The notes beneath the pieces were generated by a model that was given only the letters and a program-made list of their open reading frames with translations, searched no databases and was not told the origin of the DNA. From NCBI RefSeq assembly GCF_002917105.1, contig NZ_PQFZ01000009.1, positions 1 through 64,000 on the forward strand: 64,000 nucleotides of DNA, written 5' to 3'. The stretch is from Allobosea psychrotolerans (GTDB lineage: Bacteria > Pseudomonadota > Alphaproteobacteria > Rhizobiales > Beijerinckiaceae). Below, one piece after another: positions 1-64,000 of the stretch (position 1 is its first letter; the number at the start of each line of letters is the position of its first letter). A program made the translations under genes and the position numbers.

Positions 1-61
1 GAACGTCGAGGCGATCCTTGGATACGTCGATGCCGACGAAAACAGCGAGAGCTTCATCCAT
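1..61 (-). CDS. IS110-family transposase, N-terminal fragment (cut by window start)
   Basis: Reading leftwards from an ATG at 59-61, the first 20 codons include FVGIDVSKDRLDV. This is the start of the RuvC-like DEDD domain of IS110-family transposases (recombinases), and the Asp of GIDVSK is the first catalytic acid. The remainder lies outside the window, so it cannot be judged whether the gene is complete. IS110 elements lack the DDE chemistry of most insertion sequences and usually lack terminal inverted repeats. The assignment rests on about 20 residues only, but this N-terminus is very characteristic. Confidence 0.75.
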   Translation of the reverse strand, partial: MDEALAVFVGIDVSKDRLDV

Positions 62-119
62 GACCCATCCTTGCAAATGCGGGCTCGGGCCCAAGCGGCT
101 GTCCGGGTTCGGGACAAAA

Positions 120-189
120 AGGCGGAAGCCGCACCTCGCTCATCCACGGGCTCAACTCACCCAAGGGGGGACCGGGCTGACTTCCGCCT
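120..189 (-). other. Long-range stem in IS110 non-coding end (possible bridge RNA fold)
   Basis: AGGCGGAAG at 120-128 is perfectly complementary to CTTCCGCCT at 181-189, with a further GCC/GGC pairing inside the loop after a small bulge. The 70-nt unit lies 60-130 nt upstream of the transposase start. Position and a stem with a large internal loop fit a bridge RNA, but no target or donor guide loops were identified. Confidence 0.3.
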
Positions 190-289
190 CAAACCTCGCC
201 GGTACAAAACCGACTGGCAAATCAAAGATACAAGGGGGCGCCGTGCCTTACCCGGCTGGCGTCGTGTTCGGTTAGTCGGAAAGCTCACA

Positions 290-347
290 GCACCCCCTCA
301 TCCGTCTCAGCTGCGCCGATCCACCTTCTCCCGCGAGGGGAGAAGGG
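290..347. repeat. Rhizobiales-type intergenic palindromic repeat
   Basis: A CCCCTCATCC lead-in is followed by a hairpin with arms CCTTCTCCC (324-332) and GGGAGAAGG (338-346) around a 5-nt loop. Elements of this form are scattered between genes in many Hyphomicrobiales genomes. It lies between the IS110 end and polA; 348-455 shows nothing further. Confidence 0.6.
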
Positions 348-455
348 ATTTCCGCACCTCATCCCGACGGGAAACACCAGACTGCTGACAGGCTTTTGCG
401 TTGGCCACGCCAACAAGCATGGACCGGCTCGCCCTGCCCGAATAAGGTCCGCGCC

Positions 456-3400
456 ATGAGCGAGACAGCCCCGAAGACCACCGCCCCCGACCTGAAGCCC
501 GGCGACCACCTCTTCCTGGTCGATGGCTCAAACTTCATCTTCCGCGCCTATTTCCAGTCGATCAACCAGGACCGGAAATACAATGCGCGCTCGGACGGCC
601 TGCCTTCCGGCGCGGTGCGATTGTTTGCGACGAAAATGTTCCAGTTCGTGCGCGAGGGCGTGCTCGGGGTGAAGCCGACCCATCTCGCCATCGTCTTCGA
701 CAAGACCGAGAACTCGTTCCGCAAGGCGCTCTACCCCGCCTATAAGGGCAACCGCTCCGAGCCGCCGCCGGACCTGATCCCGCAATTCCCACTGATGCGC
801 GAGGCCGTGCGCGCCTTCGGGCTGATCCCGGTCGAGCAGGATGTGTACGAGGCTGACGACCTGATCGCGACCTATGCCAGACAGGCGCGCGAGGCCGGGG
901 CCGACGTGCTGATCGTCTCGGCCGACAAGGATCTGATGCAGCTCGTGGGCCCGGGCGTGGCGATGTATGACCCGGCCTCGGGCGACGCCAAGAAGGGCGC
1001 CGGCTTCCGGGCCGAACGCCGGATCGGCGAGCCCGAAGTGGTCGAGTATTTCGGCGTGATGCCGAACAGGGTTGTGGATGTGCAGGCGCTGGCCGGCGAT
1101 GCGACCGATAATGTGCCGGGCGCGCCCGGCATCGGCATCAAGACGGCGGCCCAGCTCATCGGTGAATATGGCGACCTGGAGACGCTGCTGGCGCGGGCCG
1201 GCGAGATCAAGCAGCCCAAGCGCCGGGAGACCCTGACCAATCCCGAGGTGATCGAGAAGATACGCATCTCGCACAAGCTCGTGACGCTGGTCGACGACGT
1301 AAAGGTCGAGACACCGCTCTCGCATCTGACGCTGGCCGATCCCGATCCGGCCAGGCTCGTCGCCTTCCTCAAGGCGATGGAGTTCACCACCATCACCAAG
1401 CGCGTCGCCGAGGCCTATGGGGCCGATGTCGCGGCGATCGACGCCGACGAAGCGCTGGCCCCGGGCGGCGCGCGCGCGGCTGAATTGAAGGCGCTCTATG
1501 TCGGCGCCGATGCCGCCGAAGGCGGCTTCGCAGCGCCGACCACGGCCTCTGACGCCGGCGCCGAACCCGCCAGCGCACAGCCATCGAACGGCGACGGCTG
1601 GATGAAGCCGTCCGACCTCGCAGCCGCCCGCAAGAACGAAGCCATCGGCGGGAAGATCGGCCGCACCGCTTACGAATGCGTGCGCACGCTCGCCGATCTC
1701 GAGCGCTGGATCGGCTGGGCCTATGAGGCCGGCCAGGTCGCACTCGACACCGAGACCAATTCGCTCGACGCGATGCAGGCCGATCTCGTCGGCGTCTCGC
1801 TTGCAGTCGCGCCCGGACGCGCCTGCTACATCCCGCTGCAGCATCGCGGCGGCACCGATTTGTTCGGCAGCGGCATGGTCGAGGGCCAGATTCCGCTCGA
1901 CCAGGCGGTGGCAGCCCTCAAGCCGCTTCTGGTCGATCCAGGCGTCCTGAAGATCGGCCAGAACCTGAAATACGACCTGCTGATCCTCGAACGGCACGGG
2001 CTTTCCGTCGCGCCGATCGAGGACACGATGCTGATTTCCTATGCGCTCGACGCCGGCAACAACAATCACGGCATGGACCGGCTCTCCGAGCTCCATCTCG
2101 GCCATGAGACGATCCCGTTCTCGCAAGTCGCGGGCACCGGCAAGGCGCAGGTGACCTTCGACAAGATCGCGCTCGACAAGGCGACGGATTATGCCGCCGA
2201 GGATGCCGATGTGACGCTGCGGCTCTGGCGCGCGCTCAAGCCCAGGCTCGCGGCGGAGGGCAAGACCACCGTCTACGAGACGCTTGAGCGGCCATTGATC
2301 GCCGTGCTCGCCCGCATGGAGCAGCGCGGCATCGCCATCGACCGGCAGATCCTGTCGCGGCTCTCTGGCGAGTTCGCGCAATCGCTCGCCCGGCTGGAAG
2401 ACGAGATCTACGAGGTGGCGGGCGAGAAATTCCTGATCGGCAGCCCAAAACAGCTCGGCGACATCCTGTTCGGCAAGATGGGGCTTTCCGGCGCCAAGAA
2501 GACCGCGACCGGACAATGGGCGACCGGGGCCGGCGTGCTCGAGGAGCTCGCCGAGCAGGGCCACCCACTGCCCTCGAAGATCCTGGAATGGCGCCAGCTC
2601 GCCAAGCTGAAATCGACCTATACCGACTCGCTGCCGACCTATCTGCACCCGCAGACCAACCGGGTGCACACCTCCTATGCGCTGGCGGCAACGACGACGG
2701 GGCGGCTCTCCTCCTCCGAGCCCAATCTGCAGAACATCCCGATCCGCACCGAGGCCGGCCGCAAGATCAGGACCGCCTTCGTGGCCGAAAAGGGCCACAA
2801 GCTGATCTCGGCCGATTACAGCCAGATCGAGCTGCGCCTGCTCGCCCATATCGCCGACATACCGCAGCTCCGGCAGGCCTTCGCCGACGGCATCGACATC
2901 CATGCGATGACGGCCTCGGAAATGTTCGGCGTGCCGGTCCAGGGCATGCCGAGCGAGGTGCGTCGCCGCGCCAAGGCGATCAATTTCGGCATCATCTACG
3001 GCATTTCCGCCTTCGGCCTCGCCAACCAGCTCGCCATCAGCCGTGAGGAGGCCGGCGCCTATATCCGGAAGTATTTCGAACGTTTCCCGGGCATCCGCGA
3101 CTACATGGACCAGACCAAGACCTTCGTGCGGGCCAACGGCCATGTCACGACGATCTTCGGCCGGGTCTGCCATTTCCCGGCGGTCGCCTCGAAGAACCCT
3201 TCCGAGCGCGCCTTCGTCGAGCGCCAGGCGATCAATGCGCCGATCCAGGGCTCGGCCGCCGACATCATCCGCCGCGCCATGATCCGGATGGAGGGCGCGC
3301 TCGCCGCCGCCAGGCTCGACGCCCGCATGCTGCTGCAGGTGCATGACGAACTCGTCTTCGAGGTGCCCGAAGCCCAGGTCGAGGCGACATTGCCGGTGGT

Positions 3401-3500
3401 CCGCCAGGTGATGGTGGAGGCACCGCACCCGGCCGTGCAATTGCGCGTGCCCCTGCAAGTCGATGCGCGGGCGGCGAATAACTGGGACGAGGCGCATTGA
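456..3500 (+). CDS. polA: DNA polymerase I
   Basis: DNA polymerase I, 1014 aa, for Okazaki-fragment maturation and repair synthesis. The N-terminal 5'-3' exonuclease opens with VDGSNF at residues 22-27. The 3'-5' proofreading domain has its catalytic motif DTETNSLDA from D431. The polymerase domain shows motif A (SADYSQIEL, D787), motif B (RRRAKAINFGIIYG) and motif C (VHDE, 962-965), so all three activities look intact. The ATG at 456 is preferred to an in-frame start 20 codons upstream because homology begins just after it. A low-complexity Ala/Gly linker of about 80 residues separates the two nuclease domains. The gene is followed by an EcfG-type promoter belonging to the next gene. Confidence 0.97.
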   Translation: MSETAPKTTAPDLKPGDHLFLVDGSNFIFRAYFQSINQDRKYNARSDGLPSGAVRLFATKMFQFVREGVLGVKPTHLAIVFDKTENSFRKALYPAYKGNRSEPPPDLIPQFPLMREAVRAFGLIPVEQDVYEADDLIATYARQAREAGADVLIVSADKDLMQLVGPGVAMYDPASGDAKKGAGFRAERRIGEPEVVEYFGVMPNRVVDVQALAGDATDNVPGAPGIGIKTAAQLIGEYGDLETLLARAGEIKQPKRRETLTNPEVIEKIRISHKLVTLVDDVKVETPLSHLTLADPDPARLVAFLKAMEFTTITKRVAEAYGADVAAIDADEALAPGGARAAELKALYVGADAAEGGFAAPTTASDAGAEPASAQPSNGDGWMKPSDLAAARKNEAIGGKIGRTAYECVRTLADLERWIGWAYEAGQVALDTETNSLDAMQADLVGVSLAVAPGRACYIPLQHRGGTDLFGSGMVEGQIPLDQAVAALKPLLVDPGVLKIGQNLKYDLLILERHGLSVAPIEDTMLISYALDAGNNNHGMDRLSELHLGHETIPFSQVAGTGKAQVTFDKIALDKATDYAAEDADVTLRLWRALKPRLAAEGKTTVYETLERPLIAVLARMEQRGIAIDRQILSRLSGEFAQSLARLEDEIYEVAGEKFLIGSPKQLGDILFGKMGLSGAKKTATGQWATGAGVLEELAEQGHPLPSKILEWRQLAKLKSTYTDSLPTYLHPQTNRVHTSYALAATTTGRLSSSEPNLQNIPIRTEAGRKIRTAFVAEKGHKLISADYSQIELRLLAHIADIPQLRQAFADGIDIHAMTASEMFGVPVQGMPSEVRRRAKAINFGIIYGISAFGLANQLAISREEAGAYIRKYFERFPGIRDYMDQTKTFVRANGHVTTIFGRVCHFPAVASKNPSERAFVERQAINAPIQGSAADIIRRAMIRMEGALAAARLDARMLLQVHDELVFEVPEAQVEATLPVVRQVMVEAPHPAVQLRVPLQVDARAANNWDEAH

Positions 3501-3536
3501 GGCGCCGACGTTTCGACCCCAGAAACCTGGCCTGCA

Positions 3537-3562
3537 GGAACCTTGCCGGCCAGTGCCACGTT
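3537..3562 (+). promoter_or_regulatory. EcfG (GSR sigma factor) promoter, perfect consensus
   Basis: GGAAC at 3537-3541 and CGTT at 3559-3562 are separated by 17 bases, matching the GGAAC-N16/17-CGTT consensus of alphaproteobacterial EcfG promoters. It lies between polA and the AI-2E-family gene, in the right orientation, with a predicted start near 3569. Confidence 0.75.
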
Positions 3563-3650
3563 ATAGGTCTGACGCGCCGGGGGGCGCGCTTTGCGCGTTG
3601 GATATCGTCACATGCTCAGTTCGTCCGCCTGGAGACCGTTTCCGCGCTAT

Positions 3651-4763
3651 ATGGCGGAACCCGAGATCGAGGAGATCCAGGACGAGGTCACGCCCTATGA
3701 GCATGATCTCATCGTCCGCTACGCCACTGTCGGCATCTTCGTCATCCTGGCGACCACGACGCTCTATCTGACCAAGGTTATCGCCCTGCCGGTGACGGCG
3801 GGCGTCATCTTCGGCCTGGTGCTGGGACCGCTGGTCGACTGGCTGGTGCGCCGCGGGATACCTCAGCATCTGGCCGCAGCCATGGTGGTCCTGCTCGGGC
3901 TCGGCCTGATTCTCTTCGCGATCACCCTGCTCGCCGTGCCGATCGCCGGCTGGAGCGACCAGGCTCCCGCGATGATGGCGGCGTTGAAGGCCAAGCTCGC
4001 CAGCGTCTTCGTCTTCATGGACGAATTCAAGCGGGCCGCCGCTACGCTGACCGGCAAGAGCGGGGCGGAACTCAACGTCTCGCAAGGGAATCCGCTGCTC
4101 GATATCGCGGTCTCGTCTTCGGCGGCGGCGGGCGGCCTGCTGATCTTCGTCGCGACGGTGTATTTCTGGCTGGCCACGCGGCGCCATCTCAAGGCGCGCG
4201 CACTGCGGTTTTGCCTCGGCCGCGGGGCGCGAAAATCCGCCGGCGCCTTCTTCGAAGAAATCGAGACGCGGGTCGCGCGCTATTTCGGGCTGGTGACGCT
4301 GATCAATCTCGGCATGGGCTTGATGAGCCTGGCGATCGCTACCCTCGCAGGGCTGCCATTCCCCATATTCTGGGGCGCGCTCGCCTTCCTGCTGAACTAT
4401 CTCGCCTTCATCGGGCCGATCATCGTCACCGTGCTGCTGCTTGCAGGGGCGCTGCTGGACGCACCCTCTCTCCTCGCCGCGATCTGGCCGGCAGCGGCGT
4501 ATTTCGTCCTGCATCTGATCGAAGGCAATGTCGTGACCCCGGTTTTCGTTGGGCGCAGGCTCACCGTCTCGCCATTCCTGGTCTTCATCTGCTTCATCTT
4601 CTGGCTTTGGCTCTGGGGGCCCGTCGGCGCGGTGCTCTCGACTCCGATCCTGCTGGTAGCCATGGTGGCGCAGGAGGAATTCGCCGCATACCGCAAGGCG
4701 CAGCAGGACGAGGCCACGCCCCAGGACGAGCCCGCCCAGCCGCAAGTGGCCGGTGCAGGCTAG
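3651..4763 (+). CDS. AI-2E family transporter (PerM/YdiK-like)
   Basis: Polytopic inner-membrane protein of about 370 aa with the AI-2E transporter family pattern: two N-terminal helices (VGIFVILATTTLYL, then a TAGVIFGLVLGPLVDWL segment), a large soluble central loop, and a C-terminal bundle containing LAFLLNYLAFIGPIIV and a late ILLVAMVAQEEF segment. Members export small molecules, and a few have been tied to AI-2 or ion transport; the substrate here is unknown. In-frame starts also exist at 3591 (TTG) and 3612 (ATG). The ATG at 3651 was chosen for its clean short N-terminus, but ribosome-binding signals are weak at all three. A perfect EcfG promoter upstream suggests stress induction. Confidence 0.85.
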   Translation: MAEPEIEEIQDEVTPYEHDLIVRYATVGIFVILATTTLYLTKVIALPVTAGVIFGLVLGPLVDWLVRRGIPQHLAAAMVVLLGLGLILFAITLLAVPIAGWSDQAPAMMAALKAKLASVFVFMDEFKRAAATLTGKSGAELNVSQGNPLLDIAVSSSAAAGGLLIFVATVYFWLATRRHLKARALRFCLGRGARKSAGAFFEEIETRVARYFGLVTLINLGMGLMSLAIATLAGLPFPIFWGALAFLLNYLAFIGPIIVTVLLLAGALLDAPSLLAAIWPAAAYFVLHLIEGNVVTPVFVGRRLTVSPFLVFICFIFWLWLWGPVGAVLSTPILLVAMVAQEEFAAYRKAQQDEATPQDEPAQPQVAGAG

Positions 4764-4875
4764 AACGTTTGCGAGCAAAGAGGACATCGGTTCGCGTGAC
4801 GAAGACAGGTTAAGGCAAGGGGCGAGAACGGGCGAACGATCCAACGAGATCGGAAACCGCTCTAGCCGGGTACAA

Positions 4876-4900
4876 GGAACCCGCGCGCCATGCGTGCGTT
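4876..4900 (+). promoter_or_regulatory. EcfG promoter, perfect consensus
   Basis: GGAAC (4876-4880), 16-base spacer, CGTT (4897-4900). It is 70 bases upstream of the DUF883 gene start and in the same orientation. Confidence 0.8.
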
Positions 4901-4970
4901 AGGTCACCAAGCTCCGGTTTCATTCGGAGCGCACCCATCCATTCGCAGTATCGAGAGGGGGACATCAGAC

Positions 4971-5342
4971 ATGGCCAGCACCACTTCCGCGAAACGCCAG
5001 GCGGCTTCGGCGGTCAAACGCGCCAAGGATGAAGCCGTCGCGGGCGCCGAGGACATCGCTGCTGACGCCAAGGCCTCCGCGCAGAAGACCAGCCGGCGCG
5101 TCAAGCGCGAGACGAGCGAACTCGAAGCCAGTCTGACGCGCAGCGCCGAGGACCTGGCTGCAACGGTCACCGAAACGCTTCGCGCCGTCGGCGTCGACAC
5201 CGACAAGATGGTCGGCGTCGCCAAGGAACAGGCGACCGATCTGCAGCGGATCATTGTCCAGGAGATCCAGGAGCGGCCGCTGCGCGCGCTCGGGGTGGCC
5301 GCGGCGGTCGGCCTGTTCGTCGGCTTCCTGTCGGCGCGATAA
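4971..5342 (+). CDS. DUF883 / ElaB-YqjD-YgaM family protein
   Basis: A 123-aa protein: a long, highly charged, Ala-rich helical region (roughly residues 10-95) followed by one C-terminal membrane segment (ALGVAAAVGLFVGFLSAR). This is the layout of the DUF883 family, whose E. coli members YqjD, ElaB and YgaM are inner-membrane proteins that bind ribosomes or respond to stationary phase. The ATG at 4971 is preceded by GAGAGGGGG, a strong ribosome-binding site, which rules out the in-frame start at 4890. It is followed after 3 nt by a second membrane protein, so the two form an operon under the EcfG promoter at 4876. Confidence 0.88.
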   Translation: MASTTSAKRQAASAVKRAKDEAVAGAEDIAADAKASAQKTSRRVKRETSELEASLTRSAEDLAATVTETLRAVGVDTDKMVGVAKEQATDLQRIIVQEIQERPLRALGVAAAVGLFVGFLSAR

Positions 5343-5345
5343 GCC

Positions 5346-5774
5346 ATGTTTGGGGGGCTGGGAAACTTCATTACGTCGGAAATCTCCGGCGCGGTCAGGC
5401 GGAATGTCATCATCTACGGCCTGTACGGGTTTTCGGCCCTGCTGGTGCTGTGCGCCGCGGGCTATGCCCTGAACGCGCTGCACACCGTTCTGGCGCTGCG
5501 CTACGACCCGATCACTGCGAGCCTCTGGATCGCGGGCGGACTGTTCCTCGCCGCCTTGCTGAGCCTGGGCGTCGCGACCTATGTCAAGAATCGCCGGCGA
5601 CCGCCGCGGCCGCTGGCGACCACGGCCTTGGCCGCCGCGCCGATCGCAGCCAAGCTGCTCGGATCGTCGCGCTTGGGCTGGCGCACGGCCGTCATCGGAA
5701 GCGTCGCCATCCTCGGCGCCCTGATCGGCTGGCAGTTCTTCAACCGCGACGGGGGCGACGAGGACGAAGCGTGA
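5346..5774 (+). CDS. Hypothetical membrane protein downstream of DUF883 gene
   Basis: A 142-aa protein with two central hydrophobic hairpin helices (about 21-45 and 58-80), a basic loop (KNRRRPPRPL) and a third segment (about 112-130), ending in an acidic tail GGDEDEA. The layout resembles small putative phage-holin-superfamily membrane proteins that often follow DUF883 genes, but no conserved catalytic motif is visible. It starts 3 nt after the DUF883 stop, so it is probably co-translated and co-induced by EcfG. Function unknown. Confidence 0.8.
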   Translation: MFGGLGNFITSEISGAVRRNVIIYGLYGFSALLVLCAAGYALNALHTVLALRYDPITASLWIAGGLFLAALLSLGVATYVKNRRRPPRPLATTALAAAPIAAKLLGSSRLGWRTAVIGSVAILGALIGWQFFNRDGGDEDEA

Positions 5775-5811
5775 CGGTCAGGGCAAGGCGCTAGAACAAT
5801 TGCTCTATTCC

Positions 5812-5868
5812 TTTGTTTTGGCGCGTTTTCTTCACACGAACCGGTGTCCGCTTCGCTCGAAAGCGCTC
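5812..5868 (+). repeat. Interspersed palindromic repeat, type D copy 1
   Basis: A stretch of the form TTTGTTTTGGCGCGTTTTC followed by GAACCGGTGTCC and CGCTTCGCTCGAAAGCGCTC. Near-identical copies occur at 7345, 13769, 28948 and 60601, and in reverse at 60279. Confidence 0.7.
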
Positions 5869-5948
5869 CAAGGCGAATGCGGAGATCGCTCGACCGCCCC
5901 TGTCTTTTTACATAGGGATTGCGGATTCCGTCCTGTATCACGGTATCC

Positions 5949-7322
5949 ATGTCCACTGAGGTAAGGCCCCGCAGCCGCTTGGCGCTGCCCAGCATTCCCG
6001 CCCTAGGCGCCCGCCTGCGATCGGCCACGACGACGATCATCGCGATCGGCGTCGTTGGCGTGGCGGTCATCCTGGCGGCCTGGATCAATGCGCAAGCGCG
6101 CGCCACGGCGGAGCGCGTCTCCCATTCGATCGAGATCCGCGAGCGTTCCGAGCGGTTCCTGGGTCATATGCGCGACGCCGAGACCGGACAGCGCGGCTAT
6201 CTCCTGACCCATGATCCAGCCTATCTCGGCCCCTACACGAACGGCCGAGCCGCCGCCCTCCCGGAACTCGACGCCCTGACGCAACTCGTCGAAGGCGATG
6301 CCGCGCAGACCGAACGCGTCGCCAAGGCGCGCAGCGAGGCTATCGCCAAGCTGGACGAGCTCGACTCCACGATCGCGCTCGCGCGGGCAGGCCAGTTTGA
6401 TAGGGCTATCGCACGCGTGAAGGGCGGCAATGGCTTCTCCGTCATGGACGCGTTGCGCGGCACCGTGCAGCAGCTTCAACTCGGCGAGAACATCCGCCTC
6501 GTCGCGCTGAATCGCAGCGAGGAGCGCAGGCGGCTTTTGGCCAGTATCGGCATCGTCGTCGCGCTGGCCGGACTTGCCTTCGCCGCCTGGCAGCAATTGC
6601 GCACGCGGCAGCGCCGCAGCACCCTGCTGGCCTCCAGCAACGCGCAGCTCGAGCGGATCGTGAGCGAGCGAACCCAGCAGCTCGAGAACGAGCGGCTGCG
6701 CATCGAGGCGTTGCTGCGCGACGTCAACCACCGCGTCGGCAACAATCTGGCCATGGTCTCGGCGCTGCTCAACGTCCAGAGCCGGCAGACGCGCGAGCCT
6801 GCCGTGCGCGACGCCCTCTCCCAGGCGCAATCGCGCATCCAGGCGATCGCCGCCGGGCAACGCCGCCTGCGCCTCGACATCGAGACCGACGAGATCGACG
6901 CCCAGCCCTATATGGAGGATCTCCTCGCCGAGATCGGCAAGGCGGCCGAGGGCCGGCCGATCGAGATTGTATTGGAGATGGATTCGATCCGCCTGCCTGG
7001 ACGCGACGCGGTGTCATTCGTCGTGATCGTCAACGAGCTCGTGACGAACGCAATCAAACACGCCTTCCCCGACAATGCGCCGGGGCGAATCGTCATCCGT
7101 TTCAGCGAGCATGAGGAGGACGGGGCGACCAGGCTTGTGCTGACGGTCGAGGATGACGGCGTCGGACTGCCGGTGGTCGAACCGGATACCAAGGGTCTGG
7201 GTCAGACGGTGATCGCCAGCCTGTTGCGCAGCATGCGGGCAACGATGACCAGCGAACCGCTTTCTCCCGGTTCCGCGCGCCCCGGCTCCAAGATCACGTT
7301 GACCTTCCCGAAACGGGACTGA
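5949..7322 (+). CDS. CHASE3-domain HWE/HisKA_2 sensor histidine kinase
   Basis: A 457-aa membrane sensor kinase. Residues about 27-48 form the first membrane helix. A periplasmic CHASE3 domain follows (ERFLGHMRDAETGQRGYLLT is typical), with a second helix near 195-215 and a short coiled coil. The HisKA_2/HWE H-box reads DVNHRVGNNLAM. The ATPase domain is complete: N-box NELVTNAIKHAF and G-box DDGVGLP. HWE/HisKA_2 kinases are the usual class that phosphorylates PhyR in the alphaproteobacterial general stress response. Together with the neighbouring single-domain regulator at 7393 and phyR 3 kb away, this suggests a role as GSR input. The start at ATG 5949 is chosen over a TTG at 5919. Confidence 0.9.
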   Translation: MSTEVRPRSRLALPSIPALGARLRSATTTIIAIGVVGVAVILAAWINAQARATAERVSHSIEIRERSERFLGHMRDAETGQRGYLLTHDPAYLGPYTNGRAAALPELDALTQLVEGDAAQTERVAKARSEAIAKLDELDSTIALARAGQFDRAIARVKGGNGFSVMDALRGTVQQLQLGENIRLVALNRSEERRRLLASIGIVVALAGLAFAAWQQLRTRQRRSTLLASSNAQLERIVSERTQQLENERLRIEALLRDVNHRVGNNLAMVSALLNVQSRQTREPAVRDALSQAQSRIQAIAAGQRRLRLDIETDEIDAQPYMEDLLAEIGKAAEGRPIEIVLEMDSIRLPGRDAVSFVVIVNELVTNAIKHAFPDNAPGRIVIRFSEHEEDGATRLVLTVEDDGVGLPVVEPDTKGLGQTVIASLLRSMRATMTSEPLSPGSARPGSKITLTFPKRD

Positions 7323-7344
7323 GTGCGGCCTGAGGGCCAGCCGT

Positions 7345-7394
7345 CAACGCGCTTTCTTCGTCGGACCGGCATCCATTTCGCTCGAAGACGCTCT
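7345..7394 (+). repeat. Interspersed repeat, type D, degenerate copy
   Basis: CGCGCTTTCTTCGTCGGACCGGCATCC followed by a TTTCGCTCGAAGACGCTC tail, a diverged copy of the type D repeat. It lies between the convergent kinase and response-regulator genes and overlaps the latter's stop codon, so it may serve as a two-way transcription stop. Confidence 0.5.
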
Positions 7395-7752
7395 AAGCCA
7401 CCTTGATCGCGCTCGACACGAAGCTCGCGATCTCGCGCGTGGAAAAGGGCTTGCGCAGGAAGCGTACGTCCCGCAGCGATTTGGGCACATCGTTTGGGAG
7501 CGAGCCCGAGACGAACGCGAAGGGGGTACCGCTCTGGAGCAGGCTGGCGGCGACATCGAAGGTCTTGCCACCGACGACGTCGATATCGAGCAAGGCGCAG
7601 GACAGCTGCGACGCAGCCGCCACGCGCGCGCCGGCAACCGATTCGACGACGATCAACTCGGCGCTTTCACCGAGTTGTTCCGCCACGGCGGCTTCGATGT
7701 CCATTGCGATGAACGGGTCGTCTTCGACGATCAGGATGCGGATATCGGACAT
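7393..7752 (-). CDS. Single-domain response regulator (CheY-like)
   Basis: A 119-aa stand-alone receiver domain. The acidic pocket is D11/D12, the phospho-acceptor is D56 in CALLDIDVV, and the conserved Lys lies in FLRKPF near the end. There is no output domain, so it must act by protein contact or as a phosphate sink or shuttle. Single-domain regulators of this kind (SdrG, MrrA) link HWE kinases to PhyR in other alphaproteobacteria. The ATG at 7752 has an excellent ribosome-binding site (GGGAGG), and a perfect EcfG promoter lies 48 bases upstream, giving a possible feedback loop. It is convergent with the CHASE3 kinase at 5949. Confidence 0.9.
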   Translation of the reverse strand: MSDIRILIVEDDPFIAMDIEAAVAEQLGESAELIVVESVAGARVAAASQLSCALLDIDVVGGKTFDVAASLLQSGTPFAFVSGSLPNDVPKSLRDVRFLRKPFSTREIASFVSSAIKVA

Positions 7753-7799
7753 CAATCCAGCCTCCCTTCCTCTACTCTCTTGTCGTAACATGCCGAGAG

Positions 7800-7824
7800 A
7801 ACGTCAGAATGCTTGCGATGTTCC
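7800..7824 (-). promoter_or_regulatory. EcfG promoter, perfect consensus
   Basis: On the minus strand, GGAAC (7824-7820), 16-base spacer, CGTT (7803-7800). It drives the single-domain response regulator that starts at 7752. Confidence 0.8.
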
Positions 7825-7945
7825 GACAGTGTCCTCCGATGAGGTTGGGAAATCGTCAAATACGACTCAAATTGCAGCGATAAGGTTAGCGAATCGTTGC
7901 GAACCTTCGCAGGCGCCAGTCATTTGGACCTCAGCGACTGCGACC

Positions 7946-8452
7946 TCAGCGACGTCTGGACTTCGCCAGCGTGAGCTCGAATCCGGTCACGCCGATCGCC
8001 ACATTGATCCCGCGGGTGCCCTGAAGCGAAAGCGGCTGCAGGGTGACATCGCCGTCATTGCCGCCGACGAGCAGATTGCCGGAGCCGCCCGTCCCTACGG
8101 AGCCGCCTACCGCCGCTCCGCCATAGCGGCCGGCAAGCGCGCCCAGCGGCGCCCGGGCATAAGGACCATAGACCCGCCACGACATCGTGCTGCTGCGGAT
8201 CGTGCCGAGATCGAGGCCGAAACTCCTGACGACGCCGACATAGCGCTGCACCGGACCGCGGCGCGGCGTGAAGCGGCACTCCATCGGGCGTTGCGATGTC
8301 ACCACCAGCCCCAGCCCCGCGCCGACGCTGCAGTTGAGGCGCCCCGCCGGCGGGCCTGACTGAGCGAAGGCCGGAGCCTGGAATGCGAGCAGGCCCGCAG
8401 CCGCGGCAGCAAGGATCGCAACAGTTTGAAACCGGGGAAGCGGGGCAGCCAT
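7946..8452 (-). CDS. DUF992 domain-containing secreted protein
   Basis: A 168-aa protein with a clear signal peptide (hydrophobic run AILAAAAAGLLAFQA ending in APAFAQ), followed by a DUF992-type domain. This begins GRLNCSVGAGLGLVVTSQRP with a paired later Cys (MECRF) and ends in repeated Gly-rich beta strands and VGVTGFELTLA. DUF992 proteins are small periplasmic proteins of unknown function, common in Hyphomicrobiales. The ATG at 8452 has a TGAGGAG ribosome-binding site, and a perfect EcfG promoter lies 32 bases upstream. Confidence 0.87.
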   Translation of the reverse strand: MAAPLPRFQTVAILAAAAAGLLAFQAPAFAQSGPPAGRLNCSVGAGLGLVVTSQRPMECRFTPRRGPVQRYVGVVRSFGLDLGTIRSSTMSWRVYGPYARAPLGALAGRYGGAAVGGSVGTGGSGNLLVGGNDGDVTLQPLSLQGTRGINVAIGVTGFELTLAKSRRR

Positions 8453-8483
8453 ATTGAAACTCCTCACGATCGAATGACGCTGA

Positions 8484-8508
8484 AACGCCGCAAACGCTCC
8501 ACAGTTCC
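8484..8508 (-). promoter_or_regulatory. EcfG promoter, perfect consensus (leftward)
   Basis: Minus strand: GGAAC (8508-8504), 16-base spacer, CGTT (8487-8484), in front of the DUF992 gene. It lies back to back with the rightward EcfG promoter at 8518-8542, with 9 bases between the two -35 elements. Confidence 0.82.
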
Positions 8509-8517
8509 TCATTAGAC

Positions 8518-8542
8518 GGAACCTGCTCGGAGATGTTGCGTT
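8518..8542 (+). promoter_or_regulatory. EcfG promoter, perfect consensus (rightward)
   Basis: GGAAC (8518-8522), 16-base spacer, CGTT (8539-8542). The predicted transcript starts near 8549, just before the ATG at 8571. Confidence 0.8.
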
Positions 8543-8570
8543 ATGCTCGGCGTCGAGACGGAAAACCCAC

Positions 8571-8804
8571 ATGCTCATCAGCTTCCTCCAGGATGATGCG
8601 TCTGCCAAGGGACTAGCCTGCAAGGGACTGGCTTGGCGAGGCGAGTTGGGCACGCCGCCGTTCTGGGAATTGGAAGAGCTGATCGCACAGGGGCATGACA
8701 CCGGGACGGCTCTGGAGATCATCGCGGTGCGGCGCAGCGAAGCCGAAGGGCAGGACCGCCCACCCGCTTGCGACGCAGCCTCCCCCGCGCGCATTCCCGC
8801 CTGA
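8571..8804 (+). CDS. Small hypothetical protein behind an EcfG promoter
   Basis: A 77-codon ORF beginning MLISFLQDD and ending PARIPA. It is soluble and without membrane segments; a central stretch LGTPPFWELEELIAQGHD looks protein-like, while the last 20 residues are Pro/Ala-rich and low in information. I do not recognise a family. The main support is position: a perfect EcfG promoter ends 29 bases before the ATG. The ribosome-binding site is weak (GAGACGG). It could instead be the leader of a stress-induced small RNA. Confidence 0.45.
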   Translation: MLISFLQDDASAKGLACKGLAWRGELGTPPFWELEELIAQGHDTGTALEIIAVRRSEAEGQDRPPACDAASPARIPA

Positions 8805-8898
8805 AGCCAGCGGGTTCCAAATCCCTCCTGGTGCAGGACACAAAAAAGCGCGAGCCGGCTTTTAGCATCCTCCTCCAACGCTTTGCCCAGAGACGGAT

Positions 8899-9693
8899 TC
8901 ATTGGCAGAACCGTGTCGACGGCGAACGGCGCGCCTGGATGTCCAGATGCAGGTGATTGGCATGGGCAGCATCCGCACCGGGCCCTATGCTGGTGGTGAA
9001 TGCACCGCAGGCGGCCTGCCTCACAGCCGAGAGGAACCGCTGCTGGACGCCATCCTCGGGCCGTTCGACGCCGACCGTCAGGCCGCCAGCCTCCCCCGCC
9101 AGGACAAAGGCGAAGACATCGAGCGCCCGACCTGTCGCATGCTCGCTCAGCGGCCCAGTTGCCGCCCTGTTGCGACGCCGGCATTCCTGACCGCCTCCAA
9201 CCCGCAGGCCAACCAGATCCCGGCCGAAATAGCCTTTCGCCAGCGGCTGGACGCTGCTGGCGAGAAATTCAGCCGCCCTTGTCGCCATCTCGCAACTCAA
9301 GGTGACAGGTGGCTCGAAGACGACCGGCACCGACCCCATCTCGAGCGCCTCGACCAGGACGGGGCTCTCGACGCGGCAGGCGGGATCCTCGGATTTGGCG
9401 GCGTCGGCATCAGCTGCACGCACACGCGTGCCATAAAGCGCGCGCAGCTCCGCCAGGCAGGCGGCGCCATCGTTAGAATTCGGCAGCTCCGCTGGGCTCG
9501 CGCCAGTGGGGAGCGCAGGGGGGTCGGCGGGCTTCGACGGCTGCTGCGGGCGCAGATCAACCGGTCGCGGAGGCGGCAAGGCCTTGATCCCTGCCTCGCT
9601 TTGGCTGTTGTTTTCCACGCCATGAACGTCCGGGGCATGGACTTCCGCGCCATGAACGCCACCTGCCCAGATCGCGACGGTCAGGACGCCCAA
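8899..9693 (-). CDS. Extensin-like C-terminal domain protein
   Basis: Extensin_like_C family protein. The domain fills the C-terminal half: ACLAELRALYG, CRVESPVLVEALEMG, then LSEHATGRALDVFAF and NHLHLDIQ. The SEHATGRALD and NHLHLD blocks resemble the metal site of D-Ala-D-Ala carboxypeptidase-like folds. A Pro-rich linker precedes it. The start is a problem: the frame continues upstream as LWPRSVGRLALGVLTVAIWAGG, a good signal peptide, but no ATG, GTG or TTG precedes it. The given start is a TTG at 9693 inside that signal peptide. An ATG at 9721 lies in another frame, next to a palindromic repeat, which hints at a small indel. Confidence 0.75.
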   Translation of the reverse strand: MGVLTVAIWAGGVHGAEVHAPDVHGVENNSQSEAGIKALPPPRPVDLRPQQPSKPADPPALPTGASPAELPNSNDGAACLAELRALYGTRVRAADADAAKSEDPACRVESPVLVEALEMGSVPVVFEPPVTLSCEMATRAAEFLASSVQPLAKGYFGRDLVGLRVGGGQECRRRNRAATGPLSEHATGRALDVFAFVLAGEAGGLTVGVERPEDGVQQRFLSAVRQAACGAFTTSIGPGADAAHANHLHLDIQARRSPSTRFCQ

Positions 9694-9721
9694 GGCGAGC
9701 CGGCCAACGCTTCGAGGCCAT

Positions 9722-9826
9722 AGAGCATTGCGCGAAGAAGCGGGTCCCGGTTTTTCGCGGGAACAATGCTCTAAACTGCAGGAATCGATGACGTTTTTCG
9801 CATTCGGACGGAACCGTCCGAATGCG
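9722..9826 (-). repeat. Two-hairpin composite palindromic repeat, copy A (inverted)
   Basis: Hairpin 2 runs 9722-9772 (AGAGCATTG ... CAATGCTCT, with CCCGGTTTTTCGCGGG inside). A 26-base linker follows, then hairpin 1 at 9799-9826 with perfect 13-bp arms (CGCATTCGGACGG / CCGTCCGAATGCG) around AA. The order hairpin 1-linker-hairpin 2 matches copies at 13865 and 28537 when read on the minus strand. It abuts the extensin N-terminus. Confidence 0.65.
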
Positions 9827-9911
9827 ACGTGATCTAGCGATGGATGTGCCCGCACCGCCCCGGATGACGCGCCTATCCCGGCCAGGTCGCGGAGGGCTGT
9901 GATGTGCGGAT

Positions 9912-10076
9912 TCAGCTGTCGAGGGCGGCTGCGCTGAGCACGGCCAGGACCGTGGTAGCCGCCAAAGCGAGCGACAGGGCTTCCCCCGTCAGCGCGCCGG
10001 CTGACACGGCGCCACCAAACAGAACCAACGCCATCGAACCGCCCGTGATCAGGGCTGCAACAAACGTCGTCGCCAT
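9912..10076 (-). CDS. 54-aa small membrane protein, EcfG-driven
   Basis: A 54-residue, strongly hydrophobic protein with two membrane segments (about 4-26 and 33-51) joined by a short Gly-containing turn, ending AALDS. The ATG at 10076 is preceded by GGGAGG at ideal spacing, and a perfect EcfG promoter lies 54 bases upstream; this decides that the short form is real rather than a longer frame starting at 10184. No family is recognised. Small two-helix proteins of this kind are common among stress-induced genes. A role in the envelope is inference only. Confidence 0.72.
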   Translation of the reverse strand: MATTFVAALITGGSMALVLFGGAVSAGALTGEALSLALAATTVLAVLSAAALDS

Positions 10077-10129
10077 GGACCAAGACCTCCCGAAAGGCGG
10101 CCGGTTTGGTCCAGCCTGCCGTTGCGCGT

Positions 10130-10154
10130 AACGCCGGAGGGACCCGCCGGTTCC
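10130..10154 (-). promoter_or_regulatory. EcfG promoter, perfect consensus
   Basis: Minus strand: GGAAC (10154-10150), 16-base spacer, CGTT (10133-10130), reading towards the 54-aa membrane protein at 10076. Confidence 0.8.
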
Positions 10155-10205
10155 CGCCTGGTTCATGCGTCTTGATCGGCTCACCTATGCTTCCCGGGTC
10201 GGCCT

Positions 10206-10251
10206 GGAGCAGGATGCGAAAAAATGGGAACCGGTTTTCGCAGCCTGCACT
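10206..10251 (-). repeat. Interspersed repeat, hairpin 2 type, single copy
   Basis: GAGCAGGATGCGAAAAAATG followed by GGAACCGGTTTTCGCAGCCTGCACTC. This is the hairpin 2 half of the composite repeat, without a hairpin 1 partner, between the 54-aa gene and phyR. Confidence 0.55.
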
Positions 10252-10285
10252 CGCCCTGAGATGAGAGCAGGCAAGCCCGAACGAC

Positions 10286-10316
10286 AAAAAGCCGGCGGCA
10301 TGAGGATACCGCCGGC
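10286..10316 (-). terminator. Intrinsic terminator of phyR
   Basis: GCCGGCGG (10291-10298) pairs with CCGCCGGC (10309-10316) across a 10-nt loop. On the minus strand the hairpin is followed at once by TTTTT (10290-10286). It sits 30 bases past the phyR stop. Confidence 0.75.
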
Positions 10317-10345
10317 CCCCCGGATCGTGGACGCCGAGAGCCCGC

Positions 10346-11143
10346 TCAGGCTGCCTTGCGGCCGGCCCGGCGATCGAAGAACAGCGCCTGGCTGATCGCA
10401 GCCTTCACCGCCTCGGGCTGGAACGGCTTGGTGATCAGAAAGGCCGGTTCCGGCCGGTCGCCGGTCAGCAGGCGCTCCGGATAGGCGGTGATGAAGATCA
10501 CCGGCACATCGATCGAAGAGAGGATCTCGTTGACGGCGTCGAGGCCCGAGCTGCCATCGGCGAGCTGGATGTCGGCGAGGACGAGGCCGGGGCGCTTCTT
10601 GGCGACGAGCGCGATCGCCTCGCGATGCGTGCGGGCAACGCCGGTCACGGTATGGCCGAGCTCCTCCACCATGGTCTCGATGTCGAGCGCGATGATCGGC
10701 TCGTCCTCGATGATCAGCACATCGGTCGCGACCTGCTCGGCGATCTCCTGACCTGCCGCCTGGATCAGGTCGGCGGCGTCGGGCGCTGAAATACCCATGA
10801 TCGTGGCGACCTCCTCGATCGAGAAACCTTCGACGGTGCGCAACAGGAAGGCCTGGCGCGGCCGCGGCGTCAGCGCTTCGAGATTGCGCTCGGCCGAAGG
10901 CCGGTCGGGCTCGGCGGAGCCGGTGCTGGCGGCGTTGAGGCTGACCGAAGACCACAGCTTCAGAAACGTATGATAGAGCCCCAGCCTGGGATCGAACCCG
11001 CGCGGGAATGAAGAGGGATCGGCGACGAGCGCTTCAAGCATCGCGACGACATAGGCGTCTCCGCTCGCCTGCGTCCCGCTCAGCGCCCGGGCAAACCGGC
11101 GCAGATAAGGCAGGTGCGGTGCAATTTCTTTCGCAATCGACAT
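10346..11143 (-). CDS. phyR: General stress response anti-anti-sigma regulator PhyR
   Basis: A 265-aa PhyR. Residues 1-130 form the sigma-like domain that mimics EcfG (IAPHLPYLRRFARALSGTQ for region 2, LTPRPRQAFLLRTVEGFSIEEVA for region 4). Residues 140-260 form a receiver domain with E146/D147, phospho-acceptor D191 in VLADIQLADG and K239 in LITKPF. When phosphorylated, PhyR binds the anti-sigma factor NepR and frees EcfG. It is divergent from nepR-ecfG, the usual arrangement. No perfect EcfG promoter is seen on the phyR side of the shared region. Length and both domains are normal. Confidence 0.97.
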   Translation of the reverse strand: MSIAKEIAPHLPYLRRFARALSGTQASGDAYVVAMLEALVADPSSFPRGFDPRLGLYHTFLKLWSSVSLNAASTGSAEPDRPSAERNLEALTPRPRQAFLLRTVEGFSIEEVATIMGISAPDAADLIQAAGQEIAEQVATDVLIIEDEPIIALDIETMVEELGHTVTGVARTHREAIALVAKKRPGLVLADIQLADGSSGLDAVNEILSSIDVPVIFITAYPERLLTGDRPEPAFLITKPFQPEAVKAAISQALFFDRRAGRKAA

Positions 11144-11221
11144 GCAAGGGTCCCTTGTAACGTGCCGAAAATGAGCACCCGCAGCGGCTTTCTGACAAGC
11201 GTTTTATTTTTTGTTCTTCCT

Positions 11222-11246
11222 GGAACCTTTTCGGGCGAAGCCTGTT
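11222..11246 (+). promoter_or_regulatory. Near-consensus EcfG promoter for nepR-ecfG
   Basis: GGAAC (11222-11226), 16-base spacer, TGTT (11243-11246): one mismatch from CGTT. It stands 94 bases before nepR and would give the autoregulation known for ecfG operons. Confidence 0.55.
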
Positions 11247-11339
11247 ATCAGGCCGTATGAATGCCTGCTTGGGCGAGCCGGCATGATCAAGCGCGAGACC
11301 CGCTGGAAAAGCAGGCTCGCTTTCGTTGCGAGGGCTGAG

Positions 11340-11567
11340 ATGAACAACGCGAGCGTCCCGATGACGGAACCCGGTGGGAGTGACAATGACGAGGCCGAAC
11401 TGATCCTCGATCCCAGGGTGCAGGAATCGATCGGGCGGTCGCTGAAGGCGCATTACGACGATATCGTCAACGCGCCGGTGCCCGACAAATTCCTCGTGCT
11501 GCTCGCCCAGCTCGAAGCTCAGGAAATCCGCGCCGCTTCCGGGGACATGTCCGATGAGCGCCTCTGA
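11340..11567 (+). CDS. nepR: Anti-sigma factor NepR
   Basis: A 75-aa NepR-family anti-sigma factor. After a variable acidic N-terminus comes the conserved core LDPRVQESIGRSLKAHYDDI and PVPDKFLVLLAQLEAQE, the two helices that clamp EcfG or, under stress, PhyR. The ATG at 11340 is chosen over two upstream in-frame starts because GAGG lies just before it and the size then fits the family. The stop overlaps the ecfG start by 14 nt, ensuring coupled translation of sigma and anti-sigma factor. Confidence 0.93.
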   Translation: MNNASVPMTEPGGSDNDEAELILDPRVQESIGRSLKAHYDDIVNAPVPDKFLVLLAQLEAQEIRAASGDMSDERL

Positions 11568-12114
11568 TTTCAAGGACGGGCTGATCAAGGAGATCCCGAA
11601 TCTGCGCGCCTTCGCGGCCTCGCTCTCGGGCTCGATGCAGCTCGCCGACGATCTCGTGCAGGATACGCTGCTCAAGGCCTGGGGCAATTCGGAAAAATTC
11701 GAGCCCGGCACGAGCCTGCGCGCCTGGCTCTTCACGATCCTGCGCAACACCTACTACTCGCTCTACCGCAAGCGCGGTCGGGAGGTTCAGGACAGCGAGG
11801 GCACCTATGCCGAGCGCATGGCGACACATGGCAACCAGGAAAGCCATCTAGACCTCGCCGATTTCCGCAAGGCGCTCGCCAAGCTGCCCGAAGAACAGCG
11901 CGAAGTGCTGATCATGGTCGGCGCGACCGGGCTCTCCTATGAGGAAACCGCCGAGATCTGCGGCGTCGCCATCGGCACGATCAAGAGCCGGGTCAACCGC
12001 GCCCGGACGAAGCTGGCCGAACTGCTTTCGATCGGCGGACTCGACGATCTCGGGCCAGACCGCAAGACCGCCGCCGCCATCCAAAGGGTCGGTTCCGAAA
12101 TCGTCGGTCTCTGA
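11554..12114 (+). CDS. ecfG: ECF sigma factor EcfG (general stress response)
   Basis: A 186-aa ECF sigma factor of the EcfG (ECF15) group. Region 2 contains FAASLSGSMQLADDLVQDTL and the -10-recognition segment LRAWLFTILRNTYYSLYRK. Region 4 is DFRKALAKLPEEQREVLIM followed by the helix-turn-helix LSYEETAEICGVAIGTIKSR, which reads the GGAAC -35 box. It sits between nepR (14-nt overlap) and the kinase gene (1-nt TGATG overlap). Many perfect EcfG promoters flank the locus, so this sigma factor probably serves several of the neighbouring genes. Confidence 0.96.
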   Translation: MSASDFKDGLIKEIPNLRAFAASLSGSMQLADDLVQDTLLKAWGNSEKFEPGTSLRAWLFTILRNTYYSLYRKRGREVQDSEGTYAERMATHGNQESHLDLADFRKALAKLPEEQREVLIMVGATGLSYEETAEICGVAIGTIKSRVNRARTKLAELLSIGGLDDLGPDRKTAAAIQRVGSEIVGL

Positions 12115-13769
12115 TGCGGCTGGCGCGCTTCAAGACCGTCAGAGGGCGCCTGCTCGCACTGCTGATCGGCATAGCGCTGCCAATCGCCGGCCTGACCGCG
12201 ATCACCGCCATCACCACCTACCAGACCGTCACCGCCGCGATCCGCACATCCCAGATGCGCACGGTCGAGGACTACGCCGTGCGCACCCGCGTCTGGTACC
12301 GCGGCGCCTTGCGGTCGCTGCTCGCCGGCGGGTCCGCACTGGCCCTGACCGCTCGCGATAGCAGCGATTGCGGCAAGGTCGGCGGCCAGACGCTCGCTCG
12401 GGTCGCCGGCTATCGCGCCATCCATGTCCTGCCGCGGGGCGGGGACGCCTGCGCCTTCTCGCTCGATCCCGAGGTCAGCGCTGCCGATCTCGCCGCAGCA
12501 GCGGCAATGTTGCAGGCAAAACCTCCGGTCCAGAGCTGGGCCGGGACGGAGCTCGCCCAGGTGCGCTACGACCATGTGACGCTGGGCGGCAAGCGCTATC
12601 TCGCCGTCTACGCGCAAAGCGACGAAACCGGCAGCCCGCTGCGGGAAGGCCTGCTGCTGGTCGATCCGGAGTTGCTGGACCAGGTCTTCGACCTGGGTGA
12701 CGGCGAACCCGGGCTCGTCGTCGCCCTGGTCGGCCGCGGCGGCGACATCATCGTCTCGCGCGGCACCGCGCAGCCAGATGACGCGTCCTGGCTGCCGGCG
12801 CGGGACCTGGCGCCGGCGGCGAAGGAGCCCTCGCAGGTGCAAAGCCGCGCCGGCGTCTCGCGCGTCTACGCCACCCGCATCGTCGCCGACCCCGATTTCT
12901 ACATCATCGCCAGCTTCGACGATGCGCTGGGGCAGGCGGCCCGGACACAGTTTCTGGTGCTGCTGCTGGCGCCGCTGCTGACGCTGGCTCTGCTCTGCGT
13001 TGTCTATCTGCGCGCGATCGACAAGCATTGCGTGCGCTGGCTGCGCGGCATCGAGGCGGCGGCCAGGACACGCTCGACCCTGACGACGGCACGCGCGGTG
13101 ATCGCCGACGACATGCCAAGCGACATCCGCAGCGTCGCGGAAGCCTTCAACACCATGGTCGAGGAGCAGGAGGTCAGGCAGCGCAAGCTGCAGACCGCGC
13201 TCGACGACAACCGTTTCCTCGTTCGCGAACTGCATCACCGCGTAAAGAACAGCCTGCAGGTGGTGCAGAGCTATATCGGCCTGACCAAGCGCGACTACCG
13301 CGGCGATGCGCGGATGGCCTTGGCCGACGCCGAATGCCGCGTTCACGTGCTCTCGGCCGCCTATCGCTTCACGCTCGCCGATGGCGAGATGCAGCCCGTG
13401 CGCATCGACCTCTTCGTCGACGATGTCGTGACGATGATCTCGAACCTGCTGCGCCGCCGCGACCAATGGGTCACCAGCATCGTCGACACGCGCGCCTCGC
13501 TCTCGGTCGACCGGATCATCCCGCTCGGATTCCTGATCGTCGACGTGATGTCGCGTGCGCTGCGCAGCACGCCGGGCGTCAGCATTCAGATCTCCGTCTC
13601 CGACATCGACGACGGCACGGTCGAGATCGCCATCGAGGCCGATCGCGAGATCGCCCATAGCGCGCCGCCCAAGCTCTTCGCCGGCCTCGTCACCCAGATC
13701 GAGGCGATTCAGGCGGGTGCGCCGGAAGGAGCGCGGCTCGGCGCCTGGAGGGTCGCCCATTTCACCTAA
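12114..13769 (+). CDS. GSR-locus HisKA_2-type kinase homologue with degenerate ATPase domain
   Basis: A 551-aa membrane protein: helix near 10-32, a large periplasmic sensor region to about 275, a second helix (FLVLLLAPLLTLALLCVVYL), a HAMP-like linker and a HisKA_2 domain. The H-box ELHHRVKNSLQVVQSYIGL is intact (H374/H375). The ATPase part is not: where active HWE kinases have an Asn-bearing N-box, this has LGFLIVDVMSRALRS (D477), and no DxGxG box follows. It may therefore be a phosphatase or phosphotransfer protein rather than a kinase. PhyP, a membrane HisKA_2 homologue in the Sphingomonas GSR locus, acts as a negative regulator of PhyR. Coupled to ecfG by TGATG. Confidence 0.88.
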   Translation: MRLARFKTVRGRLLALLIGIALPIAGLTAITAITTYQTVTAAIRTSQMRTVEDYAVRTRVWYRGALRSLLAGGSALALTARDSSDCGKVGGQTLARVAGYRAIHVLPRGGDACAFSLDPEVSAADLAAAAAMLQAKPPVQSWAGTELAQVRYDHVTLGGKRYLAVYAQSDETGSPLREGLLLVDPELLDQVFDLGDGEPGLVVALVGRGGDIIVSRGTAQPDDASWLPARDLAPAAKEPSQVQSRAGVSRVYATRIVADPDFYIIASFDDALGQAARTQFLVLLLAPLLTLALLCVVYLRAIDKHCVRWLRGIEAAARTRSTLTTARAVIADDMPSDIRSVAEAFNTMVEEQEVRQRKLQTALDDNRFLVRELHHRVKNSLQVVQSYIGLTKRDYRGDARMALADAECRVHVLSAAYRFTLADGEMQPVRIDLFVDDVVTMISNLLRRRDQWVTSIVDTRASLSVDRIIPLGFLIVDVMSRALRSTPGVSIQISVSDIDDGTVEIAIEADREIAHSAPPKLFAGLVTQIEAIQAGAPEGARLGAWRVAHFT

Positions 13770-13981
13770 AGCAATTGTTTTGACGCGTTTTCTCCGCGCA
13801 AACGCTTCGCGTTTGTCGCGATGGAACCGGTATCCATTCGCCCGAAAACGCTCAAGATCCGGATGATTTCAGATGGAACCACAAAGTGATCCCATCTGAA
13901 ATCTGAATCCGTCTCTCATCTAAGAGTGAGAGCAGGATTGATGCGAAAAACCGGTTTCCACTTTTTCGCATCCTGCTCTGA
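13769..13981 (+). repeat. Type D repeat followed by two-hairpin composite repeat, copy B
   Basis: 13769-13853 is a type D copy with an extra CGCAAACGCTTCGCGTTTG hairpin. Hairpin 1 of the composite lies at 13865-13903 (18-nt arms GATTTCAGATGGAACCAC / GTGATCCCATCTGAAATC, AAA loop). A linker CTGAATCCGTCTCTCATC follows, then hairpin 2 at 13929-13979 (AGAGCAGGAT ... ATCCTGCTCT). It fills the gap between the convergent kinase and transglutaminase genes. Confidence 0.75.
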
Positions 13982-13995
13982 GGAGCGCCGCGCCA

Positions 13996-14874
13996 TCAGG
14001 CAGGCTTGTCGATCGGTTCGATATTGACACCGACGCTCAGCCCGAGGAACGAACCCGTCCCCCCGGTGAAACTGCCGGAGACGGGCGAGGCGTCCTCGGG
14101 CACGCGCGCGACGGCGACGCGCAGAAGCTGCCTGTCGGCGACGAGATCATTGGTCGGGTCGAATTCCACCCAGCCATCGCCGGGGATGAAGACATCGGCC
14201 CAGGCATGGGTCAGACCGATGCTGGAGACCAGCCCGGCCGCGTCGGGCGAGCGGTCGTGGATATATCCCGTCACGAAACGCGAGGCGAAGCCCATGCGCC
14301 GGGCGAGCTCGATGAAAAGCCAGGCATAGTCGCGGCAGGAGCCGGCCAGTGAGCGCAGCGTATCGGCGGGGTGCTGCGTGCCTTCGTCGAAGCGCACCGC
14401 ATAACTCAGCCCAGTATAGATCGCATGGGCAAGGTCGCGCAGCAGATGCCCGGACCCATGGCCGATGCGGGCGCGAAAATCCGCCAGCCATTGGTCGAGC
14501 AGGCCGTCAGGGTCGGCGGCAGCGAGATCGAGATAGGGCTGGAGCACGGCACGCTCCGCTTCGCTGTAGACCACGCCGGTCACGCCAGCGGAATGCTCGA
14601 TCTCGGTACGCAGCAGGGCCGAACCGAAGCGCTGGATCACCAACTCGCTGACGATGTCGAGCGTATTGGCGGGCGCGTCGAAATTCGCGATCGCGACCGA
14701 ATTGCCGTAGGCGTCGTGCATCCAGCGCAGCCGCGCCCGGGGAGCGATCGACAGGGCCGTGTCGACAACCCGCAGATCGAAGGAATCGCGCGGGCGCAGC
14801 ATCAGCCGATGCGGCCCGAATTGCACCGGAGCGGCATAGCGATAGGTGGTGGCGTGGCGGATGCGCAGATACAT
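13996..14874 (-). CDS. Transglutaminase-like cysteine peptidase family protein
   Basis: A 292-aa cytosolic protein with the two-domain layout of bacterial transglutaminase-like proteins. The N-terminal Bact_transglu_N domain begins MYLRIRHATTYRYAAPVQFGP. The transglutaminase core carries the catalytic triad: Cys in AGSCRDYAWLFIELARRMG, His in THAWADVFIPG and Asp in WVEFDPTN. Such proteins often accompany alpha-E and circularly permuted ATP-grasp genes in peptide-ligase clusters, but none is nearby here, so the substrate is unknown. The start ATG at 14874 matches the family N-terminus exactly. Confidence 0.9.
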   Translation of the reverse strand: MYLRIRHATTYRYAAPVQFGPHRLMLRPRDSFDLRVVDTALSIAPRARLRWMHDAYGNSVAIANFDAPANTLDIVSELVIQRFGSALLRTEIEHSAGVTGVVYSEAERAVLQPYLDLAAADPDGLLDQWLADFRARIGHGSGHLLRDLAHAIYTGLSYAVRFDEGTQHPADTLRSLAGSCRDYAWLFIELARRMGFASRFVTGYIHDRSPDAAGLVSSIGLTHAWADVFIPGDGWVEFDPTNDLVADRQLLRVAVARVPEDASPVSGSFTGGTGSFLGLSVGVNIEPIDKPA

Positions 14875-14927
14875 CGGTCCCCCCAGGCGTTTTCGTCAGC
14901 AAATCCGCGCCGGCCTCCGCGACGACC

Positions 14928-14953
14928 AAAAAACAAGCCGCCCGGAGGCGGCT
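14928..14953 (-). terminator. Intrinsic terminator of the 92-aa gene
   Basis: AGCCGCC (14936-14942) pairs with GGCGGCT (14947-14953) across CGGA. On the minus strand the stem is followed by TTGTTTTTTG. It lies 80 bases past the stop of the gene at 15033. Confidence 0.65.
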
Positions 14954-15032
14954 CGAAGTGCATCGCGCGAGGGAGCGCTGGATTGTCAACGTGCAATCTT
15001 GAGAACGGTTCCCGCCGCGAGAACAAATCGGT

Positions 15033-15311
15033 TCAGCGGATGATCACCCTTGGGCCGCTCTCCAGCATGGCCTGCTGCGAACTGGCGATGGCGCGCTTGG
15101 TGCGATCGACGACCTTCTGGCCGGAATCCACGGAAGCGAAACGGATATCGGTCGGCTCATGGCGCTGAATCTTGACCTGCGCGACCGTGCTCGAGCTCTG
15201 GTCGTCGAGGTGCTGCCAATCCGCAGCCATTGTCAGGCTGGCGACGGCCACGCCCATGAAGCCGAAGAAGAGGCCAGCGCGTTTGATGGGGGCAAGGCTG
15301 TCATTCAACAT
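15033..15311 (-). CDS. Hypothetical exported or membrane-anchored protein, EcfG-driven
   Basis: A 92-aa protein with a basic start (MLNDSLAPIKRAG), one hydrophobic segment (about 14-31, LFFGFMGVAVASLTMAA) that is either an uncleaved anchor or a signal peptide, and a polar remainder ending SGPRVIIR. No family is recognised. GGGAGAG lies 5 bases before the ATG at 15311, a perfect EcfG promoter lies 54 bases further up, and a terminator follows, so it is a complete monocistronic unit. Confidence 0.75.
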   Translation of the reverse strand: MLNDSLAPIKRAGLFFGFMGVAVASLTMAADWQHLDDQSSSTVAQVKIQRHEPTDIRFASVDSGQKVVDRTKRAIASSQQAMLESGPRVIIR

Positions 15312-15364
15312 CTGTCTCTCCCAACGCCACAACCAGCCACCATCAGCCGGCTTCTGCAGGAGTT

Positions 15365-15389
15365 AACGCAGGGATCGCCTCGCAGTTCC
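15365..15389 (-). promoter_or_regulatory. EcfG promoter, perfect consensus
   Basis: Minus strand: GGAAC (15389-15385), 16-base spacer, CGTT (15368-15365), in front of the 92-aa gene at 15311. Confidence 0.8.
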
Positions 15390-15445
15390 ATTTCGGCACG
15401 ATCGGGGCGCGAACCGGCGATCACGTCGACGTGAACCGTCTTCGC

Positions 15446-17254
15446 TCAAGCCGCATCGTCATTGGCGGAGTTGCGGCTGCGGAATAGCCGCCAGAGCGAC
15501 TTGCCCAGTCGCCGCGAGCTCAGATGAGCGCCGGCCAGGCGCTTCTCCAGCGTGATCTTGCGGTCATGGAACTCCTCGAGACCGACCCGGTGGCCGACGC
15601 TGATCACCGTCGCATGGGCAAGGTCGCCCTCGAACAGACCCAACAGCGAATTCTGGCTGTCCTCGTCCAGCGCCGAAGTCGCCTCGTCCATGATGACGAT
15701 ATCGGGCTTCTGGATAAGCAGACGGGTGAAGGCGACGCGCTGACGCTCGCCGCCGGAGAGGATCTGATCCCATCGATCCTCGTCATCGAGGCGCTTGGCC
15801 ATATAAGCCAGCCCGCAGCGCTTCATGGCGGCGACGACGACATCGTCGGGAACCGGCAGATCCGCTTGCGGATAGAGCAGCACGGTGCGGAAGCTGCCCA
15901 TCGGCAGATAGGGCTTCTGCGGCACGAAGGCGATCGACTTGCCACGCGGCACCTCGATCCTTCCAGAACCCCAGGGCCACAGCCCCGCCAAGGCCCGGAT
16001 CAGCGTGCTCTTGCCGGAACCGCTTTCACCGACGATCAGCACCTTCTCTCCCAATTCGATCACCACCGAGGCATCGGCGATGACCACGCGGCCATTGCTG
16101 TGGGCGATCGAGAGATTCTCGATATGGATCGCGCCATCTTCGCTCTCGCCGAGGCTGATCTGGGTTTCGCCCTCCATGATCGTGCCGACATCGAGCGCTT
16201 CCAGCGCCTCCTGGAGCTCGTCGACGCGGGCCACGGAGGCAAACCACTCGGCCAGCCGCACGAAATTGTCGACGAACCAGATCAGGGCCGCTTGCACGGC
16301 GCTGAAGGCCGCGACGACCTGCATCACGGCGCCCAGCGTGACCTCGCCCGAAAGATATTTCGGCGCGATCAGCAGCAGCGGCACGATCGGAAACAGCGCG
16401 CCATTGGTGTTGAGCACCAGCGCGATGACGCCTTGCTGGCGGATGACGCCCAGCCAGGCCGCGACGACGCGGCCATAATTCTCGCCGACGGAGGTCCGTT
16501 CGTCAGCGTCGCCGCGGATCAGCGCGATGCTCTCGGCGTTCTCGCGCAGCCTTGTCATCTCGGCGCGAAACTGCGCCTCCGCCTCGTTCTTCGCCGAGAT
16601 GCGGCCGACCAGCGGCCGGCCGGCAAAATAGGCGGCGAGCGAGGCGATGATCGCATAAAGGATCGCCGCGATCGCCATATAGCTCGGGATCACGATGTCC
16701 GCACCGCCAAGCACGAAGTGGGCCGAGCCTGCGACATGCCAGAGGATGGTGGCGAAGGTCGCGGCGGTGACGGCCGCGCTGATCAGGCCGATCGCGAATT
16801 CGACGAGCGGTTCGACGGAGAGGCGGACATCCTCCGCGATACGATATTCCGGTGCGCTCTGCTCCCTGGCGGTGAACTGCATCCGGTAATAGCGCTGGTC
16901 GGCGATCCACCAGCCGGCGATGCGGCGCGTCAGATCTTCACGCCAGCGCATCTGCAGCAGCATGCGGCTGATCACCAGCGCCGACAGCGTCAATGCCGAG
17001 ACCGCGATGAGCAGCGGCAACCAGGCGATCGTGGCCCAGACCGCAGCGACATCGCGCTTTTCGAGAGCGTCGAAGAACAGCCGGTTCCAGGCATTGATTC
17101 CGACGGCGGTCGCAATCTGCGCCGCGACGAAGACGAGTACGACGATCGTCAGCCCCCAGGCGCGCAGCCGGGTTTTGCCTGTCCAGAATTTCAATGCCGT
17201 CGCGAAAAAGCTGCGCATACGCGAGCGTTGCGGCGCACTCAGCGTGTCAGACAT
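15446..17254 (-). CDS. ABC transporter, SbmA/BacA-like fused permease-ATPase
   Basis: A 602-aa half-transporter with an ABC_membrane_2-type permease (about 20-340, six helices) fused to an ATPase. The permease carries the family marker NRLFFDALEKRD and a WWIADQRYYRMQF segment. The ATPase has Walker A VGESGSGKSTLIRA, signature LSGGERQRVAF and Walker B PDIVIMDEATSALDE. Relatives include YddA, BclA and Rv1819c, linked to import of peptides, cobalamin or bleomycin, and BacA-related proteins matter for symbiosis in rhizobia. The substrate here is not determinable. A perfect EcfG promoter 51 bases upstream suggests it belongs to the general stress regulon. Confidence 0.92.
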   Translation of the reverse strand: MSDTLSAPQRSRMRSFFATALKFWTGKTRLRAWGLTIVVLVFVAAQIATAVGINAWNRLFFDALEKRDVAAVWATIAWLPLLIAVSALTLSALVISRMLLQMRWREDLTRRIAGWWIADQRYYRMQFTAREQSAPEYRIAEDVRLSVEPLVEFAIGLISAAVTAATFATILWHVAGSAHFVLGGADIVIPSYMAIAAILYAIIASLAAYFAGRPLVGRISAKNEAEAQFRAEMTRLRENAESIALIRGDADERTSVGENYGRVVAAWLGVIRQQGVIALVLNTNGALFPIVPLLLIAPKYLSGEVTLGAVMQVVAAFSAVQAALIWFVDNFVRLAEWFASVARVDELQEALEALDVGTIMEGETQISLGESEDGAIHIENLSIAHSNGRVVIADASVVIELGEKVLIVGESGSGKSTLIRALAGLWPWGSGRIEVPRGKSIAFVPQKPYLPMGSFRTVLLYPQADLPVPDDVVVAAMKRCGLAYMAKRLDDEDRWDQILSGGERQRVAFTRLLIQKPDIVIMDEATSALDEDSQNSLLGLFEGDLAHATVISVGHRVGLEEFHDRKITLEKRLAGAHLSSRRLGKSLWRLFRSRNSANDDAA

Positions 17255-17304
17255 GCACCGGCCACTCCAGAATCGTCACGGCACCATGACGGACGCTGAT
17301 CGAG

Positions 17305-17329
17305 AACGTCCTGCTGCGGCGCAAGTTCC
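17305..17329 (-). promoter_or_regulatory. EcfG promoter, perfect consensus
   Basis: Minus strand: GGAAC (17329-17325), 16-base spacer, CGTT (17308-17305), reading towards the ABC transporter at 17254. Confidence 0.8.
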
Positions 17330-17479
17330 CTTGCCACTTCATGCATGCAGCGCCGCGCAAGATCGAGAATTCGAGCGGGAAATATCTGCAAGACGGGAAC
17401 AAGTGGCGGGATGCCGGGTTGTCTTGTCCGGCCAGACGCGTATGCCGGCAGCCATTGCAAGAACGGATCAATCGAGACG

Positions 17480-18235
17480 ATGGCGACGAGCGCGAATCCG
17501 AGCCGCATCGGCGTGCCCTGCCTGGCCTGCCCGCTCAGGCTCAAGCCGGCCTTCAAGGACAAGACCGACGACGAGGTGCGCTTCATCCAGGCGATGAAGA
17601 TGGAGCATCGCCAGTTGCCGGCCGGCGCCGACATCATCCAACCCGGACAGGAGGACGCGGCGCTGTACACGCTCTTCTCCGGCTGGGCATTCCGCTACAA
17701 ATCCCTGCCCGACGGCCGGCGCCAGATCCTGAACTTCCTGCTGCCGGGCGACCTCGTCGGCTTGCAGGCCTCGCTGCTGAGCGCCGCTCAGCACGGCATC
17801 GAGGCCTTGACCGAGGTCGAGCTCTGCGCATTTCCGCGCAAGCGGGTCTGGGACCTGTTCGTGCGGATGCCGAGCCTGTCCTATGAGATCGCCTGGCTCG
17901 GCTCGCGCGAGGAGAGCTTGATCGACGAGAACCTGACCTCTGTCGGCCAGCGCAATGCCGCCGAGCGCATCGCGGCGCTGCTGATCTCGCTCCATCGCCG
18001 CGCCGACGCGCTTGGCCTGGTCAGCGAGAACAGCTTCCGGTTCCCGCTCTCGCAGCAGCAGCTCGCCGACGCGCTCGGATTGTCGCTCGTCCACACCAGC
18101 AAGACATGGTCGAAGCTGCGCCGGGCCGGCCTTTTTGCGATCTCGGGCGGACGATTGACCTTGCTCAATCCGCGCCTGACCGCCCGCATGGCCTCGCTTT
18201 TCGAGCGGGAACTCGAGCCGAGACCGCTGATCTGA
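17480..18235 (+). CDS. Crp/Fnr family transcriptional regulator
   Basis: A 251-aa Crp/Fnr regulator. Near the N-terminus is PCLACPLRL, a CxxC pair, but the full four-Cys pattern of oxygen-sensing Fnr is absent. The cyclic-nucleotide-fold domain spans about 40-160 (SGWAFRYKSLPDGRRQILNF, GDLVGLQASLL). The C-terminal winged helix has LSQQQLADALGLSLVHTSKT. It resembles the FixK-like or FnrN-like single-regulator group in rhizobia. The ATG at 17480 is chosen because the upstream in-frame 45 codons look non-coding. A one-mismatch EcfG box (GGAAC 17396-17400, N16, GGTT) lies upstream. Confidence 0.9.
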   Translation: MATSANPSRIGVPCLACPLRLKPAFKDKTDDEVRFIQAMKMEHRQLPAGADIIQPGQEDAALYTLFSGWAFRYKSLPDGRRQILNFLLPGDLVGLQASLLSAAQHGIEALTEVELCAFPRKRVWDLFVRMPSLSYEIAWLGSREESLIDENLTSVGQRNAAERIAALLISLHRRADALGLVSENSFRFPLSQQQLADALGLSLVHTSKTWSKLRRAGLFAISGGRLTLLNPRLTARMASLFERELEPRPLI

Positions 18236-18360
18236 GGCACCTCCTGCCTCGGCGAGTGGCACATCTTCGTGCCCTCAAGGCTCTTGAACCCTATATGTCT
18301 GGCAGGTAACGTCATTATTTCGTCATGGTTGCCGCATGTTGCGTCAACACCAGGGGTCAA

Positions 18361-19167
18361 ATGTCTCAAACTCTCCACCATCGTCGCCCGCGCACCGGCT
18401 CTCTAGCTGCAAGGCTAGGCCAGTCGAGCATGGCGGTGCGTATCGAGGATGAGGTGCGCGTGACCGCTGCCGACCTCGTCGACAGCATGGCCGAGGCACG
18501 CTTGAGGGTCGCCGCCGTCCGCTACAAGGTCGAAGGCGAGGTTCGCCAGAAGGCCGAGAAGTTCAAGACCCATGTGTCCAGGGTCGCCGGCGAAGCCAAA
18601 TCGAAGCTGAGCGACGAAGCCCGTTTCATCAGGTCCTGGATCGACGACCCCGGCCGTACCGGCTCCGTGACGCCGTCCAGCCCGTTCCTGGCGCGGCGCA
18701 TGGCGTCCTTCGTCGACCCCGCCATTCCCGGACCGGTGATCGAGATCGGCCCCGGTACCGGGCCGGTGACCGAGGCGCTGATCGAACGCGGCATCAGCGA
18801 GGACCGGCTCATCCTGGTCGAGTACAGCCCGGAATTCTGCGCGCTGCTGCGCCAGCGCTTTCCACGCGCGACCGTGGTGGAGGGCGACGCCTATGCGCTT
18901 TCGACGACGCTGGCGGGCCATCTCCAGGAGAAGGCCATCGCCGTGGTCTCGAGCCTGCCCCTGTTCAACCGGCCGCCGGCGATGCGCAGCGCGCTCGCCA
19001 AGGACGCCTTCACCTTGCTGGTCGACGGCGCGCCCCTGATCCAGTTCACCTATTCGGTGATCTCGCCCGTGCCTCGCAAGGGCTCCGGGTTGAAGGCCTT
19101 CGCCTCGGATTGGGTCTTGCGCAATATCCCGCCCGCGCGCGTCTGGGTCTATCGCCAGGCGACATAG
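18361..19167 (+). CDS. pmtA: Phospholipid N-methyltransferase (PmtA-like)
   Basis: A 268-aa SAM-dependent methyltransferase. The catalytic part (from about residue 85) has FIRSWIDDPGRTGSVTPSS, the SAM-binding glycine loop VIEIGPGTGPVTEAL, LVEYSPEFCALL and VVSSLPLFNRPP, the pattern of rhizobial PmtA, which methylates phosphatidylethanolamine towards phosphatidylcholine. An 80-residue, highly charged N-terminal helical extension (EDEVRVTAADLVDSMAEARL and so on) precedes it, which most PmtA proteins lack. The start at 18361 is favoured by AGGGG just upstream; a later ATG at 18430 is possible. The specific substrate is inferred from family resemblance only. Confidence 0.8.
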   Translation: MSQTLHHRRPRTGSLAARLGQSSMAVRIEDEVRVTAADLVDSMAEARLRVAAVRYKVEGEVRQKAEKFKTHVSRVAGEAKSKLSDEARFIRSWIDDPGRTGSVTPSSPFLARRMASFVDPAIPGPVIEIGPGTGPVTEALIERGISEDRLILVEYSPEFCALLRQRFPRATVVEGDAYALSTTLAGHLQEKAIAVVSSLPLFNRPPAMRSALAKDAFTLLVDGAPLIQFTYSVISPVPRKGSGLKAFASDWVLRNIPPARVWVYRQAT

Positions 19168-19334
19168 GGCTCGGGAGGCGGCCCTCCACGACGATCTGAT
19201 CGCTCGGACATGAGCACGCCTTCATTGCACCTGCGCAATCGTGGCATCGCACTCGGCGGTCTTGGCGTCGCGGGCGCAACGGCATAGCCTCCGTGCCAGT
19301 CGCTCCCGACCGTCCTGATCCGACCGAGGCCGTC

Positions 19335-19904
19335 ATGTCCGCACCCAAGATTCTCGTTTTTTCCGGCTCGTCGCGCCCCGGCTCGCTCAATGCGAAGCTC
19401 GCGGCCCTGGCGGCAAAGAAGCTCACGGCGGCGGGAGCGCAGGTCACGCTGATCTCGCTCGCCGATTATCCCCTGCCGCTGGTCGATGCGACAGGTTTCG
19501 GCAACGCGCCGCAGCCGGCCCATGATCTGCGTGCCCAGATCGACGCTCATGCCGGCCTGTTCATCGCCAGCCCCGAGTATAATGCGGGCTATGCGCCGGC
19601 GCTGAAGAATGCGCTGGACTGGGCGAGCGTCGCCAAGCCCGGAGCGCCTGCAACCGGCCTCGCCGGCAAAGTCGTGGCGCTCGGCGGCGCCTCGCCGGGC
19701 GCTCTGGGAAGCTATCGCGGTCTGACGCAGTTGCGCACCGTGCTGGAGCTCGGTTTCGGCGCGCTGCTGATCCCGGAAATGGTCGCGGTCGGCGGCGCCG
19801 ACAAAGCCTTTGGCGAGGATGGCGAGATCACCGACGGCCGCACCAGCGGCTTCCTCGACGCGGCTCTGGAACGATTGATCAAGCTGTCCAGCCAGGCGGT
19901 CTGA
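19335..19904 (+). CDS. NAD(P)H-dependent FMN reductase family protein
   Basis: A 189-aa flavodoxin-fold reductase. The FMN phosphate loop is VFSGSSRPGSLNAKLA, followed by the family block SPEYNAGYAPALKNALDWAS and KVVALGGASPGALGSYRG. Relatives (ChrR/YieF, azoreductases, SsuE-like) reduce quinones, chromate or flavins with NAD(P)H. A specific substrate cannot be named. The ATG at 19335 follows GAGG; the upstream in-frame start at 19293 is less likely. The 3' end overlaps the convergent frameshifted gene by 26 nt. Confidence 0.9.
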   Translation: MSAPKILVFSGSSRPGSLNAKLAALAAKKLTAAGAQVTLISLADYPLPLVDATGFGNAPQPAHDLRAQIDAHAGLFIASPEYNAGYAPALKNALDWASVAKPGAPATGLAGKVVALGGASPGALGSYRGLTQLRTVLELGFGALLIPEMVAVGGADKAFGEDGEITDGRTSGFLDAALERLIKLSSQAV

Positions 19905-20278
19905 GCCCTACCGTCTCCACTGCAACTCGCAAAATCTCTTTCGCGAGCGAGAGCCGCCAGAGCATGTCGCCGGGCTTGCGCGGAATCTTGGCCGCCTTGT
20001 CCGCGCTTTCTTCGGCATCATAGCGGTCGGGGGGCGACGATGCCGTCGCCTCTGACGTCAAGCGTGCCGCCGGGGCCGGCATCGATGCGCGAGGACCCGA
20101 CCTCCCATTCCGGCCGGCAGCACAGGCCCTTGCCGTTTGGCCGGCAGAAGCCGCCGAGCTGATAATCCCAGCCTGTCGCCGCAATGCTCCGGCGCAGGTT
20201 GATGTAGAACTGGACCGAGCTGCCGCCTGGTTCCGGCGGTACGGCACCGGGCAGGTGAACCAGCCGGGCGCTCGCCAC
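19879..20278 (-). pseudogene. Unrecognised gene broken (or switched) at a six-G tract
   Basis: Leftward from a GTG at 20278 the frame reads plausibly as protein (SVQFYINLRRSIAATGWDYQ, LGGFCRPNGKGLCCRPEWEVG, VRGDGIVAP) until a homopolymer at 20029-20034 (GGGGGG on the plus strand). It then stops at 20018. Removing one base from the run lets the frame continue as DRYDAEESADKAAKIPRKPG, MLWRLSLAKEILRVAVETVG to a stop at 19879, equally protein-like. The joined product would be about 130 aa. No family is recognised. The frameshift may be a real mutation, a phase-variable tract, or a sequencing error. Confidence 0.55.
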
Positions 20279-20410
20279 GGCTGCGCCGGATGCGCCATGA
20301 GATCGGCAGCGTCGGAGTCTCGCTCCCGGCAAGTGGGCGCTGTGTGCTTTCCACCTGGCCGAACACGATGCCAACCTGACAGGGCTGGCGCCCCCTTATT
20401 CAACGCCCGA

Positions 20411-21589
20411 TTACCCCCGGCATTCCGCCAGCAGCCTGCGCATGAAAGCCTCGCCGGCGGCGAACTGCTCCAGCGTGATGAACTCGTCGGGCTGATGGGC
20501 CTGGTCGATCGAGCCCGGGCCGCAGACGATCGTCGGCAGTCCGGCGCGCTGGAAATGGCCGGCCTCGGTGGCATAGGCGACCGCGATGGTGCTGTTGCGG
20601 CCGGCGAGGCGCATCACCAGCGTCTCGGCTTCCGACCCCGGATCGGGCGCGAGGCCCGGCACATCCGAGCTCATCACCGTCTCGATGGTCGCCGAGGGCG
20701 CGGTCTTGCGCATGCGGCCGAGAACCTCGTCCGAAAGGGTCTTGAAGCGCGCCGGCACATCGTCTGGATCCGAGCCCGGCAAGGTGCGCACCTCCCAGGA
20801 CAGGTCGCAGCGATCGGCCAGGATGTTGCGGGCGATGCCGCCATGGAATTTTCCGACATGGACGGTGTCGTAGGGCGGATCGAAGCGGCCGCTCGGGTCG
20901 AGCCTGCCTTCCCGCTCATCGGCCATCGCCACCAGCCCGGCCGCCAATCGCGTGCCGGCATGGACGGCGCTGGCGCCCAGATGCGGCTTCGACGAATGCG
21001 CCGCGACACCGGTGATCGTGGTGAAGAAGGTGCGGATGCCCTTATGCGCATCGGCGAGGTCGAGCGAGGTCGGCTCGCCGACGATGACGGCGCGCGGCCG
21101 CGGCAAGTCCTGACCCATGCGCGCGATGCCGTCGACAACGCCGAGGCACGTGACCTCCTCGTCATAGGAGAAGAACAGATGGATCGGCGTCTTGAGATCG
21201 GCGGCGAGGAAATCCGGCACCAGCGCCAGCGCCAGCGCGATGAAGCCCTTCATGTCGACGGCGCCGCGGCCATAGGCCCGGCCGTCCGCGACATGCAGCG
21301 TGAACGGATCGCGGCTCCAGGCCTGACCCTCGACCGGCACGACATCGGTATGGCCCGAGAGCAGGACGCCGCCGCGATCCTGCGGGCCGATGGTGGCGAA
21401 GAGCGCCGCCTTGTCCCCGCTCGCATTGGGGATGCGCACGGAGGTGACGCCCCAGCCGGCGAGGTAGTCCTCGACGAAGGCGATCAGATCGAGATTGGAT
21501 TTATGGCTGACCGTGTCGAAGGCGACGAGGCGGGCAAGCATGTCGAGCGGCGCATAACGCTGCCCGGTCGGCTGGGAGGAAGCAGTCAA
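20411..21589 (-). CDS. argE: Acetylornithine deacetylase
   Basis: A 392-aa M20-family metallopeptidase matching ArgE, which hydrolyses N-acetylornithine to ornithine in arginine synthesis. Metal-binding motifs are present: SGHTDVVPVEGQAWSRDPF, GRGAVDMKGF, SYDEEVTCLG and the C-terminal CGPGSIDQAHQPDEFI. Translation starts at a TTG (21589) that overlaps the apaG stop as TTGA, with AAGAAGG at good spacing, so the two genes are translationally coupled. A paralogue lies at 43191. Confidence 0.93.
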   Translation of the reverse strand: MTASSQPTGQRYAPLDMLARLVAFDTVSHKSNLDLIAFVEDYLAGWGVTSVRIPNASGDKAALFATIGPQDRGGVLLSGHTDVVPVEGQAWSRDPFTLHVADGRAYGRGAVDMKGFIALALALVPDFLAADLKTPIHLFFSYDEEVTCLGVVDGIARMGQDLPRPRAVIVGEPTSLDLADAHKGIRTFFTTITGVAAHSSKPHLGASAVHAGTRLAAGLVAMADEREGRLDPSGRFDPPYDTVHVGKFHGGIARNILADRCDLSWEVRTLPGSDPDDVPARFKTLSDEVLGRMRKTAPSATIETVMSSDVPGLAPDPGSEAETLVMRLAGRNSTIAVAYATEAGHFQRAGLPTIVCGPGSIDQAHQPDEFITLEQFAAGEAFMRRLLAECRG

Positions 21590-21978
21590 TGCAGAACCTT
21601 CTTCACATAGGGCGAATCGAGCGGAAAGAGCGGCACGACGACATCGAAGATCGCGCCGTCCTCGCCAAGCATGGCGTAAAAGCCGCTCATCGAGCCATCC
21701 GGCGTCGTCAAGGGGCAGCCGGAGGTATAGCTGAAGCTCTCGCCCGGGCGCAGCACCGGCTGCTGGCCGATGACGCCGTCGCCACGCACTTCATGAACCT
21801 CGCCGCGGCCGTCGGTGATGAACCAGTGCCGGGTCATCAATTGTACGGTTTGAAGCGACAGATTCACGATCTCGATGGAATAGGCCCAGAAATAGCGGCG
21901 CTGTTCATGCGAGGATTCCCCCTCCATGAATTTCGGCGCGGCGGTCACGCGCACGCCATGCGTCTCCGCTTGATACAT
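21586..21978 (-). CDS. apaG: ApaG protein
   Basis: A 130-aa ApaG-family protein with a fibronectin-III-like beta sandwich. Diagnostic blocks are YFWAYSIEIVNLS, MTRHWFITDGRGEVHEVRG, GVIGQQPVLRPGESFSYTSG and TPDGSMSGFYAML. ApaG was linked to Co2+/Mg2+ resistance and diadenosine tetraphosphate levels in enterobacteria; its molecular role is unclear. It begins a two-gene unit with argE. Confidence 0.95.
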   Translation of the reverse strand: MYQAETHGVRVTAAPKFMEGESSHEQRRYFWAYSIEIVNLSLQTVQLMTRHWFITDGRGEVHEVRGDGVIGQQPVLRPGESFSYTSGCPLTTPDGSMSGFYAMLGEDGAIFDVVVPLFPLDSPYVKKVLH

Positions 21979-22321
21979 CGTGACGGCTCCCTCGACGACG
22001 CGGGCGCCGCGCGGCCCGATCGTGGCCGGCGGGCGATGCCCCTGTTATGAACCGGGCGACGGCGGCGTCAATCCTGACGCGGCCGAACAGGCAAGCGCAA
22101 GCCCGCAGCCACGCCCAAGGAGCGGTTCACAGCACCGGCAGCCAGGCCGGGCGATGCCGATCCAGGACCCAGCAGGCGCATTCAAGCGCCGATTTGCCGC
22201 GTCGAGACGCCCAAAACAGCCAGGACAGCCAAACAGCACTGTGGATGGCTGCGCGGGAAGCACGGATTGCGCTTTGCTTTCGCTGTAAGCTCTCGCCGAG
22301 CCCTTGAACGGACATCTGAGT
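21979..22321. other. Intergenic region without recognisable genes
   Basis: 343 bases between divergent apaG and dcd. Short frames exist on both strands, but none has a ribosome-binding site, family resemblance or coding character. No promoter consensus is evident; promoters for both flanking genes must lie here. Confidence 0.5.
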
Positions 22322-23353
22322 ATGAATTACGGAATTTGGCCCTCGCAGACCATTCGCTCGGCGATCGCGAACGGGACCATACGTGCGAGTTCTCCGATCC
22401 ATGAGGATCTGATCCAGCCCGCGAGTCTCGATCTGCGGCTCGGCGCCACGGCGTTCAGGGTTCCGACCAGCTTCCTGCCGGGCAAGGGCAAAGCGGTCTC
22501 GGAGAGGCTGAAGGATCTCGCGACGCATGAGGTCGACCTGTCCAAGCCGCAGGTGCTCGAACGCAACTGCGTCCACATCATCCCGCTGCAGGAGCGCGTC
22601 TCGCTGGGGGCGGATACGAGCGCCCGCGCCAATCCCAAGAGCTCGTCCGGCCGCCTCGACATCTTCGTCCGCTTGATCGCCGATGGCGGCACGTCCTTCG
22701 ACGAGATCCCGGCGGGCTATGACGGGCCGCTCTATGCGGAGGTCGTGCCGCGCTCGTTTCCGATCATCGCGCGCGCCGGCGACACGCTGAGCCAGTTGCG
22801 CTTCCGACACCACGCCTCCGACGCGGCGCAGCCGGCGAACCGGACGATCTCCGTCTCCATCGACCTGGAGGGCGCGGCGGCCGACGGGGTCATCGCCTAC
22901 CGGGCCCGCAAGACCACCGGCCTGATCGATCTGCAAAAGGTCGGGGAATACGATCGGAACGATTTCTGGGAGCCGATCAAATGCCGCCCGGGCCGGCGCG
23001 AACTCGTCCTGGTCCCGGACGAATTCTACATCATGGCCTCGCTCGAGGACATCGTCATCAATGAGAACGAGGCGGCCGAGATGATCGCCTATGACACGGC
23101 GGTCGGAGAAGTGCGGGTGCATTATGCCGGCTTCCTGGACCCGTTCTTCGGCCGGATCACCGATTCTTCCGGCAAGAGCAAGATCGTCCTCGAGATCAGA
23201 AGCCACGACGTTCCGTTCATGCTCGACCATGGCCAGAGGGTCGGCACGATCGTCTTCGAGAACATGATCGAGCGCCCCGACAAGCTCTATGGACAGTCGA
23301 TCAAGTCGAACTATCAGGGCCAGGGGCTGAAGCTCGCGAAGCAGTTTTTCTAA
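22322..23353 (+). CDS. dcd: 2'-deoxycytidine 5'-triphosphate deaminase (long form)
   Basis: A 343-aa dCTP deaminase of the long alphaproteobacterial type, with two tandem dUTPase-like folds. The first half holds IQPASLDLRLG and the second VHYAGFLDPFFGRI. These match the Dcd pattern of substrate-binding segments, and the C-terminal IKSNYQGQGLKLAKQFF is typical. The enzyme converts dCTP to dUTP, feeding dTMP synthesis. Short single-domain Dcd is about 190 aa, so the length itself is diagnostic of this subfamily. The ATG at 22322 is chosen over an in-frame TTG at 22304. Confidence 0.93.
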   Translation: MNYGIWPSQTIRSAIANGTIRASSPIHEDLIQPASLDLRLGATAFRVPTSFLPGKGKAVSERLKDLATHEVDLSKPQVLERNCVHIIPLQERVSLGADTSARANPKSSSGRLDIFVRLIADGGTSFDEIPAGYDGPLYAEVVPRSFPIIARAGDTLSQLRFRHHASDAAQPANRTISVSIDLEGAAADGVIAYRARKTTGLIDLQKVGEYDRNDFWEPIKCRPGRRELVLVPDEFYIMASLEDIVINENEAAEMIAYDTAVGEVRVHYAGFLDPFFGRITDSSGKSKIVLEIRSHDVPFMLDHGQRVGTIVFENMIERPDKLYGQSIKSNYQGQGLKLAKQFF

Positions 23354-23402
23354 GCTCCTGGGATTCGCCTGTTGAATCATGCTGGGAGCCAACAGGGCGG
23401 TC

Positions 23403-23906
23403 CTATTTGGACAGCCTGCCCTCGTCGTCGATCAGGATGAGTTGGGCAGGTGGGGCATCGCTCCAAGCCCAGAGTACGAGGTTGAGATCATTCGCTCCGG
23501 CCCCGGCAGCGAAGCTGCGGACCAAGAGCCCGCGATAGCCCTTCGCCATCAATCGCTGCGCGAAGGATTGCGTTCGAGACTTGCCATTCGCCTTCACCTC
23601 GTCGCGCCAGCTTGGCGCCGCGAGCAGATCGGCGTCGAAGTCCTCTGCAGCGATTGCCGGGGTGTCGCGCGTGTCGAAGACCTGCTCGATCGCTGCTTCA
23701 TAGGAAACGAGCGTGGTTGGTTGGAGGCTCCCGACCTGGTTGGCCTCGCGCAGTGCTGTCATGACAGACAACGAGGTATAAAGCGCCGGCACGCCCTTTG
23801 GGTTGAACCGTCCGCCGTATAATTCCGCTCCACGGCCGGACAGCGGTTCGCGCGCATAAAGCGGATTGAGCGCGCGATAGAGCTTCCCCTGGTAGTTGAG
23901 CGCCAT
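23403..23906 (-). CDS. RES-domain toxin
   Basis: A 167-aa RES-domain protein: YRALNPLYAREPLSGRGAEL, then GGRFNPKGVPALYTS with the conserved Arg of the active site, and a C-terminal DLNLVLWAW / LILIDDEGRL. RES toxins (Res, MbcT, ParT) degrade NAD+ or ADP-ribosylate targets and stop growth. The gene begins 2 nt after the stop of its DUF2384-type antitoxin, the standard order for this type II system. All RES landmarks are present, so the toxin is probably functional. Confidence 0.92.
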   Translation of the reverse strand: MALNYQGKLYRALNPLYAREPLSGRGAELYGGRFNPKGVPALYTSLSVMTALREANQVGSLQPTTLVSYEAAIEQVFDTRDTPAIAAEDFDADLLAAPSWRDEVKANGKSRTQSFAQRLMAKGYRGLLVRSFAAGAGANDLNLVLWAWSDAPPAQLILIDDEGRLSK

Positions 23907-23908
23907 CG

Positions 23909-24259
23909 TCAGGCGTGGACGCCTGCATCCACAGCGTCGACGTAGTCGAGAACATCTTCGGCACGACCCGCGCGCACAAGCTGCATGGCGGTCTGGCCGG
24001 AAAACCCGGGCAGTGGTTCCGAACGATACCAGGCATAGGCGATCAGCGCTGAGCCAAAGCGCGGCTCGACCTTGTTGATCACCTCGATCATCTCGCGCAG
24101 CCGGCTTTGCGTCCGGTCCGATTGAATCCGGTCACGGCGCTGGACGGCGTCCTTGCCGAGACCAGCGGTGCGGGCAACCTCTTCACTGGTGGTGCGGAAA
24201 ACGTCGGCGATTTTGCGAGGAGCAAAAATGCCGTCATCTGCATACTGCGCGAGACCCAT
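23909..24259 (-). CDS. DUF2384 (Xre/MbcA/ParS) family antitoxin
   Basis: A 116-aa antitoxin. The N-terminal half forms an Xre-type DNA-binding region (RKIADVFRTTSEEVARTAGL). The C-terminal DUF2384 region reads FGSALIAYAWYRSEPLPGFS, then AMQLVRAGRAEDVLDYVDAV, the part that blocks the RES active site. The ATG at 24259 has GGGAG upstream and lies just downstream of a large palindrome that overlaps its promoter, consistent with autorepression by the toxin-antitoxin complex. Confidence 0.92.
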   Translation of the reverse strand: MGLAQYADDGIFAPRKIADVFRTTSEEVARTAGLGKDAVQRRDRIQSDRTQSRLREMIEVINKVEPRFGSALIAYAWYRSEPLPGFSGQTAMQLVRAGRAEDVLDYVDAVDAGVHA

Positions 24260-24274
24260 GACGCTCTCCCTTTC

Positions 24275-24314
24275 TCCGCTTATTCTGACGCTATATTGCG
24301 TCAGAATAAGCGGA
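24275..24314 (-). promoter_or_regulatory. Palindromic operator/promoter of the RES toxin-antitoxin operon
   Basis: Two perfect 17-bp arms (24275-24291 and 24298-24314, TCCGCTTATTCTGACGC and its complement) flank a TATATT spacer, 16 bases before the antitoxin ATG. On the minus strand TTGCAT (24320-24315) could be the -35 element and ATATAG or TATAGC, 18-19 bases further, the -10, placing the core promoter inside the palindrome. Confidence 0.85.
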
Positions 24315-24339
24315 ATGCAAGAGCGTCGGGCCGTCCATC

Positions 24340-26220
24340 CTATAGAAACCCGATCGAGATCCACGGGATGAAGGTGATCAGCAGCAGGCCGAGGAAGAGC
24401 CAGGCCAGGTAGATCCAGATGCGGCGCATGCCGGCGTCGGGCGGCACGTCGCCGATGATGCAGGCGGCGTAGTAGCAAAGTCCGAAAGGCGGCGCGAACA
24501 GCCCGAGCCCCATCGCGAGGATGACGACCATGCTGTAATGCACCTCGTGGATGCCGAACTGCTTGGCGATCGGGAACAGCAGCGGTCCGAACAGCACTAT
24601 CGCGGGAATGCCTTCCAGCACGCTGCCGAGCACGATGAAGGCGATCACCGAGATCAGCAGGAAGCCGTTGGCGCCGCCGGGCACGCCGGCCATGCGGGCC
24701 GCGAGTTCATGCGAGAAGCCCGATTGCGCCAGGGCCCAAGCCATGGCGCTGGCTGCGCCGACGATGAACAGGATCGCGCCCGACAGCGAGGCCGTCTGCA
24801 CCAGCATCGGCAAGGCGTTCCGCCAGACCAGGCCGCCGCGATAGATCAGGAGGCCGAGCACGAGGCTGTAGGCAATGCCGATGGTCGAGACTTCCGTGGC
24901 AGTGGCGACGCCCTCGACCACGGCGCTGCGGATCAGGAAGGGCAGGATCAGCGCGGGAATCGCGATCCAGAGCGTCTTGGCCACGAGCGACATCGGCGCA
25001 CGCTCGATCTTGACGCTGGCATCGTCCTCCTTGCCGGCGCGATAGCGTGCCACCAGCGCCAGCACGAAGGCGAGCACCAAGGCCGGCAGGATGCCGGCGG
25101 TGAACAGCGCCGCGATCGAGACGCCGGTGACCGAGGCGATCGCGATCAGCACGATCGAGGGCGGGATCGTCTCGCTCATCGCGCCGGAGGCGGCAAGCAG
25201 CGAGACCAGCTCGCCGTCCTTCATGCCGCGCTTGCGCATCTCCGGAAACAGCACCGGGGCGATCGCCGCCATGTCGGCGGTCTTCGAGCCTGAAATGCCC
25301 GAGACCAGCAGCATCGCGCCGAGCATGACATAGGACATGCCGCCGCGGACATGGCCGAGCACCGAGGCCAGGAAGGCGACCATCACGCGCGCCATGCCGG
25401 TCGCCTCGACCAGTTGCCCGAGCAAGACGAAGAGCGGCACCGCAAGCAAGATGAGCGAGCTCATGCCCTCGTCGATGCGCCCGACCACGACCAGCAATGG
25501 CGTCCGCGTCGTGATCAAAAGGAAGGCCGCCGTCGCCAGGCAGAAGGAAAAGGCGATCGGCACGCCCGCCATGACGGCAAGCCCGAGCAGCCCGACGAAG
25601 AAGATCAGCAGGTTCCAGTTGCCGAGCCCCTTGAGCGAGGGGCCGATGAGATAGAGCGCACCGGCGATCAGCGCATAGAGCGCCGCAACTGAGAGTACGT
25701 CGCGCCAGGAATGCCGCGCCAGGCTCAGGAGCACGCTGACCAGCGCGATCAGGCAGCCCACCGGAATGGCGGCGGCGCGGATGGTGCCGGGCCAGCCGAG
25801 CGCGGGCGTCTCAACAAAGGACTGGTCCTCCATATACTCCCAGGTCGGATGCAGGATCAGGGCGAGGAAGATCGCCACGCCGCCGGCGGCGAGCGTCGCC
25901 GCCCAGGCCTCGGCGCGCGGTGAGAGGAAGGAGACGAAGAAGGTCAGCCGCATATGCGAGGCGCGCTGGACGGCGATGGCGCTGCCCAGCATGGCGAGCC
26001 AGAGGAACAGGATCGAGGCCAGTTCGTCCGACCAGATCAATGGCTGGTGGAAGGTGCGGGCGAGAATGCCCAGGAACAGGATCACGACCTCGGCGACGAC
26101 GACCGCCGCGGCTGGGATTTCGACGAGCAGGCGCAAGCCGCGCTCGATCCTCCCGATCAACCCGGAGCTGCGCCCCGGGTTGAGTGCGACCAAATGCGGA
26201 TCGCCGGTCGCCGCGCTCAT
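24340..26220 (-). CDS. TRAP transporter fused DctQ-DctM permease
   Basis: A 626-aa TRAP permease with the small (DctQ) and large (DctM) subunits fused. Residues about 30-170 form the four-helix DctQ part (WSDELASILFLWLAMLGSAI, RASHMRLTFF). The rest is the DctM transporter domain, with GVPIAFSFCLATAAFLL, VSGISGSKTADMAAIAPVLF, SGAMSETIPPSIVLIAIASV and a C-terminal PPFGLCYYAACIIGD. It imports an organic anion, probably a carboxylate, with a sodium or proton gradient together with the binding protein encoded just upstream (4-nt ATGA overlap). The substrate is not evident. Confidence 0.93.
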   Translation of the reverse strand: MSAATGDPHLVALNPGRSSGLIGRIERGLRLLVEIPAAAVVVAEVVILFLGILARTFHQPLIWSDELASILFLWLAMLGSAIAVQRASHMRLTFFVSFLSPRAEAWAATLAAGGVAIFLALILHPTWEYMEDQSFVETPALGWPGTIRAAAIPVGCLIALVSVLLSLARHSWRDVLSVAALYALIAGALYLIGPSLKGLGNWNLLIFFVGLLGLAVMAGVPIAFSFCLATAAFLLITTRTPLLVVVGRIDEGMSSLILLAVPLFVLLGQLVEATGMARVMVAFLASVLGHVRGGMSYVMLGAMLLVSGISGSKTADMAAIAPVLFPEMRKRGMKDGELVSLLAASGAMSETIPPSIVLIAIASVTGVSIAALFTAGILPALVLAFVLALVARYRAGKEDDASVKIERAPMSLVAKTLWIAIPALILPFLIRSAVVEGVATATEVSTIGIAYSLVLGLLIYRGGLVWRNALPMLVQTASLSGAILFIVGAASAMAWALAQSGFSHELAARMAGVPGGANGFLLISVIAFIVLGSVLEGIPAIVLFGPLLFPIAKQFGIHEVHYSMVVILAMGLGLFAPPFGLCYYAACIIGDVPPDAGMRRIWIYLAWLFLGLLLITFIPWISIGFL

Positions 26221-27272
26221 GCCAGCGCCCCGACCACGGCCTCGAGCGCCTTCCAGTTGTCCTCGCCGAACTTAGCCCGCCACTCCTTGTAGAAGCCGGC
26301 CGCGCTGAGGCCCTTGCGGAAAGCCTCCTTGTCGGCAGCCTCGAAGGTCAGGCCCTTGGCGACAAGCTCACCCTTCAGCGTGGTGTTGAGCTTGGTCGTA
26401 TCCTCGCGCTGTTCCAGCGCGGCGCGGTCGAGTTCGCGCCTGACGACCTCCTGCAGTGCGTCGGGCAAGGCTTTCATCGAGCGCCGGTTGCCGAGGATGA
26501 AGAACGGATCCCAGATGTGGTTGGTCTCGGAAACGTATTTCTGGACCTCGTAGATCTTGCCGGCCTCGATGGTGACGAGCCCGTTTTCCTGGCCGTCGAC
26601 GAGGCGGGTCTGCAGTGCCGTGTAGAGCTCGTTGAAATTGATCGAGGTCGGGCTGGCGCCGAGCGACTTGAACAGCGAGGTGAAGATCGGCGAGACCGGC
26701 ACGCGGATGCGATAGCCGGCGAGGTCGGCCGGCGTCCTGATCGGCTTGGCCGAGGAGGTAATCTGCCGGAAGGTGTTGTCGGCCGGCTTGGCGACGACGA
26801 GCGCGCCGGTCTTCTCGATCTGCGTGGCGATCAGCTTGCCGAGATCGCCATCCATCGTCTTCCAGACCTGGCCGTAATCGGCGAAGGCGAACCCGACATT
26901 GGCGATGCCCGCCAGCGGCGCGACGGTCGAGAGCACCGAGCCGGCAATGTTGAGGAAATCGACGCCGCCGCTCCTGATCTGCGTCAGCAGATCGGTATCG
27001 GAACCGAGCTGCGAGGCGGGGAAGAAGCGGATCTCGATCCGGCCGCCGCTCGCTTCCTTGATCCGCAGCGCGGCTTCGCCGAGCCGGGTGTTGATCGGCT
27101 GCGTCAGGGATTGTCCGGTTGCGAGCTTGTACTCGAATTCGGCAGCGCGCGCCGGCCCGGTGCGGATGGCGACGAGCGGGATGGCGGCCGCGCCGGCGAG
27201 GAGGCTGCGCCGGGTCAGCGTCGCGCATGGCGACGATGCGGGTGTGGATGACGGCTTCTGGTGATCTGGCAT
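26217..27272 (-). CDS. TRAP transporter substrate-binding protein (DctP family)
   Basis: A 351-aa periplasmic binding protein with a Tat-type leader (TRRSLLAGAAAIPLVA, twin Arg). The mature protein has DctP-family blocks: FKYKLA-like start EFEYKLATGQSL, FFPASQLGSDTDLL, GYRIRVPVSPIFTSLFKSLG and VDGQENGLVTIEAGKIYEVQ. The conserved Arg of IRVP binds the substrate carboxylate in this family. The ATG at 27272 has AGGAGGA just upstream. It is the first gene of a unit with the fused permease, divergent from the LysR gene that may control it. Confidence 0.93.
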   Translation of the reverse strand: MPDHQKPSSTPASSPCATLTRRSLLAGAAAIPLVAIRTGPARAAEFEYKLATGQSLTQPINTRLGEAALRIKEASGGRIEIRFFPASQLGSDTDLLTQIRSGGVDFLNIAGSVLSTVAPLAGIANVGFAFADYGQVWKTMDGDLGKLIATQIEKTGALVVAKPADNTFRQITSSAKPIRTPADLAGYRIRVPVSPIFTSLFKSLGASPTSINFNELYTALQTRLVDGQENGLVTIEAGKIYEVQKYVSETNHIWDPFFILGNRRSMKALPDALQEVVRRELDRAALEQREDTTKLNTTLKGELVAKGLTFEAADKEAFRKGLSAAGFYKEWRAKFGEDNWKALEAVVGALA

Positions 27273-27648
27273 GGACGGTCCTCCTGAATATTGTCTCCAA
27301 CGTCGCTGATGCGCGTCGGTATCCTGTTCGAGTCTGGCTGCGCCTGGCCTGAAACCCACGCCCCGACTGAGCGCCGGCCGCGTCGAGCGGCGCGCATGGC
27401 GGCGCCGGCACATCCCGCAGCGGGACATGCGCGTATTCGGCTATGACGGGGGCTGTTCGAGCGGTCCTCTTCCTTGGGCGGTCCGACCTTTGGCCGGTAT
27501 CCAGCGTTCCTGACGCCTCTCTGACCGGAGGCTTTCCCTTCTGGCGCCGACCTTGCGGCCGTCTCCAGCAGCGTCAGCCTAGATTGCTGGCCACTGCGCA
27601 CAATTGAGTTATATTTCGCGTCCTTTTAGCTGACCTTAAAGGTTCGCG
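27273..27648. other. Divergent control region between TRAP operon and LysR gene
   Basis: 376 bases with no convincing gene. An A+T-rich segment (TTGAGTTATATTTCGCGTCC) just before the LysR start probably holds the promoter and operator. I could not assign a LysR T-N11-A box with confidence. Confidence 0.4.
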
Positions 27649-28578
27649 ATGCAGATTCCGTTCCGCTCGATCATCGTCTTCCATGCGGTGGCACGCGCCG
27701 GCAGCGTCTCGCGCGCCGCCGAGGAACTGCGCGTCACGCCGTCTGCCGTCAGCCAGCAGATCCAGGCGCTGGAGCTGCATCTGGGAACGGCGCTGACCCT
27801 GAAGGTCGGCCGCAACATCACGCTGACCGAAGCCGGCGAGCGCTATTTCCAGATGGTCGGGCGCGAGATCGAGCATATCGCCGATGTGACGCAGCATGTG
27901 CGCGGCATCCGCTCGGCCACGACCCTGACGGTACGGGCCGCGCCCAGCGTGTCGAGCAAATGGCTCCTGCCGCGCCTCCACAGCTTCGTCGACGCCAACC
28001 CGGATATCGAGTTGCGGCTCGACGGCACCAATGAACCGACCGATTTCAGCAAGGAGAACGTCGATATCGAGATCCGGCATGGCGAAGGCGTCTGGCCCGG
28101 CCTGTTCATCGAGGGGCTCGGCAAGGAGCGCTTCTTCCCGCTCTGCTCGCCCGCGCTGCTGCCGGCTGCCAGCATCACCGCCGCGGATCTGCCCGAGCAG
28201 CGCCTGATCCACTCCGTCAAGTCGCAGATGCAATGGCCGCGCTGGTTCGCCGAGGCCGGCGTCGAGCCGGAGCGGCGCTGGCATCGCGTCCTCTTCGACC
28301 GCAGCCATATGGCGATCGATGCCGCTGCCAGCGGCATGGGCATCGCGCTCGAAAGCGAATTGCTCGCCTGGCGCGAGCTTGCCGACGGCTCCCTGATCCG
28401 CCCGGTCCGTGACGCCCCCGAGGTCATGGTCGCGACGCAATGGATCGTCTGCCCGCACAATCATCTGCGGCACCGCAAGACCCGCACCTTCCTCGACTGG
28501 CTCCGGGCCGAGCGGGAGCGTTCGCTAGAGCCGGATGATTTCAGACGGAGTCACAAAGTGGCTCCGTCTGAAATCTGA
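27649..28578 (+). CDS. LysR family regulator (GcvA-like)
   Basis: A 309-aa LysR regulator of the GcvA-like group. The winged helix is at 1-60 (FHAVARAGSVSRAAEELRVT, PSAVSQQIQALELHLG). The effector domain has the group's CSPALLPA and GIALESELLA blocks. It is divergent from the TRAP genes and probably controls them. The last 15 or so residues (EPDDFRRSHKVAPSEI) and the stop codon are encoded by hairpin 1 of a composite palindromic repeat, so the native C-terminus has been replaced or extended by repeat insertion. Confidence 0.9.
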   Translation: MQIPFRSIIVFHAVARAGSVSRAAEELRVTPSAVSQQIQALELHLGTALTLKVGRNITLTEAGERYFQMVGREIEHIADVTQHVRGIRSATTLTVRAAPSVSSKWLLPRLHSFVDANPDIELRLDGTNEPTDFSKENVDIEIRHGEGVWPGLFIEGLGKERFFPLCSPALLPAASITAADLPEQRLIHSVKSQMQWPRWFAEAGVEPERRWHRVLFDRSHMAIDAAASGMGIALESELLAWRELADGSLIRPVRDAPEVMVATQWIVCPHNHLRHRKTRTFLDWLRAERERSLEPDDFRRSHKVAPSEI

Positions 28579-28652
28579 ATCCGTCTCTCACCAAAGTGTT
28601 AGAGCAGGATCGATCGCGAAAAACCGGTTCCCACTTTTTCGTATCCTGCTCT
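28537..28652 (+). repeat. Two-hairpin composite palindromic repeat, copy C
   Basis: Hairpin 1: arms GATTTCAGACGGAGTCAC (28537-28554) and GTGGCTCCGTCTGAAATC (28558-28575) with an AAA loop. The linker CTGAATCCGTCTCTCACC matches copy B. Hairpin 2 runs 28601-28652 (AGAGCAGGAT ... ATCCTGCTCT). Compared with copy B, stem changes occur in pairs that keep base pairing. Confidence 0.8.
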
Positions 28653-29027
28653 AGTGCAGCATGCGGAAACGGCGACAGTTTAGCCGTTCTACATCGTTGG
28701 TGCAGATAATCTGAATTGCCCCGATGCCGGCCGCTCCCTAACCTCAGGGTCGTAGCAAGGCGGGGCATATTGACCTCTGGTCGCGACAACCCGCCGCTCG
28801 ACAGGGAAGCGCAATGACCAAAGAGGATGTCGCCTCAAGCCCGGCGACGGCCGCGGCGGCTGTCTGCGCCTCTCCCGGCCGAGCCTTCGCGACGCTTTTC
28901 CCGAAGACCGCTCGCGATCCGGCCTTGCGGCCGGCGCGGTTGAATCCGCTCTAGGCCTTTGTTTTAACGCGTTTTCTTCACGCGAACCGGTACCCGCTTC
29001 GCTCGAAAACGCTCTGGAGGACACGTC
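28653..29027. other. Intergenic region upstream of the oxidoreductase gene
   Basis: About 375 bases. A 46-codon frame starts at 28814 (MTKEDVASSPATAAAA) and ends where the type D repeat begins. It has a weak AGGG before it but low-complexity content, so I do not call it a gene. The type D repeat at 28948 occupies the right end, directly in front of the GGAGG of the next gene. Confidence 0.4.
28948..29013 (+). repeat. Interspersed palindromic repeat, type D copy 3
   Basis: CTTTGTTTTAACGCGTTTTC, CACGCGAACCGGTACC and GCTTCGCTCGAAAACGCTC, matching the copies at 5812, 13769 and 60601. It ends 2 bases before the GGAGG ribosome-binding site of the gene at 29028. Confidence 0.75.
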
Positions 29028-30380
29028 ATGAATCTGCATCGCATGCTGCTGGAGCGTCAGGCCGCGGGTAAGCCGGTCACCGTCGGACTGATCGGAGCGG
29101 GCAAGTTCGGCCTGATGTTCCTGTCGCAGGTCCGCTCGACCGACGGCATGCATCTCGTCTGCGTCGCCGATCTGAACCCCGCCCGCGCCCGCTCGCAGCT
29201 CAAGCTCGGCTGCTGGCCCGAGCAGCAATACGCCGCGACCTCTGTCGAAGACGCGCTCAAGAACGGCTCAACGATCGTCACCGACAATGCCGAGGCGCTG
29301 ATCACGCATCCCGGCATCGAGGTGATCATCGAGGCGACGGGCGATCCCGGCGCGGGCATCCGCTTCGCGCTCAAGGCGATCGAGCACGGCAAGCATATCA
29401 TCATGGTCAATGTCGAGGCCGACGCGGTCGCCGGGCCGCTCCTGGCGCGCAAGGCGAAGCAGGCCGGCGTGGTCTATTCGCTCGCCTGGGGCGACCAGCC
29501 GGCCCTGATCGCCGACCATGTCGACTGGGCCCGCGCCGCCGGTTTCAAGGTGGTCTCCGCCGGCAAGGGCACGCGCTACCACCCAACCTACCACCAGTCG
29601 ACGCCCGACACGGTCTGGGACATCCTCGACAAATACATGAAGATCAAGGATCGCAATTCGATCAATCCGAAGATGTTCAACTCCTTCGTCGACGGCACGA
29701 AGTCGGGCATCGAGATGACGGCGGTCTGCAACGCCACGGGGCTGCATTCACAGGCCGACGGCCTGTCCTTCCCGCCGGCGACGCGCTTCGAGCATGCCGA
29801 GATCTGCAAGCCCAAGGCGGATGGCGGCGTATTGGAGCGCAAAGGCGTCACCGAGGTCACCTCCTCGGTCTATCGCGACGGCAGCGACGTGCCGCACTCG
29901 CTGGTCATGGGCACCTATGTCGTCTTCGAGAGCGACAGCGCCTATAGCGAGGAGTGCTTCCGCGAATACAGCATGCTGCCCGACAAGACCGGCAAATACG
30001 CCTCGCTCTATCGCCCCATCCATATGATCGGCCTGGAGCTCGGCATCTCGGTGGCCTCGGCCGCGCTGCGCAAGGAGCCGACCGGCGCCCCGATCTGCTT
30101 CAACTCCGACGTCGTCGCCACCGCCAAGCGCAAGCTCGCGCCCGGTGAGATGCTCGATGGCGAAGGCGGCTTCTGCGTCTGGGGCAAGCAGACCCCGGCC
30201 GATGCCTCGCTGAAGGAGGGTTATCTGCCGCTCGGCCTGGCTCACAACGTCAAGCTGAAGACCGAGATCGCCGAGGGCCAGCGGATCAAATGGGACGATG
30301 TCGTCTATGATCCCGACAGCCAGGCCGTGCGCGTCCGGCGCGAGATGGAGGCGGCTTTCCGCCAGCCCAACGCCGTGTGA
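29028..30380 (+). CDS. NAD(P)-dependent oxidoreductase with C-terminal SAF domain
   Basis: A 450-aa protein with a Rossmann fold similar to homoserine dehydrogenase (VTVGLIGAGKFGLMFLSQV, IIEATGDPGAGIRFALKAIE, HGKHIIMVNVEAD) and a C-terminal SAF-like domain (AKRKLAPGEMLDGEGGFCVW). Close relatives are often misnamed flagellar FlgA because of the SAF domain; some act in unusual sugar or sugar-acid catabolism. Substrate unknown. The ATG has a strong GGAGG. It stands alone between the LysR gene and the convergent RraA-like gene; a catabolic link to either neighbour is inference. Confidence 0.82.
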   Translation: MNLHRMLLERQAAGKPVTVGLIGAGKFGLMFLSQVRSTDGMHLVCVADLNPARARSQLKLGCWPEQQYAATSVEDALKNGSTIVTDNAEALITHPGIEVIIEATGDPGAGIRFALKAIEHGKHIIMVNVEADAVAGPLLARKAKQAGVVYSLAWGDQPALIADHVDWARAAGFKVVSAGKGTRYHPTYHQSTPDTVWDILDKYMKIKDRNSINPKMFNSFVDGTKSGIEMTAVCNATGLHSQADGLSFPPATRFEHAEICKPKADGGVLERKGVTEVTSSVYRDGSDVPHSLVMGTYVVFESDSAYSEECFREYSMLPDKTGKYASLYRPIHMIGLELGISVASAALRKEPTGAPICFNSDVVATAKRKLAPGEMLDGEGGFCVWGKQTPADASLKEGYLPLGLAHNVKLKTEIAEGQRIKWDDVVYDPDSQAVRVRREMEAAFRQPNAV

Positions 30381-30420
30381 CGGCCATTCGAGCATGGCGG
30401 GCGCTAGCCCTGCACAGCGC

Positions 30421-30448
30421 CGGGCCCTGTCGAGAGACGGGGCCCGGT
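30421..30448. terminator. GC-rich hairpin between convergent genes
   Basis: CCGGGCCC (30421-30428) pairs with GGGCCCGG (30441-30448) across a 12-nt loop, centred between the oxidoreductase stop and the RraA-like stop. There is no T-run, so termination function is only probable. Confidence 0.45.
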
Positions 30449-30458
30449 CTGCATGTGA

Positions 30459-31160
30459 TCAGCTGCTATGCTCGAACGCCGCATCGATGATGTCGCAGCC
30501 CATCCGCGTCAGGGCTTCGTCCGCATAGGCCGAGCGGTCCCATGTGCCCGACGCGATGCTTTCGCGAGTCTTGAGCTCCTTGGCGAGCTTGCCCTTGGCG
30601 CGCTCGAGGATGGCCTGCGCCTCGCGCGGCGGAACGATCAGGACGCCGTCGCCATCGCCGAGCACGATATCGCCGGGATTGACGACGACACCGCCGCAGG
30701 AGATCGGCACATTGATCTCGCCCGGCCCGTTGCGATGCGGGCCGCGAGGGGTGGCGCCGCGCGCATAGACCGGAAAATCCAGCTCGCGGATGGCGTCGAC
30801 ATCGCGCATCGCGCCATCGATCACCAGGCCGGCGAGGCCGCGTTTGCGCGCCCAGAGCACCATATTCTCGCCGGCGAGCGCCGTCGTGAGATCGCCGCCA
30901 TCCTCGACGATCACGACATCCCCGGGCGCGGCCATGTCCAGCGCCTTGTGGACCAGGAGGTTGCAGCCTGGCCGGGCCCGCACCGTGAAGGCACAGCCCG
31001 CCATCAGCGCCCGGTTCCACGGCCGGATCGCGGCATCCAGACAGAACAGCCGGTTCATCTCGTCGGCGATGTTGGCGACCGGGATCACGGCCAGTGCTCG
31101 GACCAGGCCCGGATCGGGGCGGTTGATCCTTCGGAAAATCCGGAAGCCGACATTGCTCAT
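30459..31160 (-). CDS. RraA family protein (HMG/CHA aldolase-like)
   Basis: A 233-aa RraA-fold protein. Key blocks are VANIADEMNRL, GCAFTVRARPGCNLLVHKAL, GDVVIVEDGGD, GLVIDGAMRDVDAIRELDFP, and GDIVLGDGDGVLIVPP. The Gx20RD-type residues for metal and pyruvate enolate binding (R and D of DGAMRD) are present, pointing to class II pyruvate aldolase activity (4-hydroxy-4-methyl-2-oxoglutarate or 4-carboxy-4-hydroxy-2-oxoadipate) rather than RNase E inhibition. It is the last gene of a long catabolic run, consistent with a final cleavage to pyruvate. Confidence 0.85.
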   Translation of the reverse strand: MSNVGFRIFRRINRPDPGLVRALAVIPVANIADEMNRLFCLDAAIRPWNRALMAGCAFTVRARPGCNLLVHKALDMAAPGDVVIVEDGGDLTTALAGENMVLWARKRGLAGLVIDGAMRDVDAIRELDFPVYARGATPRGPHRNGPGEINVPISCGGVVVNPGDIVLGDGDGVLIVPPREAQAILERAKGKLAKELKTRESIASGTWDRSAYADEALTRMGCDIIDAAFEHSS

Positions 31161-31208
31161 AGCGGGGTGCCCAGTCTCAAGGGGTTGTGAAGCGAAATGG
31201 CTGCGATC

Positions 31209-32075
31209 TCAGCCGAAACCATAAAGCTCTGCGGGATTGTCGACGAGGATGCGCCTGCGCACCGCCTCGGCGCCGGACCAGCCGTCGAGGAGATCGAGCA
31301 GGACGGCGTCATCGGGCTTGTGCCCGGCCGGCTCCGTGACATGCGGCCAGTCGCTGCCCCAGACGAGCCGCTCGGGCGCGAGACCGACGAAGGCGCGCGC
31401 GATCGCGCCGGCGTCGGGGTAATCCGGCGCGCCGATCTGCGTGTTGAGATAGGCGCCGGCGAGCTTGACCCAGGCCCGGCCCGCGGCGAGCAGATCGCCG
31501 ATCACCGCGAAGGCTGCGTGCTGCGGTCCCAGTGACGGCGGCAGCCTGCCCATATGGTCGAAGACGATCGCGCATGGCAGGCGCTTGAGCAGCGCGGCAT
31601 GCGCGACGATCTGGTCGCCCATCATATGCAGCTGCGCATGCCAGCCGAGATCGGCAATGCGCCGGGCCAGCGGCTCGATCATCGCGATGGTCGTGACGGT
31701 GTCGGCCGGATTCCAGACGCTGAAGCGCAGACCGCGCACGCCGCCCGCGTCGAGTCGCTTCAGCTCGGCGTCGCTGACGCCGGGATCGAGCACGCCGATA
31801 CCGCGACCGGTCCCATCGAAGCGGCGCAAGGCGTCGAGCAGGCAGGCATGGTCCTGGCGATGGAACTTGGACTGCACGACCACCGCCCGCTGCGTGCCGA
31901 GACGCACCTGCAGCAGCCGGTAGTCGTCGAACGTCATGCCGGACGGCTTTTCCGCATCCGGGCTCGGAAAGCGCGGATCCAGGATATGGCAATGCGCGTC
32001 GCAGGCGCCGGCCGGCACGGCGGAGCGAGGCGCCGCCATGCCTGCGGAGTTGGGGACCGGACCATCATCCGCCAT
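31209..32075 (-). CDS. Amidohydrolase family protein (LigI-like TIM-barrel hydrolase)
   Basis: A 288-aa metal-dependent hydrolase of the amidohydrolase_2 type, closest in pattern to 2-pyrone-4,6-dicarboxylate lactonase. It shows ACDAHCHILDPRFP (HxH on strand 1), QSKFHRQDH, GVRGLRFSVWNPAD, IVFDHMGRLPPSLG and VWGSDWPHVTEP (the catalytic Asp on strand 8). Start: ATG 32075 is preceded by GGAGGAG; an upstream TTG at 32108 would overlap the preceding stop but lacks a binding site. It probably opens a lactone or hydrolyses a carboxylate ester in the pathway served by its neighbours. Confidence 0.87.
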   Translation of the reverse strand: MADDGPVPNSAGMAAPRSAVPAGACDAHCHILDPRFPSPDAEKPSGMTFDDYRLLQVRLGTQRAVVVQSKFHRQDHACLLDALRRFDGTGRGIGVLDPGVSDAELKRLDAGGVRGLRFSVWNPADTVTTIAMIEPLARRIADLGWHAQLHMMGDQIVAHAALLKRLPCAIVFDHMGRLPPSLGPQHAAFAVIGDLLAAGRAWVKLAGAYLNTQIGAPDYPDAGAIARAFVGLAPERLVWGSDWPHVTEPAGHKPDDAVLLDLLDGWSGAEAVRRRILVDNPAELYGFG

Positions 32076-32104
32076 CGGCGGCTCCTCCGCGTAATCGATG
32101 GGCT

Positions 32105-33064
32105 TCAATCGAGCTTGATGTTGCGGGATTTGACGGTGGCGGCGGCGCGGCCGATCTCGTCGTCGAGGAAGCGTGCAAAGGCGTCTGGCTTGTTGCCGAC
32201 CGGCTCGAGCCCGAGCTTTTCAAGCTTCGCCTTGATCTCCGGATTGGCGACCGCAGCGACGATTTCGCGCGAGAGACGCTCGACGATCGCCGGCGGCGTG
32301 CCCTTCGGCGCGAACAGCCCGTTCCATTCCTGCGTCTCGAAATCCTTGAGACCGCTTTCGATCAGCGTGGGAACCTCGGGCAGCAATGGCGAGCGCTTCG
32401 GGGAGCCGATGGCGAGCGCCCGCACGGAGCCCGACGTGACCTGGCCGAGCGTGGAGGCCGTGTTGCCGAAATAGAGCGAGACGCGGTCGCCGATGACATC
32501 GTTGAGCGCCGGCGCCCCGCCGCGATAGGGCACATGCACGATGTTGAGACCCGCAGTGTGGTTCAGCGCCTCACCGGCCAGATGAGAGGCCGATCCCGCG
32601 CCTGCCGAGGCGTAGGTCGCCTTCTCCGGGTTCTTGCGCGCGAAGTCGAGCAGCTCCGCAACCGTCTTGTACGGCGCCTTGGGGCTGGCGACGAGAATGT
32701 TGGGCGCGATCACGACCAGCGAGACCGGGATGAAATCCGCCTTGGGGTCGAAGGGCAATTTGCGCAGGGTCGGATTGGCGGCGAAGGCCGAGGCATCGAA
32801 GAGCAGCGTGTAGCCGTCGGCCGGGGCCTTGGCGACGAAATCAGCGCCGATCACGCCGCCGGCGCCCGGACGGTTCTCGATCACGATCTGCTGGCCGAGC
32901 GCCTGGCTCATCTGCTGGCCGACGATGCGGGCGGTGCTGTCGGCGCCGCCGCCGGCCGCATAGGGCACGACCATCTTGATCGGCCTGTCCGGATATTGCG
33001 CGAGCGTCGGCACTGGCGACAGGGCAAGGAGTACAGCGGCGATACGGAGCAGCGTCTGATTCAT
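32105..33064 (-). CDS. Tripartite tricarboxylate transporter-type binding protein (TctC/Bug)
   Basis: A 319-aa periplasmic binding protein with signal peptide (LLRIAAVLLALSPVPTLAQ). It carries Bug-family blocks YPDRPIKMVVPYAAGGGADS, GQQIVIENRPGAGGVIGADF, HVPYRGGAPALNDVIGDRVS and EWNGLFAPKGTP. Bug proteins bind carboxylates such as citrate, or aromatic acids. No TctA/TctB membrane genes lie nearby, so it must use a distant transporter or act as an orphan sensor, as many Bug proteins do. Confidence 0.93.
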   Translation of the reverse strand: MNQTLLRIAAVLLALSPVPTLAQYPDRPIKMVVPYAAGGGADSTARIVGQQMSQALGQQIVIENRPGAGGVIGADFVAKAPADGYTLLFDASAFAANPTLRKLPFDPKADFIPVSLVVIAPNILVASPKAPYKTVAELLDFARKNPEKATYASAGAGSASHLAGEALNHTAGLNIVHVPYRGGAPALNDVIGDRVSLYFGNTASTLGQVTSGSVRALAIGSPKRSPLLPEVPTLIESGLKDFETQEWNGLFAPKGTPPAIVERLSREIVAAVANPEIKAKLEKLGLEPVGNKPDAFARFLDDEIGRAAATVKSRNIKLD

Positions 33065-33116
33065 TCTGGATGTCCTTGCTGGATCTGCATGGTCTGGGAA
33101 TATCGACGGGCTGGGA

Positions 33117-34343
33117 TCAGCCGCTATGGAGCACGCCGGCCTGCGCCAACTCGGCCAGGGCGTCCTCGGTCAGGCCGAGCCCTGCCAGGATCTCGCGGTT
33201 GTGCTCGCCCAGGCGCGGCGCCTTGGTGCGGATCGAACCCGGCGTGCCCAGCAGGCGCGGAACGACATGGTGCATGGGCAATTGGCCCATCTCCTCATCG
33301 GGATAATCGGCTACGAGTTCGCGGGCGATCACATGCGGATCGGCCATGATCTGCGGCGTGTCGTAGATCGGGCCGATCGTGACCTCGGCCTTCTCGAAGA
33401 AGGCGACGTTCTCGGCCTGGCTTCGCTGCGCGATGAAGGCGCCGATGATGGCGTCCAGCTCCTCGACATGGCGCAATCGGTCGGCATTGCTGCGGAAGCG
33501 GGGGTCCTCGATCAAGTCCGGCCGGCCGATCGCGCGGAAGAGCCGCTCGGTCATTTTCTGGATCGAGCCGGACAGGCTGACATAGGCGCCGTCGCTGCAG
33601 CGATAGGCATTGCGCGGGGCGGAGTTGGTCGAGCGGCTGCCGGTGCGCGGCTTGACCTTGCCGCTCAGGCGGTAATTCGCGGCTTGCGGGCTCAGGATCG
33701 CAAAGAGCGGGTCGAGCAACGGCAGGTCGACGACCTGGCCCTTGCCGCCATTGATCTCGACCTCGCGCAACGCGATCATCGCTGCCGAGACGCCATAGAG
33801 CCCGGCGATGCCGTCAGCGAGATACATCGGCGGCAGCACGGGCTCGCGATCGGCAAAGCCGTTGATCGCGGCGAAGCCCGAAGCGCCCTCGATGACCGTG
33901 CCGAAGCCGGGGCGCTGCGCATAAGGCCCGTCCTGCCCCCAGCCGGAAATGCGGATGATGACGAGGCTGGGATTGATCGCGAGCAGCGCTTGCGGCGAGA
34001 GCCCCATCTTCTCCAGCACGCCGGGCCGGAAGCTCTCGATCAGGACCTGGGCGCTCGGGACCAGGTCGCGGATCAGCGCGCAGGCGCGCGGGTCGCGCAG
34101 GTTGAGGCAGAGGCTCTTCTTGTTGCGCGCATAGACCTTCCAATGCGTCTCGACGCCCTCGGTCTTCCAGGCGCGCAAGGTGTCGCCCTCGGGCGGCTCG
34201 ACCTTGATGACCTCGGCGCCGAAATCGCCGAGCACCTGGGTCAGCACATTGCCGGCGAAGAGGCGTGACAGATCGAGGATGCGGATGCCGTCGAGGCTGC
34301 CTTTGGCAGCCGGCTCATAATCGCGGCGATGAAGTTCGCTCAT
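33117..34343 (-). CDS. Class III CoA-transferase (CaiB/BaiF family)
   Basis: A 408-aa family III CoA-transferase. The N-terminus has the hallmark GIRILDLSRLFAGNVLTQVL, DFGAEVIKVEPPEGDTLRAW and RDPRACALIRDLV; the catalytic Asp is expected in the RNKKSLCLNLRD-following region typical of the fold. GWGQDGPYAQRPGFG and the C-terminal PIYDTPQIMADPHVIAREL are further markers. It moves CoA from a donor such as succinyl-CoA to a carboxylate. The CitE-like lyase gene 3 nt upstream suggests the pair activates and cleaves a hydroxy-diacid (citramalate- or malate-like). Confidence 0.92.
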   Translation of the reverse strand: MSELHRRDYEPAAKGSLDGIRILDLSRLFAGNVLTQVLGDFGAEVIKVEPPEGDTLRAWKTEGVETHWKVYARNKKSLCLNLRDPRACALIRDLVPSAQVLIESFRPGVLEKMGLSPQALLAINPSLVIIRISGWGQDGPYAQRPGFGTVIEGASGFAAINGFADREPVLPPMYLADGIAGLYGVSAAMIALREVEINGGKGQVVDLPLLDPLFAILSPQAANYRLSGKVKPRTGSRSTNSAPRNAYRCSDGAYVSLSGSIQKMTERLFRAIGRPDLIEDPRFRSNADRLRHVEELDAIIGAFIAQRSQAENVAFFEKAEVTIGPIYDTPQIMADPHVIARELVADYPDEEMGQLPMHHVVPRLLGTPGSIRTKAPRLGEHNREILAGLGLTEDALAELAQAGVLHSG

Positions 34344-34346
34344 GTC

Positions 34347-35231
34347 TCAGATGTCCGGACTGGTTTGCGCTTGCTCGGCCGCATCGGCCAGGGCGACGAT
34401 GGCGCGGGCGCGGATCAGGAAGGGCGCATCGATCATCTGGCCATCGACCAGATAGGCGCCGACGCCTTTGGCTTGCGCCTCCTCGGCTGCCGCCAGGATC
34501 GTCCGGGCGCGGGCGATCTCGGCGGCCGCAGGCATGAAGCTCTCATTGGCGATCGCGATCTGGCTCGGATGAATGCAGCTCTTGCCGGCGAAGCCATGGC
34601 GCCGGGCCGCCGCGCATTCGGCGCGATATCCGTCGGGGTCATTGACCGCGCCGAAGGCGCCGTCATAGGCCGCAACGCCCGCTTCGGCGGCGGCGAGGCG
34701 GACGGCGATGCGGATATGCGCCAGCGCCGCCTCGTCGCGCCGGTCGATCCCGGTCGGTTCGAGCAGATCGGCATAGCCGATCTGAAGCCCGGCGACGCGG
34801 GGATGGGCTGTTGCGAGCTCGGCCGCCCGGCGCAAGGCCTTCGGCGTCTCGATATTGACCAGCAGCCCGGTGGGCTCGCCACGACCGGCCGCAGCGTCAA
34901 GCGTGTCGAGCAGCAGGGCAGCCTGCCGCACCGTCTCGGCATCCTCGACCATCGGCAGATTGACGAGGTGCACGCCGGGCATGACCATCGCCGCCATATC
35001 CGCCTGGAAATGACGGGTGCCGAGCGCATTGACGCGGACGACAACCGTCTTGCCGCGCAAGGCCTCGGGAGCGCGCAGGAACGCCGCGAGCTGGGCCCGG
35101 GCCTCGTCCTTGCGCTCCTCGGCGACGGCATCCTCCAGATCGAAGGACAGCGAATCCGCGGCCGAGGCGGCCGCCTTGGCGAAGAGCTCCGGCCGCGAGC
35201 CGGGGACGAAGAGCTTGCTGCGCATCAGCAT
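34347..35231 (-). CDS. CitE-like CoA ester lyase (HpcH/HpaI family)
   Basis: A 294-aa CoA ester lyase. It has RSKLFVPGSRPELFAKAAAS, SLSFDLEDAVAEERKDEAR (metal-binding acidic residues), VVRVNALGTRHFQADMAAMV, IETPKALRRAAELA and GFAGKSCIHPSQIAIANESF. Relatives are citrate lyase beta, (3S)-malyl-CoA and citramalyl-CoA lyases, which split hydroxyacyl-CoA into acetyl-CoA plus a 2-oxoacid. It is translated just ahead of the CoA-transferase and follows the ABC transporter genes, fitting uptake, activation and cleavage of a dicarboxylate. Confidence 0.92.
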   Translation of the reverse strand: MLMRSKLFVPGSRPELFAKAAASAADSLSFDLEDAVAEERKDEARAQLAAFLRAPEALRGKTVVVRVNALGTRHFQADMAAMVMPGVHLVNLPMVEDAETVRQAALLLDTLDAAAGRGEPTGLLVNIETPKALRRAAELATAHPRVAGLQIGYADLLEPTGIDRRDEAALAHIRIAVRLAAAEAGVAAYDGAFGAVNDPDGYRAECAAARRHGFAGKSCIHPSQIAIANESFMPAAAEIARARTILAAAEEAQAKGVGAYLVDGQMIDAPFLIRARAIVALADAAEQAQTSPDI

Positions 35232-35240
35232 GACGATGAT

Positions 35241-35276
35241 CCCTTGTTCAAAGCGGGTCCCTTGTTCAAAGCGCCT
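35241..35276. repeat. Two tandem 18-bp direct repeats
   Basis: CCCTTGTTCAAAGCG occurs at 35241-35255 and again at 35259-35273 (18-bp period). The repeat spans the stop codon of the ATPase gene. Confidence 0.7.
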
Positions 35277-36342
35277 GGGGGCCGTTCTGGAAGATCATGA
35301 TCGCCTCCGGCGGGATGCGGACCAGCACCTCGGGAGAGCTCACCGCCCGGCTGGTCTGGACCCGCAGCCTGAAGCCTTGCCCGGCCATTTCGTGCTCATG
35401 GACCGAGCCGAGATAGGCGCTGTGCGTGATCCGCGCCCCGAGCACATTCGCACCGGGAGCATCGGTCAGTTCGATTCGCTCGGGCCTGATGGCCAGGACG
35501 AGCTTGCCGCTAACCGCGTCGGGGCAGGAGCTGGCGACGAGCTGCGTGCCGTCGCCGAGCCGCAATTGCGCCTGCCCGGCGGAGCGGCCGACAAGCTCCG
35601 CCTCGATGAAATTGGCCGAGCCGATGAAGTCGGCGACGAAGGCATTGGCCGGGCGCTCATAGATGTCGGTGGGCGTACCCAGTTGCTGGATCTTGCCCAT
35701 GCTCATCACCGCGATGCGATCGGACACCGCGAGCGCCTCCGACTGGTCGTGAGTGACGTAGATCGTCGTGACGTTGAGGCGCTCCTGCAATTCGCGCAGC
35801 CAGATTCGGGCCCGCTCGCGCAGTTTGGCGTCGAGATTGGACAAGGGCTCGTCCAGCAACAGCAGCCGCGGCCGGTAGACCAAGGCGCGCGCCAGCGCGA
35901 CGCGCTGCTGCTGGCCGCCGGAGAGCTCGAAGGGATAGCGCTCGGCATATTTGCCCATCTCGACGAGCTCGAGCCCTTCCTTGATGCGGCTGTCGCGCTC
36001 GGCGCGCCCGACCTTGCGCAGCTCCAGCGGGAAGGAGAGGTTCTCGGCGACCGTCTTGTGCGGCCAGAGCGCGTAGCTCTGGAAGACGAGGCCGATATTG
36101 CGCGCCTCCGGCGGCACGGCGATGCCCCTGGCGCCGTCGAAGAAGACCTTGTCGCCGATGCGGATCGTGCCGGAGGTCGCTTCATTCAGGCCCGAGATCG
36201 CAAACAATGTCGTCGATTTGCCGCAGCCGGAGGGGCCGAGCAGCGTCAGGAACTCGCCGGAGGGGACGGTGAGCGAGATGTCGTCGACGGCGTTGACGTT
36301 GCCATAGGCGATGGTGAGACGGTCGAGAACGAGATCAGCCAT
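35266..36342 (-). CDS. ABC transporter ATP-binding protein (PotA/FbpC-like)
   Basis: A 358-aa ATPase of the iron/polyamine/2-aminoethylphosphonate import class. Walker A is LLGPSGCGKSTTLFAISG, signature LSGGQQQRVALARALV, Walker B RLLLLDEPLSNLD, followed by the H-loop YVTHDQSEAL and a C-terminal TOBE domain. It overlaps the permease gene by 8 nt, and the binding protein follows upstream, so this is a complete binding-protein-dependent importer. The substrate is not evident. Its final codons fall in a tandem duplication. Confidence 0.93.
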   Translation of the reverse strand: MADLVLDRLTIAYGNVNAVDDISLTVPSGEFLTLLGPSGCGKSTTLFAISGLNEATSGTIRIGDKVFFDGARGIAVPPEARNIGLVFQSYALWPHKTVAENLSFPLELRKVGRAERDSRIKEGLELVEMGKYAERYPFELSGGQQQRVALARALVYRPRLLLLDEPLSNLDAKLRERARIWLRELQERLNVTTIYVTHDQSEALAVSDRIAVMSMGKIQQLGTPTDIYERPANAFVADFIGSANFIEAELVGRSAGQAQLRLGDGTQLVASSCPDAVSGKLVLAIRPERIELTDAPGANVLGARITHSAYLGSVHEHEMAGQGFRLRVQTSRAVSSPEVLVRIPPEAIMIFQNGPQAL

Positions 36343-38113
36343 AGATTTTGGCTCCCAGGACGCGGCGTGCGACGAGCACGAAGATGGCGGTGATGACGAC
36401 CTGGATGGTCGCGAGAGCCGAGACGGGGCCGTTATCGCCCTGGGCCCAGAGCTGCAGCATCGTCGTGCCGATGATCTCGGAGCCCGGCTGGAACAGGAAG
36501 ACGGCCGTCACATACTCCTTGAAGAAGTGGATGAAGAGCAGCGCGAAGGTCGAGAACAGCGCCGGCTTGAGCAGCGGTGCGATGATCCGCGTCACGGTCG
36601 TCCACCAGTCGGCGCCGGAGATGCGGGCGCCGCGATCGAGCTCGTCGCCGATCTGGGCCAGCGCCGGCGCGATCGTGCCGAAGCCGACCGGGATGTAGCG
36701 CACCATGAAGGCGAGGATCAGGATCCAGATCGTGCCGCGGATCGCATCGAGCCCCGGCACCCAGATCACCGCGTAGAAGAAGCCGAGGCCGGCGATGATG
36801 CCGGGCAGCGAGCGCGGGAACAGCGCGATATATTCCAGCGGGCGCGCACCCTTGAACTCGGAACGGCGCGAGACCAGCGTGATGATCGCGACCAGGACGG
36901 TGCCGATGACGCCGCCGATCAGCGAGATCAGCACCGAATTGCCGATCGAGCGCATATAGTTCGGCGTCTGCAGGATCAGGTCGAAATTCTTCGTCGTCAG
37001 CAGCGTCCAGAACGGCACGAGCGGGGTCAGGAAGCTGACGCTCGCACGCATCAGCGTGCCGGCGAAGACAAGGACGATGGTGAAGAAGACATAGGCGAAC
37101 ACCGCCGCGAAGACGAACCAGCGCCAGCGGCCGAGATCAAGCAGAGCAGGCCGGCTCGCCTTGCCGCGCACGGTGACGAAGCGGTTGCTGCCGACCATGA
37201 GGCGGCCCTGGAGCCAGACCAGGAAGGCAACGATCGCCAGCAGGATCAGCGCGGCAGCGCCGACGATGCCGTAATCGGGCTGGACGGCGGCGTTGATGCC
37301 CTTGTCATAGAGGAAGCTGGTGATGGTCTCGATCTTGTTGGGAGCGCCGAACAAAAGCGGGATCGAGAGCATCTCGATCGCGACGACGAAGTTCAGCACG
37401 GTCGAATAGATCAGGGCCGGGCGCATCATCGGCACGGTGACGCTCCACAGCGCTCGGAACGGACCGGCGCCGACCGAGCGCGCGGCAGCCTCGAGCTGCG
37501 CATCGGCCTTGCTGACGGCGCCCAGGCACATGAGATAGGCGAGCGGCGCCTGCGACAGCCCGGCGACGACGCCCATGCCGGAGAGGGAATAGAGATCCCA
37601 CGGCGTCACACCGGTCCAGCTGCGCACCGCGAGCGTGACGTAGCCCGAGGGGCCGTACATGGTGAGCCAGCCGAAGGCGATGACGAGATGGCTGACGAAG
37701 AGCGGCCAGACCAGGACCTCGCCGAGCCAGCCCCGGCCCGGCAGATTGGTGCGCCCGATCACGACGGCAGCGAGCGCCCCGAAGACCTGGGCGAAGATGG
37801 TGGAGAGAACCGCGAAGATCACCGTGTTGAGCGCGATCTCGCCGATGCCGGCCTCGGTGACGAGGCGGCCGAAATTGGCCGCGGTCAGCGTGGCCGAAGC
37901 GTCATAGAGCGGCTTGTTCAGAAAAGCCTGCATCGCGATCGGCGCGATCGGCCCGATGACGAGCAGCGTCGTCAGCGCGGCGACGCTCCAGAAGATCAGG
38001 CGCGAACGGTCGAAGCCCGTTCGCTCGAGGGCGGCATCCATGATGGGGCGAACCTTGTGATCGGCAACCTTGCGGTCGGCAACCTTGTGATCGGAGAGTG
38101 TGGCCGCAGCCAC
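36335..38113 (-). CDS. ABC transporter permease, duplicated FbpB-type
   Basis: A 592-aa permease with two binding-protein-dependent transport domains in tandem and about 12 helices. EAA-type loops occur in both halves (GAVSKADAQLEAAARSVGAG and APALAQIGDELDRGARISGA). This fused FbpB/CysT-like layout is usual for iron(III), thiamine or phosphonate importers. The cytoplasmic N-terminus contains a triplicated pentapeptide (DHKVA, DRKVA, DHKV) encoded by 15-bp tandem repeats at 38051-38095, upstream of the first helix and unlikely to affect transport. Confidence 0.92.
   Translation of the reverse strand: MAAATLSDHKVADRKVADHKVRPIMDAALERTGFDRSRLIFWSVAALTTLLVIGPIAPIAMQAFLNKPLYDASATLTAANFGRLVTEAGIGEIALNTVIFAVLSTIFAQVFGALAAVVIGRTNLPGRGWLGEVLVWPLFVSHLVIAFGWLTMYGPSGYVTLAVRSWTGVTPWDLYSLSGMGVVAGLSQAPLAYLMCLGAVSKADAQLEAAARSVGAGPFRALWSVTVPMMRPALIYSTVLNFVVAIEMLSIPLLFGAPNKIETITSFLYDKGINAAVQPDYGIVGAAALILLAIVAFLVWLQGRLMVGSNRFVTVRGKASRPALLDLGRWRWFVFAAVFAYVFFTIVLVFAGTLMRASVSFLTPLVPFWTLLTTKNFDLILQTPNYMRSIGNSVLISLIGGVIGTVLVAIITLVSRRSEFKGARPLEYIALFPRSLPGIIAGLGFFYAVIWVPGLDAIRGTIWILILAFMVRYIPVGFGTIAPALAQIGDELDRGARISGADWWTTVTRIIAPLLKPALFSTFALLFIHFFKEYVTAVFLFQPGSEIIGTTMLQLWAQGDNGPVSALATIQVVITAIFVLVARRVLGAKIYG
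38051..38095 (-). repeat. Three tandem 15-bp repeats inside the permease gene
   Basis: AACCTTGTGATCGGC, AACCTTGCGGTCGGC and AACCTTGTGATCGGA follow each other directly, in frame, encoding a repeated DHKVA-type pentapeptide on the minus strand. Confidence 0.85.
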
Positions 38114-38140
38114 CGGGGCGGCTGCGGCGTGCGGACGGCC

Positions 38141-39250
38141 TCAGCGGCCCTGCATGGCGGCGTTCCATTTCTCGACGAAGGGCTTGGCCTCATCGATCAG
38201 CGCCTTGCCGAAGCCGACGACGATCATGTTCTTTTCGCCGACCTTCTGAGCGATGCCCTGATAGGTGTAGCGGACCTCACTCTCCGCCACGTCCTCGCGA
38301 TAGGGCACGAGACCGCCCTTGCCGAGCAGGGTCTGGCCCTTGTTGCTGAGCAGGAAATCGAGAAACAGCTTGGCGGAATTGATGTTGGCCGCCTGCTTGG
38401 GAATGCCCATGCCGCGCAGCATCACCGGCGTGCCGTCATCGGGGAAGGCGAAGCCGAGGATCTTGCCGCCCGGTTCGTCGAGGCGCGGGAAGATGGTGAT
38501 GCCGGAGACCGCGATGCCGACGACATATTCGCCGGCCGCGATCTTCTCGTTCATCGGCCCGCCCGAGACCTCTCCGCGGATCATCGGCCCGATCGTGCGC
38601 AAGGCCGTCCAGCCGGCATCGCCCTTCTCGTGCAAGGTCTGCCACCAGGCCGCGAGGCCGAAGGAGTTGCGCGCCGCGTCATAGGTGGTGATCCGGCCCT
38701 TGTAGGTTCCGGGATCGGCCGCGGCCATCTTGGCGAGCGAGGCGAGGCCGGTCGGCCGCTGGCCCTCCTTCAGGAGAGCCGTGTTATAGGTCAGGACCAG
38801 CGGATCGGACGAGGCCACGAACACGCCGGGATAGGGCTTGCCGAAGGCGGGCAGTTTCTCGGCCTCGGGGCTCCTGTAGTCGAGCATGCGCCCGTCCAGG
38901 CCATAGGCGGCCCAGCGGTCATTGGCGCCGGAGACCAGCAGATCGGCCGTGCGCGCGCCGCTGCCGGCCTCGGCCTCCCAGCGCGAATGCACGGTGCCCG
39001 AACCGAGATCGAGCGTCTCGACCTTGATCCAGGGATAGCTCTGGCGGAAGCCGTCGAGCACCGGCTTCCAGTTGTTGTTCGCCATGTTGGAATAGATGAC
39101 GAGCCCGTTTTCCTTGCGCGACGCCTCGATCGTCGCGCCGTAGTCGGCGGGGTAATAGCTCGGCGTGGCAGGCGCCTGCGCCGAGCCGATGCCGGGCGAG
39201 GCCACCAGCGCGGCGGCAGCGAGCAAGCTAGTCAGAAGGCCCTTGATCAC
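38141..39250 (-). CDS. ABC transporter substrate-binding protein (Fe3+/AEP-type, SBP_bac_1/8)
   Basis: A 369-aa periplasmic binding protein. The signal peptide is IKGLLTSLLAAAALVASPGI. The mature part has ENGLVIYSNMANNNWKPVLD, WIKVETLDLGSGTVHSRWEA, GRITTYDAARNSFGLAAWW and NSAKLFLDFLLSNKGQTLL, characteristic of FbpA-like binding proteins. GTG at 39250, with GGGAGA upstream, is chosen over an upstream ATG at 39298 inside the IclR gene; the signal peptide then has normal length. It overlaps the IclR gene by 23 nt. Confidence 0.9.
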   Translation of the reverse strand: MIKGLLTSLLAAAALVASPGIGSAQAPATPSYYPADYGATIEASRKENGLVIYSNMANNNWKPVLDGFRQSYPWIKVETLDLGSGTVHSRWEAEAGSGARTADLLVSGANDRWAAYGLDGRMLDYRSPEAEKLPAFGKPYPGVFVASSDPLVLTYNTALLKEGQRPTGLASLAKMAAADPGTYKGRITTYDAARNSFGLAAWWQTLHEKGDAGWTALRTIGPMIRGEVSGGPMNEKIAAGEYVVGIAVSGITIFPRLDEPGGKILGFAFPDDGTPVMLRGMGIPKQAANINSAKLFLDFLLSNKGQTLLGKGGLVPYREDVAESEVRYTYQGIAQKVGEKNMIVVGFGKALIDEAKPFVEKWNAAMQGR

Positions 39251-40007
39251 GGTCGTTTCTCCCTGTGTTTTTCGCAAAGGACGCCGAGCGCTTCGCAAGC
39301 TCGTGGCTTGCCTGCGCGGCGGCGGCGATGGTCAGCGCCTTCAGGCGCTCTTGGTCTTGCGCGATCCGCTCACGCGGTCCCGAGATGTTGAGGGCGGCGA
39401 CGACCCTGCCGTCCTGCGACAGGATCGGCGCCGCAATTCCGGCTGCGCCTTCGACGACGCCCTTGAGATTGACGAAGGCGCCGTCGCGCTGGGCGGCTTC
39501 GACATGCGCCCGCACGGTTGACGCCGTCGCCTCATCGAGCCCGGCGAGATAGGCCTCGCGCTCGCCTTGGCTCATTCCAGCCAAGAGGACGATGCCGCTG
39601 GCGACTTCGTGCAGGGTGCGCGCATGCGAGATATCCCGGTCGTAGCGGATCTCGCGCATGGGCAGGAGCTTGTTGAGGTAACGGACCTTGCCTTCGGTCA
39701 GGATGGCGATGAAGCCCGACTCGCGCGCGGCGTCGACGGCTTCACGCAGGACGGGTTCGACGACCCGCAGGATCGTGCCCCAGCCCTGCTGCCCGGGAGA
39801 AGGCTCGCCCGGCAGGCGGATGAGCACATAAAGCCCGTCGGGCTGCCGCAGCACATAGCCGGCCGAAACCAGCGAGCGCAGCAGCAGCAGGGCGCTGCTC
39901 TTGGGCACCGCCATCGCCTGCGTGATCTCGGCAAGCGTCGCCGGCTCGTAGCGGCGCGCCAGCCATTCGATGAATTCGAGGATGCGCTCGGCGCCTCGCC
40001 CACTCAT
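39228..40007 (-). CDS. IclR family transcriptional regulator
   Basis: A 259-aa IclR regulator. The N-terminal winged helix has RILEFIEWLARRYEPATLAE and AVPKSSALLLLRSLVSAGYV. The C-terminal GAF-like effector domain has ARTLHEVASGIVLLAG and NLKGVVEGAAGIAAPILSQD / VAALNISGP. It heads the leftward run of transporter and catabolic genes (39250 to 30459) and overlaps the binding-protein gene, so it probably controls the whole unit in response to a pathway acid. A small inverted repeat at 40025-40042 is a candidate operator. Confidence 0.92.
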   Translation of the reverse strand: MSGRGAERILEFIEWLARRYEPATLAEITQAMAVPKSSALLLLRSLVSAGYVLRQPDGLYVLIRLPGEPSPGQQGWGTILRVVEPVLREAVDAARESGFIAILTEGKVRYLNKLLPMREIRYDRDISHARTLHEVASGIVLLAGMSQGEREAYLAGLDEATASTVRAHVEAAQRDGAFVNLKGVVEGAAGIAAPILSQDGRVVAALNISGPRERIAQDQERLKALTIAAAAQASHELAKRSASFAKNTGRNDRDQGPSD

Positions 40008-40024
40008 CTGTCGCCTCGTCCCAT

Positions 40025-40042
40025 CGTTCAGTATTTTGAACG
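40025..40042 (-). promoter_or_regulatory. Candidate IclR operator
   Basis: Inverted repeat CGTTCA (40025-40030), GTATTT, TGAACG (40037-40042), 18 bases upstream of the IclR start, inside an A+T-rich stretch that probably holds the promoter. The assignment is by position only. Confidence 0.5.
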
Positions 40043-40239
40043 TGTTTTATTTTATGAATGAGGCATAGCGCCCTGATGCCGGGGCTGTCAAACCCCGCGA
40101 GATCGGAAGCGCCTCGGTTGCCGGCGTGGCGCAGGGCGTCTTCTCGGCCTTGTCGTCCTGGTTGTGGGAACGCGCATGATCGTGAGGGCTTTGAGCGCCC
40201 CATCGCGATGTCACAGGCCTGCAGGCCAGCGAGAAGCGC

Positions 40240-40268
40240 GCTAGACGAGACGTTTCGTCTCGTCTAGC
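40240..40268 (+). promoter_or_regulatory. Perfect palindrome, candidate TetR operator
   Basis: GCTAGACGAGACG (40240-40252), TTT, CGTCTCGTCTAGC (40256-40268): 13-bp perfect arms ending 8 bases before the TetR start. Autorepression by the TetR protein would be usual. Confidence 0.75.
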
Positions 40269-40276
40269 CTTGGCTC

Positions 40277-40906
40277 ATGACCTCCGCCGCCGTCACCGCT
40301 CCCCGCCGATCGGCACAGTCCCATGAGGCCGTGCTTGCGGCCGCAGCCGAGATCGCTGGCCGGCGCGGCTATGGCCTTGCTCGGATCGAGGACATCGCCG
40401 CGCAGGCTGGCGTCGGCAAGCAGACGATCTATCGCTGGTGGCCCAACAAGGCCGCGCTCTTCATCGAGGTCTATGGCAGGCTCGTCCCTACCGGCCTTGG
40501 GGCCGAGAATGCGGGCAGCCTGGCCAACGACCTCACGAGGCTCCTGCAGCGACTATCGGCGTTGTATGCGGACACGCCTGCCGGCAACATCCTCTCCGGG
40601 CTGATCGCCGAAGCCCAGACCGATCCCCGCCTCGCCAGCCAATTGCACGACGCCTATGTCGCGCCGCGCCGCGAGATTCTGCGCTCCATCCTGAAGCGGG
40701 CCGCCGCGCGCGGGGACATCGCCTTTCCCGACAATGCCGACTTCGTCATCGATCTGTTCTCGGGCGCCGTCTGGTTCCGGATCCTGCTCGGCACGCGCCG
40801 GCTGGACCCGGCATTCATACAGCAGCTCGTCGATGCGCTGCTGCGCATGGTCCAGCGCGCTGAGCCTGCCCCGGCGATGCTGGCGGATATCCAGGCGAAG
40901 GATTGA
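40277..40906 (+). CDS. TetR family transcriptional regulator
   Basis: A 209-aa TetR regulator. The DNA-binding domain spans about 14-60 (SHEAVLAAAAEIAGRRGYGL, IEDIAAQAGVGKQTIYRWWP). The C-terminal ligand domain (TetR_C-type) has FVIDLFSGAVWFRILLGTRR. The ATG lies 8 bases after a perfect palindrome that overlaps the likely promoter. The next gene, an AraC regulator, starts 18 nt after its stop, so the two are probably co-transcribed. Targets unknown; the nearby MHS transporter is a possibility. Confidence 0.92.
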   Translation: MTSAAVTAPRRSAQSHEAVLAAAAEIAGRRGYGLARIEDIAAQAGVGKQTIYRWWPNKAALFIEVYGRLVPTGLGAENAGSLANDLTRLLQRLSALYADTPAGNILSGLIAEAQTDPRLASQLHDAYVAPRREILRSILKRAAARGDIAFPDNADFVIDLFSGAVWFRILLGTRRLDPAFIQQLVDALLRMVQRAEPAPAMLADIQAKD

Positions 40907-40924
40907 TCAGGGAGGGTTTGTGCC

Positions 40925-41755
40925 ATGGCGCGCATCGATCCGCTCAATGTAACCCATTACTGGCGGGACCAGCGCCTGGATGGCCTGAGCCTGATGCGCG
41001 CCGACTTCCGGACGCAGCACTACGCCCCGCATCGCCACGAGGCTTTCGTCATCGCCGCAACCGAGTTCGGCGGCTCCGTCTTCAGGAGCAGGGGGCTTGT
41101 CGAGCAGGCGAGCGCCTCCACCTTGCTGGCCTTCAACCCCGCCGAGCCGCATTCGGGCGGGATGGGAGCGAGCCGGAGATGGCGCTACCGCTCGCTCTAT
41201 CTCGAGCAAGCGGCGATCGACGCCGTGGCGCGAGGGCTCGGCATCCAAGCGGTGCCCTATTTCACCCGCAACCTGCTCCCCGATCTCGACCTCATCTCGC
41301 GCTTCCTCCTGCTGCACGGCGTGCTTCAGGATGGGCGCGACGTGCTCCGGGCCAATGAGCTGATGATCTCGACCTTCGCGCTGCTGTTTACGCGCCATGG
41401 CAGCGGCGGCGGCCGCATCGAGCCCGCACCGCGCGATCGCGCCCGGCTGAAGACGGCCCTCGACATGATCCGGGCGCGGCTGAACGAGGCCCTGTCCCTG
41501 TCCGACCTCAGCCAGACGCTGGCGCTGACCCAGTATCAGGTCATCAGCCTGTTCAAGCGGACGACGGGGCTGACACCCCATGCCTATGTCACGCAGCTTC
41601 GCCTGGACGTGGCTTGCCGCCGCCTCGCCCAAGGCGCTGGTATCGCCGATGTCGCGGTCGATTGCGGCTTCTACGATCAGAGCGCCCTGACCCGGCATTT
41701 CAAGCGCTGCTTCGGCCTGACCCCGCTGCAATTCGCCGCTGCGACCCGCAGCTGA
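40925..41755 (+). CDS. AraC family transcriptional regulator
   Basis: A 276-aa AraC regulator. The N-terminal cupin-like domain (about 15-150) has YAPHRHEAFVIAATEFGGSV and LAFNPAEPHSGGMGASRRWR. Two C-terminal helix-turn-helix motifs follow: LSDLSQTLALTQYQVISLFK and GIADVAVDCGFYDQSALTRH, ending FKRCFGLTPLQF. GGGAGG precedes the ATG. It is convergent with the MHS transporter gene, and the pair may form a regulator-transporter unit for an acylated amino acid, but this is inference. Confidence 0.92.
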   Translation: MARIDPLNVTHYWRDQRLDGLSLMRADFRTQHYAPHRHEAFVIAATEFGGSVFRSRGLVEQASASTLLAFNPAEPHSGGMGASRRWRYRSLYLEQAAIDAVARGLGIQAVPYFTRNLLPDLDLISRFLLLHGVLQDGRDVLRANELMISTFALLFTRHGSGGGRIEPAPRDRARLKTALDMIRARLNEALSLSDLSQTLALTQYQVISLFKRTTGLTPHAYVTQLRLDVACRRLAQGAGIADVAVDCGFYDQSALTRHFKRCFGLTPLQFAAATRS

Positions 41756-41793
41756 ATGGGCCGGGAGGCTCGCCCCTCGGCCCTTGATCGATA

Positions 41794-43164
41794 TCAGCCT
41801 TCGCGACCGGCCGAGACCGGTGTCAGGATCGGATCGGGCACACCGCGGCCTATCGAGGTCCGCGGGCGGCCATGCAGCGCCAGGATGATCGCGGCGCTGA
41901 ACGCCACCGCCGCAGTCACGTACCAGGCCGGCGACAGGCCGTTGCCGGTCCTGGCGATCAGCCAGGTGGCGATGAACGGCGCAAAGCCGCCGAATATCGT
42001 GACGGCAAGGTTGTAGGCGATCGAGGTCCCGGTCGAACGGATCTCTGCCGGGCATATTTCCGCGATCGCGGCCGGCGCCGTTCCGGTGAAAGCCGCGATC
42101 AGGGTGGCGAAGACGAGCTGGAAGGCGAGCAGCGACCCTAGCGCCGGCGACGCGCTGAGGAGCGCGAGCAAGGGATAGGTCAAGACCACGATGGCCAAAG
42201 CGGGACCGAGCAGAAGCGGGCGGCGGCCGATGCGATCCGACAAGGCTCCGAAGACCGGCGCCAGCACGAGCAGCACGACCAGGCTGACCGCATTGGCCAG
42301 GAAGGCCGTGCTCTGCGGCAGGTGGAGCTGGCGCACCGCATAGGTCGGCATGTAGATCAGGAAGAAATAGGTGCAGACGGTCCAGGTGATCGTGATGCCG
42401 AAGCCCGTGGCGATGCTGCGTTTATGGAAGCGCAGCGCCTCGCCAAGCGGCGAACCAGGCAACTTGCTGGCAGCCTGGGTGAACTCCTCGGCCTCCTCGG
42501 TCTGTGCGCGGATATAGAAGCCGACGGGACCGATCAGCAGGCCGAGCAGAAAGGGGATGCGCCAGCCCCAGCTCTCCAGCGCCTCCTGGGAGAGCAGGCC
42601 GGTGACGGCGGCGCCCAAGAGCGAGCCGAGCAGCAGGGCGCAGGCCTGGCTGGCCTGCTGCCAGCTTGCGAAGAAGCCCCGGCAACCGGGTGGCGCGTGC
42701 TCGACCAGGAAAGCCGTCGCGGCGCCGATCTCGCCCCCGGCGGAGAAGCCCTGGATCAGGCGCGCGAGCACGATGATGGCGGGAGCCCAGGCGCCGATGC
42801 TGGCATAGGTCGGCGCGAACCCGATCATGGCGGTGCCCAGCGCCATCAGCAGGATCGTCACAGACAGCGCGAATTTGCGCCCCCTGCTATCGGCCATGCT
42901 GCCGAGCACGATCGCGCCGACAGGCCGCATGAAGAAGCCGACGCCGAAGGTCGCGACCGTGAGAAGCAGCGACACCGTCTCGTCGCCGGCGGGAAAGAAA
43001 AGCCTGGAGATGATGATCGCGAAGAAGCCATAGACCGCGAAATCATAGGTTTCGAGCATATTGCCGATCGTCGCCGCGACGATGGCGCGACGGGATTTGG
43101 CGTGCATGGTCGCCGATACCGGCCCGGACTGCCCGAGGCCCGCTTGCATCTGTTCTGCCGACAT
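41794..43164 (-). CDS. MFS transporter, metabolite:H+ symporter (MHS) family
   Basis: A 456-aa 12-helix MFS permease of the MHS type (ProP, KgtP, ShiA). Markers are RRAIVAATIGNMLETYDFAV, the loop 2-3 signature MADSRGRKFALSVTILLMAL, the GFSAGGEIGAATAFLVEHAP block and DRIGRRPLLLGPALAIVV in the second half. MHS carriers import organic acids, betaines or similar solutes with protons. The gene lies 26 nt downstream of an ArgE-like deacetylase on the same strand, suggesting uptake and deacetylation of an N-acyl amino acid. The ATG at 43164 has AAGGGG upstream. Confidence 0.92.
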   Translation of the reverse strand: MSAEQMQAGLGQSGPVSATMHAKSRRAIVAATIGNMLETYDFAVYGFFAIIISRLFFPAGDETVSLLLTVATFGVGFFMRPVGAIVLGSMADSRGRKFALSVTILLMALGTAMIGFAPTYASIGAWAPAIIVLARLIQGFSAGGEIGAATAFLVEHAPPGCRGFFASWQQASQACALLLGSLLGAAVTGLLSQEALESWGWRIPFLLGLLIGPVGFYIRAQTEEAEEFTQAASKLPGSPLGEALRFHKRSIATGFGITITWTVCTYFFLIYMPTYAVRQLHLPQSTAFLANAVSLVVLLVLAPVFGALSDRIGRRPLLLGPALAIVVLTYPLLALLSASPALGSLLAFQLVFATLIAAFTGTAPAAIAEICPAEIRSTGTSIAYNLAVTIFGGFAPFIATWLIARTGNGLSPAWYVTAAVAFSAAIILALHGRPRTSIGRGVPDPILTPVSAGREG

Positions 43165-43190
43165 GAAGATCCCCTTGTGCTTTTGTTGCC

Positions 43191-44306
43191 TTAAGCCTCG
43201 GCCCACTGCGTCGCGCGAGCGAGGAAGCGGGTCGCTCCCTCCAGCTGTTCCGCCGCGATCCATTCATCCGCCTGATGCGCCTGCTCGATCGAGCCCGGGC
43301 CGCAAACGACCGTCGGGATGCCCGCCGCCTGGAAGAAGCCGGCCTCGGTGCCGAAAGGCAGGTCCAGCAGCGGCAAGGCGCCGCCGAGTTCCTGCGCGAT
43401 CGCAAGCGCCGGATTGTCCGGCTCCGGCCGCAGCGGCGGGATCGTCACGGTTTCCCGGGTTTCAGGCGGCAGGCCCGGCGGTGCGGCGCGCGCAATGAAA
43501 GCCTCGGTCGTGCTCCTCAATGCGGCGATGTCGGCGCTCGCAGCCGGCCTTATCTCCCAAAGGACCTCGCAGCGGCCCGGCACGATATTGATGCCGGTCC
43601 CACCGGAGATCTGGCCGACATTGAACGTCGTCCGGTCGTCGCCTTCGGCGTCGTGAGCCCCATGCCCGTCGAGAAGGCCGACGAAACGCGCCGCGGCCGC
43701 GATGGCGCTCACCCCCTTGCCGGGATTGCCGGAATGCACGGCATGGCCGTGGAAAACCGTCCGGAAGCCGAGATAGCCGCGATGGCGATCGCCGATGCGC
43801 ATGCCGGTGGGTTCGCCGACGACGACGAGGGCCGGCCTGGACAGGTTCGCGACGAGATCGGCGACGAGGCTGGGCACGCCGAGGCAGCCGATCTCCTCGT
43901 CATAGCTCAGGGCCAGATGGACCGGGCGCTTCAACCTTGCCTGCCCCCATTGCGGCGCGAAAGCCAGGCAGCAGGCGACGAAGCCTTTCATGTCGGTCGC
44001 GCCGCGCCCGTAGAAGCGGCCGTCGCGCGGCGTCAGCTCGAAAGGGTTGCTGCTCCAGCTCTGGCCGTCGACGGGCACCGTGTCGGTATGGGCGGAGAGC
44101 ACGATTCCGCCCGGCACGTCCGGACCGAAGCTGGCCAGCAGATTGGCCTTGGCGCCACCGGCGTCATGCGTGAGCCGGATCCTGGCGCCGGACGTTTCGA
44201 GCAGGGCCGCCGCCCAGCCCACGAGCGCCAGATTGGAGTTGCGCGAGGTCGTGTCGAAGGCGACGAGGCAATGGAGCAAGCCGGCGGGCGTCATCGGGTC
44301 GCTCAT
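43191..44306 (-). CDS. ArgE-like M20 deacetylase (second copy)
   Basis: A 371-aa M20 metallopeptidase, paralogue of the argE at 20411. It retains SAHTDTVPVDGQSWSSNPF, GRGATDMKGFVACCLAF, SYDEEIGCLGVPSLV, GEPTGMRIGDRHRG and CGPGSIEQAHQADEWI, with all metal and substrate residues apparently present. Pairing with an MHS permease suggests catabolism of external N-acyl amino acids rather than arginine synthesis, although acetylornithine deacetylase activity cannot be excluded. Confidence 0.9.
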   Translation of the reverse strand: MSDPMTPAGLLHCLVAFDTTSRNSNLALVGWAAALLETSGARIRLTHDAGGAKANLLASFGPDVPGGIVLSAHTDTVPVDGQSWSSNPFELTPRDGRFYGRGATDMKGFVACCLAFAPQWGQARLKRPVHLALSYDEEIGCLGVPSLVADLVANLSRPALVVVGEPTGMRIGDRHRGYLGFRTVFHGHAVHSGNPGKGVSAIAAAARFVGLLDGHGAHDAEGDDRTTFNVGQISGGTGINIVPGRCEVLWEIRPAASADIAALRSTTEAFIARAAPPGLPPETRETVTIPPLRPEPDNPALAIAQELGGALPLLDLPFGTEAGFFQAAGIPTVVCGPGSIEQAHQADEWIAAEQLEGATRFLARATQWAEA

Positions 44307-44688
44307 GCCGCGCGCGCCCTGGCCGATGTCAGTCGCGCCTTTGATCCTCCGGGCAGGGCGCAGCCGGAGCCGACGCCCAAGAGCTTTGCAGCCGGTCTCG
44401 GCTTATCGAGGTCGCGATGGTGGAAACTGTGCGCCATGCCCTGCCAGCCATTTCGAGTGTGCCGGGCAGCGTGATGCGGAGACGCCTGATGCTATTGGCG
44501 AAAATCGAGGGTTTCAGAAAAGAAGCGCCGCCGCGTCATCTCCCTGGCGAACCGGCGATGCTGCTTTGCCAGGGAGATGACCGCGCGAATCGAGATCGTG
44601 CATTGGCGCTTATTGGGAGATGACTCGCGCCGGCGATCCCGCTATGGAGGGCAATGTCGGCGGCAGGCGCATGCCCGCGAGCCGGCAT
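44307..44688. other. Intergenic region with a 13-bp inverted repeat
   Basis: 382 bases before tRNA-Gly. TCATCTCCCTGGC (44536-44548) and GCCAGGGAGATGA (44568-44580) form perfect 13-bp arms around a 19-nt loop, and GGGAGATGAC recurs near 44626. A 68-codon frame at 44417-44623 lacks a ribosome-binding site and family resemblance and is not called. Confidence 0.5.
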
Positions 44689-44763
44689 GCGGGCGTAGTT
44701 CAGTGGTAGAACGTCAGCTTCCCAAGCTGAATGTCGTCGGTTCGATCCCGATCGCCCGCTCCA
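44689..44763 (+). tRNA. tRNA-Gly (anticodon CCC)
   Basis: Complete cloverleaf: acceptor GCGGGCG pairs with CGCCCGC (44753-44759); D-arm AGTTCAGTGGTAGAAC; anticodon stem TCAGC/GCTGA with loop TTCCCAA, giving anticodon CCC; T-arm GTCGG-TTCGATC-CCGAT. The 3' CCA is encoded (44761-44763). A second copy of its 3' half lies at 58467-58511, so this tRNA may have served as an integration site. Confidence 0.95.
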
Positions 44764-44950
44764 ACATTTCAATGATTCAGCTTAGCCTCGACCGCGAGAC
44801 GGTCCGCGGGAGCTACAAGCGCGAGCCACTCGTCGCCAGGCCGCGCTCTCTCGGCAATCGCGCAAAATTCTCCCTGATCAGGTTGCGCCTGTCCATGCGC
44901 CTGGAGCTGGCAAGATCCGAGGCGCTCGATACGCGCTTCCTTCTGCGGCC

Positions 44951-46021
44951 TCACCCAGGCAGCGCGCGCATGGCCGCGCCGATACAGATGATCAGCATCA
45001 TCGCCGGCAGCGCCCAGCGCAGATGCCAGCGCAGATCGGCCGCATGGCCACGCCAGCGGGAGCTCGGCTGGGCGATGGCCACCGACAGGGCGATCTCGAA
45101 CATCAGGACCGCGACAAGATAGAGGTAGCCGAGCGAGATCATCTCCGCCACGGGCGTATTGAGGGAGATCGAGCCCGGGAAGGAGGATTCGAAGGTGAAG
45201 CTGATCGCGGCCAGGGCCAGCAGCGAGGAGAAGATCAGCCCGCCCTTGTCCTGTTCCTTCAGCCCCGGAGACCAGAGCACGAACAGCGAGACCGCCAGCA
45301 CGGCGATGATGGGGACGAAAATGCGCAGCAGGTAGCGCTCTGCATAGCGCGCGATCGTCACCGTTGCGTTGAGACGCGAGTAGGAGCGCGCGTTCCAGCC
45401 GATCACCTGGTCATTGGCGAAACGCAGTCCGATGGGGCGCCAGTCGACGACCGAGAGTGTGCTTTCGATGCCGGAGAAGGGGCGATCGGCTTCCGTGGTC
45501 AGGACGATCGCCTCCTGCTGCGCATAACGCGGCAGCGAAAGGCCGATCGTCAGATTCTGCCTGTCGAAGGGAAAGGCGTCCATGTTCATCCGGAAGCGGA
45601 AATCGCTTTCGAAGCGCTCGATCAGGACGGCTTCGCCGTCGGCATGCACGGAGAACGCAACGGTGCGCGCGTCCTTCTCCCCGATCTGGTTGTCGAGCGA
45701 AAGCCCGGGCGACCAGATGGTCTTGAGGCTGTCGTCGGCCTCGTCGCCCACCTTGTCCTCGCGTGCGAGGCCGCGCGCGACGGCGTCGAAGGCGAGGCGT
45801 GGATCTCGCCAGCGCTGGGTCAATTCGAGGTGGAGGCGCCCCTGCCCGGACACCTCCTTGATCTCCAGGATGTTGAGGACGCGCAGGGCCACGTGAACGC
45901 GCACGGGCAGGCCGGCGGCTTGGGGCAGGCTGGTCTTGCCGCCATTTGGCGGTTCGTCGGCCGAGGCTCCGCGCATGAGGCCGATGAGCAGCAGAAGCGT
46001 CAGGGTGAGGAGGCGAGTCAT
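44951..46021 (-). CDS. Prokaryotic pentameric ligand-gated ion channel (Cys-loop/Pro-loop receptor)
   Basis: A 356-aa channel subunit with every landmark of prokaryotic pLGICs (GLIC, ELIC). Signal peptide 1-22. The extracellular beta-sandwich spans about 38-225: VHVALRVLNILEIKE, then LTQRWRDPRLAF, IWSPGLSLDNQ (W103-x-P105) and the Pro-loop FPFDRQNLTI (F150-P-F-D). Four helices follow: M1 about 229-250 (FVPIIAVLAVSLFVLW), M2 about 259-280 (GGLIFSSLLALAAISFTF), M3 about 290-316 and M4 about 335-353. The pore entrance is rich in E256 and D258, suggesting cation selectivity (inference). It lacks the loop cysteines, like other bacterial members. Translation is coupled (ATGA overlap) to a double-Cache protein. 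Confidence 0.93.
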   Translation of the reverse strand: MTRLLTLTLLLLIGLMRGASADEPPNGGKTSLPQAAGLPVRVHVALRVLNILEIKEVSGQGRLHLELTQRWRDPRLAFDAVARGLAREDKVGDEADDSLKTIWSPGLSLDNQIGEKDARTVAFSVHADGEAVLIERFESDFRFRMNMDAFPFDRQNLTIGLSLPRYAQQEAIVLTTEADRPFSGIESTLSVVDWRPIGLRFANDQVIGWNARSYSRLNATVTIARYAERYLLRIFVPIIAVLAVSLFVLWSPGLKEQDKGGLIFSSLLALAAISFTFESSFPGSISLNTPVAEMISLGYLYLVAVLMFEIALSVAIAQPSSRWRGHAADLRWHLRWALPAMMLIICIGAAMRALPG

Positions 46022-46986
46022 GCGTCGAGCCGTCGCCTTTGACCCGACAGCACGAGAAATCCGACGAAGGCCAGTATCCCGCCGCAAAGAGCGATGACCC
46101 AAAGCTCCGTGCCGAGGCGGCGCCAGTCGGACTGGGAATCCTCCTTGAGCATCAGGACCGTCCCGACGAGCTTCCCGGAGAAGTCGACGAGCGGCTGGCT
46201 CATGAACGCATAGCTGCGCTCGCCGATCTGCTTCTGTCCGATCTCCACATCCCGCAGCGGCTTGATCGTCTGGGAACGCAGCAAGGCCAGAAATATCGGA
46301 TCATCAGTCGATGCCATGATCGTCAGCTCGCCGACCGAGGGCAGCTTCGGATCGAGCGCAACGCCGGTCAGGGACGCGGCTGCTATCACCGCGATCTCGC
46401 TATTGGTGGTGGTTTTGACGAGTTCGATCAGCGGGCGCAGGTCGAAACCGATCTCCATCGTGCCGAGAAAGTCTTCGCCGCGCTGGACGAGCGCGACGCC
46501 GCGGATGCCGATGCCCGCGATGCCGATCTCGACCCCGGTCTGGGCCCGCCGAAGCCGATTGGCCGCAACGATCATCGCGCGAAAGGCGGAGATGTCGTCG
46601 CCGTGCTGATCCGGTCGATGCATGCGGAGCAGATAGCGCAGGTCTTTGCCGTGATAGCCGAAGATCTGTACGTTCGCCTGGCGGCCCAGATACTGGTAGG
46701 CCTCGTTCGACAAGGCCTGCAATCGGGCGCGATCTTCGGCCGCCAGCGCGTCGCGGATCTCGGCGTTGCGTGCGAAGGATTCGGCGAGCGACAGCGAGAA
46801 TTTGGCGGCCTGTTCGAAGCTGGAGCTCAGCAAGGTTCCAACCAGCCGCATCTGCGCCTCGCGACCGCGCGACGCTGCGCCTTCGAGGCTGCGCTGCTGG
46901 TGCCACAGCATCGCCCCGAGAATCAGGGCGATGAGAAGCGCTGGCAGCCCTGCGATCAGCAGGCGCTTCCTGGAAACCGATAGCAT
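46018..46986 (-). CDS. Double-Cache (dCache_3-like) membrane sensor without output domain
   Basis: A 322-aa protein: helix at about 8-28, a long extracytoplasmic region, a second helix near 294-313 (LWVIALCGGILAFVGFLVLS), and only about nine basic residues in the cytoplasm (GQRRRLDA). The extracytoplasmic part has dCache_3-like blocks FGYHGKDLRYLLRMHRPDQ, GVEIGIAGIGIRGVALVQRG and FLGTMEIGFDLRPLIELV, as found in sensor kinases and chemoreceptors. With no kinase, HAMP, GGDEF or MCP domain it cannot signal by itself. The 4-nt overlap with the ion-channel gene suggests it is the channel's ligand-sensing partner. Confidence 0.88.
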   Translation of the reverse strand: MLSVSRKRLLIAGLPALLIALILGAMLWHQQRSLEGAASRGREAQMRLVGTLLSSSFEQAAKFSLSLAESFARNAEIRDALAAEDRARLQALSNEAYQYLGRQANVQIFGYHGKDLRYLLRMHRPDQHGDDISAFRAMIVAANRLRRAQTGVEIGIAGIGIRGVALVQRGEDFLGTMEIGFDLRPLIELVKTTTNSEIAVIAAASLTGVALDPKLPSVGELTIMASTDDPIFLALLRSQTIKPLRDVEIGQKQIGERSYAFMSQPLVDFSGKLVGTVLMLKEDSQSDWRRLGTELWVIALCGGILAFVGFLVLSGQRRRLDA

Positions 46987-47133
46987 TGAGATGCCCCCAC
47001 ATCTTTTGCGCGGGGCTGGACACTCTGCCAGCCGGCCGGCGCATTACGTGGCGATATGGCAGCCTCTGACGCGAGGCAAGGGGCGGTCCGCGCCTTCCCG
47101 CGGATTTTGCCAGGCTCGCTCACCGCGGGCGGT

Positions 47134-47366
47134 TCGGGCGAGGCCCGGCTCGACGCCGCGCGCGACGTATATCTGCGTCAACTCGGCGAGTTCGGTCTCG
47201 GGCTGCCCGGCGAGCTCACGGCGTTCTTGGCCGCGGCCGCGACGCGGACGGCCAGCCTCGGCGTCGAGATGATGCCGTCATTGGCGCCCAGCACAGCAGC
47301 ACGAAGCCGGCCGATCCGCTCGACGGGGTGATTGTCGCGGTGGAGTCGATGCATGATGGCGGTCAT
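47134..47366 (-). pseudogene. VIT1/CCC1-family Fe/Mn transporter remnant
   Basis: From ATG 47366 the frame reads HRLHRDNHPVERIGRLRAAV, LGANDGIIST and RVAAAA, the N-terminus and first helix of VIT-family transporters. Directly after, in another frame, comes ERRELAGQPETELAELTQIY and VARGVEPGLAR, which is the cytoplasmic metal-binding region that normally lies about 45 residues further on. The intervening helix is gone, the frame is shifted, and similarity ends near 47134. It is thus an internally deleted, 3'-truncated pseudogene. It follows the cytochrome b561 gene by 18 nt on the same strand. Confidence 0.8.
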
Positions 47367-47384
47367 TCCGGCTCGTCGCAGGCG

Positions 47385-47942
47385 TCAGGCGCCAGGGCTG
47401 GAGCGGCGCGGCGTCACGAAGGGCACCATCCGCGCGAGCGTGGCATCCCTGAGGACGAGATGATGCCCGATCGCAGCCAGCGCATGTCCGCCGGCCAGGA
47501 TCATAAAGGCATGCGCGGCGACGCCATGGGCGTCCTCGAGCGTCTTGGCCAGGGCGATATCGAGTGCGAACGGAGAAGGGATGACGACCAAGGAAAACAA
47601 ACCGACCACACGGCCCTTCATCCAGGCTGCAGAGAGCCCGATCAAGGGTATGGCGAACATGGCGCCGTAGAGGCCAAGATGCGCCATCCTGGCAGCGAAA
47701 GCGGCCATTGGCGCTGCCGCGATCGCCTTCGGCGCAGGCGTCATCGCGCGCCATCCGATACGCATGATCGTCAACGCGATCACGAGCAAGCCGATCGACA
47801 TGTGCAGCGTGAGCAGCCCCGCTCGAAAATCGCCCTTGGGCAGCTCTTCGCGCACAAGACCGATCGCATAGGCCGCGAAGACTGCGAGCGCGATGATCCA
47901 GTGCAGGCTTATGGTGACGGGGTCGTAACGGCGGGTCGGCAT
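47385..47942 (-). CDS. Cytochrome b561 family protein
   Basis: A 185-aa four-helix cytochrome b561. It opens RRYDPVTISLHWIIALAVFA with the first heme His in LHW. Further His ligands are in LLTLHMSIGLLVIALTIMRI and HGVAAHAFMILAGGHALAAI. Such proteins carry electrons across the inner membrane through two b hemes. The gene lies 44 nt downstream of a small PepSY protein and is divergent from the two-component system, suggesting it belongs to the same extracytosolic electron-transfer unit as the DUF2271/PepSY/ApbE genes. Confidence 0.93.
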   Translation of the reverse strand: MPTRRYDPVTISLHWIIALAVFAAYAIGLVREELPKGDFRAGLLTLHMSIGLLVIALTIMRIGWRAMTPAPKAIAAAPMAAFAARMAHLGLYGAMFAIPLIGLSAAWMKGRVVGLFSLVVIPSPFALDIALAKTLEDAHGVAAHAFMILAGGHALAAIGHHLVLRDATLARMVPFVTPRRSSPGA

Positions 47943-47986
47943 GGGGTATTCCTTCTCGTGAAAGGGGCGTGGCCGAAGACGGCGGG

Positions 47987-48262
47987 TCAGTCGTCATCGC
48001 CGTCCCGCGCGACCCGTTCCAGCGTTGCGGGATCGAACTTCGCCTTGATCCGTCGCCCCTGGGCATCGGTGGCGCGAACCTTGTAGCAACCGTCGTCGGT
48101 CTTGATCCGGCGGATGGTCCAGCCTTCGGCGTGCAGCTTTTCGACCAGCGCTTCGCGCGGCTTCCACTCTGTCATGGGCGCGGAACAGCGCTGGCTGGCG
48201 ATCGCGGGAGCCGCCACGCCGACGATGATCGTCAGCGCTGCAATTGGCAGGATGCGCTTCAT
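47987..48262 (-). CDS. Small periplasmic PepSY-domain protein
   Basis: A 91-aa protein: signal peptide MKRILPIAALTIIVGVAAPA ending in IAS, then one PepSY domain with EALVEKLHAEGWTIRRIKTD, GCYKVRATDAQGRRIKAKFD and PATLERVARDGDDD. Single-domain PepSY proteins of this kind are often found beside cytochrome b561 genes. GGGGAGG lies at ideal distance from the ATG at 48262. A candidate response-regulator box lies upstream, between this gene and the divergent response regulator. Confidence 0.9.
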   Translation of the reverse strand: MKRILPIAALTIIVGVAAPAIASQRCSAPMTEWKPREALVEKLHAEGWTIRRIKTDDGCYKVRATDAQGRRIKAKFDPATLERVARDGDDD

Positions 48263-48308
48263 GGGATCTGTCCTCCCCGGACGGCGATGAATGGCCCTTT
48301 TCATCATG

Positions 48309-48330
48309 CCAGGCTGACACCCACCTGAAT
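48309..48330 (-). promoter_or_regulatory. Candidate response-regulator box, leftward site
   Basis: Minus strand reads ATTCAGGTGGGTGTCAGCC: TTCAG repeated as TCAG with an 11-base period. It matches sites at 48346 and 50471 and faces the PepSY and b561 genes. Confidence 0.5.
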
Positions 48331-48345
48331 GGCAGGCGCGATTGC

Positions 48346-48367
48346 GTTCAGCCTGCTGTCAGCTTCG
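48346..48367 (+). promoter_or_regulatory. Candidate response-regulator box, rightward site
   Basis: GTTCAGCCTGCTGTCAGCTT, the TCAG-N7-TCAG direct repeat followed by CTTCG, 41 bases before the response-regulator start. OmpR-type regulators bind direct repeats with an 11-base period. Confidence 0.5.
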
Positions 48368-48408
48368 TGCCATAAGCGGGCGACGGCTCCCGGAGGTTGC
48401 CCCCTGCC

Positions 48409-49098
48409 ATGCGCGTGCTACTCGTCGAGGACGATCCGATCCTGGGGCCGGCGGTGCGCGACCAGGTCGCAGCCGATGGGAACGGTGTCGATTGGGCGAC
48501 ACGGCTTGACGATGCGGCCGAATTCGTCCGCCTAGCGGCCTATGATTTGATCCTGCTCGACCTGATGCTGCCCGATGGCCGCGGCCTCGATTTCCTGCGC
48601 GCGCGGCGACAGGCCGGCGACACGACCGCGGTGATCATCCTGACGGCGCGCGACCAGGTTTCCGACCGTATCGCGGGGCTCAATGCCGGCGCCGACGACT
48701 ATCTGGTCAAGCCCTTCGACCTTGCCGAACTGTCCGCACGCCTGAGCGCCGTGGCGCGCCGCTATGGCGGCAACCCGAACCCGCTGATGCAGATCGGCGG
48801 GCTGACGGTCGATCTGGCAGCGCGCAGCATCGTCAGGGACGGCCGCTCCGTCTCCCTGACCTCGCGCGAATGGGCCCTGTTTGACGCCTTCATCCAGCGC
48901 CCGACCATGCTGCTCTCCAAGGCGCTGCTAGAAGAGCGGCTCTACACCTTCGACTCCCAGGTCGAAAGCAACACGATCGAGGTCTATGTCGGGCGCCTGC
49001 GCAAGAAGCTCGGCGCGGGGGTGATCGAGACCGTGCGCGGCATGGGCTACCGGCTCGGCGCCGTCGCCGTGGCGGGGTCGAGCCGGAGCCGGCCATGA
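48409..49098 (+). CDS. OmpR-family response regulator
   Basis: A 229-aa response regulator. The receiver domain has VEDDPILG, phospho-acceptor D51 in LLDLMLPDGRG, and K in YLVKPFDLAE. The C-terminal winged helix has VSLTSREWALFDAFIQRPTM and NTIEVYVGRLRKKLG. It is of the QseB/TctD type. The ATG at 48409 follows GGAGG. The stop overlaps the kinase start by 4 nt, and the DUF2271-PepSY-ApbE genes follow, so it most likely controls that cluster and itself through the TTCAG-N6-TGTCAGC boxes. Confidence 0.93.
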   Translation: MRVLLVEDDPILGPAVRDQVAADGNGVDWATRLDDAAEFVRLAAYDLILLDLMLPDGRGLDFLRARRQAGDTTAVIILTARDQVSDRIAGLNAGADDYLVKPFDLAELSARLSAVARRYGGNPNPLMQIGGLTVDLAARSIVRDGRSVSLTSREWALFDAFIQRPTMLLSKALLEERLYTFDSQVESNTIEVYVGRLRKKLGAGVIETVRGMGYRLGAVAVAGSSRSRP

Positions 49099-50453
49099 TG
49101 CGCATCGCCGTGCCGCCCAAGGGAAGCTTGCAGCGCCGGCTTGCCTTCGCGCTCACGGGTGGGGTCATGGCGTTGTGGCTCCTGGCGACGGTGGGCGCAG
49201 GCCTGCTCCTGCGCCGTGAGATCGACGAGGTCTTCGACAGCGCCCTGCAGGAGGTGGTGCAGCGCGTGCTGCCGCTGGCCTATGCCGAGGTTCTCAACCG
49301 CGAGGCGGACGCGGAGCCGGGCCTGCAGCAGGTCGCATCGGTCGGCGCCCATCGCGAATACATCACCTATTTGGTGCGTGACGCGGCAGGCCGCAGCCTG
49401 CTCCAGTCCCATGACGCAGACCCGGCGCAGTTTCCGCCGAATCCGCCCCATGGTTTCAGCGACGGGCCAAGCTCGCGGCTCTACACGGAGGTGGCTGTCA
49501 GCGGGACGCTGGTCGTCACGGCCGCCGAGCGTCCGGGCCATCGCCAGAAGGCGGTGCGCGATGCCATCAAGGTGCTCGCCTGGCCGCTGCTCCTGCTGCT
49601 GCCGCTCGGCATTGCCGGAACCTGGGCGCTGGTCGCAGTCACCTTGCGTCCGATCGCGGCGTTCAGGCGCGAGATCGAGGCGCGCGGGGACGGTCATCTG
49701 GCACCGGTCTCCGTCGCCGCCTTGCCCTCCGAGATCGCTCCGGTGGCGGAAGCGGTGAACGCGCTGATGGCGCGGGTGCGGCGGGTGCTAGACGCCGAGC
49801 GCAGCTTCACGGCCAACAGCGCTCATGAACTGCGTACTCCGGTCGCTGCCGCCCTCGCACAGGCCCAGCGCCTCAAGGCGGAGCTTCCCGAGGGGCCGGC
49901 TCGCGCCCGGACAGTCGAGATCGAGACGGCCTTACAACGGCTGGCGCGCCTGTCCGAGAAGCTGCTTCAACTCGCCAAGGCCGAAGGCGCCGGGGTGCGG
50001 TCGGAGGTGCCCCAGGACCTCGTGCCGGCGCTTCGCATCGTCCTGCATGACCTCGAGGCCCAAGGCCTGGTCGAGGTCTCGTTACCGAGACGAGGCCGGT
50101 TCTTCTCGACACTGGACATGGACGCGTTTGCGATCCTCGCGCGCAACCTGATCGAGAATGCGCTCAAGCACGGCGATTCCAGCCGGCCGGTGGGCGTGAG
50201 ACTGACGGATGACGGGCGCTTCAGCGTGACCAGTCCCGGCCCGGTGCTGTCGCCGGAGATTATCGCCGGCATGACACAGCGCTTCGTGCGTGGCGCGACC
50301 ACGGCCGATGGCGCAGGCCTGGGCCTCTCGATCGTGCAGGCGATCATGCGCGGTGTCGGCGGCGAGATCGCGCTCTCCTCGCCTGCCTCGGGGCAGGCAG
50401 ATGGCCTCGAGGTCTGGGTGCAACTCCCCGTCTCGAAGCTGGCAGCCGGCTGA
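49095..50453 (+). CDS. Sensor histidine kinase (QseC/TctE-like)
   Basis: A 452-aa kinase: first helix about 14-38, periplasmic 2CSK_N-like sensor region (LQEVVQRVLPLAYAEV), second helix about 162-182, HAMP linker, then HisKA with FTANSAHELRTPVAAAL (phospho-His) and an HATPase domain with N-box LARNLIENALKHG and G-box GAGLGLSIVQAIM. All catalytic motifs are present. It is coupled by ATGA to the response regulator. The signal is unknown; it may sense metals or envelope redox state. Confidence 0.93.
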   Translation: MMRIAVPPKGSLQRRLAFALTGGVMALWLLATVGAGLLLRREIDEVFDSALQEVVQRVLPLAYAEVLNREADAEPGLQQVASVGAHREYITYLVRDAAGRSLLQSHDADPAQFPPNPPHGFSDGPSSRLYTEVAVSGTLVVTAAERPGHRQKAVRDAIKVLAWPLLLLLPLGIAGTWALVAVTLRPIAAFRREIEARGDGHLAPVSVAALPSEIAPVAEAVNALMARVRRVLDAERSFTANSAHELRTPVAAALAQAQRLKAELPEGPARARTVEIETALQRLARLSEKLLQLAKAEGAGVRSEVPQDLVPALRIVLHDLEAQGLVEVSLPRRGRFFSTLDMDAFAILARNLIENALKHGDSSRPVGVRLTDDGRFSVTSPGPVLSPEIIAGMTQRFVRGATTADGAGLGLSIVQAIMRGVGGEIALSSPASGQADGLEVWVQLPVSKLAAG

Positions 50454-50470
50454 ACACCTTTCGCCACCGT

Positions 50471-50492
50471 CTTCAGGTCCCTGTCAGCTTCG
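50471..50492 (+). promoter_or_regulatory. Candidate response-regulator box before DUF2271 gene
   Basis: CTTCAGGTCCCTGTCAGCTT, the third instance of TCAG-N7-TCAG-CTTCG, 45 bases before the DUF2271 gene. It shares TGTCAGCTTCG exactly with the 48346 site. Confidence 0.5.
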
Positions 50493-50537
50493 CGGCGCAT
50501 CTCTCCTCGCATCGTTTCCGCAATCCGGAGAGTTGCC

Positions 50538-51017
50538 ATGAGACATCTCGCACGCGCTTTTGCCTTAGCCGTTCCGCTTGGCCTCGCCGGCGCCATCACG
50601 CAGAGCGCCGTCGTCGAGGCGCGGCCGGTCCGGATTGCCACGACCCTGAAGCCCTATGGCGGCAACGGCGCCTATCTCGCGATCTACATCACCGACCCGC
50701 AGGGCAAGCTCCACAAGACGGTCAGGATCGCCGGCGGCAAGGCCAAGTACTACAAGCATCTCAGCGCCTGGAACCGGCTCTCGGGCGGCCGTATCGACGG
50801 CACGACCGGCGCCAGCGTCGGCAGCGGGCAGTCGCTTTCGGTCAGCGTCGAAATCGCCGATGCGCTCATCGACGCCGGCTACCAGATCCGCGTCGACAGC
50901 GCCGTCGAGGACGGGAACGACGTCCCCGGTGACGCGGTCGCGCCGCTCGCCCAGTCCGATGCGGGCAAGCCCGTCGCTGGCAGGGGTTATGTGAAGTCCC
51001 TGACCTTCGACATGTGA
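50538..51017 (+). CDS. DUF2271 protein, predicted covalently flavinylated
   Basis: A 159-aa secreted protein: signal peptide (AFALAVPLGLAGAITQ), then a DUF2271 domain (VRIATTLKPYGGNGAYLAIY, TVRIAGGKAKYYKHLSAWNR). Residues 87-93 read DGTTGAS, an exact match to the flavinylation motif DGx(S/T)(G/S)A(S/T) recognised by ApbE, which attaches FMN through a phosphoester to the last Ser/Thr (S93). DUF2271 proteins are known from ApbE-linked extracytosolic electron-transfer clusters. The flavoprotein-reductase and apbE genes follow directly, supporting this role. Confidence 0.9.
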   Translation: MRHLARAFALAVPLGLAGAITQSAVVEARPVRIATTLKPYGGNGAYLAIYITDPQGKLHKTVRIAGGKAKYYKHLSAWNRLSGGRIDGTTGASVGSGQSLSVSVEIADALIDAGYQIRVDSAVEDGNDVPGDAVAPLAQSDAGKPVAGRGYVKSLTFDM

Positions 51018-51034
51018 TCGGGGCCAGGTGTCAC

Positions 51035-53248
51035 ATGCTGCGCCAGATCCACTCCTTGCCCGGCCTGATCGCCGCATTGCTCGTAGCGGTACTGGCGCTG
51101 ACCGGTGCGATCCTCTCCGTCCAGCCCGCGCTGGAACATGTCGCGGCGCCGTCGGTCGCCACAGATACGATCAGCGTCGCCGCCCTGGCGGGAGCCGCGC
51201 AGGCGCAGCACGCCGAAATCGACAAGATCGTCAAGACAGCCTCCGGCTCGGTCCTCGTCAGCTATTTCGAGGGCGACAAGGCCGGCGTCGATCTCGTGGA
51301 CCGCGCCACGGGCCAGGTCATCGGCCCGCATACGCCGTCCGCGACCATCCGCTTCGTCACCGACCTGCACCGCTCGCTGCTGCTGGGTACGGCTGGCCGC
51401 GTCGCGGCGGGGCTGGGCGCGCTGGCCATGGTGATCCTCACCATCACTGGCGCCATGATGCTTGCCGCGCGCCTTGGCGGCTGGGCCGCGCTGCTGAAGC
51501 CGATCCGCGGCCGTTCGCGCCAGCGCTGGCATGCACAGGCGGGGCGGCTGGCCATGGTCGGGCTGCTGCTCACGGCCCTGACGGGCTGCTACTTGTCCCT
51601 GACGAGCTTCGAACTGGTTCCTGACGGCTCGACCCAGCAGTCGCCGGCGGCATCTGGAAGCGGCGCCGACCGCGCTCCCGTCGGCAGTCTTGCCGCATTG
51701 AAGGCCATCGACCTCGCCGATCTGCGCGAACTCGCCTTTCCTTACGCGGCGGATCCGACCGACACCTACCGGCTGACCACGGCGGCTGGTGTCACGCAGA
51801 TCGATGCCGCCACGGGCGAGGCCCTGTCGTTCCAGCCGCATTCGGCGGCCAGGCAGATCTACGAGCTGATCTACATGCTCCATACCGGCCAGGGCCTGTG
51901 GCCGCTGGGCCTGCTGCTGGGGTTGTCCGCGCTGGCTGTGCCGGTCTTCGCGGTCACGGGCGCGATGATCTGGTGGCAGCGCCGCCGGTTCCTGCCGCGC
52001 TTCGAGAGCAACAGTCCTGCCTCCGCGGCCGACACGATCATCCTGGTCGGGAGCGAGGGAGGCAGCACATGGGGTTTCGCAAAGACGCTCCATGTCGCCC
52101 TCACGCGAGCCGGATACAAGGCGCATGCGGCTTCCATGAACGCACTGGCACCTTCCTATCCGAAGGCGGCGCGCATGCTGATCCTGACCGCGACCTATGG
52201 CGACGGGACGGCCCCGGCCAATGCCAACGCCTTCCTGACCCGTCTTGCTCGGCACAAGGCGAAGCTTCCCGTCGCTGTGCTCGGCTTCGGCGACCGCTGC
52301 TTCCCGAAATTCTGCCGGTTCGCCGATGACGTCGCGGCTGCCCTCGCCACCAAAGGCTGGCCGGCACTGATCGAGACCGACCGCATAGACCGCCAGTCGG
52401 CACAGTCCTTCGCGCTCTGGGGCGAACAGCTCGGGGCGGTGCTCGGCCACAAGCTGGCGCTCGCCCATGTCGCGGAACGACCCAGGACCACGGCGCTCGA
52501 ACTGGTGAAGCGCCTCGATTTCGGTTCCGAAGTCCAGGCTCCGACGGCGATCTTGACGTTCGCTCTGCCGAGTCTCCCGGCTGAGCGAACGGTCTGGAGA
52601 CGCCTTTTCCCTGCGTCGCTCCCGCACTTCGATGCCGGCGACCTCGTCGGCATCGTCCCGCCGGGAAGCACAGTGCCGCGCTATTATTCGCTCGCCTCGT
52701 CCTCGCGCGACGGCTTTCTCGAGATCTGCGTGCGCAAGCAGCCCGGCGGCCTCTGCTCGGGCTTCCTCAACGACCTTCCGTTCGGCGGGCGGATCGACGC
52801 CTTCATCAAGAGCAACCCAGCCTTCCGGCCGAATGCGAGCGCCGCTCCTCTGATCCTGATCGGGGCCGGTGCGGGAATAGCGCCTCTGATGGGCTTTCTG
52901 CGCGCGAACCGACCGCGGCGCGAAGCCCATCTCTACTGGGGCGGACGTTCGCCGGCGTCCGACTTCCTCTACCGCGACGAACTCGCCTCATGTGTCGCCG
53001 ACGGGCGACTGACCGGACTGAACGCCGTCTTTTCGCGCGTCGCCGATGGCGGCCATGTGCAGGACAGGCTGACCGATGACGCCCAGTCCCTCTCTGCACT
53101 CCTGCGGCGCGGCGCGCAAATCATGGTCTGCGGCGGGCGCGACATGGCCGACGGCGTCTCCCTCGCCCTCGACGCGATCCTGGCCCAGATGGGACTGAGC
53201 ACGGCCGAGCTGAGGGCCAGCGGGCTCTATCTCGAAGATGTCTATTGA
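51035..53248 (+). CDS. PepSY-TM / flavodoxin / FNR-type transmembrane reductase
   Basis: A 737-aa fusion. Residues about 1-330 form a PepSY-associated membrane domain (LRQIHSLPGLIAALLVAVLA, TDLHRSLLLGTAGRVAAGLG, RQIYELIYMLHTGQGLWPLG), with His residues suited to heme or flavin electron transfer. From about 338 comes a flavodoxin domain (VGSEGGSTWGFAKTLH, LTATYGDGTAPANANAF). A ferredoxin-NADP reductase module follows (RYYSLASSSRDGFLEICVRK, GAGAGIAPLMGFLRAN). It should take electrons from cytosolic NAD(P)H and pass them across the membrane, probably to DUF2271-FMN. A GTG at 51014 overlapping the previous stop is an alternative start. Overlaps apbE by 11 nt. Confidence 0.92.
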   Translation: MLRQIHSLPGLIAALLVAVLALTGAILSVQPALEHVAAPSVATDTISVAALAGAAQAQHAEIDKIVKTASGSVLVSYFEGDKAGVDLVDRATGQVIGPHTPSATIRFVTDLHRSLLLGTAGRVAAGLGALAMVILTITGAMMLAARLGGWAALLKPIRGRSRQRWHAQAGRLAMVGLLLTALTGCYLSLTSFELVPDGSTQQSPAASGSGADRAPVGSLAALKAIDLADLRELAFPYAADPTDTYRLTTAAGVTQIDAATGEALSFQPHSAARQIYELIYMLHTGQGLWPLGLLLGLSALAVPVFAVTGAMIWWQRRRFLPRFESNSPASAADTIILVGSEGGSTWGFAKTLHVALTRAGYKAHAASMNALAPSYPKAARMLILTATYGDGTAPANANAFLTRLARHKAKLPVAVLGFGDRCFPKFCRFADDVAAALATKGWPALIETDRIDRQSAQSFALWGEQLGAVLGHKLALAHVAERPRTTALELVKRLDFGSEVQAPTAILTFALPSLPAERTVWRRLFPASLPHFDAGDLVGIVPPGSTVPRYYSLASSSRDGFLEICVRKQPGGLCSGFLNDLPFGGRIDAFIKSNPAFRPNASAAPLILIGAGAGIAPLMGFLRANRPRREAHLYWGGRSPASDFLYRDELASCVADGRLTGLNAVFSRVADGGHVQDRLTDDAQSLSALLRRGAQIMVCGGRDMADGVSLALDAILAQMGLSTAELRASGLYLEDVY

Positions 53249-54167
53249 GCCGCCGGCGCTGGAGCGCCGCACCCTCAACGGGCCGACCATGGGAACGCGC
53301 TATTCGGCCGTCTTCTTCGTCTCCAACGATGTGGACCAGGAGAAGCTGGCCGCGGCCCTGTTCGAGGCCGTCGATCGCGTCGACCATCAGATGTCGACAT
53401 GGAAGCCCGATTCGGACCTCAATCGGCTCAATCGCGCTGCCACCGACATCTGGGTGCCGATTCCCGCCGAGCTGATGAGCGTCCTGCAGGCGTCCCTGCG
53501 GATCGGCCGGCAGTCGCAGGGCGCATTCGACATCGGCATCGGCGATCTCGTCTGCGCCTGGGGCTTCGGCGCCAGGGCGGCCGCCTCCGACAGCGTGCTA
53601 CCGGGTCCGGTCGTGCCGCAACGGATGACGACCACCGAGGCGCTCGAACTTGATCCGTCCCTGCGCCGGGCCCGTAAGCATGCTCCCCTCGCGCTTGATC
53701 TGTCGGGGATCGCCAAGGGCTACGCCGTCGATGAGATGGCGCGCGTCATGCGCCGGTTCGCGGTTCCTGCCTGGCTGGTCGGCATCGACGGCGAGATGCG
53801 TGCCGCGGGTGTGAAGCGTGACGGAACGCCCTGGGTCGTCGCCCACGAGCGCCCCGTGCGCGGCGCGCGAGAAGCCATGGGCGTCATCGAACTCGAGGAC
53901 CGCGCGGTCGCGACCTCGGGCAATTATCGTCGGTTTCGCGACATCGGCACGCGAACGATCTCCCACACCATGGATCCCCGGATCGGTCTGCCGCTGGAGA
54001 ACGGCCTCGCCTCCGTGACGGTGCTCGCTGCGACATGCATGGAGGCCGACGCCTGGGCGTCGGCCTATCTGGTCATGGGCGAGGTCGCCGGGCCATGGCT
54101 GGCCCAGGTGATGGACATGGATGCGATCTTCGTGCTCGCAAACGGGACCGTCCTGGGGCGGCCTTAG
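53238..54167 (+). CDS. apbE: FAD:protein FMN transferase
   Basis: A 309-aa ApbE enzyme: GPTMGTRYSAVFF, HQMSTWKPDSDLNRLNRA, GAFDIGIGDLVCAWGFG, LDLSGIAKGYAVDEMARVM and the Mg-site region EADAWASAYLVMG. It transfers FMN from FAD to Ser/Thr in a DGxxGAT-like motif; the DUF2271 protein two genes upstream carries such a motif. No signal peptide is obvious; some ApbE proteins are cytoplasmic or tethered through partners. The usual DALAT-like Thr is Ser here, a conservative change. Confidence 0.92.
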   Translation: MSIEPPALERRTLNGPTMGTRYSAVFFVSNDVDQEKLAAALFEAVDRVDHQMSTWKPDSDLNRLNRAATDIWVPIPAELMSVLQASLRIGRQSQGAFDIGIGDLVCAWGFGARAAASDSVLPGPVVPQRMTTTEALELDPSLRRARKHAPLALDLSGIAKGYAVDEMARVMRRFAVPAWLVGIDGEMRAAGVKRDGTPWVVAHERPVRGAREAMGVIELEDRAVATSGNYRRFRDIGTRTISHTMDPRIGLPLENGLASVTVLAATCMEADAWASAYLVMGEVAGPWLAQVMDMDAIFVLANGTVLGRP

Positions 54168-54198
54168 GATGAGCGGCTCTTCATCGAGGGCAGCTCGG

Positions 54199-55476
54199 TC
54201 AGCGTGCCATCAAGTCGAATAGCAGGAGCAGCAGACTCGTCCCCAGGCCGGCAAACGGAACCCAGCCCGGACACAGGAAGATATCCGGCGGAGGTTCGCC
54301 TTCCTGACGCTTGATCCGGATCAGGGCGATGTTGACGATGGCGAAGATGATGAGCGTGAAACGCGATGTGAAATCGGCGAGCCCCGCCAGCGGGACCGAG
54401 AGCGACAGGACGAGGATGGCCGAGACGCCGAGCGCCGTCGCCAGGAGCGGCGTGCCAGTCGTGGTGTTCAGTTTCGTCAGCGCGCGTGGAAGATTGCCCT
54501 GCTCGGCCATGCCGTAGACCACGCGCGCGATCATGATCATGTGGACGATGATGCCGTTCAGGGTGGCAACCACGGCGATGGCACTCATCGTCACGAGCGG
54601 CAACCCGGTCTGGCGCTCGAAGACGAGCGCCAACGGCGCCGAGGAGAGCGCCAGTTCCTGCGGAGGGACTGCGACGACGGCGACCCAGACCACGACCGCA
54701 TAGATCAGCGCCGTGAGGCCGAGGGTCAGGAACAGGGCCCGTGGCAGCGTACGGCGCGGCTCTTTCATCTCCTCGGCGACGTTCACGATGTGCTCGAATC
54801 CGATGAAGGCGAAGACGGCGATCAGCGTCGTGCTGGAGAGTCCGACCCAGGCCGACATGTCGTCGAAGCCAGGCCACGCTTCCGGCAACCGCGTCAGCAA
54901 CTTGCTGCCCGAACCTAAGCCGGCAACGATGATCAGGAGGAGGCCCCCCACCTCGATCAGGGTCATGATCCCGGCGAAGGTGACCGACTGGACCGTTGCG
55001 AGACAGGCGATGAGGCCCATCGCGAGCACGACCCCGGTGATGATCCAGGGGGCGGGCCAGTCCAGGAAAATGGCGACGTAGCCCGCGCTCCCCACGCTGA
55101 TCGTCGCTGCGGAGATCGTGGCGGTGGCGACGACGAGAAGCCCGACGGCAAGGCTGAGCCAACGCCGCTTGAAGGCCGTCTCGACATAGGCCGCCTCGCT
55201 CGCGCTGACGGGCATGCGCGTGCCGAGTTCGGCAAAAGTGGCCGCGGTGAAGGCCATGACGAGCGCCGCGCCCAGGAAGGCGAGCGGCGCGTGCATCCCG
55301 CTGCGGCCGGCGGCCGTGCCGACCAGGACATAGATTCCGGCGCCGATGGTGACGCCAAGGCCATAGAGGACGGCGTGTGCGAGAGTCAGCGTCCGGAGCA
55401 GGCCGTCGGGGCCAGCGGAACCGCCCTGCACTTCATCGCTGGGCAAGGCTCGGCTCCGTGGGTTGGGACTCGGCAT
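54199..55476 (-). CDS. APC-family amino acid permease
   Basis: A 425-aa permease with about 12 helices. Diagnostic blocks are VLYGLGVTIGAGIYVLVG (the helix 1 GxGxG turn), ELGTRMPVSASEAAYVETAF, FIGFEHIVNVAEEMKEPRRT and GIIVHMIMIARVVYGMAEQG. This is the cationic amino acid transporter-like or YfnA-like branch of the APC superfamily. The start at ATG 55476 follows from family length; there is no clear ribosome-binding site. It is convergent with apbE and shows no clear link to the redox cluster. Confidence 0.9.
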   Translation of the reverse strand: MPSPNPRSRALPSDEVQGGSAGPDGLLRTLTLAHAVLYGLGVTIGAGIYVLVGTAAGRSGMHAPLAFLGAALVMAFTAATFAELGTRMPVSASEAAYVETAFKRRWLSLAVGLLVVATATISAATISVGSAGYVAIFLDWPAPWIITGVVLAMGLIACLATVQSVTFAGIMTLIEVGGLLLIIVAGLGSGSKLLTRLPEAWPGFDDMSAWVGLSSTTLIAVFAFIGFEHIVNVAEEMKEPRRTLPRALFLTLGLTALIYAVVVWVAVVAVPPQELALSSAPLALVFERQTGLPLVTMSAIAVVATLNGIIVHMIMIARVVYGMAEQGNLPRALTKLNTTTGTPLLATALGVSAILVLSLSVPLAGLADFTSRFTLIIFAIVNIALIRIKRQEGEPPPDIFLCPGWVPFAGLGTSLLLLLFDLMAR

Positions 55477-55632
55477 CAGTGGTTCATCTGCGACACGGAG
55501 CGAGCCAGACGCCTTGGAGAGGCGGGACAGCGGACGTGAAACGACCGCATCCGCAGCTTTGGGCCTCCAGATGCCGCGGCGCAAGCGAGGACGTCCGGGG
55601 TGCCCGTGGGGACCGGCGTCGTCGTCCCGTGG

Positions 55633-57684
55633 TCAGGTCGGCATTCTGGTCGCCGTCGACGCCCCCGCATCGGCTCGCGGCATCCTGGGAGACAACCTCA
55701 TCTTGTCCGCGGCTGGGAGCAGCCGCGCCGAGTTGGAGATGAAGATCAATTCCGATGAGACATGGATGAAGGCGGCCAAGAGCGGGTTCAGGAAGCCGAA
55801 CGCGGCAAGGGCGATGCCGAGAGCATCGACGGCGATCGTGCCGGAGAAGTTCTGCCAGATGACGCCGCGCGTGCGCTGGGCGATCCGAACCGTCTCGACG
55901 AGGCGCTCCAGGTTGTTGGCAAGCAGGACGATGTCGGCGCTCTCCTTGGCGACATCCGTACCCGAGCCCATCGCGATCCCGACGCTCGCGGCCGTCAAAG
56001 CCGGCGCGTCGTTGATGCCGTCGCCAAGCATGGCGACCTTGGCGCCGGACGCCGCCAGCGCCCGCACGCGCTCCAGCTTTTGCTCGGGCAGCATGCCGGC
56101 CTCGACCGTCCCGATCCCAAGGCTGGCGCCGACGCGCTCGGCCACCTTGGCGTTGTCGCCGGTCAGCAGGATGGTGCGGATCTTCATCGCGTGCAGGGCC
56201 CGGATAGCGTCTGCGGCCTCCGGACGCACCTCGTCGGCGACGGCGAAGGCCCCGGCATAGAGCCCGTTGACCGCGACGCAGATCTCGGAGGAGAGGGCGT
56301 CGCCCGCGCGGCCGGCGGGAACGTCGATCCCCTCGGCCTGCAGCAGCTTGACGCTGCCGATCAGGATGCGGTCATCGCCCAGCCTTGCCGTGACACCACG
56401 TCCGAGCGTGTAGTCGAAGCTGTCGGGCTCCGGCACCGCGATATCTCGAAGGCGGGCCTCCGCCACGATCGCCTTGGCGAGCGGGTGCTCGGAGCGGAGT
56501 TCCGCCGATGCCGCCAGCCTGAGCAGGTCGGCCTCCGTGCGGCCGGCCGCCGGATGGATCGCCGAGACGCGCGGTTCGCCGAAGGTCAGGGTGCCCGTCT
56601 TGTCGAGCACGATCGTGTCGATGCGGCCGAGCATCTCGAGATGCATGCCGCCCTTGATGATTGCACCGTTGCGCGCCGCGCGGCCGATGCCGCCCAGTAC
56701 CGCCAGAGGCGTTCCTGCCGCGACGCCGCAGGCGCCGGCGACGATGATCACCGAGATCGTGTCGCGGATGTTGCCGGTGAGCAGGTAGGTTACGATCGCC
56801 GCGGCGAAGGAGAAATAGACGAGATAGCCCGCCAGTTGATCGGCGAGGCGCTGGACCGGAGCGCGCGACTGCTCGGCGTTCTCGATCGCATCGATGATGC
56901 GCCCGAAGCTGGTGTCGCGACCGATCCGGTCGACCTGGATGTCGAGCGCGCCAGACTGATTGATGGAGCCGGCGAAGACGGCATCCCCTGCGCTACGCTT
57001 GACCGGCATGGATTCGCCGGTGATGCGCGCCTGATCGACATAGGAGAGGCCCGACTTCACGACACCGTCGACAGGAATGTTCTCGCCGGGCGCGACAAGG
57101 ACGCGGTCGCCGACGACGATCATGTCGATCGGGACCAGCGAGATGATGCCGTTGCGGCGCACGGTCGCCTCATGCGGCATGACGTCGATGAGGTCGGCGA
57201 TCGCGGCCCGCCCGCGATCGACAGTCAGATGCTCCAATTCCTCGGCTACGAGCACGAAGAAGGTCACGACCAGTGCCGTGAAGAACTCCGAGATCGTGGC
57301 GGCGGCCAGGATGGCAATCGACATGGAGAGTTCCATGGTCATCCGCCGCTCTTTGATGTTCTCAAAAGCCTCGCGCAGGATCGGCCAGGCGCCAAACAGC
57401 AGGCCCGCCGAGCCCACGACATCGACGCCGGCCACGCTCCCGCTCAGCCCGAACCAGACCAGCGCCGCCGAGACCGCGACGACCGCAACCCGCAAGACCT
57501 CGACGGTCTCGACATCATGGCCAAACAGGCTGAGCGCCCGTGGAATCCGGTCTCCGATCCAGCCGGGCGAGTGCTTGGCTTGCTCGGCCGCGCTCGCCGA
57601 GCAGGTCGATTCGAAGGGCCGGAAGCAGGTGCAGGGCCGCGCGCTGGCGGGGCAGAGCGGGACGGAAGCAGCGACGGTCGTCAT
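55633..57684 (-). CDS. P1B-type heavy-metal ATPase lacking the CPx motif
   Basis: A 683-aa P-type ATPase: phosphorylation site DKTGTLTFGE (D361), actuator loop ITGESMPV, hinge MLGDGINDAPAL and the HP of SEHPLAKAI, so ATP hydrolysis parts are intact. The membrane metal site is odd: instead of CPC, SPC or another Pro-containing triad, helix 4 of the family core reads VAGACGVAAGTPLAVLGG (A316-G-A-C-G320). The N-terminus lacks an HMA domain but has four Cys (11, 18, 20, 28). Metal specificity is therefore unclear. ATG 57684 is chosen over an in-frame start at 57729. An Irr/Fur-like box lies upstream. Confidence 0.88.
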   Translation of the reverse strand: MTTVAASVPLCPASARPCTCFRPFESTCSASAAEQAKHSPGWIGDRIPRALSLFGHDVETVEVLRVAVVAVSAALVWFGLSGSVAGVDVVGSAGLLFGAWPILREAFENIKERRMTMELSMSIAILAAATISEFFTALVVTFFVLVAEELEHLTVDRGRAAIADLIDVMPHEATVRRNGIISLVPIDMIVVGDRVLVAPGENIPVDGVVKSGLSYVDQARITGESMPVKRSAGDAVFAGSINQSGALDIQVDRIGRDTSFGRIIDAIENAEQSRAPVQRLADQLAGYLVYFSFAAAIVTYLLTGNIRDTISVIIVAGACGVAAGTPLAVLGGIGRAARNGAIIKGGMHLEMLGRIDTIVLDKTGTLTFGEPRVSAIHPAAGRTEADLLRLAASAELRSEHPLAKAIVAEARLRDIAVPEPDSFDYTLGRGVTARLGDDRILIGSVKLLQAEGIDVPAGRAGDALSSEICVAVNGLYAGAFAVADEVRPEAADAIRALHAMKIRTILLTGDNAKVAERVGASLGIGTVEAGMLPEQKLERVRALAASGAKVAMLGDGINDAPALTAASVGIAMGSGTDVAKESADIVLLANNLERLVETVRIAQRTRGVIWQNFSGTIAVDALGIALAAFGFLNPLLAAFIHVSSELIFISNSARLLPAADKMRLSPRMPRADAGASTATRMPT

Positions 57685-57734
57685 GGCGGAATCATCCTGG
57701 TCGAAAGGATGCCTGGCTGGCTCACGCAACCTAG

Positions 57735-57751
57735 TTTGGAATTATTCTAAT
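57735..57751. promoter_or_regulatory. Irr/Fur-superfamily-like box
   Basis: TTTGGAATTATTCTAAT differs at two positions from the iron-control element TTTAGAA-N3-TTCTAAA bound by Irr in Hyphomicrobiales. It lies 51 bases upstream of the ATPase start and 82 bases before the divergent secreted protein. Confidence 0.45.
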
Positions 57752-57832
57752 TACAAGGAGTGCTTCACTTTGACGAGGCCTCCTCGCATTGTGGCGATCG
57801 CTGGCGCGCGGTCACCACAGAGGAGAGAACCG

Positions 57833-58162
57833 ATGAAAGAGGGAGGCTTGATTTTTGCCGGTGCCGTCGCGGCGCTGACGTTTTGCACGATGAATCCGGC
57901 CTATGCGGATGCGATCGACGGTGCCTGGTGCTCCGAGAATGGGCGGCGCTTCACAATCGAGGGCTCCGCCGTGACGACGACCAAGGGAGTGAGGCTGTCG
58001 GGGAACTACACGCGACATACGTTCAATTTCATCCTGCCGCCCGAAGAGGCCGATGCCGGCGCTGCCGTCGATATGGTGCTGCAAGGCGAGACGCAGGTGC
58101 GCGTCACGATCGGTTCAGCCAGCGCCCAGACATGGCGCCGTTGCTCGCCCGGCATAAGTTAA
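57833..58162 (+). CDS. Hypothetical secreted protein divergent from metal ATPase
   Basis: A 109-aa protein with signal peptide (LIFAGAVAALTFCTMNPAYA ending in YADA) and a small beta-rich domain (GAWCSENGRRFTIEGSAVTT, NYTRHTFNFILPPEE, WRRCSPGIS) containing two Cys that may pair. The pattern resembles small periplasmic lipocalin-like proteins, but I cannot name a family. AGAGGAGAG precedes the ATG at 57833. It shares its upstream region, with the Irr-like box, with the P-type ATPase. Confidence 0.8.
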   Translation: MKEGGLIFAGAVAALTFCTMNPAYADAIDGAWCSENGRRFTIEGSAVTTTKGVRLSGNYTRHTFNFILPPEEADAGAAVDMVLQGETQVRVTIGSASAQTWRRCSPGIS

Positions 58163-58575
58163 CGCGCCAGAATCGTCGTGATTTGAGATGGGATAGGTTG
58201 GTACAGCCGACTGCCGATTGCCCCTTCGGAGTTCTCACTCGGGCACGGAAGCAATGACGGCGTCTTCCTTGTTTTTCAGAGCGTTCAGGACCGTTCGTCA
58301 GGTTCGAATCCTCTCCCGGACAGCCTGGGGATAAGCAAGCCACGAGTTGGTGCATTGTGACGGCACGCCATTGTCCCAGCATTTCACCAGCTTGATGCGG
58401 CCGTTCTCACCGGCTCTCGTGAGCGTCAGGGACCGCACGCGTTTCGCATCGAACACTCGGCATCGTTTCCCAAGCCGAATGTCGTCGGTTCGATCCCGAT
58501 CGCCTGCTCCAATCCTCCCTAAACGCTCATGACCTGCGTCACGGACGCCGCTTCCGGCAGCGGCCGCGCGGGGGT
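58163..58575. other. Intergenic region with tRNA-derived fragments
   Basis: 413 bases without a credible gene. GGTTCGAATCCTCTCCCGGA at 58301-58320 looks like the T-arm and 3' acceptor strand of a tRNA, but its 5' part is absent. The tRNA-Gly 3' fragment follows at 58467. A minus-strand frame over these (58104-58382) reads PGEDSNLTN, a typical artefact of antisense tRNA. Confidence 0.5.
58467..58511 (+). pseudogene. tRNA-Gly(CCC) 3'-half fragment (possible att site)
   Basis: 45 nt from the anticodon loop through CCA, 43 of 45 identical to 44719-44763 of the intact tRNA-Gly and in the same orientation. The two changes are CTG to CCG in the anticodon stem and CCC to CCT in the acceptor strand. 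The 5' half is absent. This is the usual structure of the distal attachment site of an element inserted into a tRNA 3' end. Confidence 0.75.
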
Positions 58576-58764
58576 ATGAGTCAGCGCATGACGCAAGCGC
58601 AGGACGATCCGCAGCAGGATACGGCCCCGCCGTCGCGAGCGGGCATCCTGCTGCTCGCCGGCGGCGCGCTCGGCCTGCTTTTGACCGGGCTCTTGCTGTG
58701 GTGGCGCGAAGGCGACCGGCTTTTCACCGACGGTCTCATCGCCGCCCTCGTCGCCTGCTTCTGA
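58576..58764 (+). CDS. Small single-span membrane protein before SCO gene
   Basis: A 62-aa protein: polar Gln/Asp-rich N-terminus, one strong hydrophobic helix (GILLLAGGALGLLLTGLLLW), a short charged loop (REGDRLFTDG), and a second, weaker hydrophobic end (LIAALVACF). Start at ATG 58576 or 58588. No family is recognised. It sits 36 nt upstream of the SCO gene on the same strand and may assist the same membrane process. Confidence 0.65.
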   Translation: MSQRMTQAQDDPQQDTAPPSRAGILLLAGGALGLLLTGLLLWWREGDRLFTDGLIAALVACF

Positions 58765-58800
58765 GCCCCTCCCAAACGCCCTGAAACCGGATCGCCCGCC

Positions 58801-59388
58801 GTGCAACGCCGCCTCATCCTGCCCCTGATCGTCTTTCTTCTGGGGGCGCTTGCGCTCGCTGCGGCTGCGATTCTCACCTTTTCGCCGACACGGCAGAATC
58901 AGACGGGAACGGCGAGCGTCGGCGGGCCATTCTCGCTGACGACCCCGGACGGCAAGACGCTGACCGACAAGGAGCTGCGCGGCGCGCCCTTCCTGGTCTT
59001 CTTCGGCTTCACCCATTGCCCCGACATCTGCCCGACCAAGCTGTTCGAGATTTCGGAGACGCTGCGCGCCGCCGGTCCCAAGGGCGAGAAGCTGCGCGCG
59101 CTCTTCATCAGCGTCGATCCCGCGCGCGACACGCCGGAGACCCTGAAGAGCTATCTCGGCAGCTTCGACCCGCGCATCATCGGACTGACCGGCGACCAGG
59201 CGGCGATCGACGCCACGGTCAAGGCCTATCGCGCCTATGCCAAGAAGGTCCCGCTCAAGGATGGCGACTACACCATGGACCATACCGCGCTGGTCTATCT
59301 GATGGGCAAGGACGGCAGCTTCATCGGCGCCTTCAACAGCGAGCGGCCGCCGGCGGAGGCCGCGGCGGAGTGGCTGCGGCATCTCTAA
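58801..59388 (+). CDS. SCO1/SenC/PrrC family copper chaperone
   Basis: A 195-aa SCO protein: N-terminal membrane anchor (ILPLIVFLLGALALAAAAIL), then a thioredoxin fold with the copper-binding FFGFTHCPDICPTKLFE (CxxxC) and the distal His in YTMDHTALVYLMG. SCO proteins deliver copper to the CuA site of cytochrome oxidase or reduce its cysteines. The start is a GTG at 58801. No cytochrome oxidase genes are in the window. Confidence 0.93.
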   Translation: MQRRLILPLIVFLLGALALAAAAILTFSPTRQNQTGTASVGGPFSLTTPDGKTLTDKELRGAPFLVFFGFTHCPDICPTKLFEISETLRAAGPKGEKLRALFISVDPARDTPETLKSYLGSFDPRIIGLTGDQAAIDATVKAYRAYAKKVPLKDGDYTMDHTALVYLMGKDGSFIGAFNSERPPAEAAAEWLRHL

Positions 59389-59496
59389 GGCTCGCGCCGC
59401 TGCGCGCGGCCATGGGCGACCCTGTTCCGGACGAAGCGGTCGGCCCAATACGCCTGGAACGCCCGCCGGGCTCAACCTTCGGCGCGTCGGCTGAAA

Positions 59497-60009
59497 CTAG
59501 GCCGGCAGCTTGTTCATGAGTTCCAGCTGAGCCAGGTGCTCTTTGACATGGCCGCGAATCAACATCGCGATCGAGCGATGAGTCTGATTCTTGCCATTGG
59601 TCAGATAGACCTCCTGAATCTGCAGAAGCCGCTGGTGCCCCTCGACCTGCCCTTTCACATAGGCCTTGTCGAATTCCGGACCGGACGGCATCGCCTTCAG
59701 AATCTCGACCATGGCTTTCGCCTCGGCCGTCAGGGGTGGCGGAGCGGTTTCCGACATGCCGGTGGCCGCCTTGACCACGGATGCCACCACCTCTTGCTCC
59801 GCCGACTCGAACTGGGCAAATCGCCGGACATACGCATCGACGCCCTTGGTGGCAGCCGCGCGGCTTGCCTCCAGCGACATCGCGCTCGCTTCCAGGGTTT
59901 CCGCCGCATGCTTCTGTTCAGGTGAAATCCCGGCCGGCGCTCCTTGTCCAAACGCCGCCGAGGGGAGAGCAGACACCATGGCTGCTTGCAGAAATGACCG
60001 GCGATCCAT
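59497..60009 (-). CDS. DUF4142 domain protein
   Basis: A 170-aa exported protein with a Tat-like leader (MDRRSFLQAAMVSALPSAAF) and a ferritin-like helical DUF4142 domain: MSLEASRAAATKGVDAYVRR, FAQFESAEQEVVASVVKAAT, FDKAYVKGQVEGHQRLLQIQ and GHVKEHLAQLELMNKL. Function unknown; these proteins are common, stress-associated periplasmic proteins in Hyphomicrobiales. A one-mismatch EcfG promoter lies 39 bases upstream. Confidence 0.9.
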   Translation of the reverse strand: MDRRSFLQAAMVSALPSAAFGQGAPAGISPEQKHAAETLEASAMSLEASRAAATKGVDAYVRRFAQFESAEQEVVASVVKAATGMSETAPPPLTAEAKAMVEILKAMPSGPEFDKAYVKGQVEGHQRLLQIQEVYLTNGKNQTHRSIAMLIRGHVKEHLAQLELMNKLPA

Positions 60010-60047
60010 GAAACGCTCCCCAGATTAGCTAAAACTCAAAAGGGCTG

Positions 60048-60072
60048 AACGTCCGCCGGCGCTTAATGTTCA
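60048..60072 (-). promoter_or_regulatory. Near-consensus EcfG promoter
   Basis: Minus strand: TGAAC (60072-60068), 16-base spacer, CGTT (60051-60048). One mismatch from GGAAC-N16-CGTT, in front of the DUF4142 gene. Confidence 0.5.
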
Positions 60073-60278
60073 TTTGCGCGCGAAACCTGGCATCCGCAGG
60101 TTCCGGTCCTGCCCAACCCGACCTCAACTGGTGAGGCTGCCTGATTGCGACGGATGCCGCCCCGGCCACCATTGGGAGGGGACGGACCGGGGCGGCAAGG
60201 CTGCGCAAACGCGACGCCCGATCGGCTAGTCGCGGCAGAACCGGAACAGGTTCACAAGGCACGCCACATTCTGGAGCC

Positions 60279-60334
60279 GGCGCCTGAAGCGCTTTCGAGC
60301 GAAGTGGGCACCGGTTCGCGTGAAGGAAGCGCCT
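60279..60334 (-). repeat. Interspersed palindromic repeat, type D (inverted)
   Basis: GCGCTTTCGAGCGAAGTGGG, CACCGGTTCGCGTGAAGGAAG: the reverse complement of the type D repeat, lying about 270 bases from a direct copy at 60601. Confidence 0.65.
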
Positions 60335-60600
60335 TCAATGAAGGGCTGGCGGCCATGCCGAGCGTCGTGGCCGCACAGGCTGCTGCCTCAAACGTGCCAG
60401 CATCGATGTAGCCTTTCGACATAAGGCTGCCTTCGAGGGGCGGGAGGATGCCGGGCGAAACTCCAGAACCGAACGTTGTCGAACATGCTGCTCGCCATGC
60501 TGACACTGATGATGAAAGCCGTCAGGCGCCGGCGGGCGCGGTCCAACCGGCGGCGCCGGCGTTAGAACGCTTTCGCGCGAGCGACCCTGCCGGATCGGAG

Positions 60601-60672
60601 ATTGCTCCAGATCCTTGTTTTGACGCGTTTTCTTCAGGCGAACCGGTATCCACTTCGCTCGAAGAACGCTCC
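60601..60672 (+). repeat. Interspersed palindromic repeat, type D copy 4
   Basis: CCTTGTTTTGACGCGTTTTC, CAGGCGAACCGGTATCC, ACTTCGCTCGAAGAACGCTC, flanked by an ATTGCTCCAG lead-in like that of the 5812 copy. Confidence 0.7.
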
Positions 60673-60825
60673 AGCCGCAGCCAGGCACCCGCCGTGAAGA
60701 CGGCGTTGGCTCGGGATTTGCTGCTGATGCCCGGCGAGGCTTCTTAAGGCTCGGGTAACCATGAAGCGTCACTTTTGAGCGGATAGAGGCCACCCCCGGC
60801 GCAGAGCCACCTTGGGAGTGAAGTC

Positions 60826-61077
60826 ATGGATGCCTTTACGATGGTCATCATGGCCTGCGTGTCGGGGGAGCCGACCTGCACGGCAACGCGAATCAGCGAG
60901 ATGGGCTTCACCAGCGTCGAAGCCTGCGAAGCGCGGATCGACGACATCACGCGCTCCATGACCAAGCAGCTCGCCACTCATGCGGAATTCAAGGGGCGCG
61001 AAGTGACCTATGATGTCTCCTGCCTGGACAGGACGCAGCTCTGGCGCAAGCTCGGTGTCGCGCAGGCCGATACCTAG
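60826..61077 (+). CDS. Conserved hypothetical protein, 83 aa
   Basis: An 83-aa protein with four Cys (MACVSGEPTCTAT, VEACEARI, DVSCLDRTQLW) that could form two disulphides, although no signal peptide is evident. Regular helices (EARIDDITRSMTKQLATH) and an R-rich end suggest a compact fold. GGGAG stands before the ATG. I do not recognise a named family. It is followed by a 140-base gap and the tRNA-Ala gene. Confidence 0.75.
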   Translation: MDAFTMVIMACVSGEPTCTATRISEMGFTSVEACEARIDDITRSMTKQLATHAEFKGREVTYDVSCLDRTQLWRKLGVAQADT

Positions 61078-61220
61078 CCGCGGACGTGAGGCGCGCGGCG
61101 TGCCGGCTGATTCTCCGGAAACCTTCACCAATCTTGATCGGTCGAGGGTAAAGGCTGGAATAGTCCCGGTTGATCCCGGGCAATCCCGCCGCGTTCCAGC
61201 TATTCAGCCTGGAGAAGAGA

Positions 61221-61296
<76 letters not shown>

Positions 61297-61493
61297 ACGC
61301 TAGCCGGCTGATTTGGGGGTCAGCCGGGATATTCCCGGGCGGTCATTCCTCACCTTTGCGGCGATCGACCGTCCCGTCCTTGTCGCCGCTGCGAGCGGCG
61401 AAGCGCTCTATAGGCAGGAGTGCGGGAAGACTCAAGCGCAGAATGTCGCGCGATCGTCATTTCTTCACAGCCCCCGCCAGGCGGGCAGACTCC

Positions 61494-61892
61494 TCAGACG
61501 TCCTCGTCGCCCTCGATGTCGCCATCGATCAGGTCGGCGACGTCGTCATCGCCTTCCTCGTCTTCCTCGAGGAAGGTGTCGTCCTCGGCGGCGATGTCGT
61601 CGTCCTCGACTTCGATATCGTCCTCGCTGGTGACGACGGCCTCCTTCTCGGTGGCTTCCGCATCGGCCTCGTCGAGCGAAACGAGTTCGACTGCGCCGTC
61701 GGCGACCTCGATCTCGTCCTCGTCATCGGCGGGCTTGGCGGCAACGGCCGCCGCCTTCGCCTGGGGCTCGAACATGGAACGCGGGAACGCCTGCCCGGTA
61801 TAGGGCGAGACGATCGGATCCTTGTTCAGGTCGTAGAATTTGCGGCCCGTCGTCGGGCAAACGCGCTTAGTGCCAAGTTCCGGTTTCGCCAC
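61494..61892 (-). CDS. TIGR02300 family (FYDLN acid-rich) protein
   Basis: A 132-aa protein. The conserved N-terminus KPELGTKRVCPTTGRKFYDL and NKDPIVSPYTGQAFP defines TIGR02300, which is confined mainly to alphaproteobacteria. The remainder is an extremely acidic, low-complexity tail (runs such as EDDDIAAEDDTFLEEDEEGD). Function unknown. It is divergent from aroA with about 165 bases between. Confidence 0.93.
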   Translation of the reverse strand: MAKPELGTKRVCPTTGRKFYDLNKDPIVSPYTGQAFPRSMFEPQAKAAAVAAKPADDEDEIEVADGAVELVSLDEADAEATEKEAVVTSEDDIEVEDDDIAAEDDTFLEEDEEGDDDVADLIDGDIEGDEDV

Positions 61893-61994
61893 TGCGTCGG
61901 ACCTTCAATCATTCATGTTCTGAAAAGCAGGCGCGTCCGTTAGTCGGGGCAGGCGGCCCTGTCAAATGTTGATTTCGCCCCGAGGGGCGCGTGA

Positions 61995-64000
<2,006 letters not shown>

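Follow-up and report, generated by a model that had tools for sequence, protein, structure and literature searches.

A pentameric ligand-gated ion channel (pLGIC) gene and the gene of a stand-alone Cache sensor adjoin on the same strand of the window, by which we mean the whole 64,000-nucleotide stretch of Allobosea psychrotolerans DNA analysed here (contig NZ_PQFZ01000009.1, positions 1 to 64,000), and the two genes constitute a real, strongly conserved two-gene unit. Because they stay together through evolution, the sensor probably controls the channel. We consider it reasonably probable that the Cache protein is a ligand-sensing auxiliary subunit of the pLGIC, an estimate that covers this core claim, the carboxylate detail discussed below being set aside. 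The unit is laid out as follows.

46018..46986, minus strand: gene of an output-less dCache_3 membrane protein, 322 amino acids (aa), first of the pair (open reading frame, Pfam and AlphaFold model)
44951..46021, minus strand: pLGIC gene, 356 aa, second of the pair (Pfam Neur_chan_LBD, GLIC match and model)
46018..46021, minus strand: ATGA stop-start overlap, indicative of translational coupling (sequence; also seen at all but one of the 21 distinct junctions)

The overlap consists of 4 nt common to the Cache stop TGA (46020-46018) and the pLGIC start ATG (46021-46019). An alternative TTG start at 46102 would give a longer pLGIC frame, but the ATG was taken as the start because the family alignment supports it. 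The promoter and terminator scan returned one promoter-like and one terminator-like site, both near the level of shuffled sequence. A tRNA-Gly gene (anticodon CCC; window 44689-44763, plus strand) lies just past the 3' end of the channel gene.

In the first protein of the pair, residues 54-282 match Pfam dCache_3 (E=1.4e-23, 84.2 bits versus a cut-off of 25.7); this was the sole Pfam domain above cut-off, and no VWA domain was found. In the AlphaFold model (pLDDT 92.8, pTM 0.85), the chain starts with one long helix (residues 4-72), continues into a double alpha/beta sensor domain and closes with a second helix (285-321); Pfam and model together place a double-Cache fold between two transmembrane (TM) helices. 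In both analyses a cytoplasmic output domain is absent, as the protein stops right after the second helix, and with the membrane limits deduced from the model at most some 10 cytoplasmic residues would be left after the C-terminal helix. The elements of the Cache protein referred to below are these.

46141..46827, minus strand: dCache_3 periplasmic sensor domain, residues 54-282 (Pfam)
46624..46626, minus strand: Arg121 codon, by spacing the counterpart of CitA Arg66 / DcuS Arg107
46501..46503, minus strand: Arg162 codon, equivalent by spacing to CitA Arg107
46042..46107, minus strand: second TM helix (TM2), approximately residues 294-315, with Gly302 (span limits estimated; model helix 285-321)

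The sensor fold of the model is closest to the carboxylate sensors CitA, DcuS and DctB, and the membrane-distal Cache (residues 54-183) superposes on citrate-bound CitA. Within the superposed range, Arg121 and Arg162 share a residue offset of 55 to CitA positions 66 and 107, an equivalence by spacing, without coordinates. Arg121 is present in all 22 rows of paired Caches and in all 30 of MCP-type relatives, and the role of its counterparts CitA Arg66 and DcuS Arg107 is taken from PMC5595915. Arg162, which was also aligned with an Arg of Geobacillus CitA in a weak profile match, occurs in 17 of 17 clade-1 rows and 30 of 30 MCP rows and in none of the five clade-2 rows, where Phe is found. We take CitA Arg107 to have a role in the carboxylate sensor site. 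For CitA His69, the candidate counterpart His123 lies two rather than three residues past Arg121 (position +3 is Arg124), and an equivalent of CitA Lys109, presumably a sensor-site residue in CitA only, is missing from the Cache protein, which has Val164 at that position.

Further sensor residues are conserved irrespective of pairing: Arg121, Arg136, Gly151, Gly158, Glu178 and Gly180 are invariant across all 22 paired and all 30 output-bearing rows, whose Asp130, Asp131 and Asn143 are found in 21 and 30 rows, respectively. These residues bear on whether the Cache protein might be an assembly, stability or trafficking subunit, folding or placing the pentamer with no ligand switch. Some transmembrane partners do fold or place animal pLGICs. 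Moreover, the exclusive co-occurrence, gene overlap and co-inheritance reported below require an obligate partnership alone, and, according to their titles, there are PDB entries of animal GABA-A receptors bound to the partner GARLH4. A pure chaperone, however, would have no need for the invariant sensor residues just listed, if these form a ligand site, and we regard this role as unlikely.

The second protein carries a Neur_chan_LBD domain (E=5.3e-16, 59.2 bits versus a cut-off of 26), and its residues 33-344 match GLIC (E about 5e-16). The AlphaFold model (pLDDT 89.6, pTM 0.81) has a full-length pLGIC fold with four helices at 228-250, 256-280, 290-317 and 324-353, and a W-x-P motif is located at residues 103-105. 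Three further elements are of relevance.

45563..45574, minus strand: FPFD Pro-loop, channel residues 150-153 (alignment)
45392..45400, minus strand: GWN at the tip of loop C, channel residues 208-210, in the turn between strands 194-207 and 213-225
45182..45256, minus strand: pore-lining M2 helix, residues 256-280 (model and GLIC alignment)

The features that the earlier note had read from the letters alone were thus recovered: the complete pLGIC, with its W-x-P, FPFD Pro-loop and four helices now located by residue; the two-helix dCache_3 protein with almost no cytoplasmic part, confirmed by Pfam and model; and, in the sequence itself, the 4-nt overlap of the Cache stop with the pLGIC ATG. 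The output domain that it had described as missing is indeed absent, and the genome holds no other dCache_3 protein to supply one.

M2 has an acidic residue, Asp258, at about -1' and Leu268 at 9', the prime numbering being our own assignment, and D or E occupies position 258 in 84 of the 95 rows of the family alignment. The acidic position 258 would point to a cation-selective channel, notwithstanding that the best structural matches of the channel model are animal anion receptors.

Comparison of paired and unpaired proteins revealed residues that go with the pairing. Pro151 and Asp153 of the Pro-loop are present in every pLGIC compared, 22 paired and 21 unpaired; Trp209, at the loop C tip, is found in all 22 paired versus none of the 21 unpaired, and in 93 of the 95 family rows, the two exceptions lying outside the paired clade. 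On the Cache side, enrichment in paired versus MCP rows was observed for Thr227 (22/22 versus 1/30), Asp182 (20/22 versus 0/30), Ile154 (20/22 versus 1/30) and, in TM2, Gly302 (20/22 versus 2/30). Judged from the alignments, Trp209 and these four Cache residues are the best candidate contact sites, though the same residues may instead serve folding or an orthosteric site. A stand-alone Cache could also collect or present a small molecule for the orthosteric site of the channel itself, as was suggested in 2004 for bacterial pLGICs partnered by PBP, MCP-N or Cache proteins (PMC549065), and the loop-C Trp, invariant in the 22 paired channels, is compatible with an agonist site of the channel's own. 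Such a concentrator would nevertheless need less than a two-helix anchor with pairing-enriched residues, Gly302 of TM2 included, and in the alignment the paired loop C is shorter than that of most unpaired pLGICs; we consider this explanation rather improbable.

The relatives of the Cache protein are dCache_3-HAMP-MCPsignal receptors, all three domains being present in five of eight proteins scanned and the other three being paired Caches. Divergent paired Caches keep a tail of some 50-70 residues after TM2. Among the 12 tailed paired Caches scanned, sub-threshold HAMP matches were observed in three (P0229, E=4e-4; L058, 0.0058; L123, 0.035) and HAMP traces were absent from the other nine; in the window's branch, the tail after TM2 has been lost. 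The missing tail, combined with the HAMP traces in tailed members, suggests that the Cache subunit is a truncated dCache_3-HAMP-type receptor. Since the tail was lost while the pairing was retained, the output of the Cache protein would lie in the membrane or periplasm.

The earlier note had named a lack of conservation in other genomes as evidence against its proposal, and the pair proved to be conserved: a Cache gene adjoins in all 22 distinct genome loci with a pLGIC of the window's subfamily, and a stop/start overlap (ATGA, GTGA or TGATG) was found in 20 of the 21 junctions read, the exception being G210. In a sample of 297 genomes of the order, the channel query matched 27 genomes and the Cache query 52. 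Nine genomes carry 10 subfamily pLGICs, each with the Cache gene directly upstream (10/10), and the 18 other channel-bearing genomes hold distant pLGICs, all of which fall outside the paired clade on trees (15 + 3). The remaining Cache matches of the order sample are in frames of at least 581 aa, except for three short ones: those of G014 and G296 run into contig ends, and that of G152, 183 aa long, matches weakly and over part of the query. Of 61 genomes of the genus, 12 encode the channel, and dCache_3 relatives occur in 18: all 12 channel-bearing genomes have an adjoining output-less Cache, none of the 49 channel-less genomes has an output-less dCache_3, and the remaining six with a dCache_3 relative hold long receptor frames. 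The order and genus surveys rule out chance adjacency of the two genes.

Two side observations were made in the course of these surveys. Frame-shift-split dCache_3 chemoreceptor genes (L117 in G704 and L152 in G809) mimic an output-less Cache, and the short genus frame L117 was discarded on this ground, a frame shift having interrupted what is otherwise a full-length receptor gene. G720 of the genus (L101/L154) contains, besides its pair, a 49-residue channel piece with 57% identity and an in-frame stop, with no Cache gene within 5 kb around it, which is probably the decayed remnant of a second copy.

Wider sampling gave one additional pair. In 239 genomes of the phylum, 11 had a pLGIC match besides the window's own, and one of them, G762, carries a pair whose pLGIC falls inside the paired clade; of the other 10 pLGICs, eight were placed outside it and two, being incomplete, were left out of the trees. 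Among the 11 genomes of its genus, the pair was seen in G762 alone, and two short frames there turned out to be the frame-shifted receptor of G809 and a contig-end cut in G794. The class sample (385 genomes, with at most 5 candidates scored per genome) gave no new pair, and its six further pLGIC matches comprise five outside the paired clade (4 + 1) and one fragment. The Cache matches listed for the class are in frames of at least 607 aa, except for HAMP-bearing frames of 405 and 443 aa; the latter is cut by a contig start, and in the former receptor homology continues past the stop near the contig end.

In 11 neighbourhoods of 13-17 kb, the Cache and pLGIC genes alone are common to all, every other stretch in common being another frame of the same genes or present in two loci, and this pair accounts for the only dCache_3 protein and the only pLGIC of the window's genome. 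These results address the proposal that the two genes have transcription alone in common and that the target modulated by the Cache protein is some other receptor, for instance a full chemoreceptor with which it heterodimerises. Output-less sensors can act on full-length relatives, and in seven Bosea genomes, six without the channel and one (G680) with it, additional dCache_3 relatives do occur, encoded by receptor genes that are long or frame-shifted. However, the single dCache_3 protein of the window's genome excludes heterodimerisation with a full dCache_3 receptor there, and the absence of any further gene common to the 11 neighbourhoods and the presence of output-less Cache and channel in the very same 12 of 61 genus genomes also argue against separate action, which we judge to be very improbable. 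G065 carries two divergent Cache-pLGIC pairs in separate places, with channels approximately 45% (L036) and 37% (L058) identical to that of the window.

No match to the paired-Cache profile was obtained in the sequence around the unpaired pLGICs then available (1.5 kb on either side, or as far as the contig reached), and a Pfam search of hand-picked long ORFs flanking unpaired pLGICs returned one dCache_1-like neighbour, in G149. There (L079, 2932-7947), a different, ELIC-like pLGIC lies between the gene of a PLP-dependent decarboxylase and that of a Cache/PDC membrane protein with a C-terminal part that by eye is histidine-kinase-like, an MFS-like transporter gene being next; the amine product of the decarboxylase may be the agonist of this ELIC-like channel. 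No Cache fusion was found in the seven long pLGIC frames scanned, of which five are PBP fusions. The phylum-sample frames L127, L128, L129, L131 and L133, of some 660-740 aa, have an N-terminal Peripla_BP_6 domain.

Trees of the two proteins were compared over 41 pairs, 22 read from loci and 19 assigned to each other through an equal length of the longest contig. This gave a Mantel r of 0.90, against 0.55 as the highest of 2000 permutations, and 27 of 38 splits in common. The 22 paired pLGICs form one side of a branch versus 21 unpaired (SH-aLRT 99), as do the 22 paired Caches versus 30 MCP-type dCache_3 proteins (SH-aLRT 100), and among 13 further pLGICs added to the tree the paired one of G762 alone fell inside the paired clade (99). 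The trees, which are quick ones with long-branch warnings, fit one ancient Cache-pLGIC association; gene adjacency was read from the genome loci, and not for clade members known from the protein database alone.

Pairs also move by transfer, as indicated by the patchy presence in the genus and by G688 (L100, genus Bosea), which lacks the usual pair and whose clade-2 pair (25% identity) points to horizontal acquisition; tree congruence alone is therefore no proof of contact. Joint transfer might in principle keep the genes together with no function in common, and the patchy presence (12/61 genus genomes) and the one Bosea clade-2 pair do indicate gene transfer. Yet adjacency and overlap are retained in both clades, at identities as low as 24-26% and with different genes around them, and in the genomes with context read every intact copy of either gene had its partner, which renders linkage without function scarcely credible.

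A functional partnership of the two proteins appears very probable and a physical complex likely, and gating of the channel by a Cache ligand is slightly favoured. We propose that the products of the two genes form one receptor in which each protein depends on the other, and in which the sensor subunit would derive from a dCache_3-HAMP-type receptor with its cytoplasmic output cut away and would share the membrane with a pLGIC homopentamer as an auxiliary ligand-sensing subunit. In the window's branch, the membrane-distal Cache may bind a small di- or tricarboxylate via Arg121 and Arg162, and binding would contract the sensor and shift TM2 as in CitA, where citrate binding pulls TM2 piston-like, and DcuS, where the shift is of the piston type (PMC11754779, PMC7857512). 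The change would then go sideways to the channel, not into the cytoplasm, with loop C (Trp209) and/or packing of TM2, by its Gly302 face, on the channel TM helices as the putative coupling site, and opening of the channel would allow cations to flow. A carboxylate-sensing auxiliary subunit that gates the channel sideways is most likely on our reading, in which we infer contact, ligand, gating and physiological output. The proposal in its full detail, namely that a chemoreceptor sensor whose signalling domain was lost once, anciently, senses a di- or tricarboxylate and gates the pLGIC laterally, with the decisive agonist site on a separate subunit, is put forward tentatively.

The cellular role of the bacterial relatives of neurotransmitter receptors is an open question, and for most bacterial pLGICs a natural agonist is not known. 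The sensor partner described here, conserved and exclusive, has a pocket recognisably of the carboxylate type and so offers a concrete agonist class, channel Trp209 and Cache Gly302 are offered as residues for mutation, and a simple co-expression test is possible. If the proposal is true, a chemoreceptor sensor has been rewired onto an ion channel, ion flux is a second kind of output for the dCache_3 family, and, within the literature searched, no bacterial pLGIC was shown earlier to have an auxiliary sensory subunit.

This kind of two-gene unit was first noticed in 2004, when Tasneem et al. reported that a Rhodopseudomonas pLGIC (ART-LGIC) and a stand-alone Cache lie in one predicted operon, described Cache and MCP-N fusions with pLGICs as well as PBP-II gene neighbourhoods, and proposed functional cooperation and a role in chemotaxis (PMC549065). 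In view of that predicted operon, we claim no novelty of kind, and the statement of the earlier note that it knew of no described system of this form was wrong. In the passages of PMC549065 that concern it, the Rhodopseudomonas system is reported for one bacterium, with no ligand, co-occurrence or co-inheritance analysis; it was compared here by the channel only. Of five pLGICs named Rhodopseudomonas, four were put on a tree, and each of these belongs to the window's paired clade (SH-aLRT 100); for Cache relatives, no row named Rhodopseudomonas occurs among the 120 matches listed of 255. A full-text literature search, with most subscription journals and bioRxiv preprints outside its scope, returned no paper joining pLGIC and Cache. 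By word search, neither Cache nor operon occurs in a 2016 pLGIC survey (Jaiteh 2016, PMC4795631), and the table of a 2016 Cache survey has no ion-channel architecture for dCache_3 (PMC4822843). New here are the single ancient pairing, the loss of output, the pairing-specific residues (channel Trp209; Cache Thr227, Asp182 and Gly302) and a sensor whose fold most resembles that of carboxylate sensors, with arginines at two corresponding positions.

Several known systems resemble the unit in part. The alpha2-delta subunit of animal voltage-gated calcium channels belongs to another channel family, has a VWA domain, is anchored differently from the window's Cache protein and shares no homology with it beyond Cache. 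It is a Cache-bearing auxiliary channel subunit (PMC549065, PMC4822843), the role proposed here for the window's protein. Single-chain pLGICs with an N-terminal sensor (Cache/MCP-N and PBP fusions, DeCLIC) also add a periplasmic module, whereas the module here is a separate membrane protein with two TM helices of its own; PBP-pLGIC fusions were already described in 2004 (PMC549065), and the DeCLIC paper of 2025 states that little is known on the N-terminal domains of prokaryotic pLGICs (PMC12664993). The carboxylate-sensing histidine kinases CitA, DcuS and DctB are alike in Cache fold, which occurs here without a kinase or any cytoplasmic output, and unlike CitA and DcuS, which have a single Cache, the window's protein has a double one. 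The closest sensor relatives are the dCache_3-HAMP-MCPsignal chemoreceptors, with which the conserved sensor residues are nearly identical, but in the paired proteins the MCP signalling domain has been lost, HAMP is lost or vestigial, and the sensors form a separate clade.
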